This document shows, in pieces, positions 1-64,000 of a stretch of 64,000 nucleotides of DNA. Location of the stretch: assembly GCF_004799325.1 (NCBI RefSeq), contig NZ_SSMD01000001.1:620001-684000 (forward strand). Direction: 5' to 3'. The stretch comes from Thalassobius vesicularis. GTDB taxonomy: Bacteria > Pseudomonadota > Alphaproteobacteria > Rhodobacterales > Rhodobacteraceae. The position numbers and the translations under genes were made by a program. A model generated the notes under the pieces. It did no database searches, was not told the DNA's origin, and was given only the letters and a program-made list of their open reading frames with translations. Numbering within the stretch: position 1 is the first letter of the stretch; each line of letters starts with the position of its first letter.

Positions 1-1
1 G

Positions 2-1648
2 TACCGGATGCGCGCGGTGACTCCGGGTGATTTTCTGGTGCTGGTGCGCAAACGCTCGGGCCTGTTCCCCGAGATCATCCGCGCCTGCAAGGCCCGCAAC
101 CTGGACATCGCCGGGGCTGACCGGATGAAGGTCGGGGCCGAACTGGCGGTCAAGGATCTGGCCGCGCTTTTGTCGTTCCTCTCTACGCCCGAAGACAGCT
201 TTAGCCTGGCCGTCGCGCTGAAATCCCCGCTGTTTGGGTGGTCGGAAAAGCAGCTGTTCCAACTGGCGCACAGCCGCAAAGAGCCGTTCCTGTGGGAAGC
301 GATGCGTAAACGCGCCGCCGAGTATCCGGCGGAAATGGCCGTGCTGGACGATCTACGTGGCCAAACCGACTTCTTGCGCCCCTACGACCTGATCGAGCGC
401 ATTCTGACCCTGCATGACGGCCGCCGCAAACTGCTGGCCCGCCTTGGGGTCGAGGCCGAGGACGGCATCAACGCCTTCCTCGCGCAGGCGCTGGCGTATG
501 AGCGGAACGCGATCCCCAGCCTCAAGGGCTTTCTGGAATGGATGGTGACCGACGATCTGGAGATCAAGCGCCAGATGGACGCCGCGCAGGACCAGATCCG
601 CGTCATGACGGTGCACGGCGCCAAGGGGCTGGAGGCTCCGATCGTGATCCTGCCCGACGCACTGAACCGGCCCTCGCCCAATCGCGGGGATGTGCAGGTC
701 GTGGACGGCGCGCCCTACTGGAAACCGCCTAGCAGTGACCTGCCCCCCCTGCTGGACGCCGCCCGCGCCGAGGATGCCGCGCGAGAGCAGGCCGAAAGCG
801 ACCGGCTGCTTTACGTCGCCATGACGCGCGCCGAAAAGTGGCTGATGCTGGCCGGTGCTGGCGACTGGAAAGAGGGCGACGGCAGTTGGTACGACAAGGT
901 CCGTCAGGCCGCGCTTCGGCTTGGGGCCGGGGCGCTGCCCACGCCTGCTGGTGAGGGGTTGGGCCTGTCTGTGGGTGACTGGACGCCGCCCGTGTCAGAA
1001 CCCGAGGGGCAGGCAGCGCAGACCGAAACGATCTTGCCCGGATATTTCACCGAACCCGCGACGCAGCCCGAGAAGACCACGGGCACGCTCAGCCCCTCGG
1101 ATCTGGGCGGCGCCAAGGCCCTTGCCGGAGAGGCAGGCCTAGACGAAGAGGCCGCGATGGAGCGCGGCAGCTGGTTGCACGCCCTGTTGGAACACCTGCC
1201 CGGCACCGACCCCGACGACTGGCCGACCGTTGCGCAGGTTGTCTGCGACGGCAGCCCTCAAACCGAAGAACTGCTGTCCGAGGCGGCGGGCGTTCTGGGC
1301 AATCCGGCGCTTGGCTTTCTGTTCGGCCCGGACTCGCTGCCCGAGGTGCCGGTGACCGCCGACCTGCCCGGCCTTGGGCGGCGGATGCATGGCGTGATCG
1401 ACCGGCTGGTGCTGACCTCGGACCGGGTGCTGATCGTCGATTACAAGACAAACGCCGTTGTACCAAATCGCCCCGAAAACGTACCAGATGGCCTGCTGCG
1501 GCAGTTGGGGGCATATGCCGTGGCGCTGGCGCAGATTTACCCGGACCGGCGGATCGAGACGGCAATCCTGTGGACAAGAACCGCGGAATTGATGCTGCTG
1601 CCCACTGAATTGACGACTGCGGCACTGGAACAGGTGACGCTCCCTTGA
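2..1648 (+). CDS. addA: AddA, double-strand break repair helicase-nuclease (C-terminal part)
   Basis: The reading frame is open to the left edge, so the start lies outside the window and only about the last 548 residues are seen. AddA pairs with AddB to resect double-strand breaks for RecA. Visible parts are the end of the UvrD-type helicase, with a motif V-like stretch (VMTVHGAKGLEAPIVIL) and a motif VI-like stretch (LLYVAMTRAEKWLM). A RecB-type nuclease domain follows, with VIDRLVL and the catalytic-site motif VDYKTN. These domains in this order identify AddA rather than plain UvrD. trxA follows 58 bp downstream on the same strand with its own ribosome binding site. The family call is firm; the missing N-terminus cannot be assessed. 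Confidence 0.93.
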   Translation, partial: YRMRAVTPGDFLVLVRKRSGLFPEIIRACKARNLDIAGADRMKVGAELAVKDLAALLSFLSTPEDSFSLAVALKSPLFGWSEKQLFQLAHSRKEPFLWEAMRKRAAEYPAEMAVLDDLRGQTDFLRPYDLIERILTLHDGRRKLLARLGVEAEDGINAFLAQALAYERNAIPSLKGFLEWMVTDDLEIKRQMDAAQDQIRVMTVHGAKGLEAPIVILPDALNRPSPNRGDVQVVDGAPYWKPPSSDLPPLLDAARAEDAAREQAESDRLLYVAMTRAEKWLMLAGAGDWKEGDGSWYDKVRQAALRLGAGALPTPAGEGLGLSVGDWTPPVSEPEGQAAQTETILPGYFTEPATQPEKTTGTLSPSDLGGAKALAGEAGLDEEAAMERGSWLHALLEHLPGTDPDDWPTVAQVVCDGSPQTEELLSEAAGVLGNPALGFLFGPDSLPEVPVTADLPGLGRRMHGVIDRLVLTSDRVLIVDYKTNAVVPNRPENVPDGLLRQLGAYAVALAQIYPDRRIETAILWTRTAELMLLPTELTTAALEQVTLP

Positions 1649-1706
1649 CGCTGGGGGGGTTGCTTTCTAGGTTCCTCTCCAAACCCACTCTTTCAGGAGA
1701 ACTGAT

Positions 1707-2027
1707 ATGGCCACCGTCGCCGTTACCGATGCAACCTTCGACGCCGAAGTCAAAAACTCGGACATCCCCGTTGTGGTGGATTTCTGGGCGGAATGGTGCG
1801 GCCCCTGCAAACAGATCGGCCCGTCGCTGGAAGAGCTGGCGAAAGAGCTGGAAGGCAAGGTGAAGATCGCCAAGGTCGACGTGGACCAGAATCCGAACTC
1901 GGCCGCTGCAATGGGTGTGCGTGGCATCCCCGCGCTGTTCATCTTCAAGGACGGTCAGGTGGTTTCGAACCGCGCTGGCGCCGCGCCCAAGGCCGCGCTG
2001 CAGGCCTGGATCAAAGACTCGATCTGA
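1707..2027 (+). CDS. trxA: Thioredoxin
   Basis: 106 residues, the standard thioredoxin length. The redox motif WCGPC sits near residue 32 in the context [14 protein letters not shown], and the conserved cis-proline segment is [13 protein letters not shown]. It reduces cytoplasmic protein disulfides using electrons from thioredoxin reductase. AGGAG lies 7-8 bases before the ATG. A strong hairpin terminator follows, so it is probably transcribed alone or as the last gene after addA. Confidence 0.97.
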
Positions 2028-2046
2028 TCCAACCCCGATTTCACGG

Positions 2047-2076
2047 AAAAACCCCGGCCCGGCGCCGGGGTTTTTT
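2047..2076. terminator. Bidirectional rho-independent terminator after trxA
   Basis: An A run at 2047-2051, then CCCCGGC (2052-2058) pairing with GCCGGGG (2064-2070) across a 5-base loop, then six T. The A run makes it work in both directions. It lies between trxA and the convergent gene whose stop codon begins at 2076. Confidence 0.9.
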
Positions 2077-2993
2077 CATATGGGCCAGCCGTTGCGGCGC
2101 AGGGCCTCGGCGATCCGCTCGGGGGCCTCGGGGCGGCCCGCGTTGATCGACATCTGCTGCCAGAACCAATGGATGTAGCGCGCGTAATCGGGCCGCATCT
2201 GGGTGACATCCGCAAACGCGTGGGCCACGCCCAGATGTTCGACGCTGGCGGCGATGTGGTGGAAATCCGAGCGCGCGAACAGCACGCTGGGCTTACCGAA
2301 GAAATAGCCGTTGAACGCGACCGAGGAGTTCTCGGTCACGATGTAATCGCAGGTCCGCAGCAGCTCGACCATGCCACCGGTTTTGACGTGGAAATGCGAG
2401 AACCGTTCCTGCAACTGCTCCAGCCGTTTCTGTTCCTCGCGGGTGTAATGTTCATTCGGGTGCAGCGTGGCGATGACCTGCCGTTTCGGATCATGTTGTA
2501 GGGTCGACAGGATCATCTCGACCGGGCTGACCAGCTGGAACGAGCGTCTTTCCAACAGCCGCCCCTGAAGCGGGACAAAGATGAATCCCTCTTGCGTGGC
2601 CGTGGCGGGCGCGTCCTTGAAAAGGCGCTGCTGCCAGCGGCGGTAAAACGGGCGCGCCAGCTTCGGGTCGGTTTCGCGGGGATTGAACGCAGCCTTGGCG
2701 ACGCGCCAGTCCCAGCGTTCGTTCGTCGGCTCGATCGCCCAGAACGGATAGTGATAGACGCGCCGGAAACACAGGCCGCGCTCGGTCGTGGGTTGTTCCA
2801 TGTGAAACAGGGCATAGCCGTCGCGGGCGATGCTGGCGGTACGCTCGGCCAGCGAATTGCCCCGATATTCCACCGAAAACCCGGCGCTTTGCGCCAGGCG
2901 GGCAATCTGACCGATGAAATTATGCGTGCCTTCGCGGGCGCTGTCCCGCAGGCTGTCTTCGAGGTAAAAACGCAGGACTTTCCGCTCGCTCAT
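2076..2993 (-). CDS. Conserved protein resembling capsule-type glycan enzymes
   Basis: 305 residues from the ATG at 2993 (MSERKVLRFY). An upstream in-frame extension would run into divergent hslV and is rejected. I do not recognise a named family. The C-terminal half has the sequence ENSSVAFNGYFFGKPSVLF after LHPNEHYT. This resembles the nucleotide-sugar side of KpsC/KpsS-like capsule synthesis proteins, where a small serine pair precedes an E/N..GKP motif. A motif VPLQGRLLERRSF near the middle fits the same fold. There is no signal peptide or membrane segment, so it is probably cytoplasmic. The function is inferred from motif resemblance only. It is a single gene convergent with trxA, and a near-perfect parS lies inside it. 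Confidence 0.6.
   Translation of the reverse strand: MSERKVLRFYLEDSLRDSAREGTHNFIGQIARLAQSAGFSVEYRGNSLAERTASIARDGYALFHMEQPTTERGLCFRRVYHYPFWAIEPTNERWDWRVAKAAFNPRETDPKLARPFYRRWQQRLFKDAPATATQEGFIFVPLQGRLLERRSFQLVSPVEMILSTLQHDPKRQVIATLHPNEHYTREEQKRLEQLQERFSHFHVKTGGMVELLRTCDYIVTENSSVAFNGYFFGKPSVLFARSDFHHIAASVEHLGVAHAFADVTQMRPDYARYIHWFWQQMSINAGRPEAPERIAEALRRNGWPI
2794..2809. promoter_or_regulatory. Near-consensus parS site (one mismatch)
   Basis: TGTTCCATGTGAAACA differs from the general consensus TGTTNCACGTGAAACA only at position 8 (T for C). It lies inside the coding region of the glycan-enzyme-like gene, about 12.5 kb from the perfect site in mnmG and on the other side of the proposed origin. 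ParB binding here is possible but unproven. Confidence 0.4.
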
Positions 2994-3092
2994 GCGGCGC
3001 AGGCTATCGCTGCGGCTCGCCCCAGACAAGCGGAACCCTTGTGTGCAGGTGCGGCAGGTTCCATATAGCGTTGAAGCAAACGGAGGGCGCAA

Positions 3093-3646
3093 ATGGCGGA
3101 CGACAAATTCCCCGGATGGCACGGCACCACGATTATCGGTGTCAAGAAAGGCGGCAAGGTGGTGATCGCCGGCGACGGGCAGGTTTCCCTAGGCCAGACC
3201 GTGATCAAGGGCACCGCGCGCAAGGTGCGCCGACTGTCCCCCGGCGGATATGACGTAGTGGCGGGGTTCGCGGGCTCGACCGCCGATGCGTTCACCCTGT
3301 TGGAACGGCTTGAGAAAAAGCTGGAGGCCACCCCCGGCCAACTGGCCCGCGCCAGCGTCGAACTGGCCAAGGACTGGCGCACCGACAAGTACCTGCAAAA
3401 GCTGGAGGCGATGCTGATCGTCAGCGACGGCACCGAGATGTTCGTGATCACCGGCGCGGGCGACGTGCTGGAGCCCGAACATGACGTGACCGCCATCGGA
3501 TCCGGCGGGAATTACGCTCTGGCAGCCGCGCGGGCGCTGATGGACAGCGACCATGACGCCGAAGCCATAGCACGCCGCGCCATGGCAATCGCCGCCGACA
3601 TCTGCGTCTACACCAATGGCAACCTGACCGTGGAAAGCATCAGCAA

Positions 3647-3650
<4 letters not shown>
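3093..3650 (+). CDS. hslV: ATP-dependent protease HslVU, peptidase subunit HslV
   Basis: 185 residues, usual for alphaproteobacterial HslV with a short propeptide. The sequence [12 protein letters not shown] places the catalytic N-terminal threonine of the mature subunit at Thr12, after removal of 11 residues. [11 protein letters not shown] and [14 protein letters not shown] are typical HslV segments. It forms a double hexamer capped by the HslU ATPase and degrades unfolded or regulatory proteins. CGGAGG precedes the ATG. The stop overlaps the hslU start by four bases, so the two are translationally coupled. Confidence 0.97.
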
Positions 3651-4954
<1,304 letters not shown>

Positions 4955-4991
4955 AATATCTTTTTAGCTGCATGTAACGTCCCGCCTAAAA

Positions 4992-6107
4992 ATGGGGCGT
5001 TCCTTGCGGCAGATCCTTCGCGTTTTCCTGGTGGTTTTTCTGGTCGCGTCCTGTACCGACCGGACGAATATCGTTTTCTCTGATGACGCCGCGCAGGTCG
5101 GCACGCACCATCAGACCTTTGTTGCCACGTTGCGCAAGCAGACAGAGGGCGGCTGGTTCGGGGGCGAGCGTTCGGACACGCTGGCCTATATGGACCTCGA
5201 CGTTTCGGTGCCGCCTGCGCATCGGCAGGGCCGGATTCGTTTCGCCCATTCCCGGGCAGACGCCGCGCGGGATTTCGTGGTTACGCGACGCACCGACCAC
5301 CAGACCGCAGCGGCGTTCTCGGATGCGCTGCGCAGGGCGTTGAAACAGCGCAAACCCGGCGAGCGGGACGTGATGCTGTACGTTCACGGCTATAACAACA
5401 GCTTTGCCGATGGGGTGTTTCGGACAACCCAGTTGATGCATGACTTTGAGCTGCCGGGGGTCGGTGTGCATTTTTCCTGGCCCAGTGCCGCGCACCCGCT
5501 GGGCTATGCTCATGACCGCGACAGCGTGCTGTACACCCGCGACGGGTTGGAGAAGTTCCTGACTCAGATCAGCGCTGCGGGGCCGGATCGGATCATTCTG
5601 ATCGGCCACTCGCTGGGCGCGATGCTGGTGATGGAGACCTTGCGCCAGATCGAGATCGGCCAGCCGGGTTGGGCCAACCGTCATCTGGGCGGGGTGGTGC
5701 TGGTGTCGCCGGATCTGGATATCGAGGTGTTCAAGCAGCAGACCGCGCGGTTCAAGCGCCTGCCGCAGCCCTTTATCATCTTCGTGTCGGATGGCGACCG
5801 CGCGCTTCAGTTGTCCTCGGCGATCAACGGCGACAAGCAGCGGCTTGGGTTGCTGGCGGACGAAAAGCTGCTGGGCGACCTGCCGGTCACGGTGGTTGAT
5901 GTCAGCGAATTCGCGGCCTCTTCGGACGATCGGCACTTTACCGTGGGCACGTCCGAGCTGCTGATCCAGCTGCTTCGGCGCAGTGACGCCGTGGGTTATG
6001 CGTTCGACCGAGACGCCGGCGGACGCACCGGGTTGCTGCCGGGAACGGCGCTAACCCTGCAGGGCGCAACGAAAATTATCCTGTCACCGCTGCTTTTGCA
6101 GAACTAG
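4992..6107 (+). CDS. Alpha/beta-hydrolase lipoprotein of the DUF900 type
   Basis: 371 residues. The N-terminus is a lipoprotein signal (RVFLVVFLVASC) with cysteine at about residue 21, so it is probably lipidated and anchored in the envelope. YVHGYNNSFADGVF followed by GHSLGAMLVMETL gives the oxyanion region and the nucleophile elbow G-H-S-L-G of a serine hydrolase; this arrangement is typical of the DUF900 family. The substrate is unknown. Its 3' end overlaps the convergent Smr gene by four bases. The start is supported by the position of the signal peptide, though the ribosome binding site is weak. Confidence 0.82.
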   Translation: MGRSLRQILRVFLVVFLVASCTDRTNIVFSDDAAQVGTHHQTFVATLRKQTEGGWFGGERSDTLAYMDLDVSVPPAHRQGRIRFAHSRADAARDFVVTRRTDHQTAAAFSDALRRALKQRKPGERDVMLYVHGYNNSFADGVFRTTQLMHDFELPGVGVHFSWPSAAHPLGYAHDRDSVLYTRDGLEKFLTQISAAGPDRIILIGHSLGAMLVMETLRQIEIGQPGWANRHLGGVVLVSPDLDIEVFKQQTARFKRLPQPFIIFVSDGDRALQLSSAINGDKQRLGLLADEKLLGDLPVTVVDVSEFAASSDDRHFTVGTSELLIQLLRRSDAVGYAFDRDAGGRTGLLPGTALTLQGATKIILSPLLLQN

Positions 6108-6685
6108 CGCTGGCGTCGCAGATAGACGTAATAGGCCCCGGTTCCGCCGTGGCTGATATGCGCCTGCGCCACCTGCAACACGACCGAGTTCAACGGCGGC
6201 ATCGACAGCCATTGCGGCACGTTATGCTTCAGAACCCCGCGCCGGACGGGGATCGGGCCGTCTTCGTCCTTGGGTTTGCCTTTGCCGGTGATGACCAGAA
6301 CCAGACGCAAGCCTTGGGCGTGGGACCGCAGCACGAACCGCAACAGGGCAGGGTGAGCGCGGTCCATCGTCATGCCGTGCAGGTCGATGCGATCCTCGGG
6401 GACCAGCTTGCCGCGCGCCATGCGGGTAAAGGCTTTTTTGTCCATCCGCAGGGGCGCCGCGTTCAGCTGATCGGCAATCGCGGGGCGCAGATCATGGGCG
6501 GGCGCACCCCCCGGCGCGGCCTGTCCGATGGTGAAATCGGGCAGCCGAGTCTTGGGGGTTTTGTGTGGTTTGGGCTTTGGATTATGTGGTTTGGCCTGCG
6601 CATGATCCGGGTGCATCCGCGCGGTGGAGTCAGCCACGAGACGCCAAAGGGCGACCTCATCCTCGGTCAGCTTACGACGTGTCAC
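6104..6685 (-). CDS. Smr-domain protein
   Basis: 193 residues. The C-terminal half is a stand-alone Smr domain, with the signature IDLHGMTMDRAHPALLRFV, then VLVITGKGKP, and the ending HGGTGAYYVYLRR. Smr domains bind branched nucleic acid and often nick DNA or RNA. The N-terminal region is basic and proline-rich, with repeated KPHNPKPKPHK-type sequence, and is probably disordered. It overlaps the upstream mltA gene by four bases, so mltA and smr belong to one leftward operon. Its cellular role is not established. Confidence 0.85.
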   Translation of the reverse strand: MTRRKLTEDEVALWRLVADSTARMHPDHAQAKPHNPKPKPHKTPKTRLPDFTIGQAAPGGAPAHDLRPAIADQLNAAPLRMDKKAFTRMARGKLVPEDRIDLHGMTMDRAHPALLRFVLRSHAQGLRLVLVITGKGKPKDEDGPIPVRRGVLKHNVPQWLSMPPLNSVVLQVAQAHISHGGTGAYYVYLRRQR

Positions 6686-7716
6686 TGTTCGGACTCCGGC
6701 AGTAAGGCAAAGGCGCGCTGGATCGGCAACAGCACCAGCATCCGGCCCGGGTCTTTCAGCCGCCCGGCGGCGCGGCCGGCGTCGTCGCCCGTGCCGAAAA
6801 AGATGTCCGCCCGCTGCGCGCCCTTGATGGCCGAGCCGGTATCCTGCGCGATCATCAGCCGGCGAAGCGGATCTTCGCCGTCTTTCTCAAGCCAGATCGG
6901 TGCGCCGAGCGGGGTGAAGGCGGGATCGACGGCCAGCGAGCGCATCGCGGTGACGGAGCGGTTCATCGCACCAAGCGGGCCATCCTCGGGCGAGACGCGA
7001 TCAACGGTGCGGAAGAACACATAGGACGGGTTGTGGCGCAGCAACTCCAGCCCGTCGACGGGATTGCGGCGGACCCAGTTCTTGATGACCTGCGCCGAGA
7101 CCTGATGGGGCGAGTAGACGCCGCGCCGGATCAGCTCGACCCCGATCGAGCGGTAGGGATGACCATTCGCACCCGCATAGCCGATCCGCACATGATTGCC
7201 GTTGGGCAACCTGATCCGGCCCGAGCCTTGGACTTGCAGAAAGAACAGCTCGACCGGGTCATCGACCCAGGCGATTTCCAGACCGCGGCCGTGCATGGCG
7301 TCGGTCGTCTCGATCTCGCGGCGCGACAGCCAGACGGTGTTTTCGCGTGCTTCGGAGGGCATGCTGTAGAGCGGGAAACGAAAGCGTTCGTCCGGGGCAA
7401 GGGCGCCGTCCAGCTCGGGCTCGAAATAGCCGGTGAACAGGGCGTCGTTGCCGTCCTCGATCAGGACGGGGCGGAAGAACAGCTCGAAAAAGGATTTGGC
7501 GCTGGTGATGTTCTGGGCCACCGCACAAAGCGAGGCCCAGTCAGGTTCATCCAGATCGGTGCAGGTGTTCTGAAACACCTGCAGGGCAGCGGCATGATCG
7601 TCCCGTTCCCACCCATCCAGATCCTTGAAATCCAGAATTTTGTAGGTGGTATCCTGAGAGTGCGCCATTCCGGCCATGAATAGCCCCAGCGCTGCTGCTG
7701 CCAGAACCCGGATCAT
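6682..7716 (-). CDS. mltA: Membrane-bound lytic murein transglycosylase A
   Basis: 344 residues. The N-terminal signal peptide is VLAAAALGLFMAGMAHSQ. The MltA domain includes GYFEPELDG, and LFFLQVQGSGRIRLPNG is the typical central motif. The C-terminal 3D domain holds the catalytic and structural aspartates in MIAQDTGSAIKGAQRADIFFG. It cleaves glycan strands of peptidoglycan to 1,6-anhydro ends in the periplasm. There is no lipobox cysteine, so it may be soluble rather than an outer-membrane lipoprotein as in E. coli. It overlaps the Tim44-like gene (upstream) and smr (downstream) by four bases each. Confidence 0.92.
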   Translation of the reverse strand: MIRVLAAAALGLFMAGMAHSQDTTYKILDFKDLDGWERDDHAAALQVFQNTCTDLDEPDWASLCAVAQNITSAKSFFELFFRPVLIEDGNDALFTGYFEPELDGALAPDERFRFPLYSMPSEARENTVWLSRREIETTDAMHGRGLEIAWVDDPVELFFLQVQGSGRIRLPNGNHVRIGYAGANGHPYRSIGVELIRRGVYSPHQVSAQVIKNWVRRNPVDGLELLRHNPSYVFFRTVDRVSPEDGPLGAMNRSVTAMRSLAVDPAFTPLGAPIWLEKDGEDPLRRLMIAQDTGSAIKGAQRADIFFGTGDDAGRAAGRLKDPGRMLVLLPIQRAFALLPESEQ

Positions 7717-8369
7717 CCGCCCGTGGCAACAAGTTGCCAGTTCGGATCATCGGTTCCCATCTGACGGGCAAAGGTCCAGACGTCGCGCTGTTTCTTGGGC
7801 GTGTTCGGCTTGCCCTCGACCACTTCGCCCGAGGCGTCGCGGACGACCGAGGTCAACTCGCCCACGAAACGGACGGTGATTTCGGCGGTGCGGCCGTTCA
7901 GCAACTCAGCCTCGACCAGCGCGGTTTCGCGCACGCCCATGAATTCGGCCTCGACCTGCAGGCCCTGCTGATCGCGGGCTTCAACGACCTGGGCGAAGGT
8001 TGCGTAAACCTCGTCCGACAGGAAGGGGCGGATGTCGGCCAGATCGCCACGCTCGAACCCCATCAGGATCATTTCGTAGGCACCACGCGCGCCTTGCAGG
8101 AAGTCGTTCACGCTGAAGCTCGGCTCCAGCCGCTTCATCTGCGACAGGGCGAGTGCGGTGTCCGAGCCTTCTTCGGCGTGGTCCAGGATATCGCGATCCG
8201 GGCCGCTTTCGACGACAGTCAGGTCCGGGCGACGCGCCTGGGTTTCCATCTGACGCGGCGTGACGGGCTTTTCAAAACCTTCGCGGGTCCCGAGTACGTT
8301 TTTCAGCCTCAGAATGAGGAAAACCGCGATGGCGGCCAGTACCAGAAGCTGAATAATGGGCGAGTTCAT
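7713..8369 (-). CDS. Tim44/TimA-like membrane-associated protein
   Basis: 218 residues from ATG 8369, which has AAGAGG seven bases upstream. An in-frame start at 8393 is less likely. The first 20 residues are one hydrophobic segment (PIIQLLVLAAIAVFLILRL), so it is probably anchored in the inner membrane. The C-terminal half is a Tim44-like domain, with VNDFLQGARGAYEMILMGFERGD and an ending that contains DVWTFARQM. In mitochondria this domain tethers Hsp70 to the import channel; bacterial homologues have been linked to the membrane, but no defined role is established. It is the first gene of the leftward set with mltA and smr. Confidence 0.83.
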   Translation of the reverse strand: MNSPIIQLLVLAAIAVFLILRLKNVLGTREGFEKPVTPRQMETQARRPDLTVVESGPDRDILDHAEEGSDTALALSQMKRLEPSFSVNDFLQGARGAYEMILMGFERGDLADIRPFLSDEVYATFAQVVEARDQQGLQVEAEFMGVRETALVEAELLNGRTAEITVRFVGELTSVVRDASGEVVEGKPNTPKKQRDVWTFARQMGTDDPNWQLVATGG

Positions 8370-8473
8370 GAGATCCTCTTGGTCGGGGGTCATTTAAACA
8401 TGGTGTCCTCGCCCTTATGTAGGTGCTACCGCCGGGCAAGTCCACTGCACCGGCACGAAAGGAGAGCACGTTC

Positions 8474-8953
8474 ATGTGGCTGTTGATCGCATTTATCGCG
8501 GTTCCGCTTATCGAGATCGCCCTTTTCATCCAGGTTGGCGGCCTGATCGGGCTGTGGCCCACGCTTGCCATCGTGATCCTGACCGCGATCATCGGCACCT
8601 CGCTGATGCGGGCGCAGGGGCGTCTGGCGCTGCGGAACCTGCAAAACAGCTTCAACGAGCTGAACGACCCGACCGAGCCCTTGGCGCATGGCGCGATGGT
8701 GCTGATCTCGGGCGTTTTGCTGCTGACGCCGGGGTTTTTCACCGACGCGATGGGCTTTGCCCTGCTGATCCCGGCCGTTCGGACGGCGGTTTTCGGGTTT
8801 GTCCGCAAGCGGGTGAAGGTGCAGACCTTTAGCATGGGTACGGCGCAGGCGCACCGGCCCAGCGTCGATCCGAACACGATTGACGGCGAGTTTTTCGAAA
8901 TTGACCCCGAAAACCGCGCGACACATCGGCCTTCGGGCTGGACCAAGCATTGA
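8474..8953 (+). CDS. fxsA: FxsA family membrane protein
   Basis: 159 residues from ATG 8474, preceded by AAAGGAG. The sequence starts WLLIAFIAVPLIEIALFIQVG, then has LWPTLAIVILTAIIGTSLMRAQG and a third hydrophobic segment GAMVLISGVLLLTPGFFTDAMG, as in FxsA. The C-terminal third is hydrophilic. E. coli FxsA is known for suppressing phage T7 exclusion by F plasmid PifA, and its normal function is unclear. It is divergent from the Tim44-like gene. Confidence 0.88.
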   Translation: MWLLIAFIAVPLIEIALFIQVGGLIGLWPTLAIVILTAIIGTSLMRAQGRLALRNLQNSFNELNDPTEPLAHGAMVLISGVLLLTPGFFTDAMGFALLIPAVRTAVFGFVRKRVKVQTFSMGTAQAHRPSVDPNTIDGEFFEIDPENRATHRPSGWTKH

Positions 8954-9008
8954 GGGTGTCATCTCTCCCTGATACACATCGGGCAAATTCTTTTTTCTGG
9001 AGATAAAA

Positions 9009-9488
9009 ATGGCCGAAAACGGTGCCGCAGCCGCCCCGCAGCTGAAACTGAACGTCATCAATCAGTTCGTGCGCGACCTGTCGTTCGAAAACATCCTGGC
9101 GCAGAAAAGCGTCAATGGCGAAGTTGTTCCCGCGATCAACGTGCAGGTGAACCTGGACGCCAAGAAACGCACCACCGAGCACCAGTTCGAAGTGGCGCTG
9201 AAGATCAAGGTCGAGTCCGCCTCGAAAGAGAACGGCGACAAGCTGTTCATCCTGGAAGTCGACTATGTCGGCCTGTTCCACATCGAAGGCGTGCCGGAAG
9301 ACCAGATGCACCCGTTCCTGCTGATCGAGTGCCCGCGCATCCTGTTCCCGTTCGTGCGCCGCATCGTCAGCGACATGACCCGCGACGGTGGCTTCCCGCC
9401 GCTGAACCTGGAAATGATCGACTTCGTTGCGCTGTACCGTAACGAACTGGCGCGTCGCCAGCAGGCACAACCGACCACGGTTTCCTAA
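9009..9488 (+). CDS. secB: Protein-export chaperone SecB
   Basis: 159 residues, normal SecB length. The core reads [12 protein letters not shown], then [16 protein letters not shown] and [27 protein letters not shown], which are standard SecB segments. SecB tetramers keep presecretory proteins unfolded and pass them to SecA. TGGAGA precedes the ATG. Its 3' end overlaps that of dnaQ by three bases on the opposite strand. Confidence 0.97.
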
Positions 9489-10222
9489 GAGCCCAGCTTT
9501 TTCCAAAGCGCGCCGTCGCCCATCTTGTCCAACAGGGCCTGATGGGCGGCGGCTTCTTCTTTTGTGATACGCGGCGGCAGCGGGGCGGGGCGCGCAAACG
9601 GGCGCCATTCGCTTTCCGCGCTTGCGCCGGACGCGCTGGACTGGGTCGCGTTGCCCAGACCGAAATCGGGTTGGCGACCGCCGATCAGCTCCAGATACAC
9701 TTCGGCCAGGATTTCGGAGTCGAGAAGCGCGCCGTGCAGCACGCGGTTCGAGTTATCAATCGCGAAACGACGGCACAAAGCGTCCAGCGTGGCGGGCGAG
9801 CCGGGGAATTTCGAGCGCGCCATGCCCAGCGTGTCGATCGCCCTTTCCCACGGAATCTCGGGCAGACCCATCCATTTCAGCTCGGCGTTCAGGAATTTCA
9901 TGTCGAAGCTGGCGTTGTGGATCACCAGCTTTGCATCGGCGATGAAGTCGCGGAAATCGCGGCCGACCTTGGCGAAAACGGGTTTGTCCAGCAGCGTCAC
10001 CTCGCCGGGGCCGGCGGGGCGGGGCGGGTTCAGCAAGTCGGGGCCGATGCCGTGGACGCCGAATGCCTCGTCTGGCATGCCCCGTTCGGGGTTGATGTAG
10101 ACGTGGAACGTGTTGCCCGTGGGCATGTGGTTCAGCAGCTCGACGCAGCCGATTTCGACGATGCGGTCGCCCTTGAACGGGTCAAAGCCGGTGGTTTCGG
10201 TGTCGAGGACGATCTCACGCAT
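9485..10222 (-). CDS. dnaQ: DNA polymerase III epsilon subunit (3'-5' proofreading exonuclease)
   Basis: 245 residues from the ATG at 10222 ([14 protein letters not shown]). A longer in-frame extension overlaps coaE and is rejected. The DEDDh exonuclease motifs are complete: Exo I DTETTGFD, Exo [13 protein letters not shown], Exo [20 protein letters not shown]. The C-terminal tail carries the linker to the polymerase subunit. The start overlaps the end of coaE by eight bases. It is the last gene of the leftward run maf-aroE-coaE-dnaQ. Confidence 0.96.
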
Positions 10223-10808
10223 CTGCCATACCCTTGCGTATCTTGGCCAGAATGGCCTGAACCTGCGCCTTTGCGTGTTCCGGCGTGTCGGTGATGACGA
10301 CATAGTCCGCGCGTTCGCGTTTCTCGGCGTCGGGGGTTTGCTTGGCCTTGATCGCCTCGAACTGTGCTTCGGTCATGGTGCCGCGGGCCAGAACGCGGGC
10401 GCGCTGAACGTCCTCGGGGGCCGAGACGACCAGAACGGCGTCCATGTTCCGGTTGCCGCCGGTTTCAAACATCAGGGGGACGTCGAAGACCAGAATGTCG
10501 GCGGCGGCCTGCGCGATGAAGTCGGCGCGGTCCTGACCGACCAGCGGATGGACGATCGCCTCGATCCGTTTGAGGGCGGTGGGGTCGGCCATGATGATCG
10601 CCTTCAACCGGTCGCGGGACACCGCACCGTTTTCGATGGCGTCGGGAAAGGCGGCCTGCATCGGTGCGACGGCCAGACCGCCGGGGGCGTACAGTCGGTG
10701 CACGGCGGCATCGGCGTCCCAGACGGCGCAACCTTCGTCGGCCAGCAGTTTCGCGGTGGTCGATTTACCCATGCCGATAGAGCCGGTCAGGCCGAGTTTG
10801 AAGCTCAT
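10215..10808 (-). CDS. coaE: Dephospho-CoA kinase
   Basis: 197 residues from ATG 10808. The P-loop is GSIGMGKST at residues 8-16. Other family sequences are [14 protein letters not shown] and [12 protein letters not shown]. It phosphorylates the 3'-hydroxyl of dephospho-CoA, the last step of CoA synthesis. It overlaps aroE by four bases (ATGA), so the run aroE-coaE-dnaQ is probably cotranscribed from the side of the proposed origin. Confidence 0.95.
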
Positions 10809-11638
10809 TCCAGGATCACTTTCCGTACAGTTTCGTCCACTTCGGGGCGCTGGCCGAACCAACGCTCAAAGCCCGGAACGGCCTGATAAATCAGCATTCC
10901 CAGCCCGTCCACGGTGTGGCAGCCGATCTCCTCGGCGACTTGCAGAAGGTGGGTTTTCAGCGGGGTGTAGACGATGTCGGTGACAACGGCCTGTTTTTGC
11001 AGACCGTCGAGGGGGATGCGCAGCTCGGGTTTGCCGGTCATGCCAAGGGCGGTGGTGTTCACGACCAATGCGGCGTCCTCTAGCGCGTTGCCGGCCTGCA
11101 CCCAGTCGACGACCTGAATGCGGGTGCCAAATTCGTGGTGCAGCGCATCGGCGCGCAGGCGGGTACGGTTGGACAACATGATCTCGGGCACGCCGGCATG
11201 CAGCAGAGAGGCAAGGATCGCGCGCGAGGCACCGCCGGCACCCAGAACCATCGCGGGACCGGCCTTGGGATCCCAGTCCGGCGCGCCCTGACGGAGGTTT
11301 TCGATAAACCCATACCCATCGGTATTGTCGGCGTAGATCTTGCCGTCTTCGCGGAAAGTCAGCGTGTTCGCCGCCCCGATCAACGTCGCGCGGTCCGAGG
11401 CGACGTCGGCGATTTCCAGCGCGGCCTCTTTATGGGGGACGGTGACGTTGGCGCCGACGAAACCGACCTTGGGCAGGGTGCGCAGCACGGTTTCCAGATC
11501 GTCGGGCGCGACATCCATCGGGACATAGAAGCCCGGCAGCCCGTATTTCCGCAACCAATGGCCATGCAGACGCGGCGATTTGGAATGCGCGACGGGGTGG
11601 CCAATCACACCAGCCAGGGGAATACGCGGCGAACTCAT
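10805..11638 (-). CDS. aroE: Shikimate dehydrogenase
   Basis: 277 residues. The substrate site motif is HPVAHSKSPRLHG, with serines for shikimate, and the catalytic lysine is in VTVPHKEAALE. The NADP-binding loop is VLGAGGASRAILASL. It reduces 3-dehydroshikimate in aromatic amino-acid synthesis. It overlaps maf and coaE by four bases on either side. The length is that of the AroE family proper. Confidence 0.96.
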   Translation of the reverse strand: MSSPRIPLAGVIGHPVAHSKSPRLHGHWLRKYGLPGFYVPMDVAPDDLETVLRTLPKVGFVGANVTVPHKEAALEIADVASDRATLIGAANTLTFREDGKIYADNTDGYGFIENLRQGAPDWDPKAGPAMVLGAGGASRAILASLLHAGVPEIMLSNRTRLRADALHHEFGTRIQVVDWVQAGNALEDAALVVNTTALGMTGKPELRIPLDGLQKQAVVTDIVYTPLKTHLLQVAEEIGCHTVDGLGMLIYQAVPGFERWFGQRPEVDETVRKVILE

Positions 11639-12234
11639 GCTTGCAAATCTCCACGCACGGTCAGGTAATTCAACAACTCAATCAGGGGCAGGCCCAGCAC
11701 GTTAAAGTAATCGCCATCGACCCGGGAAAACAAGCGGATGCCTTCTTCTTCCAGCTTATAGGCCCCGACGCAGTAAGAGATGCCGGGCCAGTTGCGATCC
11801 AGGTAACCGTCCAGGAACGCGTCTGAAAACTCGCGCATTTGCAGGCGAACCTGCCCGACATGGCGCCAGATCGGTTTGCCGTTCTCGCAGAGCACCGCAG
11901 CTGACAGCAGCATGTGCCGCTGGCCGCGCATCGCCAGCAGCTGGGCGCGGGCATCATCGCGGTCGCGCGGTTTCGACAGAACCTGGCCGCCCAGGTCCAG
12001 CACCTGATCGCAACCCAGAACCAAGCGGTCCGGCGTGCGTTCGCTGATCTTCAGCGCCTTCATCTCGGCCAGGGTATCGGCGATATCGCGGGGGGTCGCT
12101 TGTTCCGCCTGCAAGGCGTCGCGGACCATCTCTTCGTCGATTCGCGGCTTGGCGATTTCAAAGGGAACCCCGGCGTTGCGCAGCAGTTGCTGCCGGATTT
12201 CGGACCCTGACGCCAGGATCAGCGGATGCGACAT
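11635..12234 (-). CDS. Maf family nucleotide pyrophosphatase
   Basis: 199 residues. It begins LILASGSEIRQQLL, the Maf signature, and has LGCDQVLDL and a C-terminal segment GLPLIELLNYL. Maf proteins hydrolyse non-canonical or methylated nucleoside triphosphates. The expected SPR of the motif ASxSPRR is SEIR here, as in the alphaproteobacterial subgroup. It is the first gene leftward from the proposed origin; the start codon is overlapped by a perfect DnaA box at 12234-12242. Confidence 0.92.
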   Translation of the reverse strand: MSHPLILASGSEIRQQLLRNAGVPFEIAKPRIDEEMVRDALQAEQATPRDIADTLAEMKALKISERTPDRLVLGCDQVLDLGGQVLSKPRDRDDARAQLLAMRGQRHMLLSAAVLCENGKPIWRHVGQVRLQMREFSDAFLDGYLDRNWPGISYCVGAYKLEEEGIRLFSRVDGDYFNVLGLPLIELLNYLTVRGDLQA

Positions 12235-12242
12235 GTGGATAA
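12234..12242 (-). promoter_or_regulatory. Perfect DnaA box
   Basis: TGTGGATAA, the reverse complement of TTATCCACA. The first base overlaps the maf start codon, so DnaA bound here would also touch maf transcription. Confidence 0.75.
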
Positions 12243-12692
12243 CCTCGTGGAAGACGTTAGGAACTTCTTAAGGAAGGATTGGGTACAAGTCATGGGGGAA
12301 CGGGCCGTTCACGGATTTCCACGATTTTCGGGGACGGCTTTCGCAGGTTTTCCCCATGCGGAAAAGGAAAAGCCCCGGTTTGGGGATAAACGGACCTGTG
12401 CACAGTTCATACAGAAGTCATCCACAGGGTGGAATCCATTTTTCGTTTATCAAGACATTGAAATTGCTCGGTCTTTCTTTGGTTTTTCTGCAGGCGCAAA
12501 AAGTTTTCCCCAGACAGAACCGTTTTGCCCGGGCTTATGGGAAACCCCTTGGGATAACTCAATAATCCACGGAAAATCGCCTCCCATAATCATCATCATC
12601 CTTTCTTTTCTTTATATTTATTTAAGAGGAGAAGGGCCTAACCCTCCGGGGAATTGACTCGGGGGGTCTGGGGCCGTATCTAACCCGGCAAG

Positions 12693-12706
12693 CCCCCGTC
12701 CGGGGG
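12693..12706 (+). promoter_or_regulatory. GC-rich hairpin in the rho leader
   Basis: CCCCCG pairs with CGGGGG across a very short loop, about 62 bases before the rho start. It lacks a T run, so it is not a normal terminator. It may structure the rho leader, since rho genes are commonly autoregulated through their leaders; this is inference only. Confidence 0.35.
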
Positions 12707-12767
12707 AACTGTACTTCCACATAGAAGAATGAATGCCAGTCCCACGGGGCTGACAGAGGTATATTCC

Positions 12768-14039
12768 ATGACCGAGCAACGCTTGAACCTGTCCGATCTC
12801 AAGGCCAAGAGCCCCAAAGACCTGTTGGCCATGGCCGAGGAGCTGGAGATCGAGAACGCCTCGACCATGCGCAAGGGCGAGATGATGTTCCAGATCCTGC
12901 GCGAGATGGCGGACGAAGGTTGGGTCATCGGTGGCGACGGCGTGCTGGAAGTGCTGCAGGACGGTTTCGGGTTCCTGCGCTCGCCCGAAGCGAACTATCT
13001 GCCCGGTCCCGATGACATCTACGTGTCGCCCGACATGATCCGCCAACACTCGCTGCGGACCGGGGACACCATCGAAGGCGTGATGAAAGCGCCGGAAGAG
13101 AATGAGCGGTACTTTGCGCTGACCGAGGTGACCTCGATCAACTTTGAGAACCCGGAACGTGCGCGCCACAAGATCGCGTTCGACAACCTGACGCCGCTGT
13201 ACCCCGACGAACGCCTGAAGATGGAGATCGAGGACCCGACGATCAAGGATCGCTCGGCCCGGATCATCGACCTGGTGGCCCCGATCGGGAAAGGCCAGCG
13301 TGCGCTGATCGTGGCGCCGCCGCGGACGGGTAAGACGGTGCTGCTGCAGAACATCGCGCACTCGATCGAAACCAACCACCCGGAATGCTATCTGATCGTC
13401 CTGCTGATCGACGAACGCCCCGAAGAGGTGACGGACATGCAGCGCTCGGTGAAGGGCGAGGTCGTGTCCTCGACCTTCGACGAACCGGCGACGCGCCACG
13501 TGGCCGTGTCCGAAATGGTCATCGAAAAGGCCAAGCGTCTGGTCGAGCATAAACGAGATGTTGTGATCCTTCTCGACTCGATCACAAGACTTGGTAGGGC
13601 GTTCAACACTGTTGTGCCGTCGTCGGGTAAGGTTCTGACCGGTGGTGTGGACGCGAACGCGCTGCAACGGCCCAAGCGGTTCTTTGGTGCGGCCCGGAAT
13701 ATCGAGGAGGGCGGCTCGCTGACCATCATCGCGACGGCGCTGATCGACACGGGTTCGCGGATGGACGAAGTGATCTTTGAAGAATTCAAAGGCACCGGTA
13801 ACAGCGAGATCGTTCTGGATCGCAAGGTCGCGGACAAGCGCGTCTTCCCGGCGATGGACATCCTCAAATCCGGCACCCGGAAAGAGGACCTGCTGGTGGA
13901 CTCGAAAGACCTGCAGAAGACCTTTGTCCTGCGCCGCATCCTGAACCCGATGGGGACCACGGACGCGATCGAGTTCCTGATCTCGAAACTGAAGCAAACC
14001 AAGACGAACGGCGAATTCTTCGACTCGATGAACGCCTAA
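12768..14039 (+). CDS. rho: Transcription termination factor Rho
   Basis: 423 residues from ATG 12768 ([10 protein letters not shown]), with AGAGG upstream; a longer in-frame start at 12729 has no support. The N-terminal Rho and cold-shock-like RNA-binding regions include [20 protein letters not shown]. The ATPase core has Walker [12 protein letters not shown] and Walker [17 protein letters not shown]. Rho is a hexameric RNA-translocating ATPase that ends untranslated transcripts. It opens the rightward origin-side run. A long gap with structure lies upstream, so its promoter is probably in the oriC-like region. Confidence 0.97.
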
Positions 14040-14063
14040 ACGGGCGACCAGAGGACCGGAAAG

Positions 14064-15350
14064 ATGGACACGATTTTCGCCCTTGCCACGGCCCACGGCA
14101 AGGCCGGGGTCGCGGTAATCCGCGTTTCCGGGCCGTCGGCGCATGCCGCGTGCAAGGCGTTGTGCGGGGATATTCCGCAGCCGCGCAAAGCCAGCCTTCG
14201 CCTGCTGAAAGATCAGGACGGCGTGCGTCTGGACGAGGCACTGGTACTGACCTTCGCGGATCGGCATAGCTTTACCGGCGAGGAAGTGGTCGAGTTTCAG
14301 CTGCACGGCAGTACTGCCGTTGTCGCGGCTGTTCTGCGTGTTCTGGGATCGCTGGAGGGGCTTCGGCAGGCGGAACCGGGGGAATTTACCCGGCGCGCGC
14401 TGGAAAACGGCCGGCTTGATCTGGCCCAGGTCGAAGGGCTGGCCGACTTGATCGAGGCCGAGACCGAGGCGCAACGGCGTCAGGCCCTGCGGGTTTTGTC
14501 CGGGGATCTGGGAAAACGGGCCGAGCAATGGCGGCGCGATCTGATCCGTGCGGCGGCGCTGTTGGAGGCCACGATTGATTTCGCGGATGAGGAAGTGCCC
14601 ACGGATGTCTCGCCCGAAGTGACCGAGTTGGTGGACCGGACGGTGGACAGCCTGCAACGCGAAGTCGATGGCACCAAGGCCGCCGAACGGGTGCGCACGG
14701 GTTTCGAGGTCGCCATTGTTGGCGCGCCGAATGTCGGGAAGTCGACGCTGCTGAACGCCCTGGCGGGGCGCGAGGCAGCGATCACCTCGGAATATGCGGG
14801 CACGACGCGTGATGTGATCGAGGTTCGGATGGACCTGGGCGGTTTGCCGGTGACCTTGCTGGATACCGCCGGGCTGCGCGAAACGCAGGATAAGATCGAG
14901 GAAATCGGGATTGCACGGGCACGTCAGCGCGCCTCGCTTGCGGATCTGCGGGTGTTTCTGATCGAAGGCGGGCAGCATCCGGACTTTGCGCCTGAGCCCG
15001 AAGATATCGTCCTGCGCGCCAAGGCGGACACGCTGGAGGACAAGGGCGACGCGATCTCGGGACTGAGTGGCGAGGGTGTTACGAATCTGATAGAACGGAT
15101 CACTCAGGTGCTGGTGGGGCGTGCCTCGAATATCGGGGTGGCCACGCGGGAGCGGCACAGGCTAGCGATGCAGCGGGCGGTTCAAAACCTGCAAGTCGCG
15201 CGGGAATATGTTTTGATCGGCGAAAACGTCACCGATTTGGCGGCCGAAGAAGTTCGTAGTGCGATCCGCGCCCTGGATTCCCTGGTCGGTCGCATCGATG
15301 TCGAAAACGTGCTGGACGAGATTTTCGCCAGCTTCTGTCTTGGGAAGTGA
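14064..15350 (+). CDS. mnmE: tRNA modification GTPase MnmE
   Basis: 428 residues. The N-terminal tetrahydrofolate-binding domain is followed by a helical domain that carries an inserted G domain at about residues 215-370. G motifs are [12 protein letters not shown] and LLDTAGLRE. The protein ends CLGK, the C-(I/L/V)-GK tail typical of the family. With MnmG it makes the 5-carboxymethylaminomethyl group on wobble uridine 34. It lies 24 bp after rho and directly precedes mnmG. Confidence 0.97.
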
Positions 15351-15354
15351 GGAG

Positions 15355-15370
15355 TGTTTCACGTGAAACA
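15355..15370. promoter_or_regulatory. Perfect parS centromere site in the mnmG start region
   Basis: TGTTTCACGTGAAACA, a perfect 16-base palindrome identical to the general ParB-binding consensus. The GTG of its central CACGTG is the probable mnmG start codon (15363). It is about 2.5 kb from parA and 2.6 kb from the origin candidate. Confidence 0.92.
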
Positions 15371-17231
15371 ATTCGACTTCGAGGTTGTGGTGATTGGCGG
15401 CGGGCATGCGGGCTGCGACGCTGCGCATGCGTCTGCTCGGATGGGCGCGCGCACTGCTTTGGTCACGCTAAAGCGTGAGGGGCTGGGTGTGATGTCCTGC
15501 AACCCAGCGATTGGTGGCTTGGGTAAGGGGCATCTGGTTCGAGAGATCGACGCGCTGGACGGCGTGATGGGTCGCGTTGCGGATATGTCGGGCATCCAGT
15601 TTCGGCTGCTTAACCGTCGTAAGGGGCCTGCGGTTCAGGGGCCGCGCACGCAATCTGACCGCAAACTCTATCGCCAAGCGATGCGGCATGAGATCGAAAC
15701 CCAGGAAAACCTGCAAGTTGTCGAGGGCGAAGCCGTCGATCTGATCATGTCCGAAGGGCGCGTGTCCGGGGTTGTGCTTGAGGATGGAAGCCAGCTGAGC
15801 GCCCGCAATGTGGTGCTGACCACGGGCACTTTCCTGCGCGGGATCATCCATATTGGCGATCAAAAGCGTCCGGGCGGGCGGATGGGGGATAAGCCCTCGG
15901 TCAAGCTGGCGCAACGGATTGACGATTTCGCGCTGCCGCTGGGCCGCCTGAAAACCGGCACGCCGCCGCGTCTGGATGGGCGCACGATCAAATGGGATCT
16001 GCTGGAGGAACAGCCGGGCGACGAAGATCCGGTGATGTTCTCGTTCCTGTCGAAGGGGCCGTTTGTCCGGCAAATCGCCTGCGGGATCACGCATACCAAC
16101 GAAAAAACGCACCAGATCATTCGGGACAACCTTGGGCGCTCGGCGATGTATGGCGGTCATATCGAGGGGATCGGCCCGCGTTATTGCCCGTCAATCGAGG
16201 ATAAGATCGTTCGATTTGCGGATAAATCCTCTCACCAGATTTTCCTGGAGCCGGAAGGGTTGGACGATCACACGGTCTATCCGAACGGGATTTCGACCTC
16301 GCTGCCCGAGGATGTTCAGCACGATTACGTGCATTCGATCTATGGGCTTGAGGACGCGGTGATCCTGCAACCCGGCTATGCCATCGAATACGACTACGTG
16401 GACCCGCGCGCGCTGGATGATCGGCTGGCGGTGAAAACCGTGCCGGGGCTGTATCTGGCGGGGCAGATCAACGGCACCACGGGGTATGAGGAGGCCGCAG
16501 CGCAAGGTCTGGTGGCTGGTCTGAACGCCGCTGCGGATGCCTTGGGGCGCGATCCGGTGCTCTTCAGCCGGCGCGACAGCTATATCGGCGTGATGGTGGA
16601 TGACCTGATCACGCGCGGCGTGTCGGAGCCTTACCGCATGTTCACCTCGCGCGCTGAATTCCGTTTGTCGCTGCGGGCGGACAACGCCGACCAGCGGCTG
16701 ACGGGCAAGGGGATCGAGGTCGGATGCGTGGGCGAAGCCCGCAAGGTCGCGTTTGAGGACAAGATGGAGCGGTTGGCCGCTGGTAAGGATCGGCTTCTGG
16801 ATCAATCGGTTACGCCGCGCGAACTGTCCGGGCTGGGTATGGCGATCAATCAGGATGGTGCCCGCCGCAACCTGTTCCAAGTTCTCGCATTTCCGGATGT
16901 GACCTTTGACACGCTGCTGAAGATTGACGGCAACCTGTCGGATATCGACAGCGAAATCCGGGCACAGCTGGAGCGTGACGCGCTTTACGCCAACTACATC
17001 GAGCGGCAGCAGCGCGACGTGGATGCAATCAAGCGTGACGAAGATCAGGTGATCCCGGACGGATTCAGCTATGACAATCTGGACGGCCTGTCCAACGAGC
17101 TGCGCAAGAAACTGACGCTGGCTCAGCCGCGGAACCTGGCGCAGGCGGGGCGGGTCGAGGGTATGACCCCGGCCGCGCTGACGCTTTTGCTGGCAAAGCT
17201 GCGTCAGGCAAAGAAGGAGCGTTCGGCTTGA
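15363..17231 (+). CDS. mnmG: tRNA uridine 5-carboxymethylaminomethyl modification enzyme MnmG (GidA)
   Basis: 622 residues from GTG 15363, which has AGGAG eight bases upstream; a GTG at 15354 is an alternative. The protein starts [21 protein letters not shown], which contains the FAD dinucleotide-binding motif [29 protein letters not shown] and the C-terminal helical domain are typical. It uses FAD with MnmE to modify wobble uridine in tRNA. A perfect parS occupies the spacer and the start codon. It overlaps rsmG by a TTGA junction, so the two are translationally coupled. Confidence 0.95.
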
Positions 17232-17836
17232 ACGAATTGCCCATCAATGTTTCACGTGAAACATTAGAGCGGCTGGAGCATTACGCCGACCTGCTGCGCA
17301 AGTGGAATCCGCGGATCAACCTGGTGGCAAAGTCCACGCTGCCCGAGCTGTGGACGCGCCACTTCGTCGATTCTGCGCAGGTTTACTCGCTCGCGCCCGA
17401 TGGGTTTGGTCATTGGGTCGATCTTGGCAGCGGTGGGGGGTTCCCCGGCTTGGTCTGCGCGATCATCGGGGCCGAGAAAAACCCCGATGCACGGTTCACG
17501 TTGGTCGAAAGCGATTCCCGCAAGTCGGTTTTCCTGCGCACCGTCGCGCGAGAGCTTTCGATCCAGACCGAGGTGATTTGCGATCGAATCGAACGGGTTG
17601 ACCCACTGCAGGCCGATGTTCTGTCTGCCCGGGCCTTGGCCGACCTCGACACGTTGCTGGGCTTTGCTGCACAGCATTTGAAAGAATCCGGCGTCGCTTT
17701 GCTGCCAAAAGGCGTCAACTGGGAAAAAGAGCGCCTTGCGGCCGAAGCTTCGTGGTTTTTCAACTGCGAACCCACTAATAGTGGAACGGAATCAGGGGCC
17801 GTTATTCTGAAAATCGGAGGTATTTCCCGTGTCTGA
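17228..17836 (+). CDS. rsmG: 16S rRNA (guanine527-N7)-methyltransferase RsmG (GidB)
   Basis: 202 residues from a TTG start at 17228, with AGGAG eight bases upstream. The SAM-binding motif I is [15 protein letters not shown], followed by the acidic loop [18 protein letters not shown]. It methylates N7 of G527 in 16S rRNA. The first codons (NVSRET) lie in the second perfect parS. The 3' end overlaps parA by eight bases. Confidence 0.95.
17248..17263. promoter_or_regulatory. Perfect parS centromere site within rsmG
   Basis: TGTTTCACGTGAAACA, extended to an 18-base palindrome by an A at 17247 and a T at 17264. It encodes NVSRET of RsmG. It is 1.9 kb from the first perfect site and about 0.6 kb before parA. 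Confidence 0.93.
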
Positions 17837-18638
17837 TCCGACTCGTCCGCTTGGGCCGAAAATCATCGCGGTCGCCAACCAAAAAGGCGGCGTGGGCAAA
17901 ACCACGACCACGATCAACCTGGGCGCCGCGCTGGCTGCCGAGGGGTGCCGCGTTCTGATCGTCGATCTGGATCCGCAGGGGAACGCCTCGACCGGGCTGG
18001 GGATCGAGCCCGAAGACCGCGAATACACGACCTACGAACTGCTGCTGGACGATGTCGGGCTGGATGAGGTCATTCAGAACACGAATTTCCCCGGAATCGA
18101 CATCATTCCTGCCACCGTTGATCTGTCCTCGGCGGATATCGAGCTGATCTCGAACGAAAAGCGGAGCTTTCTGCTGCATGACGCCCTGCGTCAACATGCG
18201 ATGGACGAGCGCGCCTACGATTATATCCTGATCGACTGCCCGCCGTCGCTGAACCTGCTGACGGTCAACGCGATGGTCTCGGCGCATTCCGTACTGGTTC
18301 CGCTGCAGTCGGAATTCTTTGCGCTGGAGGGCCTTTCGCAGCTGATGCTGACCATCCGTGAGGTGCGCCAATCGGCAAATCCGAACCTGCGGATCGAAGG
18401 TGTTGTGTTGACCATGTATGACGCACGCAACAACTTGTCCCAGCAGGTCGAATCCGACGCCCGTACGAACCTGGGTGAGCTGGTTTTTGAAACCGTCATT
18501 CCGCGCAATGTTCGCGTGTCCGAAGCGCCGTCATATGCGATGCCCGTGTTGGAGTATGATCCGGCTTCGAAGGGGGCGCAGGCCTATATCGCCCTTGCGC
18601 GCGAGCTTATGAACAAGAACGTCCGCGCAGCGGCATAA
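17829..18638 (+). CDS. parA: Chromosome-partitioning ATPase ParA
   Basis: 269 residues from a GTG start that overlaps rsmG by eight bases. The deviant Walker A is NQKGGVGKTTTTINLG, including the first lysine K19, and Walker B-like sequences are VLIVDLDPQGNASTG and LIDCPPSLN. This is the MinD/ParA class without an N-terminal DNA-binding domain, as in chromosomal ParA. It binds nucleoid DNA and drives parS-ParB movement. parB follows 16 bp downstream. Confidence 0.97.
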   Translation: MSDPTRPLGPKIIAVANQKGGVGKTTTTINLGAALAAEGCRVLIVDLDPQGNASTGLGIEPEDREYTTYELLLDDVGLDEVIQNTNFPGIDIIPATVDLSSADIELISNEKRSFLLHDALRQHAMDERAYDYILIDCPPSLNLLTVNAMVSAHSVLVPLQSEFFALEGLSQLMLTIREVRQSANPNLRIEGVVLTMYDARNNLSQQVESDARTNLGELVFETVIPRNVRVSEAPSYAMPVLEYDPASKGAQAYIALARELMNKNVRAAA

Positions 18639-18654
18639 CCACCCGGAGGCAAGA

Positions 18655-19557
18655 ATGAGCGAAAAAAGAATGAAGCCCCGCGGCTTGGGCCGTGGCCTGT
18701 CTGCGCTGATGGCGGATGTTTCGGCAGCGGAAACCCGGACGGATGGCGCGACCCCGCGACGCCCGGATATGTCGATTCCGGTCGAAAAGATTTTCCCGAA
18801 CCCCGACCAGCCGCGCCGCACCTTTACGCCGGATCAGCTGCAGGAGCTTTCCGCTTCGATCAAGGAAAAGGGGATCATCCAGCCGCTGATCGTGCGCGAA
18901 CGGCCGGGTCGTGCGGGTGAATACGAAATTGTCGCCGGTGAACGCCGCTGGCGCGCCGCGCAGATGGCGCAGTTGCACATGATTCCGGTTCTGGTGCGCG
19001 ACTTTGACGATGTCGAAGTGCTGGAAGTTGCAATCATCGAGAACATCCAGCGCGCGGATCTGAACGCGGTGGAAGAGGCCGCAGGTTACCGCCAGCTGAT
19101 GGAAAAATTCGGCCACACGCAGGAAAAACTGTCGGAAGTGCTGGGCAAAAGCCGCAGTTACATCGCGAACCTGGTGCGTTTGCTGAACCTGCCCGACGAA
19201 GTGCAGGACTATGTCCGCGAAGGAAAGCTGTCCGCGGGTCACGCGCGTGCGCTGATCACGTCGGATGACCCGGTCGCGCTGGCGCGGCGGGTTATAACGG
19301 GCAATCTGTCGGTGCGCGAGACCGAAAAGCTGGCCAAGGGTGATGTCCCCCGTACCCCCTCGGCCCCGAAATCTGCGCCGCGTGTGGTGGAAAAGGACGC
19401 CGACACCCGTGCGCTAGAGGGGGATTTGTCGGCAAACCTGGGCATGAAGGTTACGATTGACCACACTGCGGGCCAGGAGTCGGGCAAAATTACCGTCAGC
19501 TACAACAATCTGGAGCAGCTGGACGAGATTTGCCGGTTGCTGTCCTCTACGAACTAG
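18655..19557 (+). CDS. parB: Chromosome-partitioning protein ParB
   Basis: 300 residues. It begins with the KPRGLGRGLSALM sequence, then the CTP-binding ParB/Srx domain, with NPDQPRRTF and GERRWRAAQMAQL. A helix-turn-helix follows (LSEVLGKSRSYIANLVRLLNLP). The C-terminal part, rich in small residues then ending in a dimerization domain, is normal. It binds parS and spreads as a CTP-dependent clamp. GGAGG precedes the ATG. Its end overlaps the convergent DUF454 gene by 11 bases. Confidence 0.97.
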   Translation: MSEKRMKPRGLGRGLSALMADVSAAETRTDGATPRRPDMSIPVEKIFPNPDQPRRTFTPDQLQELSASIKEKGIIQPLIVRERPGRAGEYEIVAGERRWRAAQMAQLHMIPVLVRDFDDVEVLEVAIIENIQRADLNAVEEAAGYRQLMEKFGHTQEKLSEVLGKSRSYIANLVRLLNLPDEVQDYVREGKLSAGHARALITSDDPVALARRVITGNLSVRETEKLAKGDVPRTPSAPKSAPRVVEKDADTRALEGDLSANLGMKVTIDHTAGQESGKITVSYNNLEQLDEICRLLSSTN

Positions 19558-19900
19558 GTCGAGACCAGATAAACGTCAGGACTGCGCCCAAGGTGACGGC
19601 CTGGATCAGCAGGATCAGCGGACGCAGGCCAAGGATCAGTGAAATCCCGAACACAACGGCGATGGAAAGCGTGGCGATGCGCTTTCCTTTGGCGCTAATC
19701 GCGCCGCGTTGCTGCCAATCCTGAATGGGAGGCCCGAACGTCGGGTGCGACAAAAGCCAGTTGTGAAGCCGCTCGCTGGATCTGGCGAAAAAGAACGCGG
19801 CCAGGATCATCATGGGGACGGTCGGCACCAGTGGCAGAACGATGCCTGCGATGCCGATTGCGACACTAATCAACCCCAAAATGGCCCAAACGTACCGCAT
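19547..19900 (-). CDS. YbaN/DUF454 family inner-membrane protein
   Basis: 117 residues from ATG 19900 (MRYVWAILG), three bases after the hemW stop on the same strand, so probably an operon tail. Hydrophobic segments are at about residues 3-35 and 68-107. PLVPTVPMMILAAFFFARSSERLHNWLLSHPTFGP is the DUF454 signature region. The function is unknown. Confidence 0.85.
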   Translation of the reverse strand: MRYVWAILGLISVAIGIAGIVLPLVPTVPMMILAAFFFARSSERLHNWLLSHPTFGPPIQDWQQRGAISAKGKRIATLSIAVVFGISLILGLRPLILLIQAVTLGAVLTFIWSRPSS

Positions 19901-19902
19901 CT

Positions 19903-21060
19903 TCAGTCCAACAATAGTTCTCGTATCACCGAATTCAGCACCGCGCGCCCCTCTGGGGTGACGGCGATGCAATCCCCATTCTCGGTAATCATACCGATGT
20001 CTTGCAGGTAGTGCATCTGCTTGGGGTTCAAAGGGCTACCGCTGAGTTTTTGGAACCGGTTGAGCGAGATTCCTTCGACAAGCCGAAGCCCCATCAAGAG
20101 GTATTCGTTGCCTTGGTCGTTCTGCGTCAGCGCATCCCGGACGGTCTCGGTGCGGCCGGCCTCTGCGCCAAGCAGCCATTTGGTGGGGTTGGACTGCGCT
20201 TCGGTCGCGTATTTCTGGCCGTTGATCGTCAGGCGGCCATGCGCGCCGGGGCCGATTCCGACGTAATCGCCATAGCGCCAATAGACACTATTATGGCGGG
20301 ATTCCGCGCCGGGGCGGGCGTGGTTCGAGACTTCGTAGGCCAGCATCCCGGCCTCGCCGCAGATGTCTTGGGTCGCTTCGTACATGTCGGCGGCCTGGTC
20401 ATCCTCGGGCAGGCCCCGCAACTTGCCGCGCTTGTAGCGATCCCCGAAGGCGGTGCCTTCCTCGATCGTGAGTTGGTACAGCGACAGGTGGTCGATCGCC
20501 ATATCCAACGCTTCGCGGAGTTCGGCCTGCCAATCTGTCAGCGTTTGATCCTGCCGCGCGTAGATCAGGTCAAAGCTGACGCGGTTGAATTGCGTGCGGG
20601 CGATGTCGAAGGCTTTTCGGGCTTCCTCGACCGTGTGAATTCGCCCCAAAGCACGCAAATCGCGGTTATTTAGAGCCTGAATCCCCATCGACACCCGATT
20701 GACGCCAGCCTGCGCGTATCCGGCGAAACGACCGGCCTCGACCGAACCGGGATTGGCCTCTAGCGTGATCTCGATGTCGTTGGAAAACGCCCAATGTTGG
20801 CGCAACTGGTCCAGAACGCCGTGAACCACGTCGGGATTCATCAAACTGGGCGTCCCGCCGCCGAAAAACACCGAGGTCAAGGCCCGTCCGGGCACCTGTT
20901 CGGCGTAGCGGTCGATTTCGGCAATATAGGCTCTAAGCCAGCGGGATTGGTCGATTTCTCGGGCGACATGGCTGTTGAAATCGCAGTAGGGGCACTTGGC
21001 CTGACAGAACGGCCAGTGGACGTAAATCCCAAAGCCGCCGTTCTGCCAATCCTCAGTCAA
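19903..21060 (-). CDS. hemW: HemW, radical SAM heme chaperone
   Basis: 385 residues from a TTG start that overlaps rdgB by eight bases. The radical-SAM cluster motif is FCQAKCPYC (CxxxCxxC), followed by [10 protein letters not shown]. The protein lacks the extra N-terminal cysteine of true HemN oxygen-independent coproporphyrinogen oxidase and fits HemW, a heme carrier for respiratory enzymes. The C-terminal HemN_C region is present. It lies in a leftward set rph-rdgB-hemW-DUF454. Confidence 0.93.
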
Positions 21061-21661
21061 AGCAGCCTGCCACCAGTTTGGCGAATGCGTCGGCGCGGTG
21101 GCTCATCTCGTGCTTTTTCGCGGGGTCCATCTCACCAAAGGTGATGTCGAACCCGTTGGGCACAAAGATCGGATCGTAGCCAAAGCCGTGCTCGCCGCGC
21201 ATCGGCCAGACGACCTGACCATCGACCTTGCCGACGAACAGTTCGTCATGACCATCGGGCCAGGCGAGGCAGAGCGTGCAGTTGAACGCGGCAGTGCGGG
21301 GGAAGGGAGCGTTTTTCGCCTCAAGAAGGTTCCACGTCTTTTCCATCGCCATGGCAAAATCGCGGCCGTTCGGGGTTTCGGCCCAGTCAGCGGTGTAAAC
21401 ACCCGGCGCGCCGTCCAGCGCATCGACGGAAATGCCGCTGTCATCGGACAGGGCGGGCAGGCCGGTCGCCTTTGCCGCGTAATGCGCCTTGATCCGGGCG
21501 TTGCCGGCGAAGGTGCTTTCGGTTTCCTCGGGTTCATCCAGTCCGTGATCGGCGGCTGAACTGACCTTGATGCCAAACGGGGCCAGCAGCGCGGCGATCT
21601 CGCGCAGCTTGCCCTTGTTGTGGCTGGCCATGACCAGCTGGTCGCCGGTGAACTTACGCAT
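21053..21661 (-). CDS. rdgB: Non-canonical purine NTP pyrophosphatase (RdgB/HAM1)
   Basis: 202 residues. [11 protein letters not shown] is the N-terminal substrate-binding motif, and [20 protein letters not shown] is the central signature. Near the end, [10 protein letters not shown] is the loop conserved in this family. It hydrolyses dITP, XTP and related triphosphates to keep them out of DNA. It overlaps rph by eight bases. Confidence 0.96.
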
Positions 21662-22370
21662 TGACCGCAGCCTTTTGGGCGACGACCAGTTCGGCCACGC
21701 CTTTTTCGGCCAGATCCAGCAGTTGGTTCATCTGGTCGCGCGAGTAGGTGGCGCCCTCGGCGGACATTTGCACTTCGATCAGGCGACCCGAGGCCAGCAT
21801 GATGAAGTTGCCGTCAACGCCGGCTTCGCTGTCTTCTGGGTAGTCCAGGTCCAGCACGGGCTGACCGGCGTAGATACCGCAGGACACCGCGGCGACCGGA
21901 TCGACCAGCGGGTTCGAGGTGACCAGACCGGCCTTCATCAGCTTGTCCACGGCAAGACGCAGCGCGACCCAACCCCCGGTGATCGAGGCGCAGCGGGTGC
22001 CGCCGTCGGCCTGGATCACGTCGCAGTCGATGGTGATCTGACGCTCGCCCAGGGCGACGCGATCCACACCGGCACGCAGGGCACGACCGATAAGCCTTTG
22101 AATTTCAACGGTTCTTCCGCCTTGCTTGCCGGTCGCCGCCTCGCGCCGCATGCGCGACGAGGTGGAGCGCGGCAGCATGCCGTATTCCGCCGTCACCCAG
22201 CCCAGACCCGAGCCTTTGATGAACGGGGGGACGCGATCCTCGATCGTGGCGGTGCACAGGACGTGGGTGTCGCCCATCTTGATCAGGCACGAGCCCTCGG
22301 CATGTTTGGTGACCCCGGTCTCGATCGAGACAGAGCGCATTTCGTTCAGTTTACGGCCGGATGGGCGCAT
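21654..22370 (-). CDS. rph: Ribonuclease PH
   Basis: 238 residues from ATG 22370 ([12 protein letters not shown]), with AAGGGG upstream; the longer in-frame extension overlaps divergent hrcA and is rejected. [32 protein letters not shown] is the RNase PH core, with the phosphate-binding arginines. It trims 3' ends of tRNA precursors with phosphate. It is the first gene of the leftward operon with rdgB, and divergent from hrcA across 110 bp. Confidence 0.96.
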
Positions 22371-22480
22371 GGTGTTTCCCCTTCTGTTGGCCTTGGGATA
22401 CAGGCCCCGGTCCCCGAAAGGCAAGCCCCGTTGACCTTTGCTGCGTTGGCTCTTTAATGGCGGGCGGTTAGGATGGGCGT

Positions 22481-23545
22481 ATGACAAAAGGCGAAAACAT
22501 TCTGGACGAAATGAACGACCGCTCGCGCGAGGTGTTCCGCCGCGTGGTCGAGGCATATCTGGCCAGCGGCGATCCGGTTGGGTCCCGCACCCTGACCCGC
22601 GCGCTGAGTGAAAAGGTCAGCGCCGCGACGATCCGCAACGTGATGCAGGATCTGGAGTATATGGGCCTGCTGGGCAGTCCGCATGTGTCAGCCGGGCGGG
22701 TGCCGACGCAACTGGGCCTGCGCATGTTCGTCGACGGGTTTCTGGAGGTCCGCGATCTGGACCAGACCGACCGGCAAAAGCTGGACGAGACGCTGACCAG
22801 CAATTCGCGCGATGTCGGCGGGTTGTTGGATCGGGTCAGTACGGCACTGTCCGGGGTGACGCATGGGGCTTCGATCGTGCTGACGCCGAAACACGAGGCA
22901 CCGATCAAGCACCTGGAGTTCGTCTCGCTTGGTGCAGACCGCGCCTTGGTGGTGCTGGTTTTCGCGGATGGCCACGTGGAAAATCGCCTGTTCACGCCGC
23001 CGCTGGGGCAAACGCCGTCTTCGATGCGCGAGGCGGCGAACTTCCTGAACGCGCTGATCGAGGGGAAAACGCTGTCCGATCTCAGCACGCAGATCCGGCA
23101 GGAGATCACCAACCGTCGTCAGGAAATCGATACGCTGGCGCATCAGCTGGTCGAAAGCGGGCTGGCTGTCTGGGAGAACGAAGGCGACCGGAATGAACGG
23201 CTGATCGTGCGCGGACGCTCGAATCTGCTGAACGCGGGCGGGGATGAATCTGATCTGGAGCGTATCCGAACCCTGTTCGACGACCTGGAACGCAAGCGCG
23301 ACATCGAAGAGTTCCTGCAACTGACCGAAGCGGGCGAAGGTGTGCGCATTTTTATCGGCTCCGAGAACAAACTTTTCTCACTTTCGGGTTCCACTTTGGT
23401 GGTTTCCCCATATATGAACGCTGATCGTAAAATTATCGGTGCGGTGGGCGTTATCGGCCCAACGCGCCTGAACTATGGACGGATCGTGCCGATCGTGGAT
23501 TACACGGCACAACTGGTCGGAAAGATGATTTCGGACCGGAGCTAG
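22481..23545 (+). CDS. hrcA: Heat-shock repressor HrcA
   Basis: 354 residues. The winged-helix N-terminus contains [24 protein letters not shown] and [18 protein letters not shown], which read onto DNA. The rest is the GAF-like and insertion domains typical of HrcA. HrcA represses groESL-type operons at CIRCE elements and is stabilised by GroE. I see no clear CIRCE inverted repeat (TTAGCACTC N9 GAGTGCTAA) in the rph-hrcA gap. grpE follows 10 bp downstream, the usual partnership. Confidence 0.95.
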
Positions 23546-23555
23546 AGGTAGAACT

Positions 23556-24116
23556 ATGGCAGAGCCCAAGAACGACGATTTCCTGGACGACATCGAGGCC
23601 GCCGAGGCCGAAGCCTATGCGGACGACATGTCCGAGATTTCCGATGATGATGCAGAGCTGGACGCCCTGCGCGCCGAACGCGATGAATTCAAAGACAAAT
23701 TCATGCGTGCGCTGGCCGATGCGGAAAACGCCCGCAAGCGCGCCGACAAGCAACGCCGCGAGGCCGAGCAGTATGGCGGATCAAAACTGGCGCGTGATGT
23801 GCTGCCGGTTTACGACAACATGAAGCGCGCACTGGATGCCGTCACCGACGAACACCGCGCCCAATTCGCCGCCGTTCTGGAAGGCGTCGAGCTGACCATG
23901 CGCGAGCTGCTGAACGTCTTCAAAAAGCACGGGATCGAGCTGATCTCGCCCGCGGTGGGCGACAAGTTCGACCCGCAAGTGCACGAAGCGATGTTCGAAG
24001 CGCCGGTTCCCGGCACCAAGGCGGGCGACATCATTCAGGTTTCGGGCGAGGGTTTCATGCTGGGCGAACGTCTGCTGCGCCCGGCGCAGGTGGGCGTGTC
24101 CTCGAATCCCGGCTAA
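23556..24116 (+). CDS. grpE: GrpE nucleotide exchange factor for DnaK
   Basis: 186 residues. An acidic N-terminal tail (about residues 1-45) is followed by a long coiled coil (LDALRAERDEFKDKFMRALADAENARKRADKQ) and the C-terminal beta-wing ending ILRPAQVGVSSN-like (LRPAQVGVSSNPG). It releases ADP from DnaK. It is cotranscribed with hrcA and ends before a strong terminator. Confidence 0.96.
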   Translation: MAEPKNDDFLDDIEAAEAEAYADDMSEISDDDAELDALRAERDEFKDKFMRALADAENARKRADKQRREAEQYGGSKLARDVLPVYDNMKRALDAVTDEHRAQFAAVLEGVELTMRELLNVFKKHGIELISPAVGDKFDPQVHEAMFEAPVPGTKAGDIIQVSGEGFMLGERLLRPAQVGVSSNPG

Positions 24117-24140
24117 ACAGAAACGCATTTCGATGCTAGA

Positions 24141-24175
24141 AAGCTCCCGACCCAATCGTCGGGAGCTTTTCTTTT
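24141..24175 (+). terminator. Rho-independent terminator after grpE, containing the next gene's start region
   Basis: AAGCTCCCGAC (24141-24151) pairs perfectly with GTCGGGAGCTT (24158-24168) across a six-base loop, then TTCTTTT. The right arm contains GGGAG, which is also the only ribosome-binding-like site for the TTG start of the next gene at 24174. Confidence 0.85.
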
Positions 24176-25217
24176 GCGCCGTTTTCTGACCGCCCTTTTC
24201 TTGCTGATCGCGCCGATGGCCGGCGCGCAAACGCTGCCGGATTACACCGAAGTTTACGTCAACGATTTCGCTGACATGCTGCCGCCCGGTGACGAAGACG
24301 ACCTGCGTAATGTGCTGAAAGAGCTGAAAGAACAACGGGATATCGAGTTTACGGTCGTCACCGTCGTGGCGTTGGATGACTACGGTTACGAAGGCGCGCT
24401 AGAGGCGTTTGCCACCGATCTGTTCAACAAATGGGGCGTCGGCAACGCGCAGCGCAATGACGGGGTAATGCTGCTGATCGCTCAGGTCGATCGCAAGCTG
24501 CGGATCGAGGTCGGCAGCGGCTATGGCTCGGCCCAGAACGACGCGATGAAAGAGATCATCGACGACGTGATCGTGCCCCGCTTCAAGCGCGACGACTATG
24601 TAGGCGGCATCCAGCGCGGCGTGGACGAGGTGATTCACCACCTGACGGGCGTGTGGCCGGGCGAGTTTGATGCCTCGGGCACTCAGCAGTTTATGGGCAA
24701 GATTTGGCGGGGAATTCAATCACTTGGCCTGTGGATCGTGGCGATCTTGGCGCCGTTTGCCGCGATTCCGTGGGTGTTGTATCGCAAGTGGCAACGCCTG
24801 AAGCCGCGCGTTTGCCCGATTGACGGCACCACGATGCGCCGCTTGGACGAGGTGCAGGACGATCTGCATCTGGACCCCGGCCAACTGACCGAGGAACAGC
24901 TGAAATCCGTCGATTACGACGTCTGGCTGTGCCCGAAATGCGGTCATACGACGGTTGAGGGGTACAACGCGCTGCTGGGCAAATACTCGACCTGCCGCAG
25001 TTGCGGGCATCGCACCGCCGAGAGCAACTCGCAGACCTTGCAAGCGGCGACCTACACGTCCGAGGGGCTGCGGCAGGTCGACTATCACTGCCTGAATTGC
25101 GGTGACAGCTGGTCGGAAACCGTCACCATCCCGCGTAAAGAGCGGAGCGAAAGCAGTTCCAGCGGTTCGTTCGGCGGCGGGTCGTCCAGCGGGGGCGGGG
25201 CCAGCGGCAGCTGGTAA
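24174..25217 (+). CDS. TPM-domain protein with signal peptide and zinc-ribbon-like cysteines
   Basis: 347 residues from a TTG start; no other start gives the signal peptide MRRFLTALFLLIAPMAGAQ. The TPM domain is at about residues 25-165 (VYVNDFADMLP, FNKWGVGNAQRNDGVMLLI), one membrane segment follows near residue 185 (LWIVAILAPFAAIPWVLY). A cytoplasmic tail has paired cysteines (CPIDGT, CPKCG, CRSCG, CLNCG) like two zinc ribbons, and it ends in a Gly/Ser tail (SGSFGGGSSSGGGASGSW). TPM proteins are implicated in envelope and photosystem quality control, but the role here is unknown. Convergent with mutS, with no gap. Confidence 0.85.
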   Translation: MRRFLTALFLLIAPMAGAQTLPDYTEVYVNDFADMLPPGDEDDLRNVLKELKEQRDIEFTVVTVVALDDYGYEGALEAFATDLFNKWGVGNAQRNDGVMLLIAQVDRKLRIEVGSGYGSAQNDAMKEIIDDVIVPRFKRDDYVGGIQRGVDEVIHHLTGVWPGEFDASGTQQFMGKIWRGIQSLGLWIVAILAPFAAIPWVLYRKWQRLKPRVCPIDGTTMRRLDEVQDDLHLDPGQLTEEQLKSVDYDVWLCPKCGHTTVEGYNALLGKYSTCRSCGHRTAESNSQTLQAATYTSEGLRQVDYHCLNCGDSWSETVTIPRKERSESSSSGSFGGGSSSGGGASGSW

Positions 25218-27878
25218 TCACTCGCCCTTCAGGGCCTTCAGTTCGTAAATCAAATCAAGGGCTTGGCGTGGGGTCAGGGCGTCTGGGTGGATGTCCTCTA
25301 GCCGCTTTTCGACCGCGGAATCCTTGACGCGAACCGGCGGCGGGGGCGGCGCGACCGAGAACAGCGGCAGGTCGTCGATCGTGGCCTGCTTCTTTGCGCC
25401 TTCACGTTCGCCCTTCTCTAGCGCATCCAGCACGATGCGAGCGCGGGCGACGACAGCTTCGGGCAGGCCGGCCAGTTTCGCGACTTGCACACCGTACGAC
25501 CGATCAGCGGCACCTTTGCGGACCTCGTGCAGGAAAATAACGTCGCCTTCATATTCCTTAACGGTCACGGTCGCGTTTTCGACGCCGGTCAGCTTGCCCG
25601 CAAGCGAGGTCATCTCGTGGTAATGCGTGGCGAACAGCGCGCGGGATTTGTTGACGTCGTGCAGGTGTTCAAGCGTGGCCCAGGCGATCGAGAGGCCGTC
25701 ATACGTGGCCGTCCCGCGCCCGATTTCGTCAAGGATAACAAGGGCTTTGTCATCGGCCTGGTTCAGGATCGCGGCGGTTTCCACCATCTCGACCATGAAG
25801 GTCGAGCGCCCGCGCGCCAGGTCATCCGAGGCGCCAACGCGGCTGAACAGCTGGCTGATGACACCGATATGCGCACTGTCGGCGGGGACGTAGCTGCCCA
25901 TCTGGGCCAGCAAAGCAATTAACGCATTCTGGCGCAGGAAGGTCGATTTACCGGCCATGTTCGGACCGGTCAGCAGCCAGATCGCGGCGGCATTTGGTGC
26001 GGCGCTCAGGTCGCAGTCATTAGCGACAAAGGGCGCATCCCCTTGTTTTCTAAGGGCTTGTTCGACAACGGGGTGACGCCCGGCGACGATCTCCAGCGCG
26101 CGGGTGTCATCGACCTGCGGTTTGCACCAGTTTTCACCGCGCGCAAGGTCGGCAAGGGCGCTTGCCAGATCCAGCTCGGCCAGCGCACGGGATGCGGCGG
26201 TGAGGGGGCCAACCTGTTGAATTATCGCGGTTTTCAGCGTGTCGAACAGGCGCTTTTCGATCTCCAGCGCGCGGCCACCGGCGTTCAGGATCTTGGTCTC
26301 CATCTCGGACAGCGGGACCGTCGTGAAACGCACCTGGTTGGCGGTGGTCTGGCGGTGTTTGAACGTGTCCGACAGGGGGGCCGACAGCATCTTTTCGGCG
26401 TGGGTCGAGGTCACCTCGATGAAGTAGCCAAGCACGTTATTGTGCTTGATTTTCAACGAGTTAATACCCGTATCGTCGATGTATTTCTGCTGCATCCGGG
26501 CGATGACGCCGCGGCCTTCGTCGCGCAGTTGGCGCATCTCGTCCAGCTCGTCGTCGAAACCGGGCGCGATAAAACCACCGTCGCGGGCCAGGAGGGGCGG
26601 CTCGGCGACCAGAGCCTGATCCAAAAGGTCCAGAAGTTCGTCGTGACCCACAAGATCTTGGGCCGCGTTGGCCAGCAAACCCGGCAGGTTGATTTCGTTA
26701 TAAATCGAAGCAATTTCCCCGGCCTGCTGCAAACTATTCCGGATCGCGGCCAGATCGCGGGGGCCGCCGCGGTCCAGACCCAGCCGGGAAAGCGCGCGAT
26801 CCAGGTCGGGAACCTTGCGCAGCGCGTCGCGCAATCCACGCGCGATGGTCGTGTTTTCGTAAGCGAAATCAACAGCTTCGAGCCGCGAATGGATCACGTC
26901 CAGCACGCGCGAGGGGCTGGAAAGGCGACGTTCCAACAAGCGCGCGCCGGCGGCGGTGACGGTGCGGTCGATCGCGGCCAGCAGGGAACCGGCACGGCCA
27001 CCGTTCATCGCGTGCGTCAGCTCTAGCGAGCGGCGGGTTGCGGCGTCGATCTGGACGGTGCGCGCCTCGGCTTCGCGGGCCGGACGGCGCAGCAGGGGCA
27101 GCTTACCTTTCTGTGTGATTTCAAGGTATTGCAGCACGGCGCCCATGGCCGACACCTCGGCTCGGGTGAACTGCCCGAAGGCATCCAGAGAGCCGACCTG
27201 GAACAGATCGCACAGCCGTTTTTCAGCCGAAGTCGAGTCGAACGCAGCGCGGCCAAGCGGGGTAACGGACGCCCCGTTATCGATGATGATCTGCCGGGAA
27301 TCGTAAGATTCTGAGCCGGAAACGTACAACTCCTCGCTATCGGCGACGACGACCTCAGACGGGCGCAAACGGGCCAGTTCCGGACCCAGCCGAAGGGGCG
27401 TCAGGGGGGTGACGTGAAACTCGCCGGTCGAGATGTCGGCCCAAGCCAAAGCGGCCTGATCACGGACGGCGGCATAGGCGGCGAGGAAGTTGTTGCGGCG
27501 CGCTTCGAGCAGCGAGTCCTCGGTCAGGGTGCCGGGGGTGACAAGGCGGACGACTTCGCGCCGGACCACGGATTTCGAGCCGCGCTTTTTCGCCTCGGCG
27601 GGGTCTTCCATCTGTTCGCAGACGGCGACGCGGAAGCCCTTGCGGATGAGGGTCAGAAAATACCCTTCGGCGGCGTGGACGGGGACACCGCACATGGGGA
27701 TGTCCTGATCCAGGTGCTTGCCGCGTTTGGTCAGGGCAATATCCAGCGCCTCGGATGCGGCGACGGCGTCGTCAAAGAACATCTCGTAGAAATCGCCCAT
27801 CCGGTAGAACAGCAGCGCATCTTTGTGCGCTTCCTTGATCTCCAGATATTGCGCCATCATCGGCGTGACCGTGCTCAC
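25218..27878 (-). CDS. mutS: DNA mismatch repair protein MutS
   Basis: 886 residues from GTG 27878, which has GGGGGA upstream; an in-frame longer version starting at 27995 is unlikely because it reads through the promoter region. The mismatch-recognition motif GDFYEMFFDDA lies near the start. The ATPase has GPNMAGKSTFLRQNA as Walker A and VILDEIGRGTATYDG as Walker B. It recognises mispairs and recruits MutL. Length is normal for a full MutS1. It is divergent from maeB across 133 bp. Confidence 0.96.
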   Translation of the reverse strand: MSTVTPMMAQYLEIKEAHKDALLFYRMGDFYEMFFDDAVAASEALDIALTKRGKHLDQDIPMCGVPVHAAEGYFLTLIRKGFRVAVCEQMEDPAEAKKRGSKSVVRREVVRLVTPGTLTEDSLLEARRNNFLAAYAAVRDQAALAWADISTGEFHVTPLTPLRLGPELARLRPSEVVVADSEELYVSGSESYDSRQIIIDNGASVTPLGRAAFDSTSAEKRLCDLFQVGSLDAFGQFTRAEVSAMGAVLQYLEITQKGKLPLLRRPAREAEARTVQIDAATRRSLELTHAMNGGRAGSLLAAIDRTVTAAGARLLERRLSSPSRVLDVIHSRLEAVDFAYENTTIARGLRDALRKVPDLDRALSRLGLDRGGPRDLAAIRNSLQQAGEIASIYNEINLPGLLANAAQDLVGHDELLDLLDQALVAEPPLLARDGGFIAPGFDDELDEMRQLRDEGRGVIARMQQKYIDDTGINSLKIKHNNVLGYFIEVTSTHAEKMLSAPLSDTFKHRQTTANQVRFTTVPLSEMETKILNAGGRALEIEKRLFDTLKTAIIQQVGPLTAASRALAELDLASALADLARGENWCKPQVDDTRALEIVAGRHPVVEQALRKQGDAPFVANDCDLSAAPNAAAIWLLTGPNMAGKSTFLRQNALIALLAQMGSYVPADSAHIGVISQLFSRVGASDDLARGRSTFMVEMVETAAILNQADDKALVILDEIGRGTATYDGLSIAWATLEHLHDVNKSRALFATHYHEMTSLAGKLTGVENATVTVKEYEGDVIFLHEVRKGAADRSYGVQVAKLAGLPEAVVARARIVLDALEKGEREGAKKQATIDDLPLFSVAPPPPPVRVKDSAVEKRLEDIHPDALTPRQALDLIYELKALKGE

Positions 27879-28011
27879 GTCTGTCCCCCTGTTATTTCGG
27901 GGAACCTTACAAATCCGGTGGTTTGGACGAAAGGCGAAAACGTCTTTCTGTTGAGACTGCGGCCCACACCTTGTAAGAGGCGAAAGCCCCATCATTCACA
28001 GGCCCGATGAC

Positions 28012-30267
28012 ATGACCAAAAACCGCGTTACCCCCGAAGAGGCGCTTGCCTTCCACCTGGAGCCCCGCCCGGGCAAATTCGACATCACGCCCAGCGTTCC
28101 GATGACCACGCAGCGCGACCTGTCGCTGGCCTATAGCCCCGGCGTCGCTGTTCCATGTGAAGCAATCGCGGCGGTGCCGGAAACCGCCTATGACTATACC
28201 AACAAAGGCAACCTGGTGGCGGTGATCTCGAACGGGACGGCGGTGCTGGGTCTGGGCAACCTGGGTGCGCTGGCGTCGAAGCCGGTGATGGAGGGCAAGT
28301 CGATCCTGTTCAAACGGTTCGCCGACGTGAACTCGATCGATATCGAGCTGGATACCGAAGACCCCGAGGAAATCATCAAGGCCGTCAAGCTGATGGGCCC
28401 GACCTTTGGCGGGATCAACCTGGAAGACATCAAGGCGCCCGAATGCTTCATCATCGAGCAGCGCCTGAAGGAAGAGATGGACATCCCCGTCTTCCATGAC
28501 GACCAGCACGGGACGGCGGTGATCTGCGCGGCGGGTCTGATCAACGCGCTGCACATCTCGGGGAAAAAGATCGAGGAGTGCCGGATCGTTCTGAACGGCG
28601 CCGGGGCCGCGGGGATCGCCTGCCTTGAGCTGATCAAGACGATGGGCGCCAAGCACGACAACTGCATCATGTGCGACACCAAGGGCGTGATCTATCAGGG
28701 CCGTACCGAGGGTATGAACCAGTGGAAATCGGCTCATGCGGCGAAGACCGACCTGCGCACGCTCGAAGAGGCGATGGCCGGGGCCGACGTGTTCCTGGGT
28801 GTGTCCGTGAAGGGTGCCGTGACGCAGGCGATGGTGGAATCGATGGCCGAGAACCCGGTCATTTTCGCGATGGCCAACCCCGATCCGGAAATCACCCCGG
28901 AAGAGGCGCACGCCGTTCGCCCGGATGCGATCGTGGCGACGGGGCGTTCGGACTATCCGAACCAGGTGAACAACGTTCTGGGCTTTCCCTACCTGTTCCG
29001 CGGCGCGCTGGACATCCACGCCCGTGCGATCAACGACGACATGAAGATCGCCTGCGCCGAGGCCCTGGCCAAACTGGCGCGCGAGGATGTGCCGGACGAA
29101 GTGGCGATGGCCTATGGCAAAGCGCTGAGCTTTGGCCGCGACTACATCATCCCGACGCCGTTCGATCCGCGCCTGATCTACACGATCCCGCCGGCGGTGG
29201 CGCGTGCGGGGATGAACACCGGGGCCGCGCGGCGCCCGATCATCGACATGGACGCGTACGAGGTTTCGCTGAAGACGCGGATGGACCCGACGGCCAGCAT
29301 TCTGCAAGGCATCCACGCCCGTGCGCGCAATGCGCAGGCCCGGATGATCTTTGCCGAGGGTGACGATCCGCGCGTGCTGCGGGCTGCGGTGCAATACCAG
29401 CGTTCGGGTCTGGGCAAGGCCCTGGTCGTGGGCCGCGAGGCCGATGTGCGCGAAAAGCTGGAAGCCGCCGGTATGGGCGACGCGGTGCGCGAGCTGGAGG
29501 TGATCAACGCCGCCAACACGCGTTACCTGTCGACCTACAAGGATTTCCTGTACCAGCGCCTGCAGCGCAAAGGCTTTGACCGTCACGATGTTCACCGTCT
29601 GGCGGCACGTGATCGCCACGTGTTCAGCGCGCTGATGCTGGCGCATGGTCACGGCGACGGCCTGATAACCGGGGCAACCCGGAAATCGGCGCATGTGATG
29701 GAGCTGATCAACCACGTCTTCGACGCCGACGCGAAACATGGCGCGGCCGGTGTCACGGCGATCATCCACAAGGGCCGGATCGTGCTGATCTCGGACACGC
29801 TGGTGCATGAATGGCCGAACGAAGAAGACCTGGCCAACATCGCAGAACGCAGCGCCGATGTGGCGCGTCACCTGGGGCTGGAGCCTCGGGTCGCGTTCGT
29901 GTCGTTCTCGACCTTCGGCTATCCGATTTCCGAACGTGCCGAGAAGATGCACATCGCCCCGCGCGTGCTGGAAAAGCGCGGCGTGGATTTCGAGTACGAA
30001 GGCGAAATGACCGTCGACGTGGCGCTGAACCCCAAAGCCGCCGAGGCCTATCCGTTCCAGCGCCTGTCGGGTCCGGCGAACATTCTGGTGGTTCCGGCGC
30101 GTCACTCGGCCTCGATCAGCGTGAAGCTGATGCAGGAAATGGCAGGGGCCACCGTGATCGGGCCGATCCTGTCGGGTGTCGATAAATCGATCCAGATTTG
30201 CTCGACCAATGCGACGGCAAATGACATCCTGAACATGGCCGTTCTGGCCGCGTGCAAGGTGGGTTAA
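28012..30267 (+). CDS. maeB: NADP-dependent malic enzyme with phosphotransacetylase-like domain
   Basis: 751 residues, the length of the fused MaeB type. The N-terminal malic-enzyme domain (residues about 1-420) has the tyrosine-lysine site region and the metal motif VFHDDQHGTAV, plus the NADP loop LNGAGAAGIACLELI. The C-terminal phosphotransacetylase-like domain (about 430-750) is regulatory in known homologues and catalytically inactive for acetyl transfer. It converts malate to pyruvate and CO2 with NADPH. The start has only a weak ribosome binding site. The pfkB-type gene follows 15 bp downstream. Confidence 0.96.
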   Translation: MTKNRVTPEEALAFHLEPRPGKFDITPSVPMTTQRDLSLAYSPGVAVPCEAIAAVPETAYDYTNKGNLVAVISNGTAVLGLGNLGALASKPVMEGKSILFKRFADVNSIDIELDTEDPEEIIKAVKLMGPTFGGINLEDIKAPECFIIEQRLKEEMDIPVFHDDQHGTAVICAAGLINALHISGKKIEECRIVLNGAGAAGIACLELIKTMGAKHDNCIMCDTKGVIYQGRTEGMNQWKSAHAAKTDLRTLEEAMAGADVFLGVSVKGAVTQAMVESMAENPVIFAMANPDPEITPEEAHAVRPDAIVATGRSDYPNQVNNVLGFPYLFRGALDIHARAINDDMKIACAEALAKLAREDVPDEVAMAYGKALSFGRDYIIPTPFDPRLIYTIPPAVARAGMNTGAARRPIIDMDAYEVSLKTRMDPTASILQGIHARARNAQARMIFAEGDDPRVLRAAVQYQRSGLGKALVVGREADVREKLEAAGMGDAVRELEVINAANTRYLSTYKDFLYQRLQRKGFDRHDVHRLAARDRHVFSALMLAHGHGDGLITGATRKSAHVMELINHVFDADAKHGAAGVTAIIHKGRIVLISDTLVHEWPNEEDLANIAERSADVARHLGLEPRVAFVSFSTFGYPISERAEKMHIAPRVLEKRGVDFEYEGEMTVDVALNPKAAEAYPFQRLSGPANILVVPARHSASISVKLMQEMAGATVIGPILSGVDKSIQICSTNATANDILNMAVLAACKVG

Positions 30268-30282
30268 CGCAAGGGGGCCCGA

Positions 30283-31161
30283 ATGACCGTCTGGAATCTC
30301 GGGTCTATCAATGCCGATTACGTCTATCGGGTGCCGCATCTGCCGGCCCCCGGTGAGACGATCGCCGCTGCCTCGTTAGAGCGTGGTTTGGGCGGCAAAG
30401 GCGCGAACATGTCCGTCGCGGTCGCCCGCGCCGGAGCCCGTGCGGCGCATATCGGGGCGATTGGACCGGACGGGCGCTGGGCGGTCGAGCGGCTGACGGA
30501 ATACGGCGTCGATACGCGCTGGATCCGCGAGGTGTCGCATCCCACGGGCCATGCGATCATCAACGTCGATGACAACGGCGAGAATGCCATCGTCATCTAT
30601 CCCGGAGCGAACCGGGACATCCCGGAATCGGTGGTTGGCCTGGCGCTGGCCGAGGCGCATCCGGGCGACACCCTGCTGATGCAGAACGAGACCAACAAAC
30701 AGCGGTTTGCGGCTGAAATAGGCTCGCAACTGGGGTTGAAGATCGTCTACGCGGCGGCGCCGTTTTCGGTGGCGGCGGTGACGGCGATCATGCCGAAACT
30801 GGACATGCTGATCCTGAACGCGGTCGAGATGGAGCAGCTGCATTCCGCCACCGGGCTGATGCCGGGGCCGCAGATGGGTGTGAAAACCGTGTTGGTCACT
30901 CGCGGGGCCGAGGGCTGTCTGTTGTTCGAGAAATCGCGCGACTGGGCCCCTCGCAAATTCCCCGCCCGCAAAGTGGTTCCGGTGGATACGACCGGGGCCG
31001 GGGACACGTTCACGGGCTATGTACTGGCCGGGCTGGATCGCGGAATGCCGATCGAACAAGCCATCGACCTGGCCACCCGCGCCGCCGCGCTGATGGTGAC
31101 GCGCAAGGGGACGGCGGATGTCATCCCCGATCTGCGCGACGTGCAGGGTTTCAGTGGGTAA
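30283..31161 (+). CDS. PfkB-family carbohydrate kinase (ribokinase-like)
   Basis: 292 residues. The N-terminal signature [28 protein letters not shown] and the C-terminal motif [18 protein letters not shown], with the catalytic aspartate, define the PfkB family. The first motif matches ribokinases best. The substrate is not fixed by sequence alone. It follows maeB on the same strand with a 15 bp gap, so probably the same transcript. Its 3' end overlaps msrA by 11 bases in convergent orientation. Confidence 0.88.
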
Positions 31162-31795
31162 AGGCCGCGGCCTTGCCCCAAAGCTGTTTCACCCGCTGAT
31201 CCCGCCCGCAGGCTTCGCGGTATAGGCGGTAGGCCGTGGACTGCTGAACCGGGCCAAAGCGGGTGATCCGCAGGCCGGACCCTTTGTAGTAATTCTGGTG
31301 ATACTCCTCGGCAGGCCAAAAGGTTTTCGCCGGCAGGATGGGCGTCACGATTGTCTTGCCCAACGCCTTTTGCGCATCGGCCTTTGCAGCCTCGGCAAGG
31401 GCTTGTTCAGCTGGATTAGAGACGAAAATCGCCGTGCGGTAGCTGTCGCCGCGATCACAGAACTGCCCGCCCGCATCGGTGGGATCGACCGAGCGGAAGA
31501 ACAGCCCCAGCAGGGTTTCACGGGAAACAACACCGGGGTCAAAGGTGATCTGCACGGCCTCATAATGGCCGGTGCCGCCGCGAGTGACTTGCTTGTAACT
31601 GGGATTGTCGACCGTGCCGCCGGTATAGCCCGAGGTGACCTCGGACACACCTTTGACCTTTTCGAAATCGCTTTCGACGCACCAGAAACAGCCGCCCGCG
31701 ACGGTCAGCGTGTCGGCTTGGGCGGTGCGGCACTCCAACAACACGCCGACCAGCATTGCGGCGACCAGAAGGACGGGTTTGAAGGTGTTGGTCAT
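31151..31795 (-). CDS. msrA: Peptide methionine-S-sulfoxide reductase MsrA, exported form
   Basis: 214 residues from ATG 31795 with AAGGGG upstream. A signal peptide ([22 protein letters not shown]) precedes the catalytic motif [29 protein letters not shown] and [11 protein letters not shown] are standard MsrA segments. It reduces methionine-S-sulfoxide, here apparently in the periplasm. The cysteine in LLEC is not a lipobox because position -1 is glutamate. A one-domain enzyme, not fused to MsrB. Confidence 0.93.
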
Positions 31796-31940
31796 GGCGA
31801 AATCCCCTTTCGCGGCCAGAATGTGTGGTGCCCGAGGGCGGGCCAATCCCCGTAATCATTTGTCACGCAAGGGTGAGGGCGCGTGAAGGCGCTTGCATCA
31901 TGCGCGTCGCACCGTAGCCTGACCGCAAAGGAGAGCGCGC

Positions 31941-32849
31941 ATGACCGATCACGTCACCACCCACCAGGCCGAAGAGGACGCCCGCAACGACCAGATCCTG
32001 ATCTACCTGAACGGGCAGATCGTGCCGAAAGAGGCGGCCAAGGTCTCGGTCTATGACAGTGGGTTCATGCTGGGCGACGGCGTGTGGGAGGGGCTGCGGC
32101 TGTACAACGGCACCTGGGCGTTTCTGGACGACCACATGGACCGGTTGTTCGAAGCTGCCAAGGCGATTGATCTGGACATCGGGATGACCCGAGAACAGGT
32201 GATTTCCGCCTTGTTAGAGACACAAAAGGCCAACGGGATGGTCGCGGATGCCCATGCGCGGCTGATGGTGACGCGCGGGGTGAAGGTGCGGCCGTTCCAG
32301 CATCCCTCGCTGTCCCGATCGGGGCCGACGGTGGCGATTATCATCGAACATTCGCGCCCCTCGATCCCGCGTCCGATCACCTTGGCGACGGTGCCGCATA
32401 TCCGGGGACTGCCAATGAGCCAGGACCCGAAGCTGAACTCGCATTCCAAACTGAACTGCATTCTGGCCTGTATCGCGGCGGAAAAGGCGGGTGCGGATGA
32501 GGCGCTGATGCTGGACGTGCATGGGTTCGTGAACACGACCAACGCCTGCAACTTTTTCATCGTGCGGAAGGGGGCGGTTTGGACCTCGACCGGGGATTAT
32601 TGCATGAACGGAATCACGCGGGGGAAGGTGATCGCGCTGTGTCGGGCCAACGGAATCCCGGTGTTCGAGAGGAATTACTCGCTGGTCGATACCTACGGCG
32701 CGGATGAGGCGTTTCTGACCGGCACGTTCGGCGCGCAAACGCCGGTGGGCATGATCGACGGGCGGCAGATCGGGGACGGGCAGATGGGGCCGGTCACGAA
32801 ACGTCTGCGCGAATTGTACAAAGCCCTGATCGAGCAGGAGTGCGCCTGA
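31941..32849 (+). CDS. Class IV (fold type IV) PLP aminotransferase, atypical
   Basis: 302 residues. The substrate motif VYDSGFMLGDGVWEGLRLY, the PLP lysine K170 in SHSKLNCILA, and the phosphate-binding loop LTGTFGAQTP define aminotransferase class IV (BCAT/D-amino acid aminotransferase). The conserved glutamate that contacts the PLP pyridine nitrogen (GxVxE in family members) is replaced: the sequence is HGFVNTTNACN, putting threonine 199 at that position. This suggests a changed reaction or an unusual subclass. The TGA overlaps the ATG of the next gene by one base, so they are tightly coupled. Whether it acts on branched-chain or D-amino acids cannot be decided. Confidence 0.85.
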   Translation: MTDHVTTHQAEEDARNDQILIYLNGQIVPKEAAKVSVYDSGFMLGDGVWEGLRLYNGTWAFLDDHMDRLFEAAKAIDLDIGMTREQVISALLETQKANGMVADAHARLMVTRGVKVRPFQHPSLSRSGPTVAIIIEHSRPSIPRPITLATVPHIRGLPMSQDPKLNSHSKLNCILACIAAEKAGADEALMLDVHGFVNTTNACNFFIVRKGAVWTSTGDYCMNGITRGKVIALCRANGIPVFERNYSLVDTYGADEAFLTGTFGAQTPVGMIDGRQIGDGQMGPVTKRLRELYKALIEQECA

Positions 32850-33562
32850 TGCGGATCGCGATGTGGTCTGGCCCGCGGAACCTGTCCACGGCGATGATGT
32901 ATTCGTTCGGCGCACGGTCCGATTGCGCCGTGGTGGATGAGCCGTTCTACGGCCCGTATCTGCGGATGACCGGGTTGGACCATCCGATGCGCGCGGAAAT
33001 TCTGGCCTCGCGTCCCGAGGGGGTCGAGGAGGTTGCGGCGTCGCTAACAGGCTCTATTCCAGCCCAAAAGCCGCATTTTTACCAGAAACACATGACCCAA
33101 CACATGATCCCAGGAATGCCGCGCGCGTGGATGGCCGAGGTGGTCAACGTGTTCCTGATCCGTCACCCCGCGCGGGTGATTGCCAGTTTTGGTGCGAAAT
33201 GGGACGGGTTCGGGCTGGAGGATATCGGCTTCACCCAGCAGACCGAGTTGTTCGATTACGTGCAGGCGTTGGGGCAGGTGCCGGTGGTGGTGGACAGCGC
33301 GGACATCCGGCGCGACCCCGGGGGGATGTTGCGCAAATTGTGCGACGCGATCGGGCTGGCGTTCGATCCGGCGATGCTGTCCTGGCCGAAAGGCGGGCAT
33401 CCGGCGGATGGCGTCTGGGCCGCGCATTGGTACGGGGCGGTGCATGGCTCGACCGGGTTTGCGCCCGCCGAGGGGGCGTTGCCGGAACTGACAGGAAAGG
33501 CGGCGGACCTGCTGGAGCAGGCGCTGCCGCATTACGAGCGGTTGGCGAAAATCAGGCTCTAA
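32849..33562 (+). CDS. Sulfotransferase-family P-loop protein
   Basis: 237 residues from ATG 32849, with AGGAG eight bases upstream; a GTG at 32840 lies on the ribosome binding site and is rejected. WSGPRNLSTAMMYSF is the 5' phosphosulfate-like P-loop and FLIRHPARVIASF matches the 3' phosphate-binding segment of sulfotransferases. The rest is not typical of any named sulfotransferase subgroup I know. It is fused by a one-base overlap to the preceding aminotransferase, so the two probably act on one pathway. No membrane segment or signal peptide. Confidence 0.75.
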   Translation: MRIAMWSGPRNLSTAMMYSFGARSDCAVVDEPFYGPYLRMTGLDHPMRAEILASRPEGVEEVAASLTGSIPAQKPHFYQKHMTQHMIPGMPRAWMAEVVNVFLIRHPARVIASFGAKWDGFGLEDIGFTQQTELFDYVQALGQVPVVVDSADIRRDPGGMLRKLCDAIGLAFDPAMLSWPKGGHPADGVWAAHWYGAVHGSTGFAPAEGALPELTGKAADLLEQALPHYERLAKIRL

Positions 33563-33840
33563 AGCAGGTCTTTCAGCTTCATCGCAACCGCCGGATTGCC
33601 GGACAGTTTGATCTTGCCCATCATCAGGGCGGTCATCGGGTTCAGCTTGCCCTTGATCAGCTTTTCGACGTTTTCGACGGACATTTTCAGGGTCACATCC
33701 GTCTCGCGATCTTCAAGCGAGACATCGCCGCCGCCGATCACCAGCACGCCGTCGTCGCCGCAATCGAATTTCAGGCTGTCGGCAAAGGCGCTGGATTGAA
33801 CCCCGGCGCGGATCATCTGAGCGATTTCGGCTAGCGTCAT
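33559..33840 (-). CDS. SCP2 sterol-binding-domain protein
   Basis: 93 residues from ATG 33840, with GGGGGA seven bases upstream; a TTG at 33852 is possible. It is one SCP2 domain (FDCGDDGVLVIGGGDVS, LIKGKLNPMTALMMGKIKLSG). Such small bacterial proteins bind lipids or hydrophobic ligands; the role is unknown. Its end overlaps the sulfotransferase-like gene by four bases in convergent orientation. Confidence 0.9.
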   Translation of the reverse strand: MTLAEIAQMIRAGVQSSAFADSLKFDCGDDGVLVIGGGDVSLEDRETDVTLKMSVENVEKLIKGKLNPMTALMMGKIKLSGNPAVAMKLKDLL

Positions 33841-33856
33841 GGTGTCCCCCAAAATG

Positions 33857-33889
33857 CAAAACGCCCCCGAGAGATACGGAGGCGTTTCA
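33857..33889 (-). terminator. Rho-independent terminator after argG
   Basis: On the minus strand ACGCCTCCG pairs with CGGGGGCGT (one G-T pair) across a seven-base loop and is followed by TTT. It sits 39 bases after the argG stop and before the SCP2 gene. Confidence 0.75.
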
Positions 33890-33927
33890 TATTCAACAAT
33901 TCTAACCTTGGGGCAGGTGCCGCCAAG

Positions 33928-35154
33928 TCAGCCCTTCAGGCGCTGGTTGCGTGCGGCCAGCAGCTTCAGGCGCAGTGCGTTCAGCTGGATGAAGCCAGCG
34001 GCGTCCTTCTGATCGTAGGCGCCTGCGTCTTCTTCAAACGTCACGTGGGCCTCGGAGTACAGCGAGTGATCCGACCAACGGGCAACGGTGAAGGCCGCGC
34101 CTTTGAACAGGCGGACGCGGACGGTGCCGGTGACGTGTTCTTGCGACTTGTCGATCAGGGCCTGCAGCATCTCACGCTCGGGCGAGAACCAGAAGCCGTT
34201 GTAGATCAGCTCGGCGTAGCGGGGCATGATCGAGTCCTTCAGGTGGCCTGCGCCGCTGTCCAGGGTGATCTGTTCGATGCCGCGGTGTGCCTCTAGCAGG
34301 ATGGTGCCGCCGGGGGTTTCGTAGATGCCGCGCGACTTCATGCCAACGAAACGGTTTTCAACGAAGTCCAGACGGCCGATGCCGTGACGTTTGCCGTACT
34401 CGTTCAGCTTGGTCAGGATGGTGGCCGGGCTCATCGCTTCGCCGTTGATGGCGACGGCGTCGCCCTTTTCAAAGGTGATCTCGATGTATTCGGGTTCGTC
34501 CGGCGCGGTGATCGGATCGTCGGTGCGCTGGTAGACGTAATCGGGCGCCATGTCGGCGGGGTTTTCCAGAACCTTACCCTCGGACGAGGTGTGCAGCAGG
34601 TTCGCGTCGACCGAGAACGGAGCCTCGCCGCGCTTGTCCTTGGCGATCGGGATCTGGTTCTTCTCGGCGAAGTCGATGAGCTTCGTGCGCGAGGTCAGAT
34701 CCCACAGACGCCAGGGTGCGATCACCTTGATGGCGGGGTTCAGGGCGTAGGCGCTGAGTTCGAAACGCACCTGGTCGTTGCCCTTGCCGGTCGCGCCGTG
34801 AGCGACGGCGTCGGCGCCGGTTTCATGGGCGATCTCGACCAAACGCTTGGAGATCAGCGGACGCGCGATCGAGGTGCCCAGCAGGTACAGGCCTTCGTAG
34901 ACGGCATTTGCGCGGAACATCGGGAACACGAAATCGCGCACGAATTCCTCGCGGACGTCTTCGATGTAGATGTTCTCGGGCGCGATGCCCAGCATCTCGG
35001 CCTTTTTGCGGGCGGGCTCCAGCTCTTCGCCCTGGCCCAGATCGGCGGTGAAGGTCACCACTTCGCAACCGTATTCGGTTTGCAGCCACTTCAGGATGAT
35101 CGAGGTATCGAGGCCACCGGAATAGGCCAGGACGACTTTCTTGGGCGCGGACAT
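33928..35154 (-). CDS. argG: Argininosuccinate synthase
   Basis: 408 residues, normal length. The PP-loop ATP-binding motif is [16 protein letters not shown], with [14 protein letters not shown] next. It joins citrulline and aspartate for arginine synthesis. AAGGGG precedes the ATG. A terminator follows, so it is probably transcribed alone. It is divergent from ilvA across 105 bp; that gap must hold both promoters. Confidence 0.97.
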
Positions 35155-35259
35155 CGTTTTCCCCTTAATTCGCTTGCTCAGAGGCGATTATCGGGTTTTG
35201 CGGGGGTAAGCAAGGTCAGGGGCTTGCAGAGGCAGCAAAGCTGCGTCACTGATTTTGAA

Positions 35260-36498
35260 ATGAGCCAGTTCCAGATCAATGCCCAAGCGGCCGAGCGCGC
35301 CATGCGCGAGGTTTTCCCCGCCACTCCGCTTTTGCGGAACGCCCATCTGTCGGATCGCTATGGCGCCGACATCTGGCTGAAGCGCGAGGATCTGTCGCCG
35401 GTGCGGTCGTACAAGATTCGCGGCGCGCTGAATGCGATGCGCAAGGTGCTGGCCGATGATCCGACGCAAAGCGTGTTCGTTTGTGCCAGCGCGGGCAACC
35501 ATGCGCAGGGCGTGGCGTTCATGTGCCGGCATTACGGGGTGCGGGGCGTGATCTTCATGCCGGTGACGACTCCGCAGCAGAAGATCCAGAAGACCCGGAT
35601 TTTTGGCGGCGAAAATGTCGAAATCCAGTTGGTTGGCGACTATTTCGACGACACTCTGGCCGCGGCCAAGGAATATTGCGCGGCCGAGGGGGCGTATTTC
35701 CTGTCGCCCTTCGACGATGATGACGTGATCGAGGGGCAGGCGACGGTTGCTGTCGAGCTGATGGAGCAGCTGGGGCGCGCGCCCGATCACATCCTGCTGC
35801 CCGTCGGTGGCGGAGGTCTGTCGGCCGGCATTCGCAGCTATCTGGGTGACGGTCCGCATTACACCTATGTAGAACCGGCGGGCGGCGGCAGTCTGTTGGC
35901 GGCTTTGGTCGCGGGGCGGCCCGTGGTGCTGGACAAGATCGACACGTTTGTGGACGGCGCGGCGGTGGCCTGCATCGGGCAAAAGACGTTTGCGCGGCTC
36001 TCGGATGTGGAACCGCTGGACGTGATCCTGGCCCCCGAAGACCGGATTTGCACGACGATCCTGGACATGCTGAACGTCGAAGGCATCGTGTTGGAGCCCG
36101 CAGGCGCCCTGGCCGTGGATGCGTTGACCGACGTGGCCGACCAGATTCGCGGCAAGACGGTGGTCTGCGTCACCTCGGGCGGGAATTTCGATTTCGAGCG
36201 GCTGCCAGAGGTGAAGGAACGCGCCCAACGCTATTCGGGCGTGAAGAAGTATTTCATTCTGCGCCTGCCGCAGCGCCCCGGCGCGCTGAAGGATTTCCTG
36301 AAGATCCTGGGCCCCGACGACGATATCGCGCGGTTCGAGTATCTGAAGAAAACCGCCCGCAACTTCGGCTCTGTCCTGATCGGGATCGAGACGACCAAGG
36401 CGCAGAATTTCCGGATTCTGTTCGCCCGACTGGATGCGGCCGGGTTCACCTATCGCGATATTACCGGCGACCAGATTCTGGCAGAATTCCTGATCTAA
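35260..36498 (+). CDS. ilvA: Threonine ammonia-lyase (threonine dehydratase), biosynthetic
   Basis: 412 residues from ATG 35260. Upstream in-frame sequence overlaps argG and is not coding. The PLP lysine is in RSYKIRGALNAM, and the phosphate-binding glycine loop is GGGGLSAGI. The C-terminal 85 residues (KYFILRLPQRPGALKDFLKIL) form a single ACT-like regulatory domain, so this is the short feedback-regulated form. It makes 2-oxobutanoate for isoleucine synthesis. The stop overlaps the convergent Hpt gene by four bases. Confidence 0.94.
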   Translation: MSQFQINAQAAERAMREVFPATPLLRNAHLSDRYGADIWLKREDLSPVRSYKIRGALNAMRKVLADDPTQSVFVCASAGNHAQGVAFMCRHYGVRGVIFMPVTTPQQKIQKTRIFGGENVEIQLVGDYFDDTLAAAKEYCAAEGAYFLSPFDDDDVIEGQATVAVELMEQLGRAPDHILLPVGGGGLSAGIRSYLGDGPHYTYVEPAGGGSLLAALVAGRPVVLDKIDTFVDGAAVACIGQKTFARLSDVEPLDVILAPEDRICTTILDMLNVEGIVLEPAGALAVDALTDVADQIRGKTVVCVTSGGNFDFERLPEVKERAQRYSGVKKYFILRLPQRPGALKDFLKILGPDDDIARFEYLKKTARNFGSVLIGIETTKAQNFRILFARLDAAGFTYRDITGDQILAEFLI

Positions 36499-36827
36499 GC
36501 GGCGAATCGCACCTCCAACTCCTCTAGGAACAGGTGGCGCGAGGCGTCGAAGCTGGCCAGGATCGCGGGGACGTTCACCTTGTCCGCGTCGCCATTCGCG
36601 GCCTGACGTTCGCCGATATGGCACTGCTCGGAAAAGTCGGCGAAACCCAGGTTCAATGCGCTGCCTTTCAGGAAATGAAGGGCGCATTCCAATTTGTCCT
36701 TGGGAAGGCCGGCGCGGAGTTTGGCGATCACCTCCTGCACCTCCTCAAGGAACAGGTCGACCACCTCGCCGAAATCGTCGGCGCCGATCTGATCGCGCAA
36801 TTCTGCGACTCTGGCCCAGTCAATCAT
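36495..36827 (-). CDS. Hpt (histidine phosphotransfer) domain protein
   Basis: 110 residues from ATG 36827 with AGGAGG upstream, a strong site. A single Hpt domain with the phosphorylation motif LHFLKGSALNLGF (HxxKGSxxxxG), the histidine being near residue 54. It is a phosphorelay shuttle with no catalytic activity of its own. It is divergent from the adjacent receiver-PP2C gene across 160 bp, which suggests a pair. It has no histidine kinase beside it. Confidence 0.9.
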   Translation of the reverse strand: MIDWARVAELRDQIGADDFGEVVDLFLEEVQEVIAKLRAGLPKDKLECALHFLKGSALNLGFADFSEQCHIGERQAANGDADKVNVPAILASFDASRHLFLEELEVRFAA

Positions 36828-36986
36828 GTCCTGCCTCCTTGCTCGGATCGGGTGCATGGTGACTTCAAACCCTTAACGAACGGTTTCAGTCCGAGAAATG
36901 TTTCAAATTGCGCGCGTTCACGCATCGTTAAGCCCCGCGCGGGTAAAACCGACCCCAGACAACACGGGCAAACCGCGGAGAAGAGG

Positions 36987-38267
36987 GTGCCGGAACCCGA
37001 GATGACATTGGATGGGGCAGCGCCACTTTCCGCGATCCGGAACGTTCTGATCGTGGACGACAGCCGGTTGCAGCGGCGCATTCTGGCGGCGTCGCTGGCG
37101 CGTTGGGGCTATGTCGTCACCGAGGCGGACAATGCCCTCGACGCGCTGGAAAAATGCGCCATCCAGCAGCCCGATCTGGTGCTGAGCGACTGGATGATGC
37201 CGGGTATGGACGGGTTGGAGTTTTGCCAGACGTTTCGGCAGATGCCGCGCGAAAGCTATGGCTATTTCATCCTGCTGACCTCGAAAACCGAGAAGGAGGC
37301 CGTGGCGCGCGGCCTGGATTGCGGGGCGGACGATTTCCTGACGAAGCCGGTGAACGCCGCCGAACTGCGCGCGCGGATCAATGCGGGCGAACGCATCCTG
37401 CGGATGGAGCGGGAACTGACCGAGAAGAACAAGCTGGTCAGCCACACACTGTCGCAGTTGCAGTCGATGTATGACGCGCTGGACAGTGACCTGGTCGAGG
37501 CGCGCAAGCTGCAACAATCGCTGGTGCGCGAACGGTATCGCGATTTTGGCGGCGCGCAGGTGTCGTTGATGCTGCGGCCAAGCGGGCATGTCGGCGGCGA
37601 TCTGGTGGGCATGTACCCGATCACGGACGAGCAGATCGGGATTTTTGCCATCGACGTGTCCGGGCACGGGGTCAGCTCGGCGCTGATGACGGCGCGATTG
37701 GCGGGGTATCTGTCCTCGGCCGCGCCGGACCAGAACATCGGCCTTGTCCGCGATGCCGAGGGGCGGGTGACGGCGCTGCCGCCGTCCGAAGTGGTCGAAC
37801 GGCTGAACACCATCGTGCTGGAGGAGATGGAGACCGAGCATTACTTTACCCTGATGCTGGCGATCATGGATCTGCCGACCGGTGCGGTGACGATGGTGCA
37901 GGCCGGACACCCCTATCCGGTGATGCAGCAGGCCGATGGCGTGTGCCGGATGATCGGAAATGGCGGCCTGCCGGTGGGCCTGTTGCCGGGCGCCACGTTC
38001 GAGGAAACCCAGATCGTGCTGGCACCGGGGGACCGGCTGCTGATCCATTCGGACGGGGTGACGGAATGCCCGACCGAGGATAACAGCCTGCTGTCCGAGG
38101 AGGGGTTGATCACCCTGATGAGCGACCTGAAGAACATCCGCGGGCAGGCCTTTATGGAGGCGCTGATCTGGCGGCTGGCGGATTTCGCCGAGACCGAGGA
38201 ATTTCCGGACGATGTTTCGGCGGTGCTGGTGGAATACACCGGGGGTTTAGATACGGCCGTTCAGTAG
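36987..38267 (+). CDS. Receiver domain fused to PP2C-type (SpoIIE/RsbU) phosphatase
   Basis: 426 residues from GTG 36987; the ATG at 37002 would shorten it by five. The receiver is at about residues 17-135 (VLIVDDSRLQRRIL, phosphorylatable aspartate in LVLSDWMMPGMDGLEF, K in LTKPVNAAELRARI). A helical linker follows (IRELEREL-like coil). The C-terminal PP2C/SpoIIE domain has GGDLVGMYPI, IFAIDVSGHGVSSALMTARL and LLIHSDGVTE for metal and catalysis. It likely dephosphorylates an anti-anti-sigma factor when phosphorylated by a phosphorelay, as in general stress systems. The Hpt gene beside it is a plausible phosphate donor. Confidence 0.9.
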   Translation: MPEPEMTLDGAAPLSAIRNVLIVDDSRLQRRILAASLARWGYVVTEADNALDALEKCAIQQPDLVLSDWMMPGMDGLEFCQTFRQMPRESYGYFILLTSKTEKEAVARGLDCGADDFLTKPVNAAELRARINAGERILRMERELTEKNKLVSHTLSQLQSMYDALDSDLVEARKLQQSLVRERYRDFGGAQVSLMLRPSGHVGGDLVGMYPITDEQIGIFAIDVSGHGVSSALMTARLAGYLSSAAPDQNIGLVRDAEGRVTALPPSEVVERLNTIVLEEMETEHYFTLMLAIMDLPTGAVTMVQAGHPYPVMQQADGVCRMIGNGGLPVGLLPGATFEETQIVLAPGDRLLIHSDGVTECPTEDNSLLSEEGLITLMSDLKNIRGQAFMEALIWRLADFAETEEFPDDVSAVLVEYTGGLDTAVQ

Positions 38268-38693
38268 CAGGCCAGCGAAATGCCGATCGCCCGAGTTGCC
38301 CAGGAAATCGGCGGCGTCGGCGATCGACATCCAGCAGGCGGTGTGGCCGGGCTCGGTCGGTGCGGCGACGGGGCGGATCGGGCGGGCGATGTAGATGGTG
38401 CACAGCTTCTCGGCCCAAAGCTCGTACTCGGGCATGAAAGTAAAGCGCCGGAACGCGCCCACGAGCTTGGGTGTCGAAATCAGCCAGCCGGTTTCCTCGT
38501 GTACCTCGCGGTGGAGGGCGGCGATCGGGTGCTCTCCGGCGTCGATACCGCCGCCGGGTAGCTGGTATTCGGGCCAGGGTTCGGCTTGGTGGGTCAGCAG
38601 CAACGCACCGTCTTGCGGCAGCAGGCAGTAGACGCCCGGACGACGGGTATATTTGACGCCGGGCAAGGGGGCCTGGCCGAACCGTCTGATCAT
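38247..38693 (-). CDS. Nudix hydrolase
   Basis: 148 residues from ATG 38693, preceded by AGGAGG; an in-frame start at 38732 is less likely. The Nudix box is GGGIDAGEHPIAALHREVHEETGW, in which G, EV and EE occupy the catalytic places. The substrate is unknown. Its 3' end overlaps that of the phosphatase gene by 21 bases in convergent orientation. Confidence 0.88.
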   Translation of the reverse strand: MIRRFGQAPLPGVKYTRRPGVYCLLPQDGALLLTHQAEPWPEYQLPGGGIDAGEHPIAALHREVHEETGWLISTPKLVGAFRRFTFMPEYELWAEKLCTIYIARPIRPVAAPTEPGHTACWMSIADAADFLGNSGDRHFAGLLLNGRI

Positions 38694-38777
38694 GCTGTGC
38701 CTCCTGAACCCTTGGTCTTCGCCTTGCGACACCTATATTGACGCGGTATGGCAGGGCAAGACCTGTAAGGAAACCCC

Positions 38778-39764
38778 ATGACTCTTGGAAATAAACTCGC
38801 TTGGGACGACACCGTTTTGCCGTTCCAGCTGGACAATGCGGATATTCGTGGTCGCGTCGCGCGGCTGGACGGCGTGCTGGATGGCGTGCTGAAACAGCAC
38901 GACTATCCCCCCGTGGTCGAGGCGCTGGTCGCAGAGATGACCCTGCTGACCGCCCTGATCGGCCAGACCGTCAAACTGCGCTGGAAACTGTCGTTGCAGG
39001 TGCAGTCGAACGGCCCGGTGAAGATGATCGCCACCGACTATTACGGCCCGAACGAGGAAGGCGAACCCGCCCGAATTCGCGCCTATGCGAATTACGACGC
39101 TGACGCACTGACCGATGGACCCGCGATGGAGCAGATCGGCAAAGGCTATTTCGCGATTCTGATCGACCAGGGCAAAGGCATGACCCCGTATCAGGGCCTG
39201 ACCCCGTTGGTCGGCCCGACGCTGGCCACCGCCGCCGAAGCGTATTTCGCGCAGTCTGAACAGCTGCCGACGCGGTTCTCGCTGAGCTTTGGCAAATCGA
39301 CCGAGCCGGGCGTGGGCGAACATTGGCGCGCGGGCGGCGTGATGCTGCAACACATGCCCAAAGCCTCGCCTTTTGCCAAAGGCACCGAAGCGACCGGCGC
39401 AGAGGGGCTGCTGCACGCCCGCGATCTGGTGGATGGCGACGATTACGAGAACTGGAACCGCGCCAACATCCTGCTGGATACGGTCGATGACCTGGAGCTG
39501 ATCGGCCCGTCGGTGCAACCCACCGACCTGCTGGTGCGCCTGTTCCACGAAGAGGCTCCGCGGGTGTTCGACTCGCAACCGGTGCGGTTCGGCTGCACCT
39601 GTTCCGAAGAACGTGTGCGCCAGACCATGTCGATCTACTCGCAAAAGGACATCGCCAAGATGACCAACGACGAGGGTCGCCTGACCGCCGATTGCCAGTT
39701 CTGCGGCGCGCATTACGATCTGGACCCGGCGACGCTGGGGTTCGAGGGCACCGGGAATGAGTGA
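38778..39764 (+). CDS. hslO: Hsp33 redox-regulated chaperone
   Basis: 328 residues. The C-terminal zinc site is present as CTCSEE and CQFC (CxC and CxxC). Its N-terminal domain begins with a canonical Hsp33 sequence. Under oxidative stress the zinc cysteines form disulfides and activate a holdase. TAAGGA precedes the ATG. The 3' end overlaps the next gene by eight bases, so a downstream run of hslO-nudix-cca is likely one operon. Confidence 0.95.
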   Translation: MTLGNKLAWDDTVLPFQLDNADIRGRVARLDGVLDGVLKQHDYPPVVEALVAEMTLLTALIGQTVKLRWKLSLQVQSNGPVKMIATDYYGPNEEGEPARIRAYANYDADALTDGPAMEQIGKGYFAILIDQGKGMTPYQGLTPLVGPTLATAAEAYFAQSEQLPTRFSLSFGKSTEPGVGEHWRAGGVMLQHMPKASPFAKGTEATGAEGLLHARDLVDGDDYENWNRANILLDTVDDLELIGPSVQPTDLLVRLFHEEAPRVFDSQPVRFGCTCSEERVRQTMSIYSQKDIAKMTNDEGRLTADCQFCGAHYDLDPATLGFEGTGNE

Positions 39765-40353
39765 TCCGCTGGACCGGGTGATCAAGGCGCTGGGCCGGGC
39801 AAGCTCGTCTTCGTCCGACTTTGACCTGAACCCGGAAATCCAGTTGCCGGAGGGGCGGAAACTGCGCCCCGCCGGTGTGCTGGTTGCGTTCATCCAGAAG
39901 GACGGCGTGCCGCATGTCATCCTGACCAAGCGCGCCTCGCATCTGAAGCATCACCCGGGGCAGATCGCGTTTCCGGGCGGCAAACAGGACGACACCGACG
40001 CCGATGTTGTTGCGGCCGCGCTGCGAGAGGCCAAGGAAGAGGTCGGCCTGAACCCAGATATCGTCGAGGTGCTGGGCACCTTGCCCGCGCATGAAACGGT
40101 GACGGGGTTCACGGTGACTCCGGTTCTGGCGCGGGTGATGGGCGAGTTTACTCCGGTGCCGGAACCCGGTGAGGTGGACGAGGTGTTCTTTGTCCCGCTG
40201 TCGCATGTCGCGGACGTGTCGCGGTTTTCCATTCAGGGGCGGCGCTGGCGCGGGATGCGGCGGTATTACTTCACGGTTCCCTTCGGTCCGTATTATATCT
40301 GGGGCGCAACCGCGCGTATCCTGCGCGGGTTGGCGGACAGAATGGCGGGGTAA
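39757..40353 (+). CDS. Nudix hydrolase, CoA pyrophosphatase type
   Basis: 198 residues. The Nudix box is GGKQDDTDADVVAAALREAKEEVGL and it is preceded by LKHHPGQIAFPGGK, the CoA-Nudix signature (LxxHxGqisfPGGK). It likely splits CoA to 4'-phosphopantetheine and 3',5'-ADP. The start overlaps hslO. TAAATG gives almost no gap before cca. Confidence 0.9.
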   Translation: MSDPLDRVIKALGRASSSSSDFDLNPEIQLPEGRKLRPAGVLVAFIQKDGVPHVILTKRASHLKHHPGQIAFPGGKQDDTDADVVAAALREAKEEVGLNPDIVEVLGTLPAHETVTGFTVTPVLARVMGEFTPVPEPGEVDEVFFVPLSHVADVSRFSIQGRRWRGMRRYYFTVPFGPYYIWGATARILRGLADRMAG

Positions 40354-41508
40354 ATGCGGGTCAGCGGCGACTGGATCACGAACCCGGCAACGCAGCAGGT
40401 CTGCGCAATGCTGGAGAAGGGGGGCCATCAGGCCTTTTTCGTGGGCGGTTGCGTGCGGAACGCGCTGATCGGGGCCGAGGTCGCAGATATCGACATTTGC
40501 ACGGATGCGCGGCCCGATCGGGTGATCGCGCTGGCCAAGGCGGTGGGGCTGAAACCCGTGCCGACAGGGATCGAGCACGGCACGATCACCGTGGTCGCCG
40601 GGGGGCTGCCGCACGAAGTGACGACCTTTCGGCGCGATGTGGAGACCGATGGGCGGCGCGCGGTCGTGGCGTTCTCGGACGATATCCTCGAAGATGCGCG
40701 GCGGCGCGATTTCACGATGAACGCGCTCTATGCGCGCGCGGATGGGACGGTTGTCGATCCGCTGGGCGGCGGGCTGCGCGATCTTGAGGCGCGGCATGTA
40801 CGTTTCATCGAAGACCCTGAGCAGCGTATCCGCGAAGATTACCTGCGTATCTTGCGGTTCTTCCGGTTTTACGCGTGGTATGGCGACCCCGACGAAGGGC
40901 TGGACCGCGAAGGGCTGGCCGCGATTGCCGAGAATACCGAAGGGTTGGAGGCGCTGTCGGTCGAACGGATTGGCGCCGAGATGCGCAAGCTGCTGACTGC
41001 GCGCGACCCTGCGCCGGCGGTGGCGGCGATGCAGGCTTCGGGCGTGTTGACGCGGATTTTGCCGGGCGCAAATGCGCGCGGGTTGCCGGTGCTGGTCCAT
41101 CACGAAGGCGCGCTGGGCGCTGACCCCGATCCGGTGCGGCGGCTGGCCTGTCTGGGGGATCCTCATGCGGCGGACCATCTGCGCCTGTCCAATGCGCAAA
41201 CGCGGCAGTTGGCGCATCTGCGCGAGGGGCTGGAATCGACCCTAACCTTGCCCGAAATCGCCTATCGACACGGCGAGCAAATGGCCGTGGACGTGGCGAT
41301 GCTGCGGGCGATTACGTTTGAAACCCCGCTGATGCTGGAGCGCGCGCCGCTGCATCACGCGGCGCAGGCGCAGTTTCCGATCAAGGGCGCGGACCTGATG
41401 CCGGACCTGCAAGGCCCCGCTTTGGGGGCCGCGCTGAAACGGTTGGAGCAGATCTGGATCGACAGCGGTTTCACGATAGGGCGCGACGCGCTCTTGGCGT
41501 TGCTGTGA
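40354..41508 (+). CDS. cca: CCA tRNA nucleotidyltransferase
   Basis: 384 residues. The nucleotidyltransferase motif is FFVGGCVRNALIGAEVADIDICTDA, with the metal-binding aspartates in DIDIC. RRRDFTMNALYAR is the second signature and the C-terminal part carries the arm-binding domain (LRILRFFRFYAWYG). It adds or repairs the 3' CCA of tRNA. The start directly follows the Nudix stop. Confidence 0.92.
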   Translation: MRVSGDWITNPATQQVCAMLEKGGHQAFFVGGCVRNALIGAEVADIDICTDARPDRVIALAKAVGLKPVPTGIEHGTITVVAGGLPHEVTTFRRDVETDGRRAVVAFSDDILEDARRRDFTMNALYARADGTVVDPLGGGLRDLEARHVRFIEDPEQRIREDYLRILRFFRFYAWYGDPDEGLDREGLAAIAENTEGLEALSVERIGAEMRKLLTARDPAPAVAAMQASGVLTRILPGANARGLPVLVHHEGALGADPDPVRRLACLGDPHAADHLRLSNAQTRQLAHLREGLESTLTLPEIAYRHGEQMAVDVAMLRAITFETPLMLERAPLHHAAQAQFPIKGADLMPDLQGPALGAALKRLEQIWIDSGFTIGRDALLALL

Positions 41509-41527
41509 CGGCTTGGTATCTGGGGCC

Positions 41528-42748
41528 ATGACAGAACACACGATCCTCCGACTTGGTCACCAGGGCGACGGCATTGCCGAAGGCCCGGTTTTCGCCCCCC
41601 TGACACTGCCCGGAGAGGTGGTGACCGGCACGCTGGACGGCGCAAAGCTGACCGATGTGCGTATCGTCACCCCCAGCGCGGACCGGGTTGCGGCGCCCTG
41701 CAAGCATTACAAATCCTGTGGCGGGTGCCAGTTGCAGCACGCCTCGGACCCGTTCGTGGCGCAGTGGAAGACGGACGTGGTGCGCTATGCGCTGACCGCG
41801 CAGGGGATCGAGGCAGAGTTTCGGCCGATCCTGACCTCGGGCGCGAAATCGCGTCGGCGGGCCAGCATTTCCGCGCGGCGCACCAAGAAGGGCGCGCTGG
41901 CGGGATTCCATGCACGGGCCTCGGACACGATTGTGGCGATCCCGGAGTGTCAGTTGCTGGACCCCGCGCTGTTGGCTGCGATCCCGGTGGCCGAGGAACT
42001 GGCCGTGGTCGGCGGTAGCCGCAAGGGAGAGTTGTCGGTGCTGGTGACTGCCTCGGATTCGGGGCTGGATCTGGCGGTGACGGGGGGCAAGCCGCTGGAC
42101 GGGCAGCTGCGCATCGACCTGGCCGCTGTGACCGAGCGATTCGGCCTGGCCCGCCTGGCGTGGGAGGGCGAGGTCGTCGCGATGCGCCACGCGCCGGTGC
42201 AGGATCTGGGCGGGGTCAAGGTGATGCCGCCGTTTGGCGCGTTCCTGCAGGCCACCAGGGACGGTGAGTCGGCGCTGCGCGACGCGGTGCTGGAGATCGT
42301 GCAGGGCTGCGACCCGGTGGTCGATCTGTTCGCAGGTTGCGGCACCTTTGCGCTGCCGATCGCGCGCAAGGCCGAAGTGCACGCCGTCGAAGGCTCGCGC
42401 GAGATGACAGCCGCGCTGGATCGTGGTTGGCGCGAGGCGCAGGGCCTGAAACGCGTGACCCATGAGGCGCGCGACCTGTTCCGCCGCCCGCTGCTGCCGG
42501 ACGAGCTGTCGAAATTCGGTGCCGCCGTGATCGACCCGCCCCGCGCAGGGGCCGAGGCGCAGGTACACGAGCTGGCGAAATCGCGGATACCGGTGATCGC
42601 ATTCGTGTCCTGCAACCCGGTGACCTTTGCCCGCGACGCGAAAATCCTGCTCGAGGCCGGCTATGCCCTGGACTGGGTGCAGGTCGTCGATCAGTTCCGC
42701 TGGTCCGCCCATGTCGAACTGGTTGGCCGTTTCCGCCTATCCGTATGA
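41528..42748 (+). CDS. RNA m5U methyltransferase of the TrmA/RlmD family
   Basis: 406 residues from ATG 41528. The N-terminal TRAM-like region precedes a cysteine cluster (CKHYKSCGGCQLQH), the [4Fe-4S] ligands of RlmD/RumA enzymes. The SAM motif is DLFAGCGTFALPIA, and the catalytic cysteine region is FVSCNPVTFARD. It methylates C5 of uridine in 23S rRNA or tRNA; which one cannot be told. No close neighbour suggests more. Confidence 0.88.
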   Translation: MTEHTILRLGHQGDGIAEGPVFAPLTLPGEVVTGTLDGAKLTDVRIVTPSADRVAAPCKHYKSCGGCQLQHASDPFVAQWKTDVVRYALTAQGIEAEFRPILTSGAKSRRRASISARRTKKGALAGFHARASDTIVAIPECQLLDPALLAAIPVAEELAVVGGSRKGELSVLVTASDSGLDLAVTGGKPLDGQLRIDLAAVTERFGLARLAWEGEVVAMRHAPVQDLGGVKVMPPFGAFLQATRDGESALRDAVLEIVQGCDPVVDLFAGCGTFALPIARKAEVHAVEGSREMTAALDRGWREAQGLKRVTHEARDLFRRPLLPDELSKFGAAVIDPPRAGAEAQVHELAKSRIPVIAFVSCNPVTFARDAKILLEAGYALDWVQVVDQFRWSAHVELVGRFRLSV

Positions 42749-42825
42749 GTCACGCGCCGGGTCTACACATTTCGCCCAAAAAAAGGTAAACCTGAAAAAA
42801 ACAATACTCTTGAGGCGAGAGACTG

Positions 42826-43317
42826 ATGCGGTTCGTGAAGCTGGTGATGATCGGTGTTGTGCTGGTCGGCCTGAGCGGCTGTTCTTCGAAATTCAAATCC
42901 TACCACGGTCCCGAAGTGACCCGGATCGAGGTGTTCAAGGACAAGCGGCAGATGCAGTTGCTGCATCAGAACAAGGTTCTGAAATCCTACAAGATCGGGC
43001 TGGGCTTTGATCCGAAGGGGCACAAGACGGTGTCCGGAGACGGCAAAACCCCCGAGGGCAAGTATTACATCGACCGCCGCAACCCGGATTCGCAGTTCCA
43101 TCTGTCGGTCGGGATTTCCTACCCCAACAACGCAGACCGCGCGCAGGCCTATGCCAAGGGCCGCAGCCCCGGCGGGGATATCTTCATCCACGGTCAGTCA
43201 AAGGAACGGCAACGCAGCCGTGACTGGACGGCGGGCTGCATCGCGGTGCGTAACCGCGAGATCGAAGAAATCTATGCGATGGTCCGCGAGGGAACGCCGA
43301 TCCTGATCTATCCTTAG
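42826..43317 (+). CDS. L,D-transpeptidase lipoprotein
   Basis: 163 residues. A lipoprotein signal with lipobox LSGC ends at the cysteine near residue 19. The YkuD domain has IFIHGQ and the nucleophile motif DWTAGCIAVRN (T-A-G-C; family TxGC/SxGC). It probably forms L,D-crosslinks or attaches proteins to peptidoglycan in the periplasm. GAGG lies before the ATG. It overlaps the convergent CAP gene by four bases. Confidence 0.9.
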   Translation: MRFVKLVMIGVVLVGLSGCSSKFKSYHGPEVTRIEVFKDKRQMQLLHQNKVLKSYKIGLGFDPKGHKTVSGDGKTPEGKYYIDRRNPDSQFHLSVGISYPNNADRAQAYAKGRSPGGDIFIHGQSKERQRSRDWTAGCIAVRNREIEEIYAMVREGTPILIYP

Positions 43318-43841
43318 ATCGCAGATCCGCCTCGGGCACCCAGAACCAGCGTCCACCAGATCTTGCCGTTCGGCTCCTGGAACCAGGAGAAGCCAAGCTC
43401 GTTCGCGTTCGGGTCCAGGATCACGCGGCGGGTGTCGTCTTGCTCCATCCAGGCGGAGAGGGTTTCCATCTCGGTCTCGTACGTCTCCGAGATGTTCTCG
43501 CCGGCAAGGCGGCCTTCGTAGCCAACGCGGGCAATCCGATCCAGCGGCGAGGAGCCGTCCGAGCCGAAATGCCAGGGGCGGTTCTGAACCGACATGTCAC
43601 GCGCATGGGTGGCGGCTGCGGCGTTCAGCTTGCCGTTCATCACGACGGGCTGAGCGCCGGATGCGCTGCGCAGGGCGTTGATCGAATCCAGCATCCGATA
43701 CTGGATCTTGGCGGAATCAGAGCTGCTGATCCGGTACATCCGCGGCAGGGGTTTTCCGTCGGGGCCCATCGTGCGCTGGGGCGCTTCGCAGGCAGACAGA
43801 CCGAAAACGGCAACAAGAAGCAGGACCAGAATGCGCAGCAT
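43314..43841 (-). CDS. CAP-domain lipoprotein
   Basis: 175 residues from ATG 43841; a longer in-frame start is not supported. The lipobox LSAC follows a hydrophobic signal (LRILVLLLVAVFG). The CAP (SCP/PR1) domain carries HARDMSVQNRPWHFG and YEGRLAGENI. Bacterial CAP proteins act at the envelope, some binding lipid, with functions often unknown. It lies between the two L,D-transpeptidases and is divergent from the second. Confidence 0.88.
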   Translation of the reverse strand: MLRILVLLLVAVFGLSACEAPQRTMGPDGKPLPRMYRISSSDSAKIQYRMLDSINALRSASGAQPVVMNGKLNAAAATHARDMSVQNRPWHFGSDGSSPLDRIARVGYEGRLAGENISETYETEMETLSAWMEQDDTRRVILDPNANELGFSWFQEPNGKIWWTLVLGARGGSAI

Positions 43842-43939
43842 AGTGACTTTCCATAGTAATGATCCGCACGGTTTAACGCGGATGACGTTGCCGATCAAAC
43901 TCACATCCGCGAGAGTTGTTCCATTAACGAGGGTTTGAT

Positions 43940-43968
43940 TTGCGACTGCGGCATTCGCGCCATATATT
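43940..43968 (+). promoter_or_regulatory. Possible sigma-70 promoter for the second L,D-transpeptidase
   Basis: TTGCGA at 43940-43945 and TATATT at 43963-43968 with a 17-base spacer, about 58 bases before the ATG. A pattern match only. Confidence 0.35.
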
Positions 43969-44025
43969 CGGCGGAACCCTTACCCATCGGTGGCGTTTAA
44001 CCGGGGACGCCATCAGGAGCTGTTT

Positions 44026-44604
44026 ATGAAAAGACGTGATTTTCTAGCAGGAAGCGCCATGATTCTGGGCGCGCCGGCTTATGCCCAAAACTTGAACACC
44101 GACGAATCCACCGAGGCCGACCGCGAGGTCAGCCCGGCCGTCCGGCACAATATCTCCAGCTTTCGCTGGCTGGATTGGCAGCCGTATTTCCGCAACCTGA
44201 ACAAGGGTGCGATTCTGGTCGATATCGATTCGCGGGCGCTGCACTACTGGTCCGAGGACCACACGACCTACAAGCTGTACCCGACCAGCGTGCCGCTGAC
44301 GGACGACCTGACCAGACGTGGCCGTACGCATGTCGTGCGCAAGGTCGAGGGCCCGGAATGGCGCCCGACTCCGTCGATGATCAAGCGCAATCCGGAATGG
44401 CCGCCGTACATCCCGCCGGGCCCGGAAAACCCGCTGGGCACCCACGCGCTGTACCTGAGCTGGACCTATTACCGCATCCACGGCACCCACGACACGCGCA
44501 AGATCGGGCGGCGTTCGTCGAACGGCTGCATCGGCCTGTATAATGAGCATATCTCTGAACTTTTTGCTTTGACGAAAGTTGGCACGCAGGTGTTGCTAAT
44601 TTGA
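44026..44604 (+). CDS. L,D-transpeptidase, Tat-exported
   Basis: 192 residues from ATG 44026, with CAGGAG upstream. The N-terminus KRRDFLAGSAMILGAPAYA is a twin-arginine signal, so it is exported folded. The YkuD domain has YRIHGTHD and RSSNGCIGLYNEHI with the SxGC nucleophile. It acts on peptidoglycan. It is not a lipoprotein, unlike the first L,D-transpeptidase. Confidence 0.9.
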   Translation: MKRRDFLAGSAMILGAPAYAQNLNTDESTEADREVSPAVRHNISSFRWLDWQPYFRNLNKGAILVDIDSRALHYWSEDHTTYKLYPTSVPLTDDLTRRGRTHVVRKVEGPEWRPTPSMIKRNPEWPPYIPPGPENPLGTHALYLSWTYYRIHGTHDTRKIGRRSSNGCIGLYNEHISELFALTKVGTQVLLI

Positions 44605-44745
44605 CGCCTCGCCCATGGTCACCCGAGGGCGTCGATAAACTGCATTTGCAATTGTCCAAAATTGCTGCTTTATCGGAGTCCACGAGGTAAGTCTTGGATG
44701 CTTTCCGCATCATCCGTGCGGTTATGCTAATATCTGGAGGATACA

Positions 44746-44928
44746 ATGAAAAAACTCGTTCTCGCTGCTGCCCTGACCGCCGCTGCTTCGACCGCTTTCG
44801 CTGGCAACCTGGCTGAGCCCGTCATGGAAGCTCCGGTCATCGTCGAAGAAGCTTCCAGCTCGTCGGCTGGTGGCGTCATCGTTCCGCTGGTGATCCTGGC
44901 AATCGTCGCTGCTGTTGCAGCTGACTGA
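44746..44928 (+). CDS. Small secreted or membrane peptide, unknown function
   Basis: 60 residues. A signal peptide (KKLVLAAALTAAASTAFA) is followed by NLAEPVMEAPVIVEEASSSS and a hydrophobic end (VIVPLVILAIVAAVA). CTGGAGG lies six to seven bases before the ATG, and a strong terminator follows. It is well translated by this evidence, but I do not recognise the family. It resembles small membrane or periplasmic peptides of Rhodobacteraceae found next to hemH, a statement from memory. Confidence 0.75.
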   Translation: MKKLVLAAALTAAASTAFAGNLAEPVMEAPVIVEEASSSSAGGVIVPLVILAIVAAVAAD

Positions 44929-44941
44929 TTTCCCGTCACGG

Positions 44942-44980
44942 AAAAAGAAAGGGCGGTGGATTTTTCCACCGCCTTTTTTT
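44942..44980 (+). terminator. Rho-independent terminator after the small peptide gene
   Basis: GGCGGTGGA (44952-44960) pairs with TCCACCGCC (44965-44973) across TTTT, then seven T. Purine A runs at 44942-44950 also allow it to terminate hemH, whose 3' end lies 37 bases away on the other strand. Confidence 0.9.
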
Positions 44981-45016
44981 GTGTCTGAAAGTCTGTAGCG
45001 TACGGGGCCGTCCGGA

Positions 45017-46069
45017 TCAGTCCAGCCAGCCCGCAAGGTTGCGTTCAACCACACCCGCCAGCGCCGCGATATGGGCGGGTTCGTCGTTCAGGCAGGGGAT
45101 GTAGGTGAAGGTTTCACCGCCTGCGTGCTCAAAGCTTTCGCGGATTTCCTCGTTGATCTCTTCCAGCGTCTCGATGCAATCGGCCGAGAAGGCGGGCGCG
45201 ATCACGGCAATGGATTTCTTGCCTTGCCGCGCCAGATCGGCGACGTGATCCACGGTGTAGGGGCGCAGCCATTCCTCGGGGCCAAAGACGGACTGGAAGG
45301 TCGTGGTGATTTCCGTGTCAGCCCAACCCAGCCGTTCGCGCAGCAGGCGCGTGGTTTTCTGGCACTGGCAATGGTAGGGGTCGCCCTCTAGCAGATAGCG
45401 TTTCGGCATCCCGTGGTACGAGACAACCAGGATGTCGGGCTTTTTGGCGGCGGTGGCGAAGCCACGCTCGACCGATTGGGCCAGCGCGTCGATATAGGCC
45501 GGATCGTCGAAATAGGCGGAGACGGTGCGCACGGCCGGTTGCCATTTTTCCAGCATCAACGCGCGGAAGAACTGGTCATTCGCAGTGGCCGAGGTGGCCC
45601 CGGCATATTGCGGATAAAGCGGCAGGAACAGGATCTTGGTGCAGCCGGCCTGAACCATTTCCTGCACCTTGGACTGGGTCGAGGGGTTGCCGTAGCGCAT
45701 GCAGAACTCAACCATGACCTGATCGCCGTAGCGGTCCACCAGTGCCGCACGCAGGGCTTGGGTCTGGTCCTTGGTAATGGTCATCAGGGGTGATTCGTTC
45801 TTGTCCTCGTTCCAGATCGAGCGATACGCCTTGCCCGAGGAGAACGGCCGCTTCGACAGGATGATCAGCTGCAGCAGCGGCTGCCACTTCCACGACGGGT
45901 AGTCGATGACGCGCTTGTCGGACAGGAACTCGGACAGGTATTTGCGCATCGACCAATAGTCGGTGTCGTCCGGAGTACCCAGATTGGCGATAAGTACGCC
46001 GACCTTTTCAGCGGGGATTTTAGGGTGATCCGCCGGGGCATGGGCCGGGCATTTGGCTTGGTCCGTCAT
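45017..46069 (-). CDS. hemH: Ferrochelatase
   Basis: 350 residues. GVLIANLGTPDDTDYWSMRKYLSEFLSD is the N-terminal signature and SYHGMPKRYLLEGDPYHCQC has the metal-binding histidine. It inserts iron into protoporphyrin IX. The sequence lacks a membrane anchor. It is divergent from the next gene upstream, and terminator sequence lies downstream. Confidence 0.96.
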   Translation of the reverse strand: MTDQAKCPAHAPADHPKIPAEKVGVLIANLGTPDDTDYWSMRKYLSEFLSDKRVIDYPSWKWQPLLQLIILSKRPFSSGKAYRSIWNEDKNESPLMTITKDQTQALRAALVDRYGDQVMVEFCMRYGNPSTQSKVQEMVQAGCTKILFLPLYPQYAGATSATANDQFFRALMLEKWQPAVRTVSAYFDDPAYIDALAQSVERGFATAAKKPDILVVSYHGMPKRYLLEGDPYHCQCQKTTRLLRERLGWADTEITTTFQSVFGPEEWLRPYTVDHVADLARQGKKSIAVIAPAFSADCIETLEEINEEIRESFEHAGGETFTYIPCLNDEPAHIAALAGVVERNLAGWLD

Positions 46070-46128
46070 CGCAGTGATATTCCGTGTTCAGAGTGTTTCA
46101 TTCCGACATAGGGGCCGGGGCGGGCGGG

Positions 46129-46947
46129 TCAATCGGGCAGTTTGATTTCGCGGGTTCCCAGCGCATCGGCCAGACGGGCGGCGGCTGATCCCGGGCGCAG
46201 CGGTTTGGGCTGGCTTTCGTCCGGGGCCCAGCCCAGCAGAAAGATCATCTCGAACGTTGCGGGGATGCGGCCATCGGCGCCGTAGGTGTCGGCGTAGATC
46301 TCGGCAGCCTTGTTCAGCACGGCGCGGCGGGTGGGGCGGCGCAGGCGGCTTTCCAGTGCGTTCGTCTCGCCCATCGCGCGCAGGTCGCGCATCAGGTGAA
46401 AGGCGCTTTGGTAGCTGACATTCAGCGGGACCGAGTCGGCCACGGGCAGCGCGAAACCGGCGCGTTGCAGCAGCCCGCCCAGATCGCGGATTTCGGCCAT
46501 CGGGGCGACACGCGGGGACAGCCCGCCGGTGACGCGCGACTCAGCTTCGGCCAAGGCGGTGCGCAGCTCGTGCAGGGTTTGCCCTCCGAACATCGCCGCC
46601 ATGAACAGCCCGTCAGGGCGCAAGGCGCGGCGCGACTGGATCATCTGTCCCACAGGGTCCGAGGCCCAGTGCAGCGACAGCGCGTGGATCACCAGGTCAT
46701 GCGCACCGGGTTCCAGATCCAGCACGTCCTCGTCCGCGACGACGCGCGCGCCGGGAAAGGCGGCGGCCCAGAATTCGGGAAACCCGGTCACGATCGCGGG
46801 CGACGTAAAGGTTCTGTTAACCAGCGAGAGGCGATCCTGAAGATCCTCGACGGCGGTTTCATGCAGGAACAGCGCGGGGTCGCGCAGGGCGCGGGCGCGG
46901 TGGCGCGTCAGGGTCGCGCGATCGGTGAGTTTTGGCATCTCGGTCAT
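46129..46947 (-). CDS. SAM-dependent methyltransferase, BioC/NDUFAF5-like
   Basis: 272 residues from ATG 46947 (alternatively 46938), divergent from comF by 18 bp. The sequence has DLVIHALSLHWASDPVGQMIQSRRALRPDGLFMAAMFGG, which is the fold's motif II/III, and the N-terminal DRLSLVNRTFTSPAIV in place of a plain GxGxG. It resembles the NDUFAF5/BioC-like arm of class I methyltransferases, whose eukaryotic member hydroxylates an arginine of complex I. Substrate unknown. Some motif I glycines are not obvious, so catalysis is uncertain. Confidence 0.75.
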   Translation of the reverse strand: MTEMPKLTDRATLTRHRARALRDPALFLHETAVEDLQDRLSLVNRTFTSPAIVTGFPEFWAAAFPGARVVADEDVLDLEPGAHDLVIHALSLHWASDPVGQMIQSRRALRPDGLFMAAMFGGQTLHELRTALAEAESRVTGGLSPRVAPMAEIRDLGGLLQRAGFALPVADSVPLNVSYQSAFHLMRDLRAMGETNALESRLRRPTRRAVLNKAAEIYADTYGADGRIPATFEMIFLLGWAPDESQPKPLRPGSAAARLADALGTREIKLPD

Positions 46948-46965
46948 GGACGCACAGATAAAGCG

Positions 46966-47691
46966 ATGAAGGCAAAGTTTCAAACGGCGTTACGTCTCAT
47001 CTATCCGCCGCGTTGCCTGCGCTGCGGCGATATGGTCGAGTCCGAGTTCGGCCTGTGTGGCCCCTGCTGGCGTGACACGCCGTTCATCACCGGGCTGACA
47101 TGTGACGCCTGCGGGGTGCCTCTGCCCGGCGAATCAGGCCAGGCCGAGCTGTGCGACGATTGCCTGACCACGCCTAGACCCTGGTCGCGCGGGCGGGCTG
47201 TATTTCTGTACGAGGGTAACGGACGGCAACTGGTGATGGACCTGAAGCACGGCGACCGCCACGACATCGCGCGCGGGGCAGGGCGGTGGCTGGCGGTAAC
47301 TGGGCGCGACTTGCTGGAGGGCGACCCGATTATCGCGCCCGTGCCGCTGCACTGGACCCGGCTGCTGAAGCGCAAGTTCAATCAGGCGGCGCTGTTGTCT
47401 GCTGCTTTGGCACGTGAAACCGGCGCGCAGCATTGCCCGGACCTGCTGATCCGGCCCCAAAGGACCAAAACCACGCAGGATCAGGGGCGCGAGGCGCGGT
47501 TTGCGCAGATGCAGGGCGCGATCCAGGTGCATCCGAAACGGCGGGGGTTGATCGCGGGGCGGCATGTGGTGCTGGTGGATGACGTGATGACCACTGGCGC
47601 GACGCTCAGTGCCGCCGCAGACGCTTGTCTGGCGGCTGGGGCCTGCGGTGTTTCCGCACTGGTACTGGCGCGCGTTGCAATCCGGCCCTAG
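46966..47691 (+). CDS. comF: ComF family phosphoribosyltransferase-like protein
   Basis: 241 residues from ATG 46966. The N-terminus has a zinc-finger with four paired cysteines (CLRCGD, CGPCWR, CDACG, CDDC). The PRTase-type motif VVLVDDVMTTGATLSAAADAC completes the ComF type. In competent bacteria it takes part in single-strand DNA handling; in this group the role is unproven. Together with grxC, the nitrilase and marR it forms a tight rightward run. Confidence 0.88.
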   Translation: MKAKFQTALRLIYPPRCLRCGDMVESEFGLCGPCWRDTPFITGLTCDACGVPLPGESGQAELCDDCLTTPRPWSRGRAVFLYEGNGRQLVMDLKHGDRHDIARGAGRWLAVTGRDLLEGDPIIAPVPLHWTRLLKRKFNQAALLSAALARETGAQHCPDLLIRPQRTKTTQDQGREARFAQMQGAIQVHPKRRGLIAGRHVVLVDDVMTTGATLSAAADACLAAGACGVSALVLARVAIRP

Positions 47692-47731
47692 ATTTTGGAC
47701 AAGTGCTGCGACTGCAAAGGAAACGTGCGAC

Positions 47732-47986
47732 ATGAAACCCGTGGAAATCTACACCACCCCGACCTGTGGCTTTTGCCATGCGGCCAAGCGGCTGCTGAAC
47801 CAGAAGGGTGTCGAATACACCGAGATCGACGTTTGGGCCGCCCCCGAACGCCGCCCCGAGATGATGCAGCGCGCCAATGGCCGCCGGACTGTGCCTCAGA
47901 TTTTCGTGGGCGAGACGCATGTCGGCGGCTGCGATGACCTCTACGCGCTGGAGCAAGAGGGCAAGCTGGACGCGCTGCTGGCCTGA
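47732..47986 (+). CDS. grxC: Glutaredoxin 3
   Basis: 84 residues from ATG 47732 with AAAGG upstream. The redox motif is CGFC in TTPTCGFCHAAKRLL, instead of the usual CPYC. TVPQIFVGETHVGGCDDL contains the cis-proline and glutathione site. It reduces disulfides with glutathione. It lies 40 bp after comF and one base before the nitrilase gene. Confidence 0.93.
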   Translation: MKPVEIYTTPTCGFCHAAKRLLNQKGVEYTEIDVWAAPERRPEMMQRANGRRTVPQIFVGETHVGGCDDLYALEQEGKLDALLA

Positions 47987-47987
47987 G

Positions 47988-48818
47988 ATGCGCGCCGCCC
48001 TGCTGCAACTGACGGTCAGCGATGACCCCGTGGCCAATCTGGCCGAGACGTTGGCGATGGTTCGCCAATCGGCGGCCGGGGGTGCGGGGTTCGTACTGAC
48101 GCCCGAGGTGACGAACTGCATTTCGACCTCGCGCGCGCATCAAGAGGCGGTGTTGCATCTGCAGGACGACGACCCGACGCTGGCCGCCTTGCAGGCCGAG
48201 GCGCGGGTGTTGGGGATCTGGCTGCTGATCGGGTCCTTGGCGCTGAAGACCGGGGATGCGGACGGGCGGTTTGCCAATCGGTCCTTCTTGATTTCGCCCG
48301 AGGGGCAGATCGCCGCTTGGTACGACAAGATCCACATGTTTGACGTGCAGGTGTCCGAAACCGAGAGCTATCGCGAATCCGCAGGCTATCGGCCCGGTGG
48401 CCATGCCAGCATTGTCGATGCGGGGTTCGCCAAGATCGGGCTGAGCATCTGCTATGACGTGCGGTTCCCCTACCTCTACCGCGCGTTGGCGCAGGCGGGG
48501 GCGCAAATCCTGACGGTTCCGGCGGCGTTCTCGCCCGTCACCGGCGCCGCCCATTGGGAGGTGCTGCTGCGTGCCCGCGCGATCGAGACGGGCTGTTTCG
48601 TGCTGGCCCCCGCGCAGACCGGGACACATACGGCACAGACGGGCAAGCCGCGGAAAACCTATGGGCACAGCCTGGCAATCGCGCCCTGGGGCGAAGTTTT
48701 GGCCGATGCAGGGACAGAACCCGGCGTCACTTTCGTTGATCTAGATATGTCAGCTGTGCAAGAAGCAAGGGCGCGGGTTCCCGCGCTGACTCATGACCGA
48801 AACTTTGACGGCCCCTGA
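47988..48818 (+). CDS. Carbon-nitrogen hydrolase (nitrilase superfamily, Nit1-like)
   Basis: 276 residues from ATG 47988. The catalytic triad is visible: Glu in LTPEVTNCI, Lys in WYDKIHMFDV, and Cys in LSICYDVRFPYLYRALA. The closest family is Nit1/Nit2-type, with deaminated-glutathione or omega-amidase activity in known members. Beside grxC this suggests a glutathione-linked repair role, by inference. The stop overlaps marR by one base (TGATG). Confidence 0.9.
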   Translation: MRAALLQLTVSDDPVANLAETLAMVRQSAAGGAGFVLTPEVTNCISTSRAHQEAVLHLQDDDPTLAALQAEARVLGIWLLIGSLALKTGDADGRFANRSFLISPEGQIAAWYDKIHMFDVQVSETESYRESAGYRPGGHASIVDAGFAKIGLSICYDVRFPYLYRALAQAGAQILTVPAAFSPVTGAAHWEVLLRARAIETGCFVLAPAQTGTHTAQTGKPRKTYGHSLAIAPWGEVLADAGTEPGVTFVDLDMSAVQEARARVPALTHDRNFDGP

Positions 48819-49258
48819 TGACTGACCCAAACGCCGCCCTTGCCATTGCCCTGTTCAGCGAGTTGCTGACGGCGGATCAGCTGATCCGGAACCGCCTGAG
48901 CAAGGTGCTGCCCAAGGGTATGGAAATCTCGCATTTCTCGGTGCTGAACCAGCTGGGGCGCATCGCCGACGAACGCACCCCCGCACAGCTGGCCAAAAGC
49001 TTTCACGTCACGCGCGGGGCGATGACCAACACCCTGAACAAGCTGGAATGGGCGGGCTATATCCACATCCGCCCCGATTGGGACGACGCGCGCCGCAAGA
49101 TGGTGGCGATCAGCCCGGCGGGCCGTCAGGCGCGGGATGCGGCGCTGGCGGCAATCTCGCCCATGATTTCCGAGCTGGTCAGCGAGCTGGGCGACGAAAA
49201 GGTGCGCGCCGTCCTGCCGATCCTGCGGGAATTGCGGCTGAAGCTGGAAGACAGCTGA
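48818..49258 (+). CDS. MarR-family transcription regulator
   Basis: 146 residues. The winged helix-turn-helix is FSVLNQLGRIADERTPAQLAKSFHVTRGAMTNTLNKLEWAGYIHI and the wing RPDWDDARRKMVAISPAG. It is a dimeric regulator of unknown ligand. It overlaps the nitrilase gene by one base, so it may regulate that operon. Its stop directly abuts that of the convergent YciI gene. Confidence 0.92.
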   Translation: MTDPNAALAIALFSELLTADQLIRNRLSKVLPKGMEISHFSVLNQLGRIADERTPAQLAKSFHVTRGAMTNTLNKLEWAGYIHIRPDWDDARRKMVAISPAGRQARDAALAAISPMISELVSELGDEKVRAVLPILRELRLKLEDS

Positions 49259-49561
49259 TTACTTCAACGCCGGGTGCAGGTTGCTGGGCATGAACTGCGT
49301 ATAGCTGTAGCTGGCCACGTTTTCCGTCACGAAGGGGTCAGCCGCCAGATAGGCCTGCGCGTCCTCAAGCGAGGGGGCGGTCATCACGATCACCCCGCCG
49401 GTCCGCGGCACCTTTGCGCCCGAGGCGATGAAGCGCCCCTCGGCATAGGCGTTGCGGACAAAGGCCATGTGCGGTTCGATCACGGCCTGAATCTGCTCCA
49501 TCGGGACGGTGTATTCGATGTCGACGACGAACAGGGTGTGACCTTCGGGGATCGTGCTCAT
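49259..49561 (-). CDS. YciI-like protein
   Basis: 100 residues from ATG 49561; longer in-frame sequence overlaps ubiG. The YCII fold is recognised by [25 protein letters not shown] and the C-terminal [16 protein letters not shown]. The histidine-aspartate pair of the family appears (PHMAFVR, ADPF). The biochemical role is not known. It overlaps ubiG by four bases. Confidence 0.85.
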
Positions 49562-50304
49562 GCGGGCCTCGTGCTGGCGGTGACGTAGTTGACGGACAGG
49601 TCGCGATCCGAGATCGACCACTGCCACGAGATCGGGTTGAAGACAAAACCCTTGCGATCCACCGGTGTCAGCCCGGCGGTGGTGATCAGGCCGTACAGCT
49701 CATCCGGGGTGATGAACTTGTGCCATTCATGCGTGCCCTTGGGCAGCCAGCGCATCACGTATTCCGCGCCGACGATGGCGACGGCAAAGGATTTCGGATT
49801 GCGGTTGATGGTCGAGCAGATCATCAGCGCGCCGGGTTTCAGCAGGTCATGGCAGGCGGTGATATAGGCCTGCGGGTCGGCGACGTGTTCGACCACTTCC
49901 ATGTTCAGCACGACGTCGAACTGTTCGCCCGCGGCGGCCAGTTCCTCGGCGGTGATGTTGCGATAGTCGATCTGTAGCCCCGACTGTTCGGCGTGGATCT
50001 GTGCGACGGGGATGTTGCGCGGCGCGGCGTCGGCACCGATCACCGTGGCGCCCAGACGGGCCATCGGTTCGGACAGCAACCCGCCACCGCAACCGATGTC
50101 CAGCAGGCGCAGGCCCTTGAACGGTTCGGGCTGGGTCAGATCACGGCCGTACTGACCGGCGATCTGGCGCGTGATATAGTCCAGCCGGCAGGGGTTCATC
50201 AGGTGCAGCGGCTTGAACTTGCCCTTGGGGTCCCACCATTCGGCGGCCATTGCCTCGAATTTGGCGACCTCGGACGGGTCAACGGTGGTTTGAGCGGTTT
50301 GCAT
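49558..50304 (-). CDS. ubiG: Ubiquinone biosynthesis O-methyltransferase
   Basis: 248 residues from ATG 50304 with GGGAG upstream. [22 protein letters not shown] is the UbiG N-terminus, and [19 protein letters not shown] is SAM motif I. It does the two O-methylations of ubiquinone synthesis. It is the first gene of a leftward pair with yciI. A divergent proline iminopeptidase starts 43 bp away. Confidence 0.96.
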
Positions 50305-50347
50305 TCTGCTCTCCCTGTGCTTCTTTGGGTCAGCTATCCTATATAGG

Positions 50348-51337
50348 ATGATCATGGACAAGTTCTCGGGCCAAAAAAGCGCAGTGCAATATCTTTACCC
50401 GCCGATCGATCCGTTCGATCAGCGCATGCTGGATGTTGGCGACGGGCACAAGATCTATATGGAGCAATCCGGAAACCCCGAGGGGCTGCCCGTTGTCGTG
50501 TTTCACGGCGGGCCAGGGGGTGGCTCCAGCCCCGCGATGCGGCGGTATTTCGACCCCAAGGTTTACCGGATCGTGCTGTTCGATCAGCGCGGCTGCGGGC
50601 GGTCGCGGCCTCATGCCTGCGTCGAGGCGAACACCACCTGGCATCTGGTCCGCGATATCGAGGCGATCCGCCACGCGCTGGAGATTGACCGCTGGATCGT
50701 GTTCGGCGGCAGCTGGGGTGCAACGCTGGCGCTGATCTACGCGCAAGAGCACCCCGAGCGGGTCCGCGCGCTGATCCTGCGCGGCGTGTTCCTGGCGACT
50801 CAGGCCGAGCTGGATTGGTTCTACGGCGGCGGCGCGGGCAAATTCTGGCCCGAGACCTGGAGCCGTTTCGCCGACCTGATCCCCGAGGACGAGCGTGGCA
50901 ACATGATCGCTGCCTACCACAAGCGGCTGTTCAGCGGCGATTACGGGCAAGAGCTGAAATACGCCCGCGCCTGGGCCGAGTGGGAGAACGCGCTGGCCTC
51001 GATCCAGTCCACCGGCCACGGCGGAGAGGCGCCCGGTGAATACGCCCGTGCCTTTGCGCGGCTAGAGAATCACTATTTCACCCACGGTGCGTTTCTGGAG
51101 AAAGACGGCCAGATTCTGGACCGGATGGACCGCATCGCGCATCTGCCCGGTGTGATCGTTCAGGGGCGATACGACATGATCTGCCCGCCGGATGGCGCGT
51201 GGAAACTGGCGAAACGCTGGCCCAACGCCGAGCTGCGGATGATCCGCAACGCCGGGCACGCCCTGTCCGAACCGGGCATCAGCGCCGAGTTGGTGCGCAT
51301 CATGGATCGCATCGCGGAAGAGGGCGAGCTGAGTTAA
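50348..51337 (+). CDS. pip: Proline iminopeptidase
   Basis: 329 residues from ATG 50348 (ATG 50354 is equally possible, with AGGA just upstream). The oxyanion motif is [11 protein letters not shown], the nucleophile is in [15 protein letters not shown], and the other triad members lie in [11 protein letters not shown] and [10 protein letters not shown]. It removes N-terminal proline from peptides in the cytoplasm. Its 3' end overlaps the convergent membrane-protein gene by four bases. Confidence 0.94.
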
Positions 51338-52032
51338 GACCGGCGTTTCAGCAGGCCCTGAACCAGCCCGTACTCGGCCCGGCCCTTGGTCAGCCAGGAC
51401 AGGCCGAACGCCCATATCCCCGACGCTTCGAGCCAGAAGACCACGCGCCAGTCGATCACCAATGCGCGCCAATCGGGGTTGCCGGCGACCTTGAAATAGG
51501 ATGCGACGGTGGCCGCGACCCCGGCCAGCACGATGTACCAGCCGCAGGCCAGGTAAATCCGCCTGCGGGCCGGTTTTGCGGTTTTGGCGAACTTCACCAG
51601 ACAGAAATAAGCCAATGATCCCAAGAAGATCATTGCGCTGACATAGTGACCGATCGCCGCCGCCTTGTAGCCGATGATGGCTTGCGACAGGGTTGCGGCG
51701 TGCTCGGGGATGACGGTTTCGTTGGGAAAGACCGCCACGCCAAAGGCCGCGATCCCGGCGATGGTGGCGACCAGATCGTCGGACAGGCGTTCGCCGTTCT
51801 TCAGCGGGTGGCCTTTGTAGGAGATCAGGAAGACCCCGATCGCAAACAGCGAGCCGACGAACAGATCGCGCATCGTGGTGTGGTAGTAATCGCTGACCGA
51901 GGGGGCGACGGCGTGCTCGGCCAGCAGTCCGCCGATTACCAGAAGGATCGGAAAGCCCACGCCAAGATAGCCCAGGGCCTGACGGACGCGGACATAGGAC
52001 AGGACCATTTCATCGCGGGTATCTGTGGACAT
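51334..52032 (-). CDS. Six-helix membrane protein, unknown function
   Basis: 232 residues from ATG 52032; a much longer in-frame extension overlaps the rimP leader and is rejected. Six hydrophobic segments can be read, e.g. YLGVGFPILLVIGGLLA, LFVGSLFAIGVFLIS, AAAIGHYVSAMIFLGSLAYF. Paired polar sequences include SDYYHTTMRDL and PNETVIPEHA. This fits the DUF998-like class loosely. No function can be given. Divergent from rimP. Confidence 0.7.
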   Translation of the reverse strand: MSTDTRDEMVLSYVRVRQALGYLGVGFPILLVIGGLLAEHAVAPSVSDYYHTTMRDLFVGSLFAIGVFLISYKGHPLKNGERLSDDLVATIAGIAAFGVAVFPNETVIPEHAATLSQAIIGYKAAAIGHYVSAMIFLGSLAYFCLVKFAKTAKPARRRIYLACGWYIVLAGVAATVASYFKVAGNPDWRALVIDWRVVFWLEASGIWAFGLSWLTKGRAEYGLVQGLLKRRS

Positions 52033-52143
52033 GGGGCCTCGGGTCGTTTTCCGGCAGACTAGCCGGGGCGCGCATTTCCGCAAGGCTGGCAAGCAGGACT
52101 TGAAAGCGGTGGGGAACCGGCGTATAGACGCTCCAACAGCGGT

Positions 52144-52206
52144 GCGCTGGGGTGAAAATCCCAACGCTCCATCGGAAATTTCGACGGGCCGCTGGCCCGT
52201 TTTTTT
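52144..52206 (+). promoter_or_regulatory. rimP-nusA leader with attenuator-like terminator
   Basis: Two stacked hairpins. The first is GCGCTGGG (52144-52151) with CCCAACGC (52160-52167), one mismatch. The second is a rho-independent terminator: ACGGGCC (52184-52190) and GGCCCGT (52194-52200) with a GCT loop, then T at 52201-52206 (7 T counting the stem end). The upstream gene is on the other strand, so a rightward terminator here can only act on the rimP operon transcript itself. The rimP ATG comes 15 bases after it. Confidence 0.75.
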
Positions 52207-52221
52207 GTGTCTGGACGAATG

Positions 52222-52809
52222 ATGAGCAACGACCTGATAGCGAAGACCGCGATCGACCGCCGCCTGGCCGAGATCGTCGGCCCCGTGATCGCCGATATGG
52301 GATTCGAACTGGTCCGTGTGCGCCTGATGGGCGGCAAGACCAACACCCTGCAGATCATGGCCGAACGCCCCGAAGGCGGGATCGAGGTTGACGACTGCGC
52401 CGAGATCAGCACCGCCGTTTCGGCGATCCTGGACGTCGAAGACCCGCTGACCGACCAGTATATCCTGGAAGTGTCCAGCCCCGGCATCGACCGTCCGCTG
52501 ACCCGGATGAAGGACTTCGAGACCTACGAGGGCTACGAAGCCAAGCTGGAAACCGCCGACATGGTCGCGGGCCGCAAACGCTTCAAGGGCGAGCTGGCCG
52601 GCATCGAAGGCGACGAAGTGCTGATCAATATCGAAGAGGCCGGCGAGACCATCACCGTGGGCCTGAACTTTGACTGGCTGGCCGATGCCAAGCTGGTGCT
52701 GACTGACGAGTTGATCCGCGAGGCGCTGAACCAGCGCAAGGCCGCGGGCAACTTCAACGAAGAAGAATTTGACGAGATCGAAACCGATACCGGTTCTCAG
52801 GAGGACTGA
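52222..52809 (+). CDS. rimP: Ribosome maturation factor RimP
   Basis: 195 residues from ATG 52222 (52219 possible). [21 protein letters not shown] and [28 protein letters not shown] are RimP signatures for its N-domain and SH3-like C-domain. It helps 30S assembly. There is no good ribosome binding site because the terminator stem is so close. First gene of rimP-nusA-ylxR-infB; its end overlaps the nusA ribosome binding site. Confidence 0.93.
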
Positions 52810-52811
52810 AC

Positions 52812-54419
52812 ATGGCAATCACTTCCGCAAACCAGCTGGAGCTTCTGCAAACCGCCGAAGCCGTCGCGCGCGAGAAAATGATCGACCCCGGCCTGGTGGT
52901 CGAAGCGATGGAAGAGTCGCTGGCACGCGCCGCCAAGAGCCGGTACGGCAGCGAGATGGACATCCGCGTGAAGATCGACCGCAAGACCGGCCGCGCGACC
53001 TTTACCCGTGTGCGCACCGTGGTCGAGGATGACCTGCTGGAGAACTACCAGGCGGAACTGACCGTTCAGCAAGCCAAGCAGTACATGTCCGACCCGCAGA
53101 TCGGCGACACCTTCGTCGAGGAAATCCCCCCGGTCGAGCTGGGCCGTATCGCTGCTCAGTCGGCCAAGCAGGTGATCCTGCAAAAGGTCCGCGAAGCCGA
53201 GCGTGACCGCCAGTACGACGAGTTCAAGGACCGTCAGGGCACCATCATCAACGGCACCGTCAAGCGCGAGGAATACGGCAACGTCATCGTCGACGTGGGC
53301 CGTGGCGAAGCCATCCTGCGCCGCAACGAGAAGATCGGCCGCGAAGCCTATCGTCCGAACGACCGTATCCGCTGCTACATCAAGGACGTCCGCCGCGAAG
53401 CACGTGGCCCGCAGATCTTCCTGTCGCGCACCGCGCCGGAATTCATGGCCGAACTGTTCAAGATGGAAGTGCCGGAAATCTATGACGGCATCATCGAGAT
53501 CAAGGCCGTGGCCCGTGATCCGGGTTCGCGCGCGAAGATCGCCGTGATCTCGTACGATGGCTCGATCGACCCGGTCGGCGCGTGCGTCGGTATGCGTGGT
53601 AGCCGCGTGCAGGCCGTCGTGAACGAGCTGCAGGGCGAAAAGATCGACATCATTCCGTGGAACGAGGACGTCCCGACCTTCCTGGTGAACGCGCTGCAGC
53701 CGGCCGAAGTGTCCAAAGTGGTTCTGGACGAAGACGCCGAGCGTATCGAAGTCGTGGTTCCCGACGAACAGCTGTCGCTGGCCATCGGCCGTCGTGGTCA
53801 GAACGTGCGTCTGGCCAGCCAGCTGACCAACCTGGACATCGACATCATGACCGAGTCCGAGGACAGCGCAAAACGTCAGAAAGAGTTCGAAGAACGTACG
53901 AAACTGTTCATGGACGCGCTGGACGTGGACGAATTCTTTGCACAGCTGCTGGTGGCCGAAGGCTTCACCAACCTCGAAGAGGTCGGCTATGTCGAGATCG
54001 ACGAACTGCTGACCATCGACGGCGTGGACGAAGACACCGCCTCGGAACTGCAGGCCCGTGCCCGCGACGTGCTGGAAGCCGAAGCAAACGCCGCGATGGA
54101 ACGTGCGCGCGAGCTGGGCGTCGAGGACAGCCTGGTTGAATTCGAGGGTCTGACTCCCCAGATGATTGCTGCCCTGGCCGAAGACGGCGTGAAAACGCTG
54201 GAAGACTTCGCCACCTGCGCCGACTGGGAACTGGCCGGCGGCTGGACCACCGTCAACGGCGAGCGCGTCAAGGACGATGGCCTGCTGGAGAAATTCGACG
54301 TCTCGCTGGAAGAAGCTCAGAACATGATCATGACCGCCCGCATCGCGCTGGGCTGGGTTGATCCCGAAGAGCTGGCCGAAGACGAAGACGGCGAAATCGA
54401 AGAGGAAGGCGAGGCCTGA
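52812..54419 (+). CDS. nusA: Transcription termination/antitermination factor NusA
   Basis: 535 residues. The N-terminal RNAP-binding domain, S1 (about residues 130-200), then two KH domains ([21 protein letters not shown] and [18 protein letters not shown]) are visible. Two acidic repeat-type regions form the C-terminus ([23 protein letters not shown]). It regulates pausing and termination, and may therefore act at its own leader terminator. CAGGAGG lies just before the ATG. The C-terminus is acidic ([13 protein letters not shown]). Confidence 0.97.
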
Positions 54420-54444
54420 TCAGGCTTCGGTTGGGGTGTAACGC

Positions 54445-55062
54445 ATGACGCGTGGCGGCAAGACCAAGGACCAGGACGAAGCGGAGCGTAAATGCATCGT
54501 CACGGGCGAGGTGCAGCCCAAGCATGGGCTGATCCGCTTTGTCATCGGCCCCGATGGACAGGTCTTTGCGGACCTGGCTGAAAAACTGCCCGGCCGGGGC
54601 ATCTGGGTCTCGGCCGATCGCGAGGCGCTGAACAAGGCGGTGGCGAAGAACCTGTTCTCGCGCGCGGCCAAGGCGCCGGTCCAAGTGTCGCCCGAACTGC
54701 CCGCGCAGGTCGAGAAGATGCTGACCAAACGCGTGATCGACCTGATCAGCCTGGCCCGCAAAAGCGGGCACGCTGTGGCCGGGTACGAAAAGGTGAAGGA
54801 CTGGCTTCTGAAAGAAGAAGCCGTAGTGCTGATGCAGGCCAGCGATGGCTCGGGCCGCGGCAAGTCGAAGCTGAGCACGCCAGAGGGCGGCAAGTTTATC
54901 GGCTGGCTGACGGCGGACGAGTTGGGCCAGGCCTTCAGCCGGCAAACTGTCATCCACGTTGCGCTAGCCGCTGGTGGTTTGACGCGACGTGTTGTAGAGG
55001 AAGCCGCAAGACTTAAAGGACTGCGAGCTTCGGACGGCGGATCCGACCGCCGGAAAGGATAG
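54445..55062 (+). CDS. YlxR/L7Ae-type RNA-binding fusion protein
   Basis: 205 residues. The N-terminal DUF448/YlxR domain has RKCIVTGEVQPKHGLIRFVIGPDG and LPGRGIWVSADREAL. The second half resembles the L7Ae/L30e fold (LISLARKSGHAVAGYEKV). This two-domain form is usual in alphaproteobacteria, where the domains are separate genes (ylxR, ylxQ) elsewhere. It is likely a nucleic-acid-binding partner of the nusA operon. Cotranscribed, 25 bp after nusA. Confidence 0.88.
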   Translation: MTRGGKTKDQDEAERKCIVTGEVQPKHGLIRFVIGPDGQVFADLAEKLPGRGIWVSADREALNKAVAKNLFSRAAKAPVQVSPELPAQVEKMLTKRVIDLISLARKSGHAVAGYEKVKDWLLKEEAVVLMQASDGSGRGKSKLSTPEGGKFIGWLTADELGQAFSRQTVIHVALAAGGLTRRVVEEAARLKGLRASDGGSDRRKG

Positions 55063-55071
55063 AAGACCCAC

Positions 55072-57585
55072 ATGAGCGATAACGACGGTAAGAAGACATT
55101 GGGCGTGCGTGGTGGAGGCCCGCGCGCGGGCAACGTGAAGCAAAGCTTCAGCCACGGCCGGACCAAGAACGTCGTGGTGGAGACCAAGCGCAAGCGCGTC
55201 GTGGTTCCCAAGCCCGGTGCGGCCAAACCCGGCGCAACCGGCAATCCCGCGCTTGGGGATCCCTCGAAGCGTCCCGCAGGCATTTCCGATGCCGAGATGG
55301 AGCGCCGCCTGAAGGCTCTGCAGGCTGCAAAAGCCCGCGAAGTCGAAGAGGCAGCCGCCCGCGAAGCCGAGGAAAAGGCCCGCGAAGAGGAGCGTGAACG
55401 CCGCCGCGCCGAGATCGAGGCCAAGGAACGCGAAGAGCGCGAGCGCGAAGAGGCCCTGCGCGCCAAGCAGGAAGAGGACGAGCGCAAGGCGCGCGAAGCC
55501 GAGGAAGCCGCCAAGCGCGCCGCCGCCGAGGCAGCAGCTGCCGCAGCCGCTCCCGAGGAAAAAGCCGCGCCCCGCAAGGCCAAGGAAAAAGAAGCCGCAG
55601 CCCCCGTGCCGCGTGGCAGCGCCGTTGCCCGCAAGGAACGCGAGGCCGATCAGGATCGCGGTGGCCGCAAGGGGCGTGACGATGGTCGTCGCTCGGGCAA
55701 GCTGACCCTGAACAGCGCCCTGTCGGGTGACGAGGGTGGCCGTCAGAAATCCATGGCCGCGATGAAGCGCAAGCAAGAGCGTGCCCGCCAGAAGGCAATG
55801 GGCATGCAGGAGCGCGAAAAGATCGTACGCGACGTGCAGGTTCCCGAAACCATCGTGGTCTCGGAACTGGCCAACCGTATGGCTGAGCGCGTCGCCGACG
55901 TGGTCAAGGCGCTGATGAAGATGGGCATGATGGTTACGCAGAACCAGACCATCGACGCAGACACCGCCGAACTGATCATCGAGGATTTCGGCCACCGCAT
56001 CGTGCGCGTCTCGGACGCGGACGTCGAGGACGTCATCCAGTCGGTCGACGATGCCGCCGAGGACATGCAGTCGCGTCCGCCGGTCATCACGATCATGGGT
56101 CACGTCGACCACGGCAAGACCTCGTTGCTGGACGCGATCCGCAACACCAACGTCACCGCAGGCGAAGCTGGCGGCATCACCCAGCACATCGGCGCCTACC
56201 AGGTGACGACCAAGGGTGGCAACGTCCTCAGCTTCCTCGACACGCCCGGCCACGCCGCGTTCACGTCGATGCGTTCGCGTGGTGCTCAGGTCACGGATAT
56301 CGTGGTTCTGGTGGTTGCTGCCGATGACGCGGTCATGCCGCAGACCATCGAAGCCATCAACCACGCCAAGGCTGCCGGCGTTCCGATGATCGTTGCCATC
56401 AACAAGTGCGACAAGCCTGCCGCCGACCCGAACCGCGTGCGTACGCAGCTTCTGCAGCACGAAGTGGTCGTCGAGGCCATGTCGGGCGAAGTGCAGGACG
56501 TCGAGGTTTCGGCCAAGACGGGCAAGGGTCTGGATGACCTGCTGGAAGCCATCGCGCTGCAGGCAGAAATCCTGGAACTGAAGGCCAACCCCGACCGTGC
56601 CGCCGAAGGCGCCGTGATCGAGGCTCAGCTGGACGTGGGCCGCGGCCCCGTTGCGACCGTGCTGGTCCAGAAGGGCACCCTGCGTCAGGGCGATATCTTC
56701 GTCGTGGGCGAACAGTGGGGCAAGGTCCGTGCACTGGTCGACGACAAGGGCGAGCGTATCACCGAAGCGGGCCCCTCGGTCCCGTGCGAGGTTCTGGGCC
56801 TGAACGGCACCCCCGAAGCGGGCGACGTGCTGAATGTGGTCGAAACCGAAGCACAGGCACGCGAGATCGCTCAGTACCGCGCAAATCTGGCGAAAGAGAA
56901 GCGCGCCGCTGCCGGTGCGTCGACCACGCTGGAACAGCTGATGCAGAAGGCCAAGGACGACAAGAACGTCAGCGAGTTGCCGATTCTGGTCAAGGCGGAC
57001 GTGCAGGGCTCGGCCGAAGCCATCGTTCAGGCGATGGAGAAGATCGGCAACGAGGAAGTGCGCGTGCGCGTGCTGCACTACGGTGTGGGCGCGATCACCG
57101 ATACCGACGTCGGCCTGGCCGAAGCGTCGGGCGCACCGATCATGGGCTTCAACGTTCGTGCCAATGCCTCGGCCCGCAACACCGCCAACCAGAAGGGCGT
57201 CGAGATCCGCTACTACTCGGTGATCTACGACTTGGTGGATGACGTGAAAGCCGCCGCAAGCGGCCTGCTGAAGAACGAGATCCGCGAAAACTTCATCGGC
57301 TATGCCGAGATCAAAGAAGTGTTCAAGGTTTCGGGCGTTGGCAAGGTTGCCGGCTGTCTGGTCACCGAAGGCGTGGCGCGTCGTTCCGCCGGCGTGCGTC
57401 TGCTGCGCGACAACGTGGTGATCCACGAAGGCACGCTGAAGACGCTGAAGCGCTTCAAGGACGAGGTCAAAGAGGTCCAGTCGGGTCAGGAATGCGGTAT
57501 GGCGTTCGAGAACTACGACGATATCCGCCCCGGCGACGTGATCGAGATTTTCGAGCGCGAAGAAGTCGAACGCAGCCTGACCTGA
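55072..57585 (+). CDS. infB: Translation initiation factor IF-2
   Basis: 837 residues. The first 75 are basic and the region about 85-190 is a charged Ala/Glu/Arg/Lys coil. An IF2_N domain lies near 250-310. The G domain begins with [15 protein letters not shown] (glycine near residue 343), with [12 protein letters not shown] and NKCDKP following; domains II-IV end in [14 protein letters not shown]. It brings initiator tRNA to the 30S subunit. It is the last gene of the operon, before a strong terminator. Confidence 0.97.
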
Positions 57586-57601
57586 TCGGGGTGCGCAAAC
57601 C

Positions 57602-57640
57602 AAAGAAAAAGGGACGGCGTTTGCCGTCCCTTTTTTCTTT
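57602..57640. terminator. Bidirectional rho-independent terminator after infB
   Basis: GGGACGGC (57611-57618) pairs with GCCGTCCC (57623-57630) across GTTT, flanked by A and T runs (57602-57610; 57631-57640). It ends infB and, on the other strand, the small gene at 57655-57792. Confidence 0.93.
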
Positions 57641-57654
57641 GCCAGATAGGTTTG

Positions 57655-57792
57655 TTATGCGGCCCGGATTGGCACCGGTTTGCCAGCAAACTCACGATCG
57701 CCCACACGCACCAGAATCTTTCCATCCGGAAGCCCGCGAACGAACGTACCCTGTACGGAGACACAGCTCCCAATCACTACGGTTCTCAGCAA
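57655..57792 (-). CDS. 45-residue small protein, unknown function
   Basis: Reads from TTG 57792 to TAA at 57655, with GGAGG six to seven bases upstream (a near-perfect site) and a terminator 15 bases after the stop. The protein contains TVVIGSCVSVQGTFVRGLP and then KILVRVGDREFAGKPVPI, with one cysteine, a hydrophobic start, and no clear signal peptide. The pattern of VxVxG turns suggests a small beta structure. Amino-acid composition and base use look coding. It was not in any standard gene list for this window because of its length; I cannot name a family. Confidence 0.7.
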   Translation of the reverse strand: MLRTVVIGSCVSVQGTFVRGLPDGKILVRVGDREFAGKPVPIRAA

Positions 57793-57964
57793 GTCAATTC
57801 CTCCCCAAACGACATTGACGTAAGAAAAAGGTAATCGCTTTTGGTAAACAAAACACCAAAAAAAGGGGCATTCTACAGGCGTCTTATACGAAAGAGTTAC
57901 AAAAACCTTCTTGTGATCTACGAAAACCCTGTGGAAAACCCGTAGTTTGCCCGCTTTTTGACCG
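57793..57964. other. AT-rich leader/promoter gap before the small gene, with a DnaA-like box
   Basis: 172 bp between mutT and the 45-residue gene. It is clearly AT-richer than its neighbours. It holds TGTGGAAAA at 57930-57938, which on the other strand is TTTTCCACA, a fit to the loose DnaA-box pattern TTWTNCACA. No second box is nearby, so this is probably a promoter region for the small gene; no exact -35/-10 pair is evident. Confidence 0.45.
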
Positions 57965-58363
57965 TCAAAGCAGGTCGCGCAGGATCGGAATCAGCGGGAT
58001 GTCCGCTGGCGGCATGGGATAGTTCGCCAGATCACGGGCATGGACCCATTTCAGCACCTGGCCTTCGCGCGGGGTCGGGATGCCCTCCCACTTGCGGCAG
58101 GCGAATAGCGGCATCAGCAGGTGGAAGTCGTCGTAGCTGTGCGAGGCAAAGCTGAGCGGCGACAGGCAGCTGGACCACGTGTTGATGCCCAGCTCTTCTT
58201 CCAGTTCGCGGATCAGGGCGTGTTCGGGGGTTTCACCTGGTTCGACCTTGCCGCCCGGAAATTCCCACAGCCCCGCCAGGGATTTCCCGGCGGGACGTTG
58301 GGCCAACAGAACCCGTCCGTCGATGTCGATCAGCGCCACCGCCGAGACGAGAACCATTTTCAT
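57965..58363 (-). CDS. mutT: MutT-type 8-oxo-dGTP diphosphatase
   Basis: 132 residues. The Nudix box is GGKVEPGETPEHALIRELEEELGI, and LLAQRPAGKSLAGLWEFPGGK is a close match to MutT. It removes 8-oxo-dGTP from the nucleotide pool. It follows argJ by 11 bp on the same strand, so one operon with argJ and the isomerase. Confidence 0.94.
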   Translation of the reverse strand: MKMVLVSAVALIDIDGRVLLAQRPAGKSLAGLWEFPGGKVEPGETPEHALIRELEEELGINTWSSCLSPLSFASHSYDDFHLLMPLFACRKWEGIPTPREGQVLKWVHARDLANYPMPPADIPLIPILRDLL

Positions 58364-58374
58364 GCGTGTCTTCC

Positions 58375-59601
58375 TTACGACCGGTAGTCAGCGTTGATCG
58401 AGATGTAGCCGTGCGTCAGGTCGCAGGTCCAGACGGTGGATTTGCCCACGCCCAGGCCCAGATCGACGTTGATCGCCAGGTACTGGCCCTTCATGTAGTC
58501 GGCACCCAGCTGTTCCTTGTAGGTCGGCGAAACCCAGCCTTTTTCGGCCACCAGGATGTCGCCAAACCGGATGGTCAGCAGGTCACGATCCGCCGCCGCG
58601 CCGGATTTGCCGATCGCCATGACGACGCGGCCCCAGTTCGGGTCTTCGCCGGCGATGGCGGTTTTGATGAGCGGCGAGTTGGCGATGGCCATCGCGTGGA
58701 CACGGGCATCCGAGTCGCTGGCGGCACCGGTCACGTTGACCTCGACGAACTTCGTGGCGCCTTCGCCGTCGCGGACGACCTGATGCGCCAGATCCAGCAT
58801 CACCTCGTGTAGGGCGGCTTCGAACGCGGCGTTGCCGTCCACGTTGACGCCCGACGCGCCGGTCGCCGCCAACAGCAGCGTGTCCGAGGTCGAGGTGTCG
58901 CTGTCCACCGTGATGGCGTTGAAGGTGACGTCGGTCAGCTTCGACAGCATCTTTTGCAGCTTGGCCTGATCAGCCTGCGCGTCGGTGAAGATGTAGACCA
59001 GCATCGTCGCCATATCCGGCGCGATCATGCCCGAGCCTTTGGCGATCCCGGCGATTTTCACCGGCTTGCCGTCGATTTCGATCGTGGCCGTGGCCCCCTT
59101 GGGAAAGGTGTCGGTGGTCATGATCGCACGGGCGGCCTCGGCGATGCCGTTGGGGTTCAGGTTGGCCTTCAGCTCGTCCAGCTTGGCGGTGATACGCGCG
59201 TGGGGCAGGGGTTCGCCGATCACACCGGTCGAAGAGGAGAACACGCGGTTTTCCTCGATCTCCAGCGTCTGAGCGACTGCCGAGGTCACGGCATGGGTCG
59301 ATTCGACCCCGTTGCGCCCGGTGAAAGCGTTGGAATTGCCCGAGTTCACGATGATCGCGGCGGGGCCGCTGTCCTTGTGGCCGATCTTTTCCTGGCAATC
59401 CAACACGGCGGCAGAACGGGTGGCGGACCGGGTGAAAACCCCGGCCATCGCGGTTCCGGCGGCCAGACGGACCAGCATCACGTCGGTCCGGCCCGCATAG
59501 CGCACACCGGCCTGCGCGGCGGCGAATTCGACGCCACCGATCACCGGCAGGTCGGGGAAGGCAGTGGGCGCCAGCGGCGAAACAGCAAGAGCTTTACCCA
59601 T
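58375..59601 (-). CDS. argJ: Glutamate N-acetyltransferase / amino-acid acetyltransferase (ArgJ)
   Basis: 408 residues. The self-cleavage motif is MIAPDMATMLVYIFTDA, in which the threonine of ATML becomes the nucleophile. It moves the acetyl group from acetylornithine to glutamate and can also use acetyl-CoA. Three bases separate it from the isomerase. Arginine genes are otherwise in argG 25 kb away. Confidence 0.96.
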   Translation of the reverse strand: MGKALAVSPLAPTAFPDLPVIGGVEFAAAQAGVRYAGRTDVMLVRLAAGTAMAGVFTRSATRSAAVLDCQEKIGHKDSGPAAIIVNSGNSNAFTGRNGVESTHAVTSAVAQTLEIEENRVFSSSTGVIGEPLPHARITAKLDELKANLNPNGIAEAARAIMTTDTFPKGATATIEIDGKPVKIAGIAKGSGMIAPDMATMLVYIFTDAQADQAKLQKMLSKLTDVTFNAITVDSDTSTSDTLLLAATGASGVNVDGNAAFEAALHEVMLDLAHQVVRDGEGATKFVEVNVTGAASDSDARVHAMAIANSPLIKTAIAGEDPNWGRVVMAIGKSGAAADRDLLTIRFGDILVAEKGWVSPTYKEQLGADYMKGQYLAINVDLGLGVGKSTVWTCDLTHGYISINADYRS

Positions 59602-59604
59602 GGA

Positions 59605-60459
59605 TCATTCCTCCAGCAGGATGTTGATTTGCTTGATCAGCGCGGGGTCGATCTTTTCCGAGCCCGCCTTGTCGATGGATGCGTTGGCGGTCAGGTCCGC
59701 GATCTTGGCGTCGATGGCCTGACGTTCGATCTCAGCTTCGATTTCGGGACGGGCTTCGTCAAGGGTCGGTGCGGCCTTGGCGCGTTTGTCGTTCAGTTTG
59801 ATGACATGCCAGCCGAACTGGGTTTTGACCGGCTCGGAGATTGCGCCAACGTCCAGCGCGGCGACGGCGTCCTCGAACGGCTTGACCATCTGGCCGGGGC
59901 CGAACCAGCCCAGTTCGCCGCCATTCGGACCGGACGGGCCGGTGGATTTTTCCTTGGCGACGGTGGCGAAATCCTCGCCTGCCTTCAGGCGCTCGATGAT
60001 GGCCTTGGCGTCTTCCTCGGTCTCGACCAGAATGTGCGAGGCGTTGAATTCCTGCTCGTTGGTGCCAGCGGCGTATTTCGCCTCGAACATGGCTTTCACG
60101 GCGTCTTCGGTCACGGCGGCGTCTGCGACACCTTGCAGCACTTCGCCGGCCTTCAGCGCGCGGCGTTCGTTATCCACCGACAGACGAACAAGGCGCGAAT
60201 CCGCCTCGGGGCCGGCCTGCATCAGCACGGTCTGTTGGATGATCTGGTCCAGAATGCCCTGAAACAGCATCTCGGCGGGCAGGGTCTGGTATTGCTGGGG
60301 CAGGTTCTGCTGAACCAGCATCATGTGGCCCAGCGTGATTTCAGTGCCATTCACCGTCGCCACGACGGTATCCGGATTGGGGGTCTCATCTGCGAACGAG
60401 GGCAGGGCCAGACACAGGGCCAGGGCCGCTCCCGACAGAAAAGTGAGACGTTTTGACAT
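59605..60459 (-). CDS. Periplasmic parvulin-type peptidyl-prolyl isomerase
   Basis: 284 residues from ATG 60459. A signal peptide (SKRLTFLSGAALALCLALPSFA) is followed by a SurA-like N-terminal chaperone helix region. The parvulin domain has HILVETEEDAKAIIERL, GPSGPNGGELGWFGPGQMV and FGWHVIKL. It folds envelope proteins. It is the first gene of the leftward run with argJ and mutT, and divergent from secA across 176 bp. Confidence 0.92.
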   Translation of the reverse strand: MSKRLTFLSGAALALCLALPSFADETPNPDTVVATVNGTEITLGHMMLVQQNLPQQYQTLPAEMLFQGILDQIIQQTVLMQAGPEADSRLVRLSVDNERRALKAGEVLQGVADAAVTEDAVKAMFEAKYAAGTNEQEFNASHILVETEEDAKAIIERLKAGEDFATVAKEKSTGPSGPNGGELGWFGPGQMVKPFEDAVAALDVGAISEPVKTQFGWHVIKLNDKRAKAAPTLDEARPEIEAEIERQAIDAKIADLTANASIDKAGSEKIDPALIKQINILLEE

Positions 60460-60635
60460 TAGTTTTGTCCTTTGATTGCGGCACTCGGGGCGCCAACGTT
60501 GACACTGCACCACCCGGCCCTTACATCGCCTTGAGGCTTTTGAATGCTGGGTTTCCATGACGTTTTAGGCGCTGTGGTTTCAGCGGGCAAGCAGATGCCG
60601 CGCACGATGATGTCAACGACCGGATCGGAAAAGAT

Positions 60636-63323
<2,688 letters not shown>

Positions 63324-63337
63324 ACGCAATTCGGCGA

Positions 63338-63361
63338 AATCGGGCCTGAAATGGCCCGATT
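63338..63361 (+). terminator. Hairpin after secA, possible terminator
   Basis: AATCGGGCC (63338-63346) pairs with GGCCCGATT (63353-63361) across six bases. There is no T run, so termination would need Rho or be weak. Confidence 0.4.
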
Positions 63362-63438
63362 CACTCCCTTAGTGCGCCACAAGCACGCCATTTTTGATTG
63401 ACACATTCCCTTCAACCTGAGTTGGGTTGGAGGCAGAA

Positions 63439-64000
63439 ATGAACACGAAAAGAGCATCCAGCATCGCGTTGATGGTCGGCACCGTCGGCATCGCGCTTGG
63501 CTCGGGCTATTTCATGGAGCACAGCGCCCCCACGGTGTCGCCCAATGTCAAAGCCGCGCCGATTGTCGTGGCCGAGCTGCCGCAACAGCAGGCGCCCCAG
63601 GTGGCCGCGCTGGACAAGGTCGAGCTGACCGCCTCGCCGCTGCCCGAAATGCCTGTGGACATTTTCCAGCAGCTGAACATGCCGGAACGCCAGCCGATCC
63701 CCGTCGCCGTGACCGAACGCGAAATCATCGTTCCGCAGACCATGCCTGCCCAAAAGGGCTTTTCCTGCGAGATCACCATGGCGGCCGACGCGACCATCGC
63801 GGCGCTTGTGAATATTGAACTGCATGCCCCCTGCATGGCGAACACCCGCGTGACGCTGCATCATAATGGCCTGATGATCTCGGAAATGACCGACGATCAG
63901 GGCGAGCTTTTCGTGACCATCCCCGCCTTGACCGAGGCCGCCGTGTTCATGGCTGACTTGGGCGGCGGCAAGACCGCCAGCACGACCACCTCGGTGCCGT
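63439..64000 (+). CDS. Hypothetical protein with N-terminal membrane anchor (incomplete at the right edge)
   Basis: Open from ATG 63439 (TTGGAGG nine to ten bases before) to the end of the window; 187 residues are seen. One hydrophobic segment lies near residues 9-25 (IALMVGTVGIALGSGYF), followed by an Ala/Pro-rich linker (KAAPIVVAELPQQQAPQ). A domain with FSCEITMAADATIAALVNI and HAPCMANTRVTLHHNG follows; its two cysteines about 24 residues apart could form a disulfide outside the cytoplasm. I do not recognise it. It was left out of a long-ORF list only because it runs off the end. Confidence 0.75.
   Translation, partial: MNTKRASSIALMVGTVGIALGSGYFMEHSAPTVSPNVKAAPIVVAELPQQQAPQVAALDKVELTASPLPEMPVDIFQQLNMPERQPIPVAVTEREIIVPQTMPAQKGFSCEITMAADATIAALVNIELHAPCMANTRVTLHHNGLMISEMTDDQGELFVTIPALTEAAVFMADLGGGKTASTTTSVP

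Follow-up and report, generated by a model that had tools for sequence, protein, structure and literature searches.

Origins of the hemE/DUF299 type in Alphaproteobacteria are set in a recognizable order of outer genes, with secB, dnaQ, coaE, aroE and maf on one side and rho, mnmE, mnmG, rsmG, parA and parB on the other. In the Escherichia coli oriC, DnaA boxes lie to one side of an AT-rich unwinding element, and in the basal unwinding system a box is followed by a short GC-rich block and then by an AT-rich element with DnaA-trios. The Cori of Caulobacter crescentus is located between hemE and a COG1806/DUF299 gene (PMC1914354). Within the Rhodobacteraceae, as far as the accessible text of the reports goes, oriC was predicted with Ori-Finder for 101 of 109 members and curated by skew and parAB (PMC6699656), and the origin regions of Rhodobacter sphaeroides were located by cumulative skew and checked with OriFinder (PMC6315104).

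The locus described here lies in a 64-kb window, the whole stretch of DNA that was analysed (C1:620001-684000), on the 760-kb contig C1 of a 3.79-Mb draft genome in 46 contigs. We consider it highly probable, judging from DNA sequence, that the gap between maf and rho is the DnaA-dependent oriC of the main chromosome. The gap measures 533 bp and separates maf (11635..12234, minus strand, start at 12234; PF02545) from rho (12768..14039, plus strand, start at 12768; PF07497, PF07498, PF00006). The predicted oriC-bearing intergenic region thus extends over 12234..12767, with a conserved core at about 12232-12633. Outward from it are secB, dnaQ, coaE, aroE and maf on one side and rho, mnmE, mnmG, rsmG, parA and parB on the other, nine of them named by profile and two, secB and dnaQ, by eye from ORFs. 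An earlier note on this DNA had claimed a 533-bp gap between diverging operons in a gene order of the alphaproteobacterial origin type, and both claims hold: the outer genes are those of the hemE/DUF299-type origin. The hemE and ppsR (COG1806/DUF299) flanks are absent at the window origin, which is flanked by maf and rho, and the single hemE and hemJ matches of the genome are on C9 and C4, respectively. The closest named relative by Maf, among the matches listed (from which the genome's own records may be missing), is Thalassovita litoralis, with 82% identity over 199 residues.

The parA and parB genes occupy 17829..19557 on the plus strand (PF13614; PF02195, PF17762). As had been proposed, two parS sites are found 2.6 and 4.5 kb away, measured from the start of rho. 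Both are exact copies of TGTTTCACGTGAAACA, one at 15355..15370 in the 5' end of mnmG (gidA) and one at 17248..17263 in the 5' end of rsmG (gidB). They are the only exact copies in the whole genome. parS and parAB, whose proximity is a criterion for oriC, are thus both near the gap. Two more sites with two mismatches are present in C1, at 622.8 and 651.5 kb; only the exact pair was counted, because the pattern read backwards, as a control, yields two sites at two mismatches as well. Both exact sites are contained in the first dozen codons of their genes, mnmG and rsmG, and are therefore also coding sequence.

Three DnaA boxes were found in the gap by sequence scan, one perfect and two with a single mismatch, at the places predicted for them. 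Box 1 (TGTGGATAA on the forward strand, equivalent to TTATCCACA; 12234-12242, minus strand) is the perfect one. It abuts the start codon of maf, in the place expected for that gene's ribosome-binding site, and its first base is the complement of the A of that codon. Box 2 (TGGGGATAA, 12381-12389, minus strand) is 147 bp past box 1, and box 3 (TCATCCACA, 12418-12426) is on the plus strand. Contig C1 contains 58 boxes at ≤1 mismatch in 760 kb, from which 0.041 are expected per 533 bp. The Poisson probability of three or more in 533 bp is about 1e-5, and about 0.016 such tiles are expected in C1. The maf/rho gap is the sole C1 site with three boxes (≤1 mismatch) inside 550 bp, and the cluster exceeds chance, as is looked for in an oriC. 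Outside C1, perfect boxes were scanned genome-wide and boxes at ≤1 mismatch in four stretches, of which one, C2:269216-269376, likewise contains three.

The arrangement was compared in 81 loci, namely the window and 80 named loci, the best 80 of at least 490 related stretches in an alignment scan of genome contigs with Maf. This selection favours close relatives, and counts over the 81 loci are not independent because the sample leans to Ruegeria, Shimia and Sulfitobacter. All counts out of 81 given here refer to this set. On average 3.17 boxes fall in the 450 bp from maf; the corresponding figure is 0.13 for first-order shuffles and 0.098 for 518 kb of sequence taken from the maf side of these loci. 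A box (≤1 mismatch) is placed exactly at the maf start in 75/81, perfect in 31; in L139, L154 and L198 that start is extrapolated and is not an ATG. Counted from the maf start, a plus-strand box recurs at +170 to +195 in 58/81 (shuffle rate 0.005) and another box at +295 to +334 in 44/81. A minus-strand box where box 2 lies (+140 to +154) is present in only 10/81.

In 70 of these 81 loci (best 80 of at least 490, plus the window) hemJ lies between the gap and rho. It is absent in 10, including the window, and the remaining locus is on a contig that stops short of rho. Spacing between maf and hemJ is tightly kept: of the 71 loci with hemJ, which have a median of 405 bp, 69 fall at 384-426 bp. 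Among the 10 hemJ-less loci the maf-start box is found in all, the +170 to +195 box in four and the +295 to +334 box in five. The minus-strand box at the place of box 2 occurs in four of the 10, compared with 6 of the 71 others.

Weaker repeats, which had also been claimed, are present and fall on conserved columns. GGGATAA (12551-12557) and TAATCCACG (12563-12571) together form a region of weak sites (12551..12571) that adjoins the predicted unwinding element and matches the family consensus GgatAa...a.TAATCCACaG. A conserved block at 12353..12373, with the family consensus CCa...gGGa.aaGGAtAAct, may be a further weak DnaA site; it is degenerate in the window, reading GGAAAAGGAAAAG at 12360-12372. 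Boxes 2 and 3 and the site beside the unwinding element are also poorer than the family consensus.

An AT-rich stretch had been noticed at 12575-12632. Stability calculations bear it out: no other 50-bp stretch of the window is as unstable as 12584-12633 (-55.9 kcal/mol, against a mean of -78.6 with an sd of 4.3), which also ranks in the lowest 0.01% of C1. The predicted DNA unwinding element (12583..12633) consists of CCCATAATCATCATCATCC followed by a T-rich tract to TTTATATTTATTTA (12611-12624). By computed stability, then, the box cluster has beside it the easily melted AT-rich element that marks an oriC. A second AT-rich zone (12431..12480) ranks fifth among the least stable 50-bp stretches of the window. 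Two AT-rich zones recur in the 81 loci (best 80 of at least 490, plus the window), one around +202 to +246 and the other around +352 to +381, and in 60 of these loci TAATCCAC immediately precedes the unwinding element.

The consensus for IHF binding is WATCAANNNNTTR. A candidate site, TATCAAGACATTG (12448..12460, plus strand), matches it perfectly in the middle AT-rich zone; because perfect matches are found in 11 of the 81 loci, compared with 2.3 in shuffles, IHF binding at this zone is no more than a suggestion. No full CtrA site (TTAA-N7-TTAA), as a CtrA-controlled origin would carry, was found in 12150-12850. Such sites are present in 9 of the 81 loci against 1.3 in shuffles, and some relatives may therefore have them. 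No clear DnaA-trio run was seen by eye in the window. Runs of three or more trios are present in 36 of the 81 loci against 5.8 in shuffles, a comparison in which shuffling breaks up the T-rich tract.

This anatomy fits standard DnaA initiation, with a strong box at the maf end, middle boxes, a bendable AT-rich zone and weak boxes by the putative unwinding element at the rho end. DnaA would occupy box 1, at the maf start, together with box 2 about 147 bp and box 3 about 184 bp further on. Bending of the AT-rich middle zone, perhaps by IHF, would bring these boxes closer to the weak sites at 12551-12571. The assembled DnaA would then melt the adjacent element (12583-12633), where the helicase would be loaded. 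Forks would leave both ways, roughly along the diverging maf-aroE-coaE-dnaQ and rho-mnmE-mnmG-rsmG-parAB genes, and ParB on the two nearby parS sites would then segregate the copied origins.

It had been suggested that the locus is a variant origin because hemE is missing. We surveyed gene order upstream of rho in 42 genomes, 40 family genomes taken from those with the least similar Rho (a sample from which G019, G021, G030, G119 and G131 were left out) together with G093 and G101; contig ends shorten the stretches of G061, G095 and G146. The order maf-[gap]-hemJ-rho was the commonest (22/42), and maf-ppsR-[gap]-hemJ-rho and maf-[gap]-rho were each found in four genomes and maf-[gap]-hemE-hemJ-rho in two. 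The order ppsR-[gap]-hemE-hemJ was found in three, complete in G054, with rho not detected in G004 and with the stretch ending before maf in G101. Seven of the 42 had no assignable gap: G146 and G095 are cut by contig ends, and G033, G090, G083, G059 and G085 have neither maf nor ppsR inside 4.6 kb, either because the neighbourhood differs or because the search missed these genes. Boxes (≤1 mismatch) were found in 33 of the 35 assignable gaps, whether the right neighbour was hemE, hemJ or rho; the gaps of G058 and G111 have no box at ≤1 mismatch. The box layout of these deep members differs from that of the 81 loci.

Gene order in the family thus grades from maf-ppsR-[ori]-hemE-hemJ-rho into maf-[ori]-rho, and this series across 42 genomes indicates that the box-bearing gap keeps its place while ppsR, hemE and hemJ go. 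Together with the presence of hemE and hemJ elsewhere in the window genome, it explains the missing hemE. The absence of hemE noted earlier is real but not special to the window, since hemE is absent from the origin side at most family loci in which the order was resolved. The peculiarity of the window lineage itself is the missing hemJ. On a Maf and Rho tree of 79 rows, built by a quick method with L132 and L188 (no rho on contig) left out, the window and Thalassovita litoralis form a supported pair. The hemJ-less state requires five changes on this tree, three of them forced by well-supported branches; the tree cannot separate gain from loss, and loss of hemJ is the simpler reading because of the wider neighbour series.

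One could go further and see the origin as the fixed point of a dissolving gene cluster. ppsR, hemE and hemJ would have left it (hemJ at least three and probably about five times), the core and first box would have stayed, and the box would have come to occupy the ribosome-binding region of maf, giving DnaA bound at the origin direct control of that gene. The box found in that region in 75 of the 81 loci (best 80 of at least 490, plus the window), including all 10 without hemJ, is the basis for this proposal. We regard it as tentative and rather unlikely, because only about half of the loci without hemJ have the other boxes in their usual places.

The earlier note had also predicted a GC-skew minimum at the gap, and in this respect the contig disappoints. 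Nearly all of C1 was scanned, with raw and with gene-direction-corrected skew, and no minimum was found at the gap. In 10-kb bins, the left 80 kb has six of eight bins positive, one zero and one negative, and the right 80 kb has eight of eight positive, somewhat higher than the left; the cumulative skew of C1 is lowest near 290 and 370 kb. A change-point step in the corrected skew at the gap is weak over 100 kb (F 4.8) and absent over 150 kb (F 0.2) and 260 kb (F 1.0), and there are better change points elsewhere in C1. The own-contig test thus fails or is uninformative, and own-genome skew was rejected as proof of the origin. The likeliest reason for the absent minimum would be a rearranged chromosome. 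A misjoin at the gap is unlikely because BLAST matches to G055 are collinear across it, from about 594 to 696 kb of C1; in the comparison with G045, collinearity is lost to the left as well as to the right of it. As a separate observation, the sign of the C1 skew flips many times along the 760 kb, which may mean many inversions or translocations.

Skew was also compared in relatives. In the seven single-contig genomes among 149 family genomes, 74 of 90 stretches, which within one genome are not independent, have the expected sign, the maf side being negative in 36/46 and the rho side positive in 38/44. G045 and G055 contribute 20 stretches each to this count and 10 each to a matched set of ten per genome, in which the maf side is negative in 27/35 and the rho side positive in 29/35. 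The skew is clear in G003 and G045 and weak in G093 and G101. In relatives, then, the sign tends to switch at the maf/rho or maf/hemJ junction. The proposal of an origin at the maf/rho gap is supported by this tendency, by the recurring box positions and by the maf-hemJ distance.

Could the gap be simply a divergent promoter region, in which DnaA bound to the boxes acts as a transcription factor on maf and rho, with the origin lying elsewhere? A likely rho promoter, TTGACT-N17-TATCTA, was recognized by eye at 12654..12682 (plus strand; TTGACTC is conserved), and both the position of box 1 on the maf start codon and the own-contig skew without a minimum at the gap would agree with such a view. 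We nevertheless hold it to be very unlikely. The recurring box spacing, the least stable DNA of the window and a maf-hemJ length constrained to about 405 bp exceed the needs of two promoters. The gap is box-bearing in 33/35 cases with hemE, hemJ or rho as right neighbour, even though deep layouts differ, and the skew of relatives switches at it. A consensus promoter scanner listed no promoter. Between the likely promoter and the rho start there is a GC-rich inverted repeat, CCCCCGTCCGGGGG (12693-12706), whose core is retained in three close relatives aligned and which is possibly a rho leader element.

The maf-start box by itself might alternatively be a translation or mRNA signal of maf and no DnaA site, which would still be compatible with an origin in the rest of the gap. 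Its recurrence at the ribosome-binding place in 75 of the 81 loci (best 80 of at least 490, plus the window) would suit such a role, but the boxes near +180 and +310 and the AT-rich elements would be left unexplained, and no Rfam family was matched at gathering scores in 11600-14200. We find this highly improbable, and a DnaA site at the maf start remains our reading.

That the true origin is another box cluster, such as the three boxes in about 160 bp before yebC (C2:269216-269376; two perfect and convergent, one with a mismatch), is extremely unlikely, as the convergent perfect pair is found in 2/149 family genomes and not in the same-genus G076, the contig has no parS, and no origin neighbours were recognized by eye among ORFs over 7 kb. 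The places near dnaA and hemE named earlier as possible rivals were checked for boxes and neither is supported. There is no box at ≤1 mismatch in 10 kb around dnaA (C4:95-105 kb), and 20 kb around hemE (C9:76-96 kb) contain no cluster and four scattered boxes, one of which precedes hemE by about 250 bp. Convergent perfect box pairs, a pattern seen in these 2/149 genomes, are themselves worth recording. They lie at C2:269216-269260 (L046:9216-9260), near yebC, and at C6:254004-254056 (L047:14004-14056), after trpB (both genes by eye), with 27 and 35 bp between boxes, and could be DnaA-regulated promoters or sites of DnaA titration or reactivation.

Preferring the maf/rho gap as the probable oriC has practical consequences. 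It offers base-level candidates for boxes, bend zone and unwinding element in a family whose origins, in the accessible literature, rest mainly on prediction. The DnaA box on the maf start codon could serve as an anchor for origins in draft Rhodobacteraceae genomes with scrambled GC skew. Conversely, adjacency to hemE is an unsafe origin marker in Rhodobacteraceae. We found no description of the maf/hemJ box layout in the open literature searched (main texts, without supplements), including the accessible portions of PMC6699656, PMC6315104, PMC7901474, PMC4285127, PMC8287927, PMC10225481, PMC1914354 and PMC2877005.

Several known systems resemble the locus to different degrees. With the basal unwinding system it shares the succession of box, short GC-rich block and AT-rich element, and it differs in having no clear trio run by eye in the window (accessible text of PMC8287927). 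As in the E. coli oriC, boxes stand to one side of an AT-rich unwinding element and IHF bending may take part, whereas gene neighbourhood and box layout are different (accessible text of PMC4285127). The Ori-Finder origins of Rhodobacteraceae are from the same family and were recognized by DnaA boxes, skew and parAB proximity; the likeness is one of criteria, the accessible text being compared without flanking genes, box layout or coordinates (PMC6699656). Caulobacter Cori differs in that the window locus lacks ppsR, hemE and hemJ and has no full CtrA site in 12150-12850. DnaA boxes, an AT-rich element and a possible IHF site are common to both, and the inner neighbourhood ppsR-gap-hemE-hemJ is present in the deep members G101, G004 and G054. 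The gene-order series of the family leads to the very hemE/DUF299 arrangement reported for Cori in the accessible text (PMC1914354). The gap is thus very probably an alphaproteobacterial oriC of a known kind, in a lineage without hemJ at the origin, and very probably an ordinary bacterial origin, notable mainly for having stayed put while the genes next to it were lost or moved.
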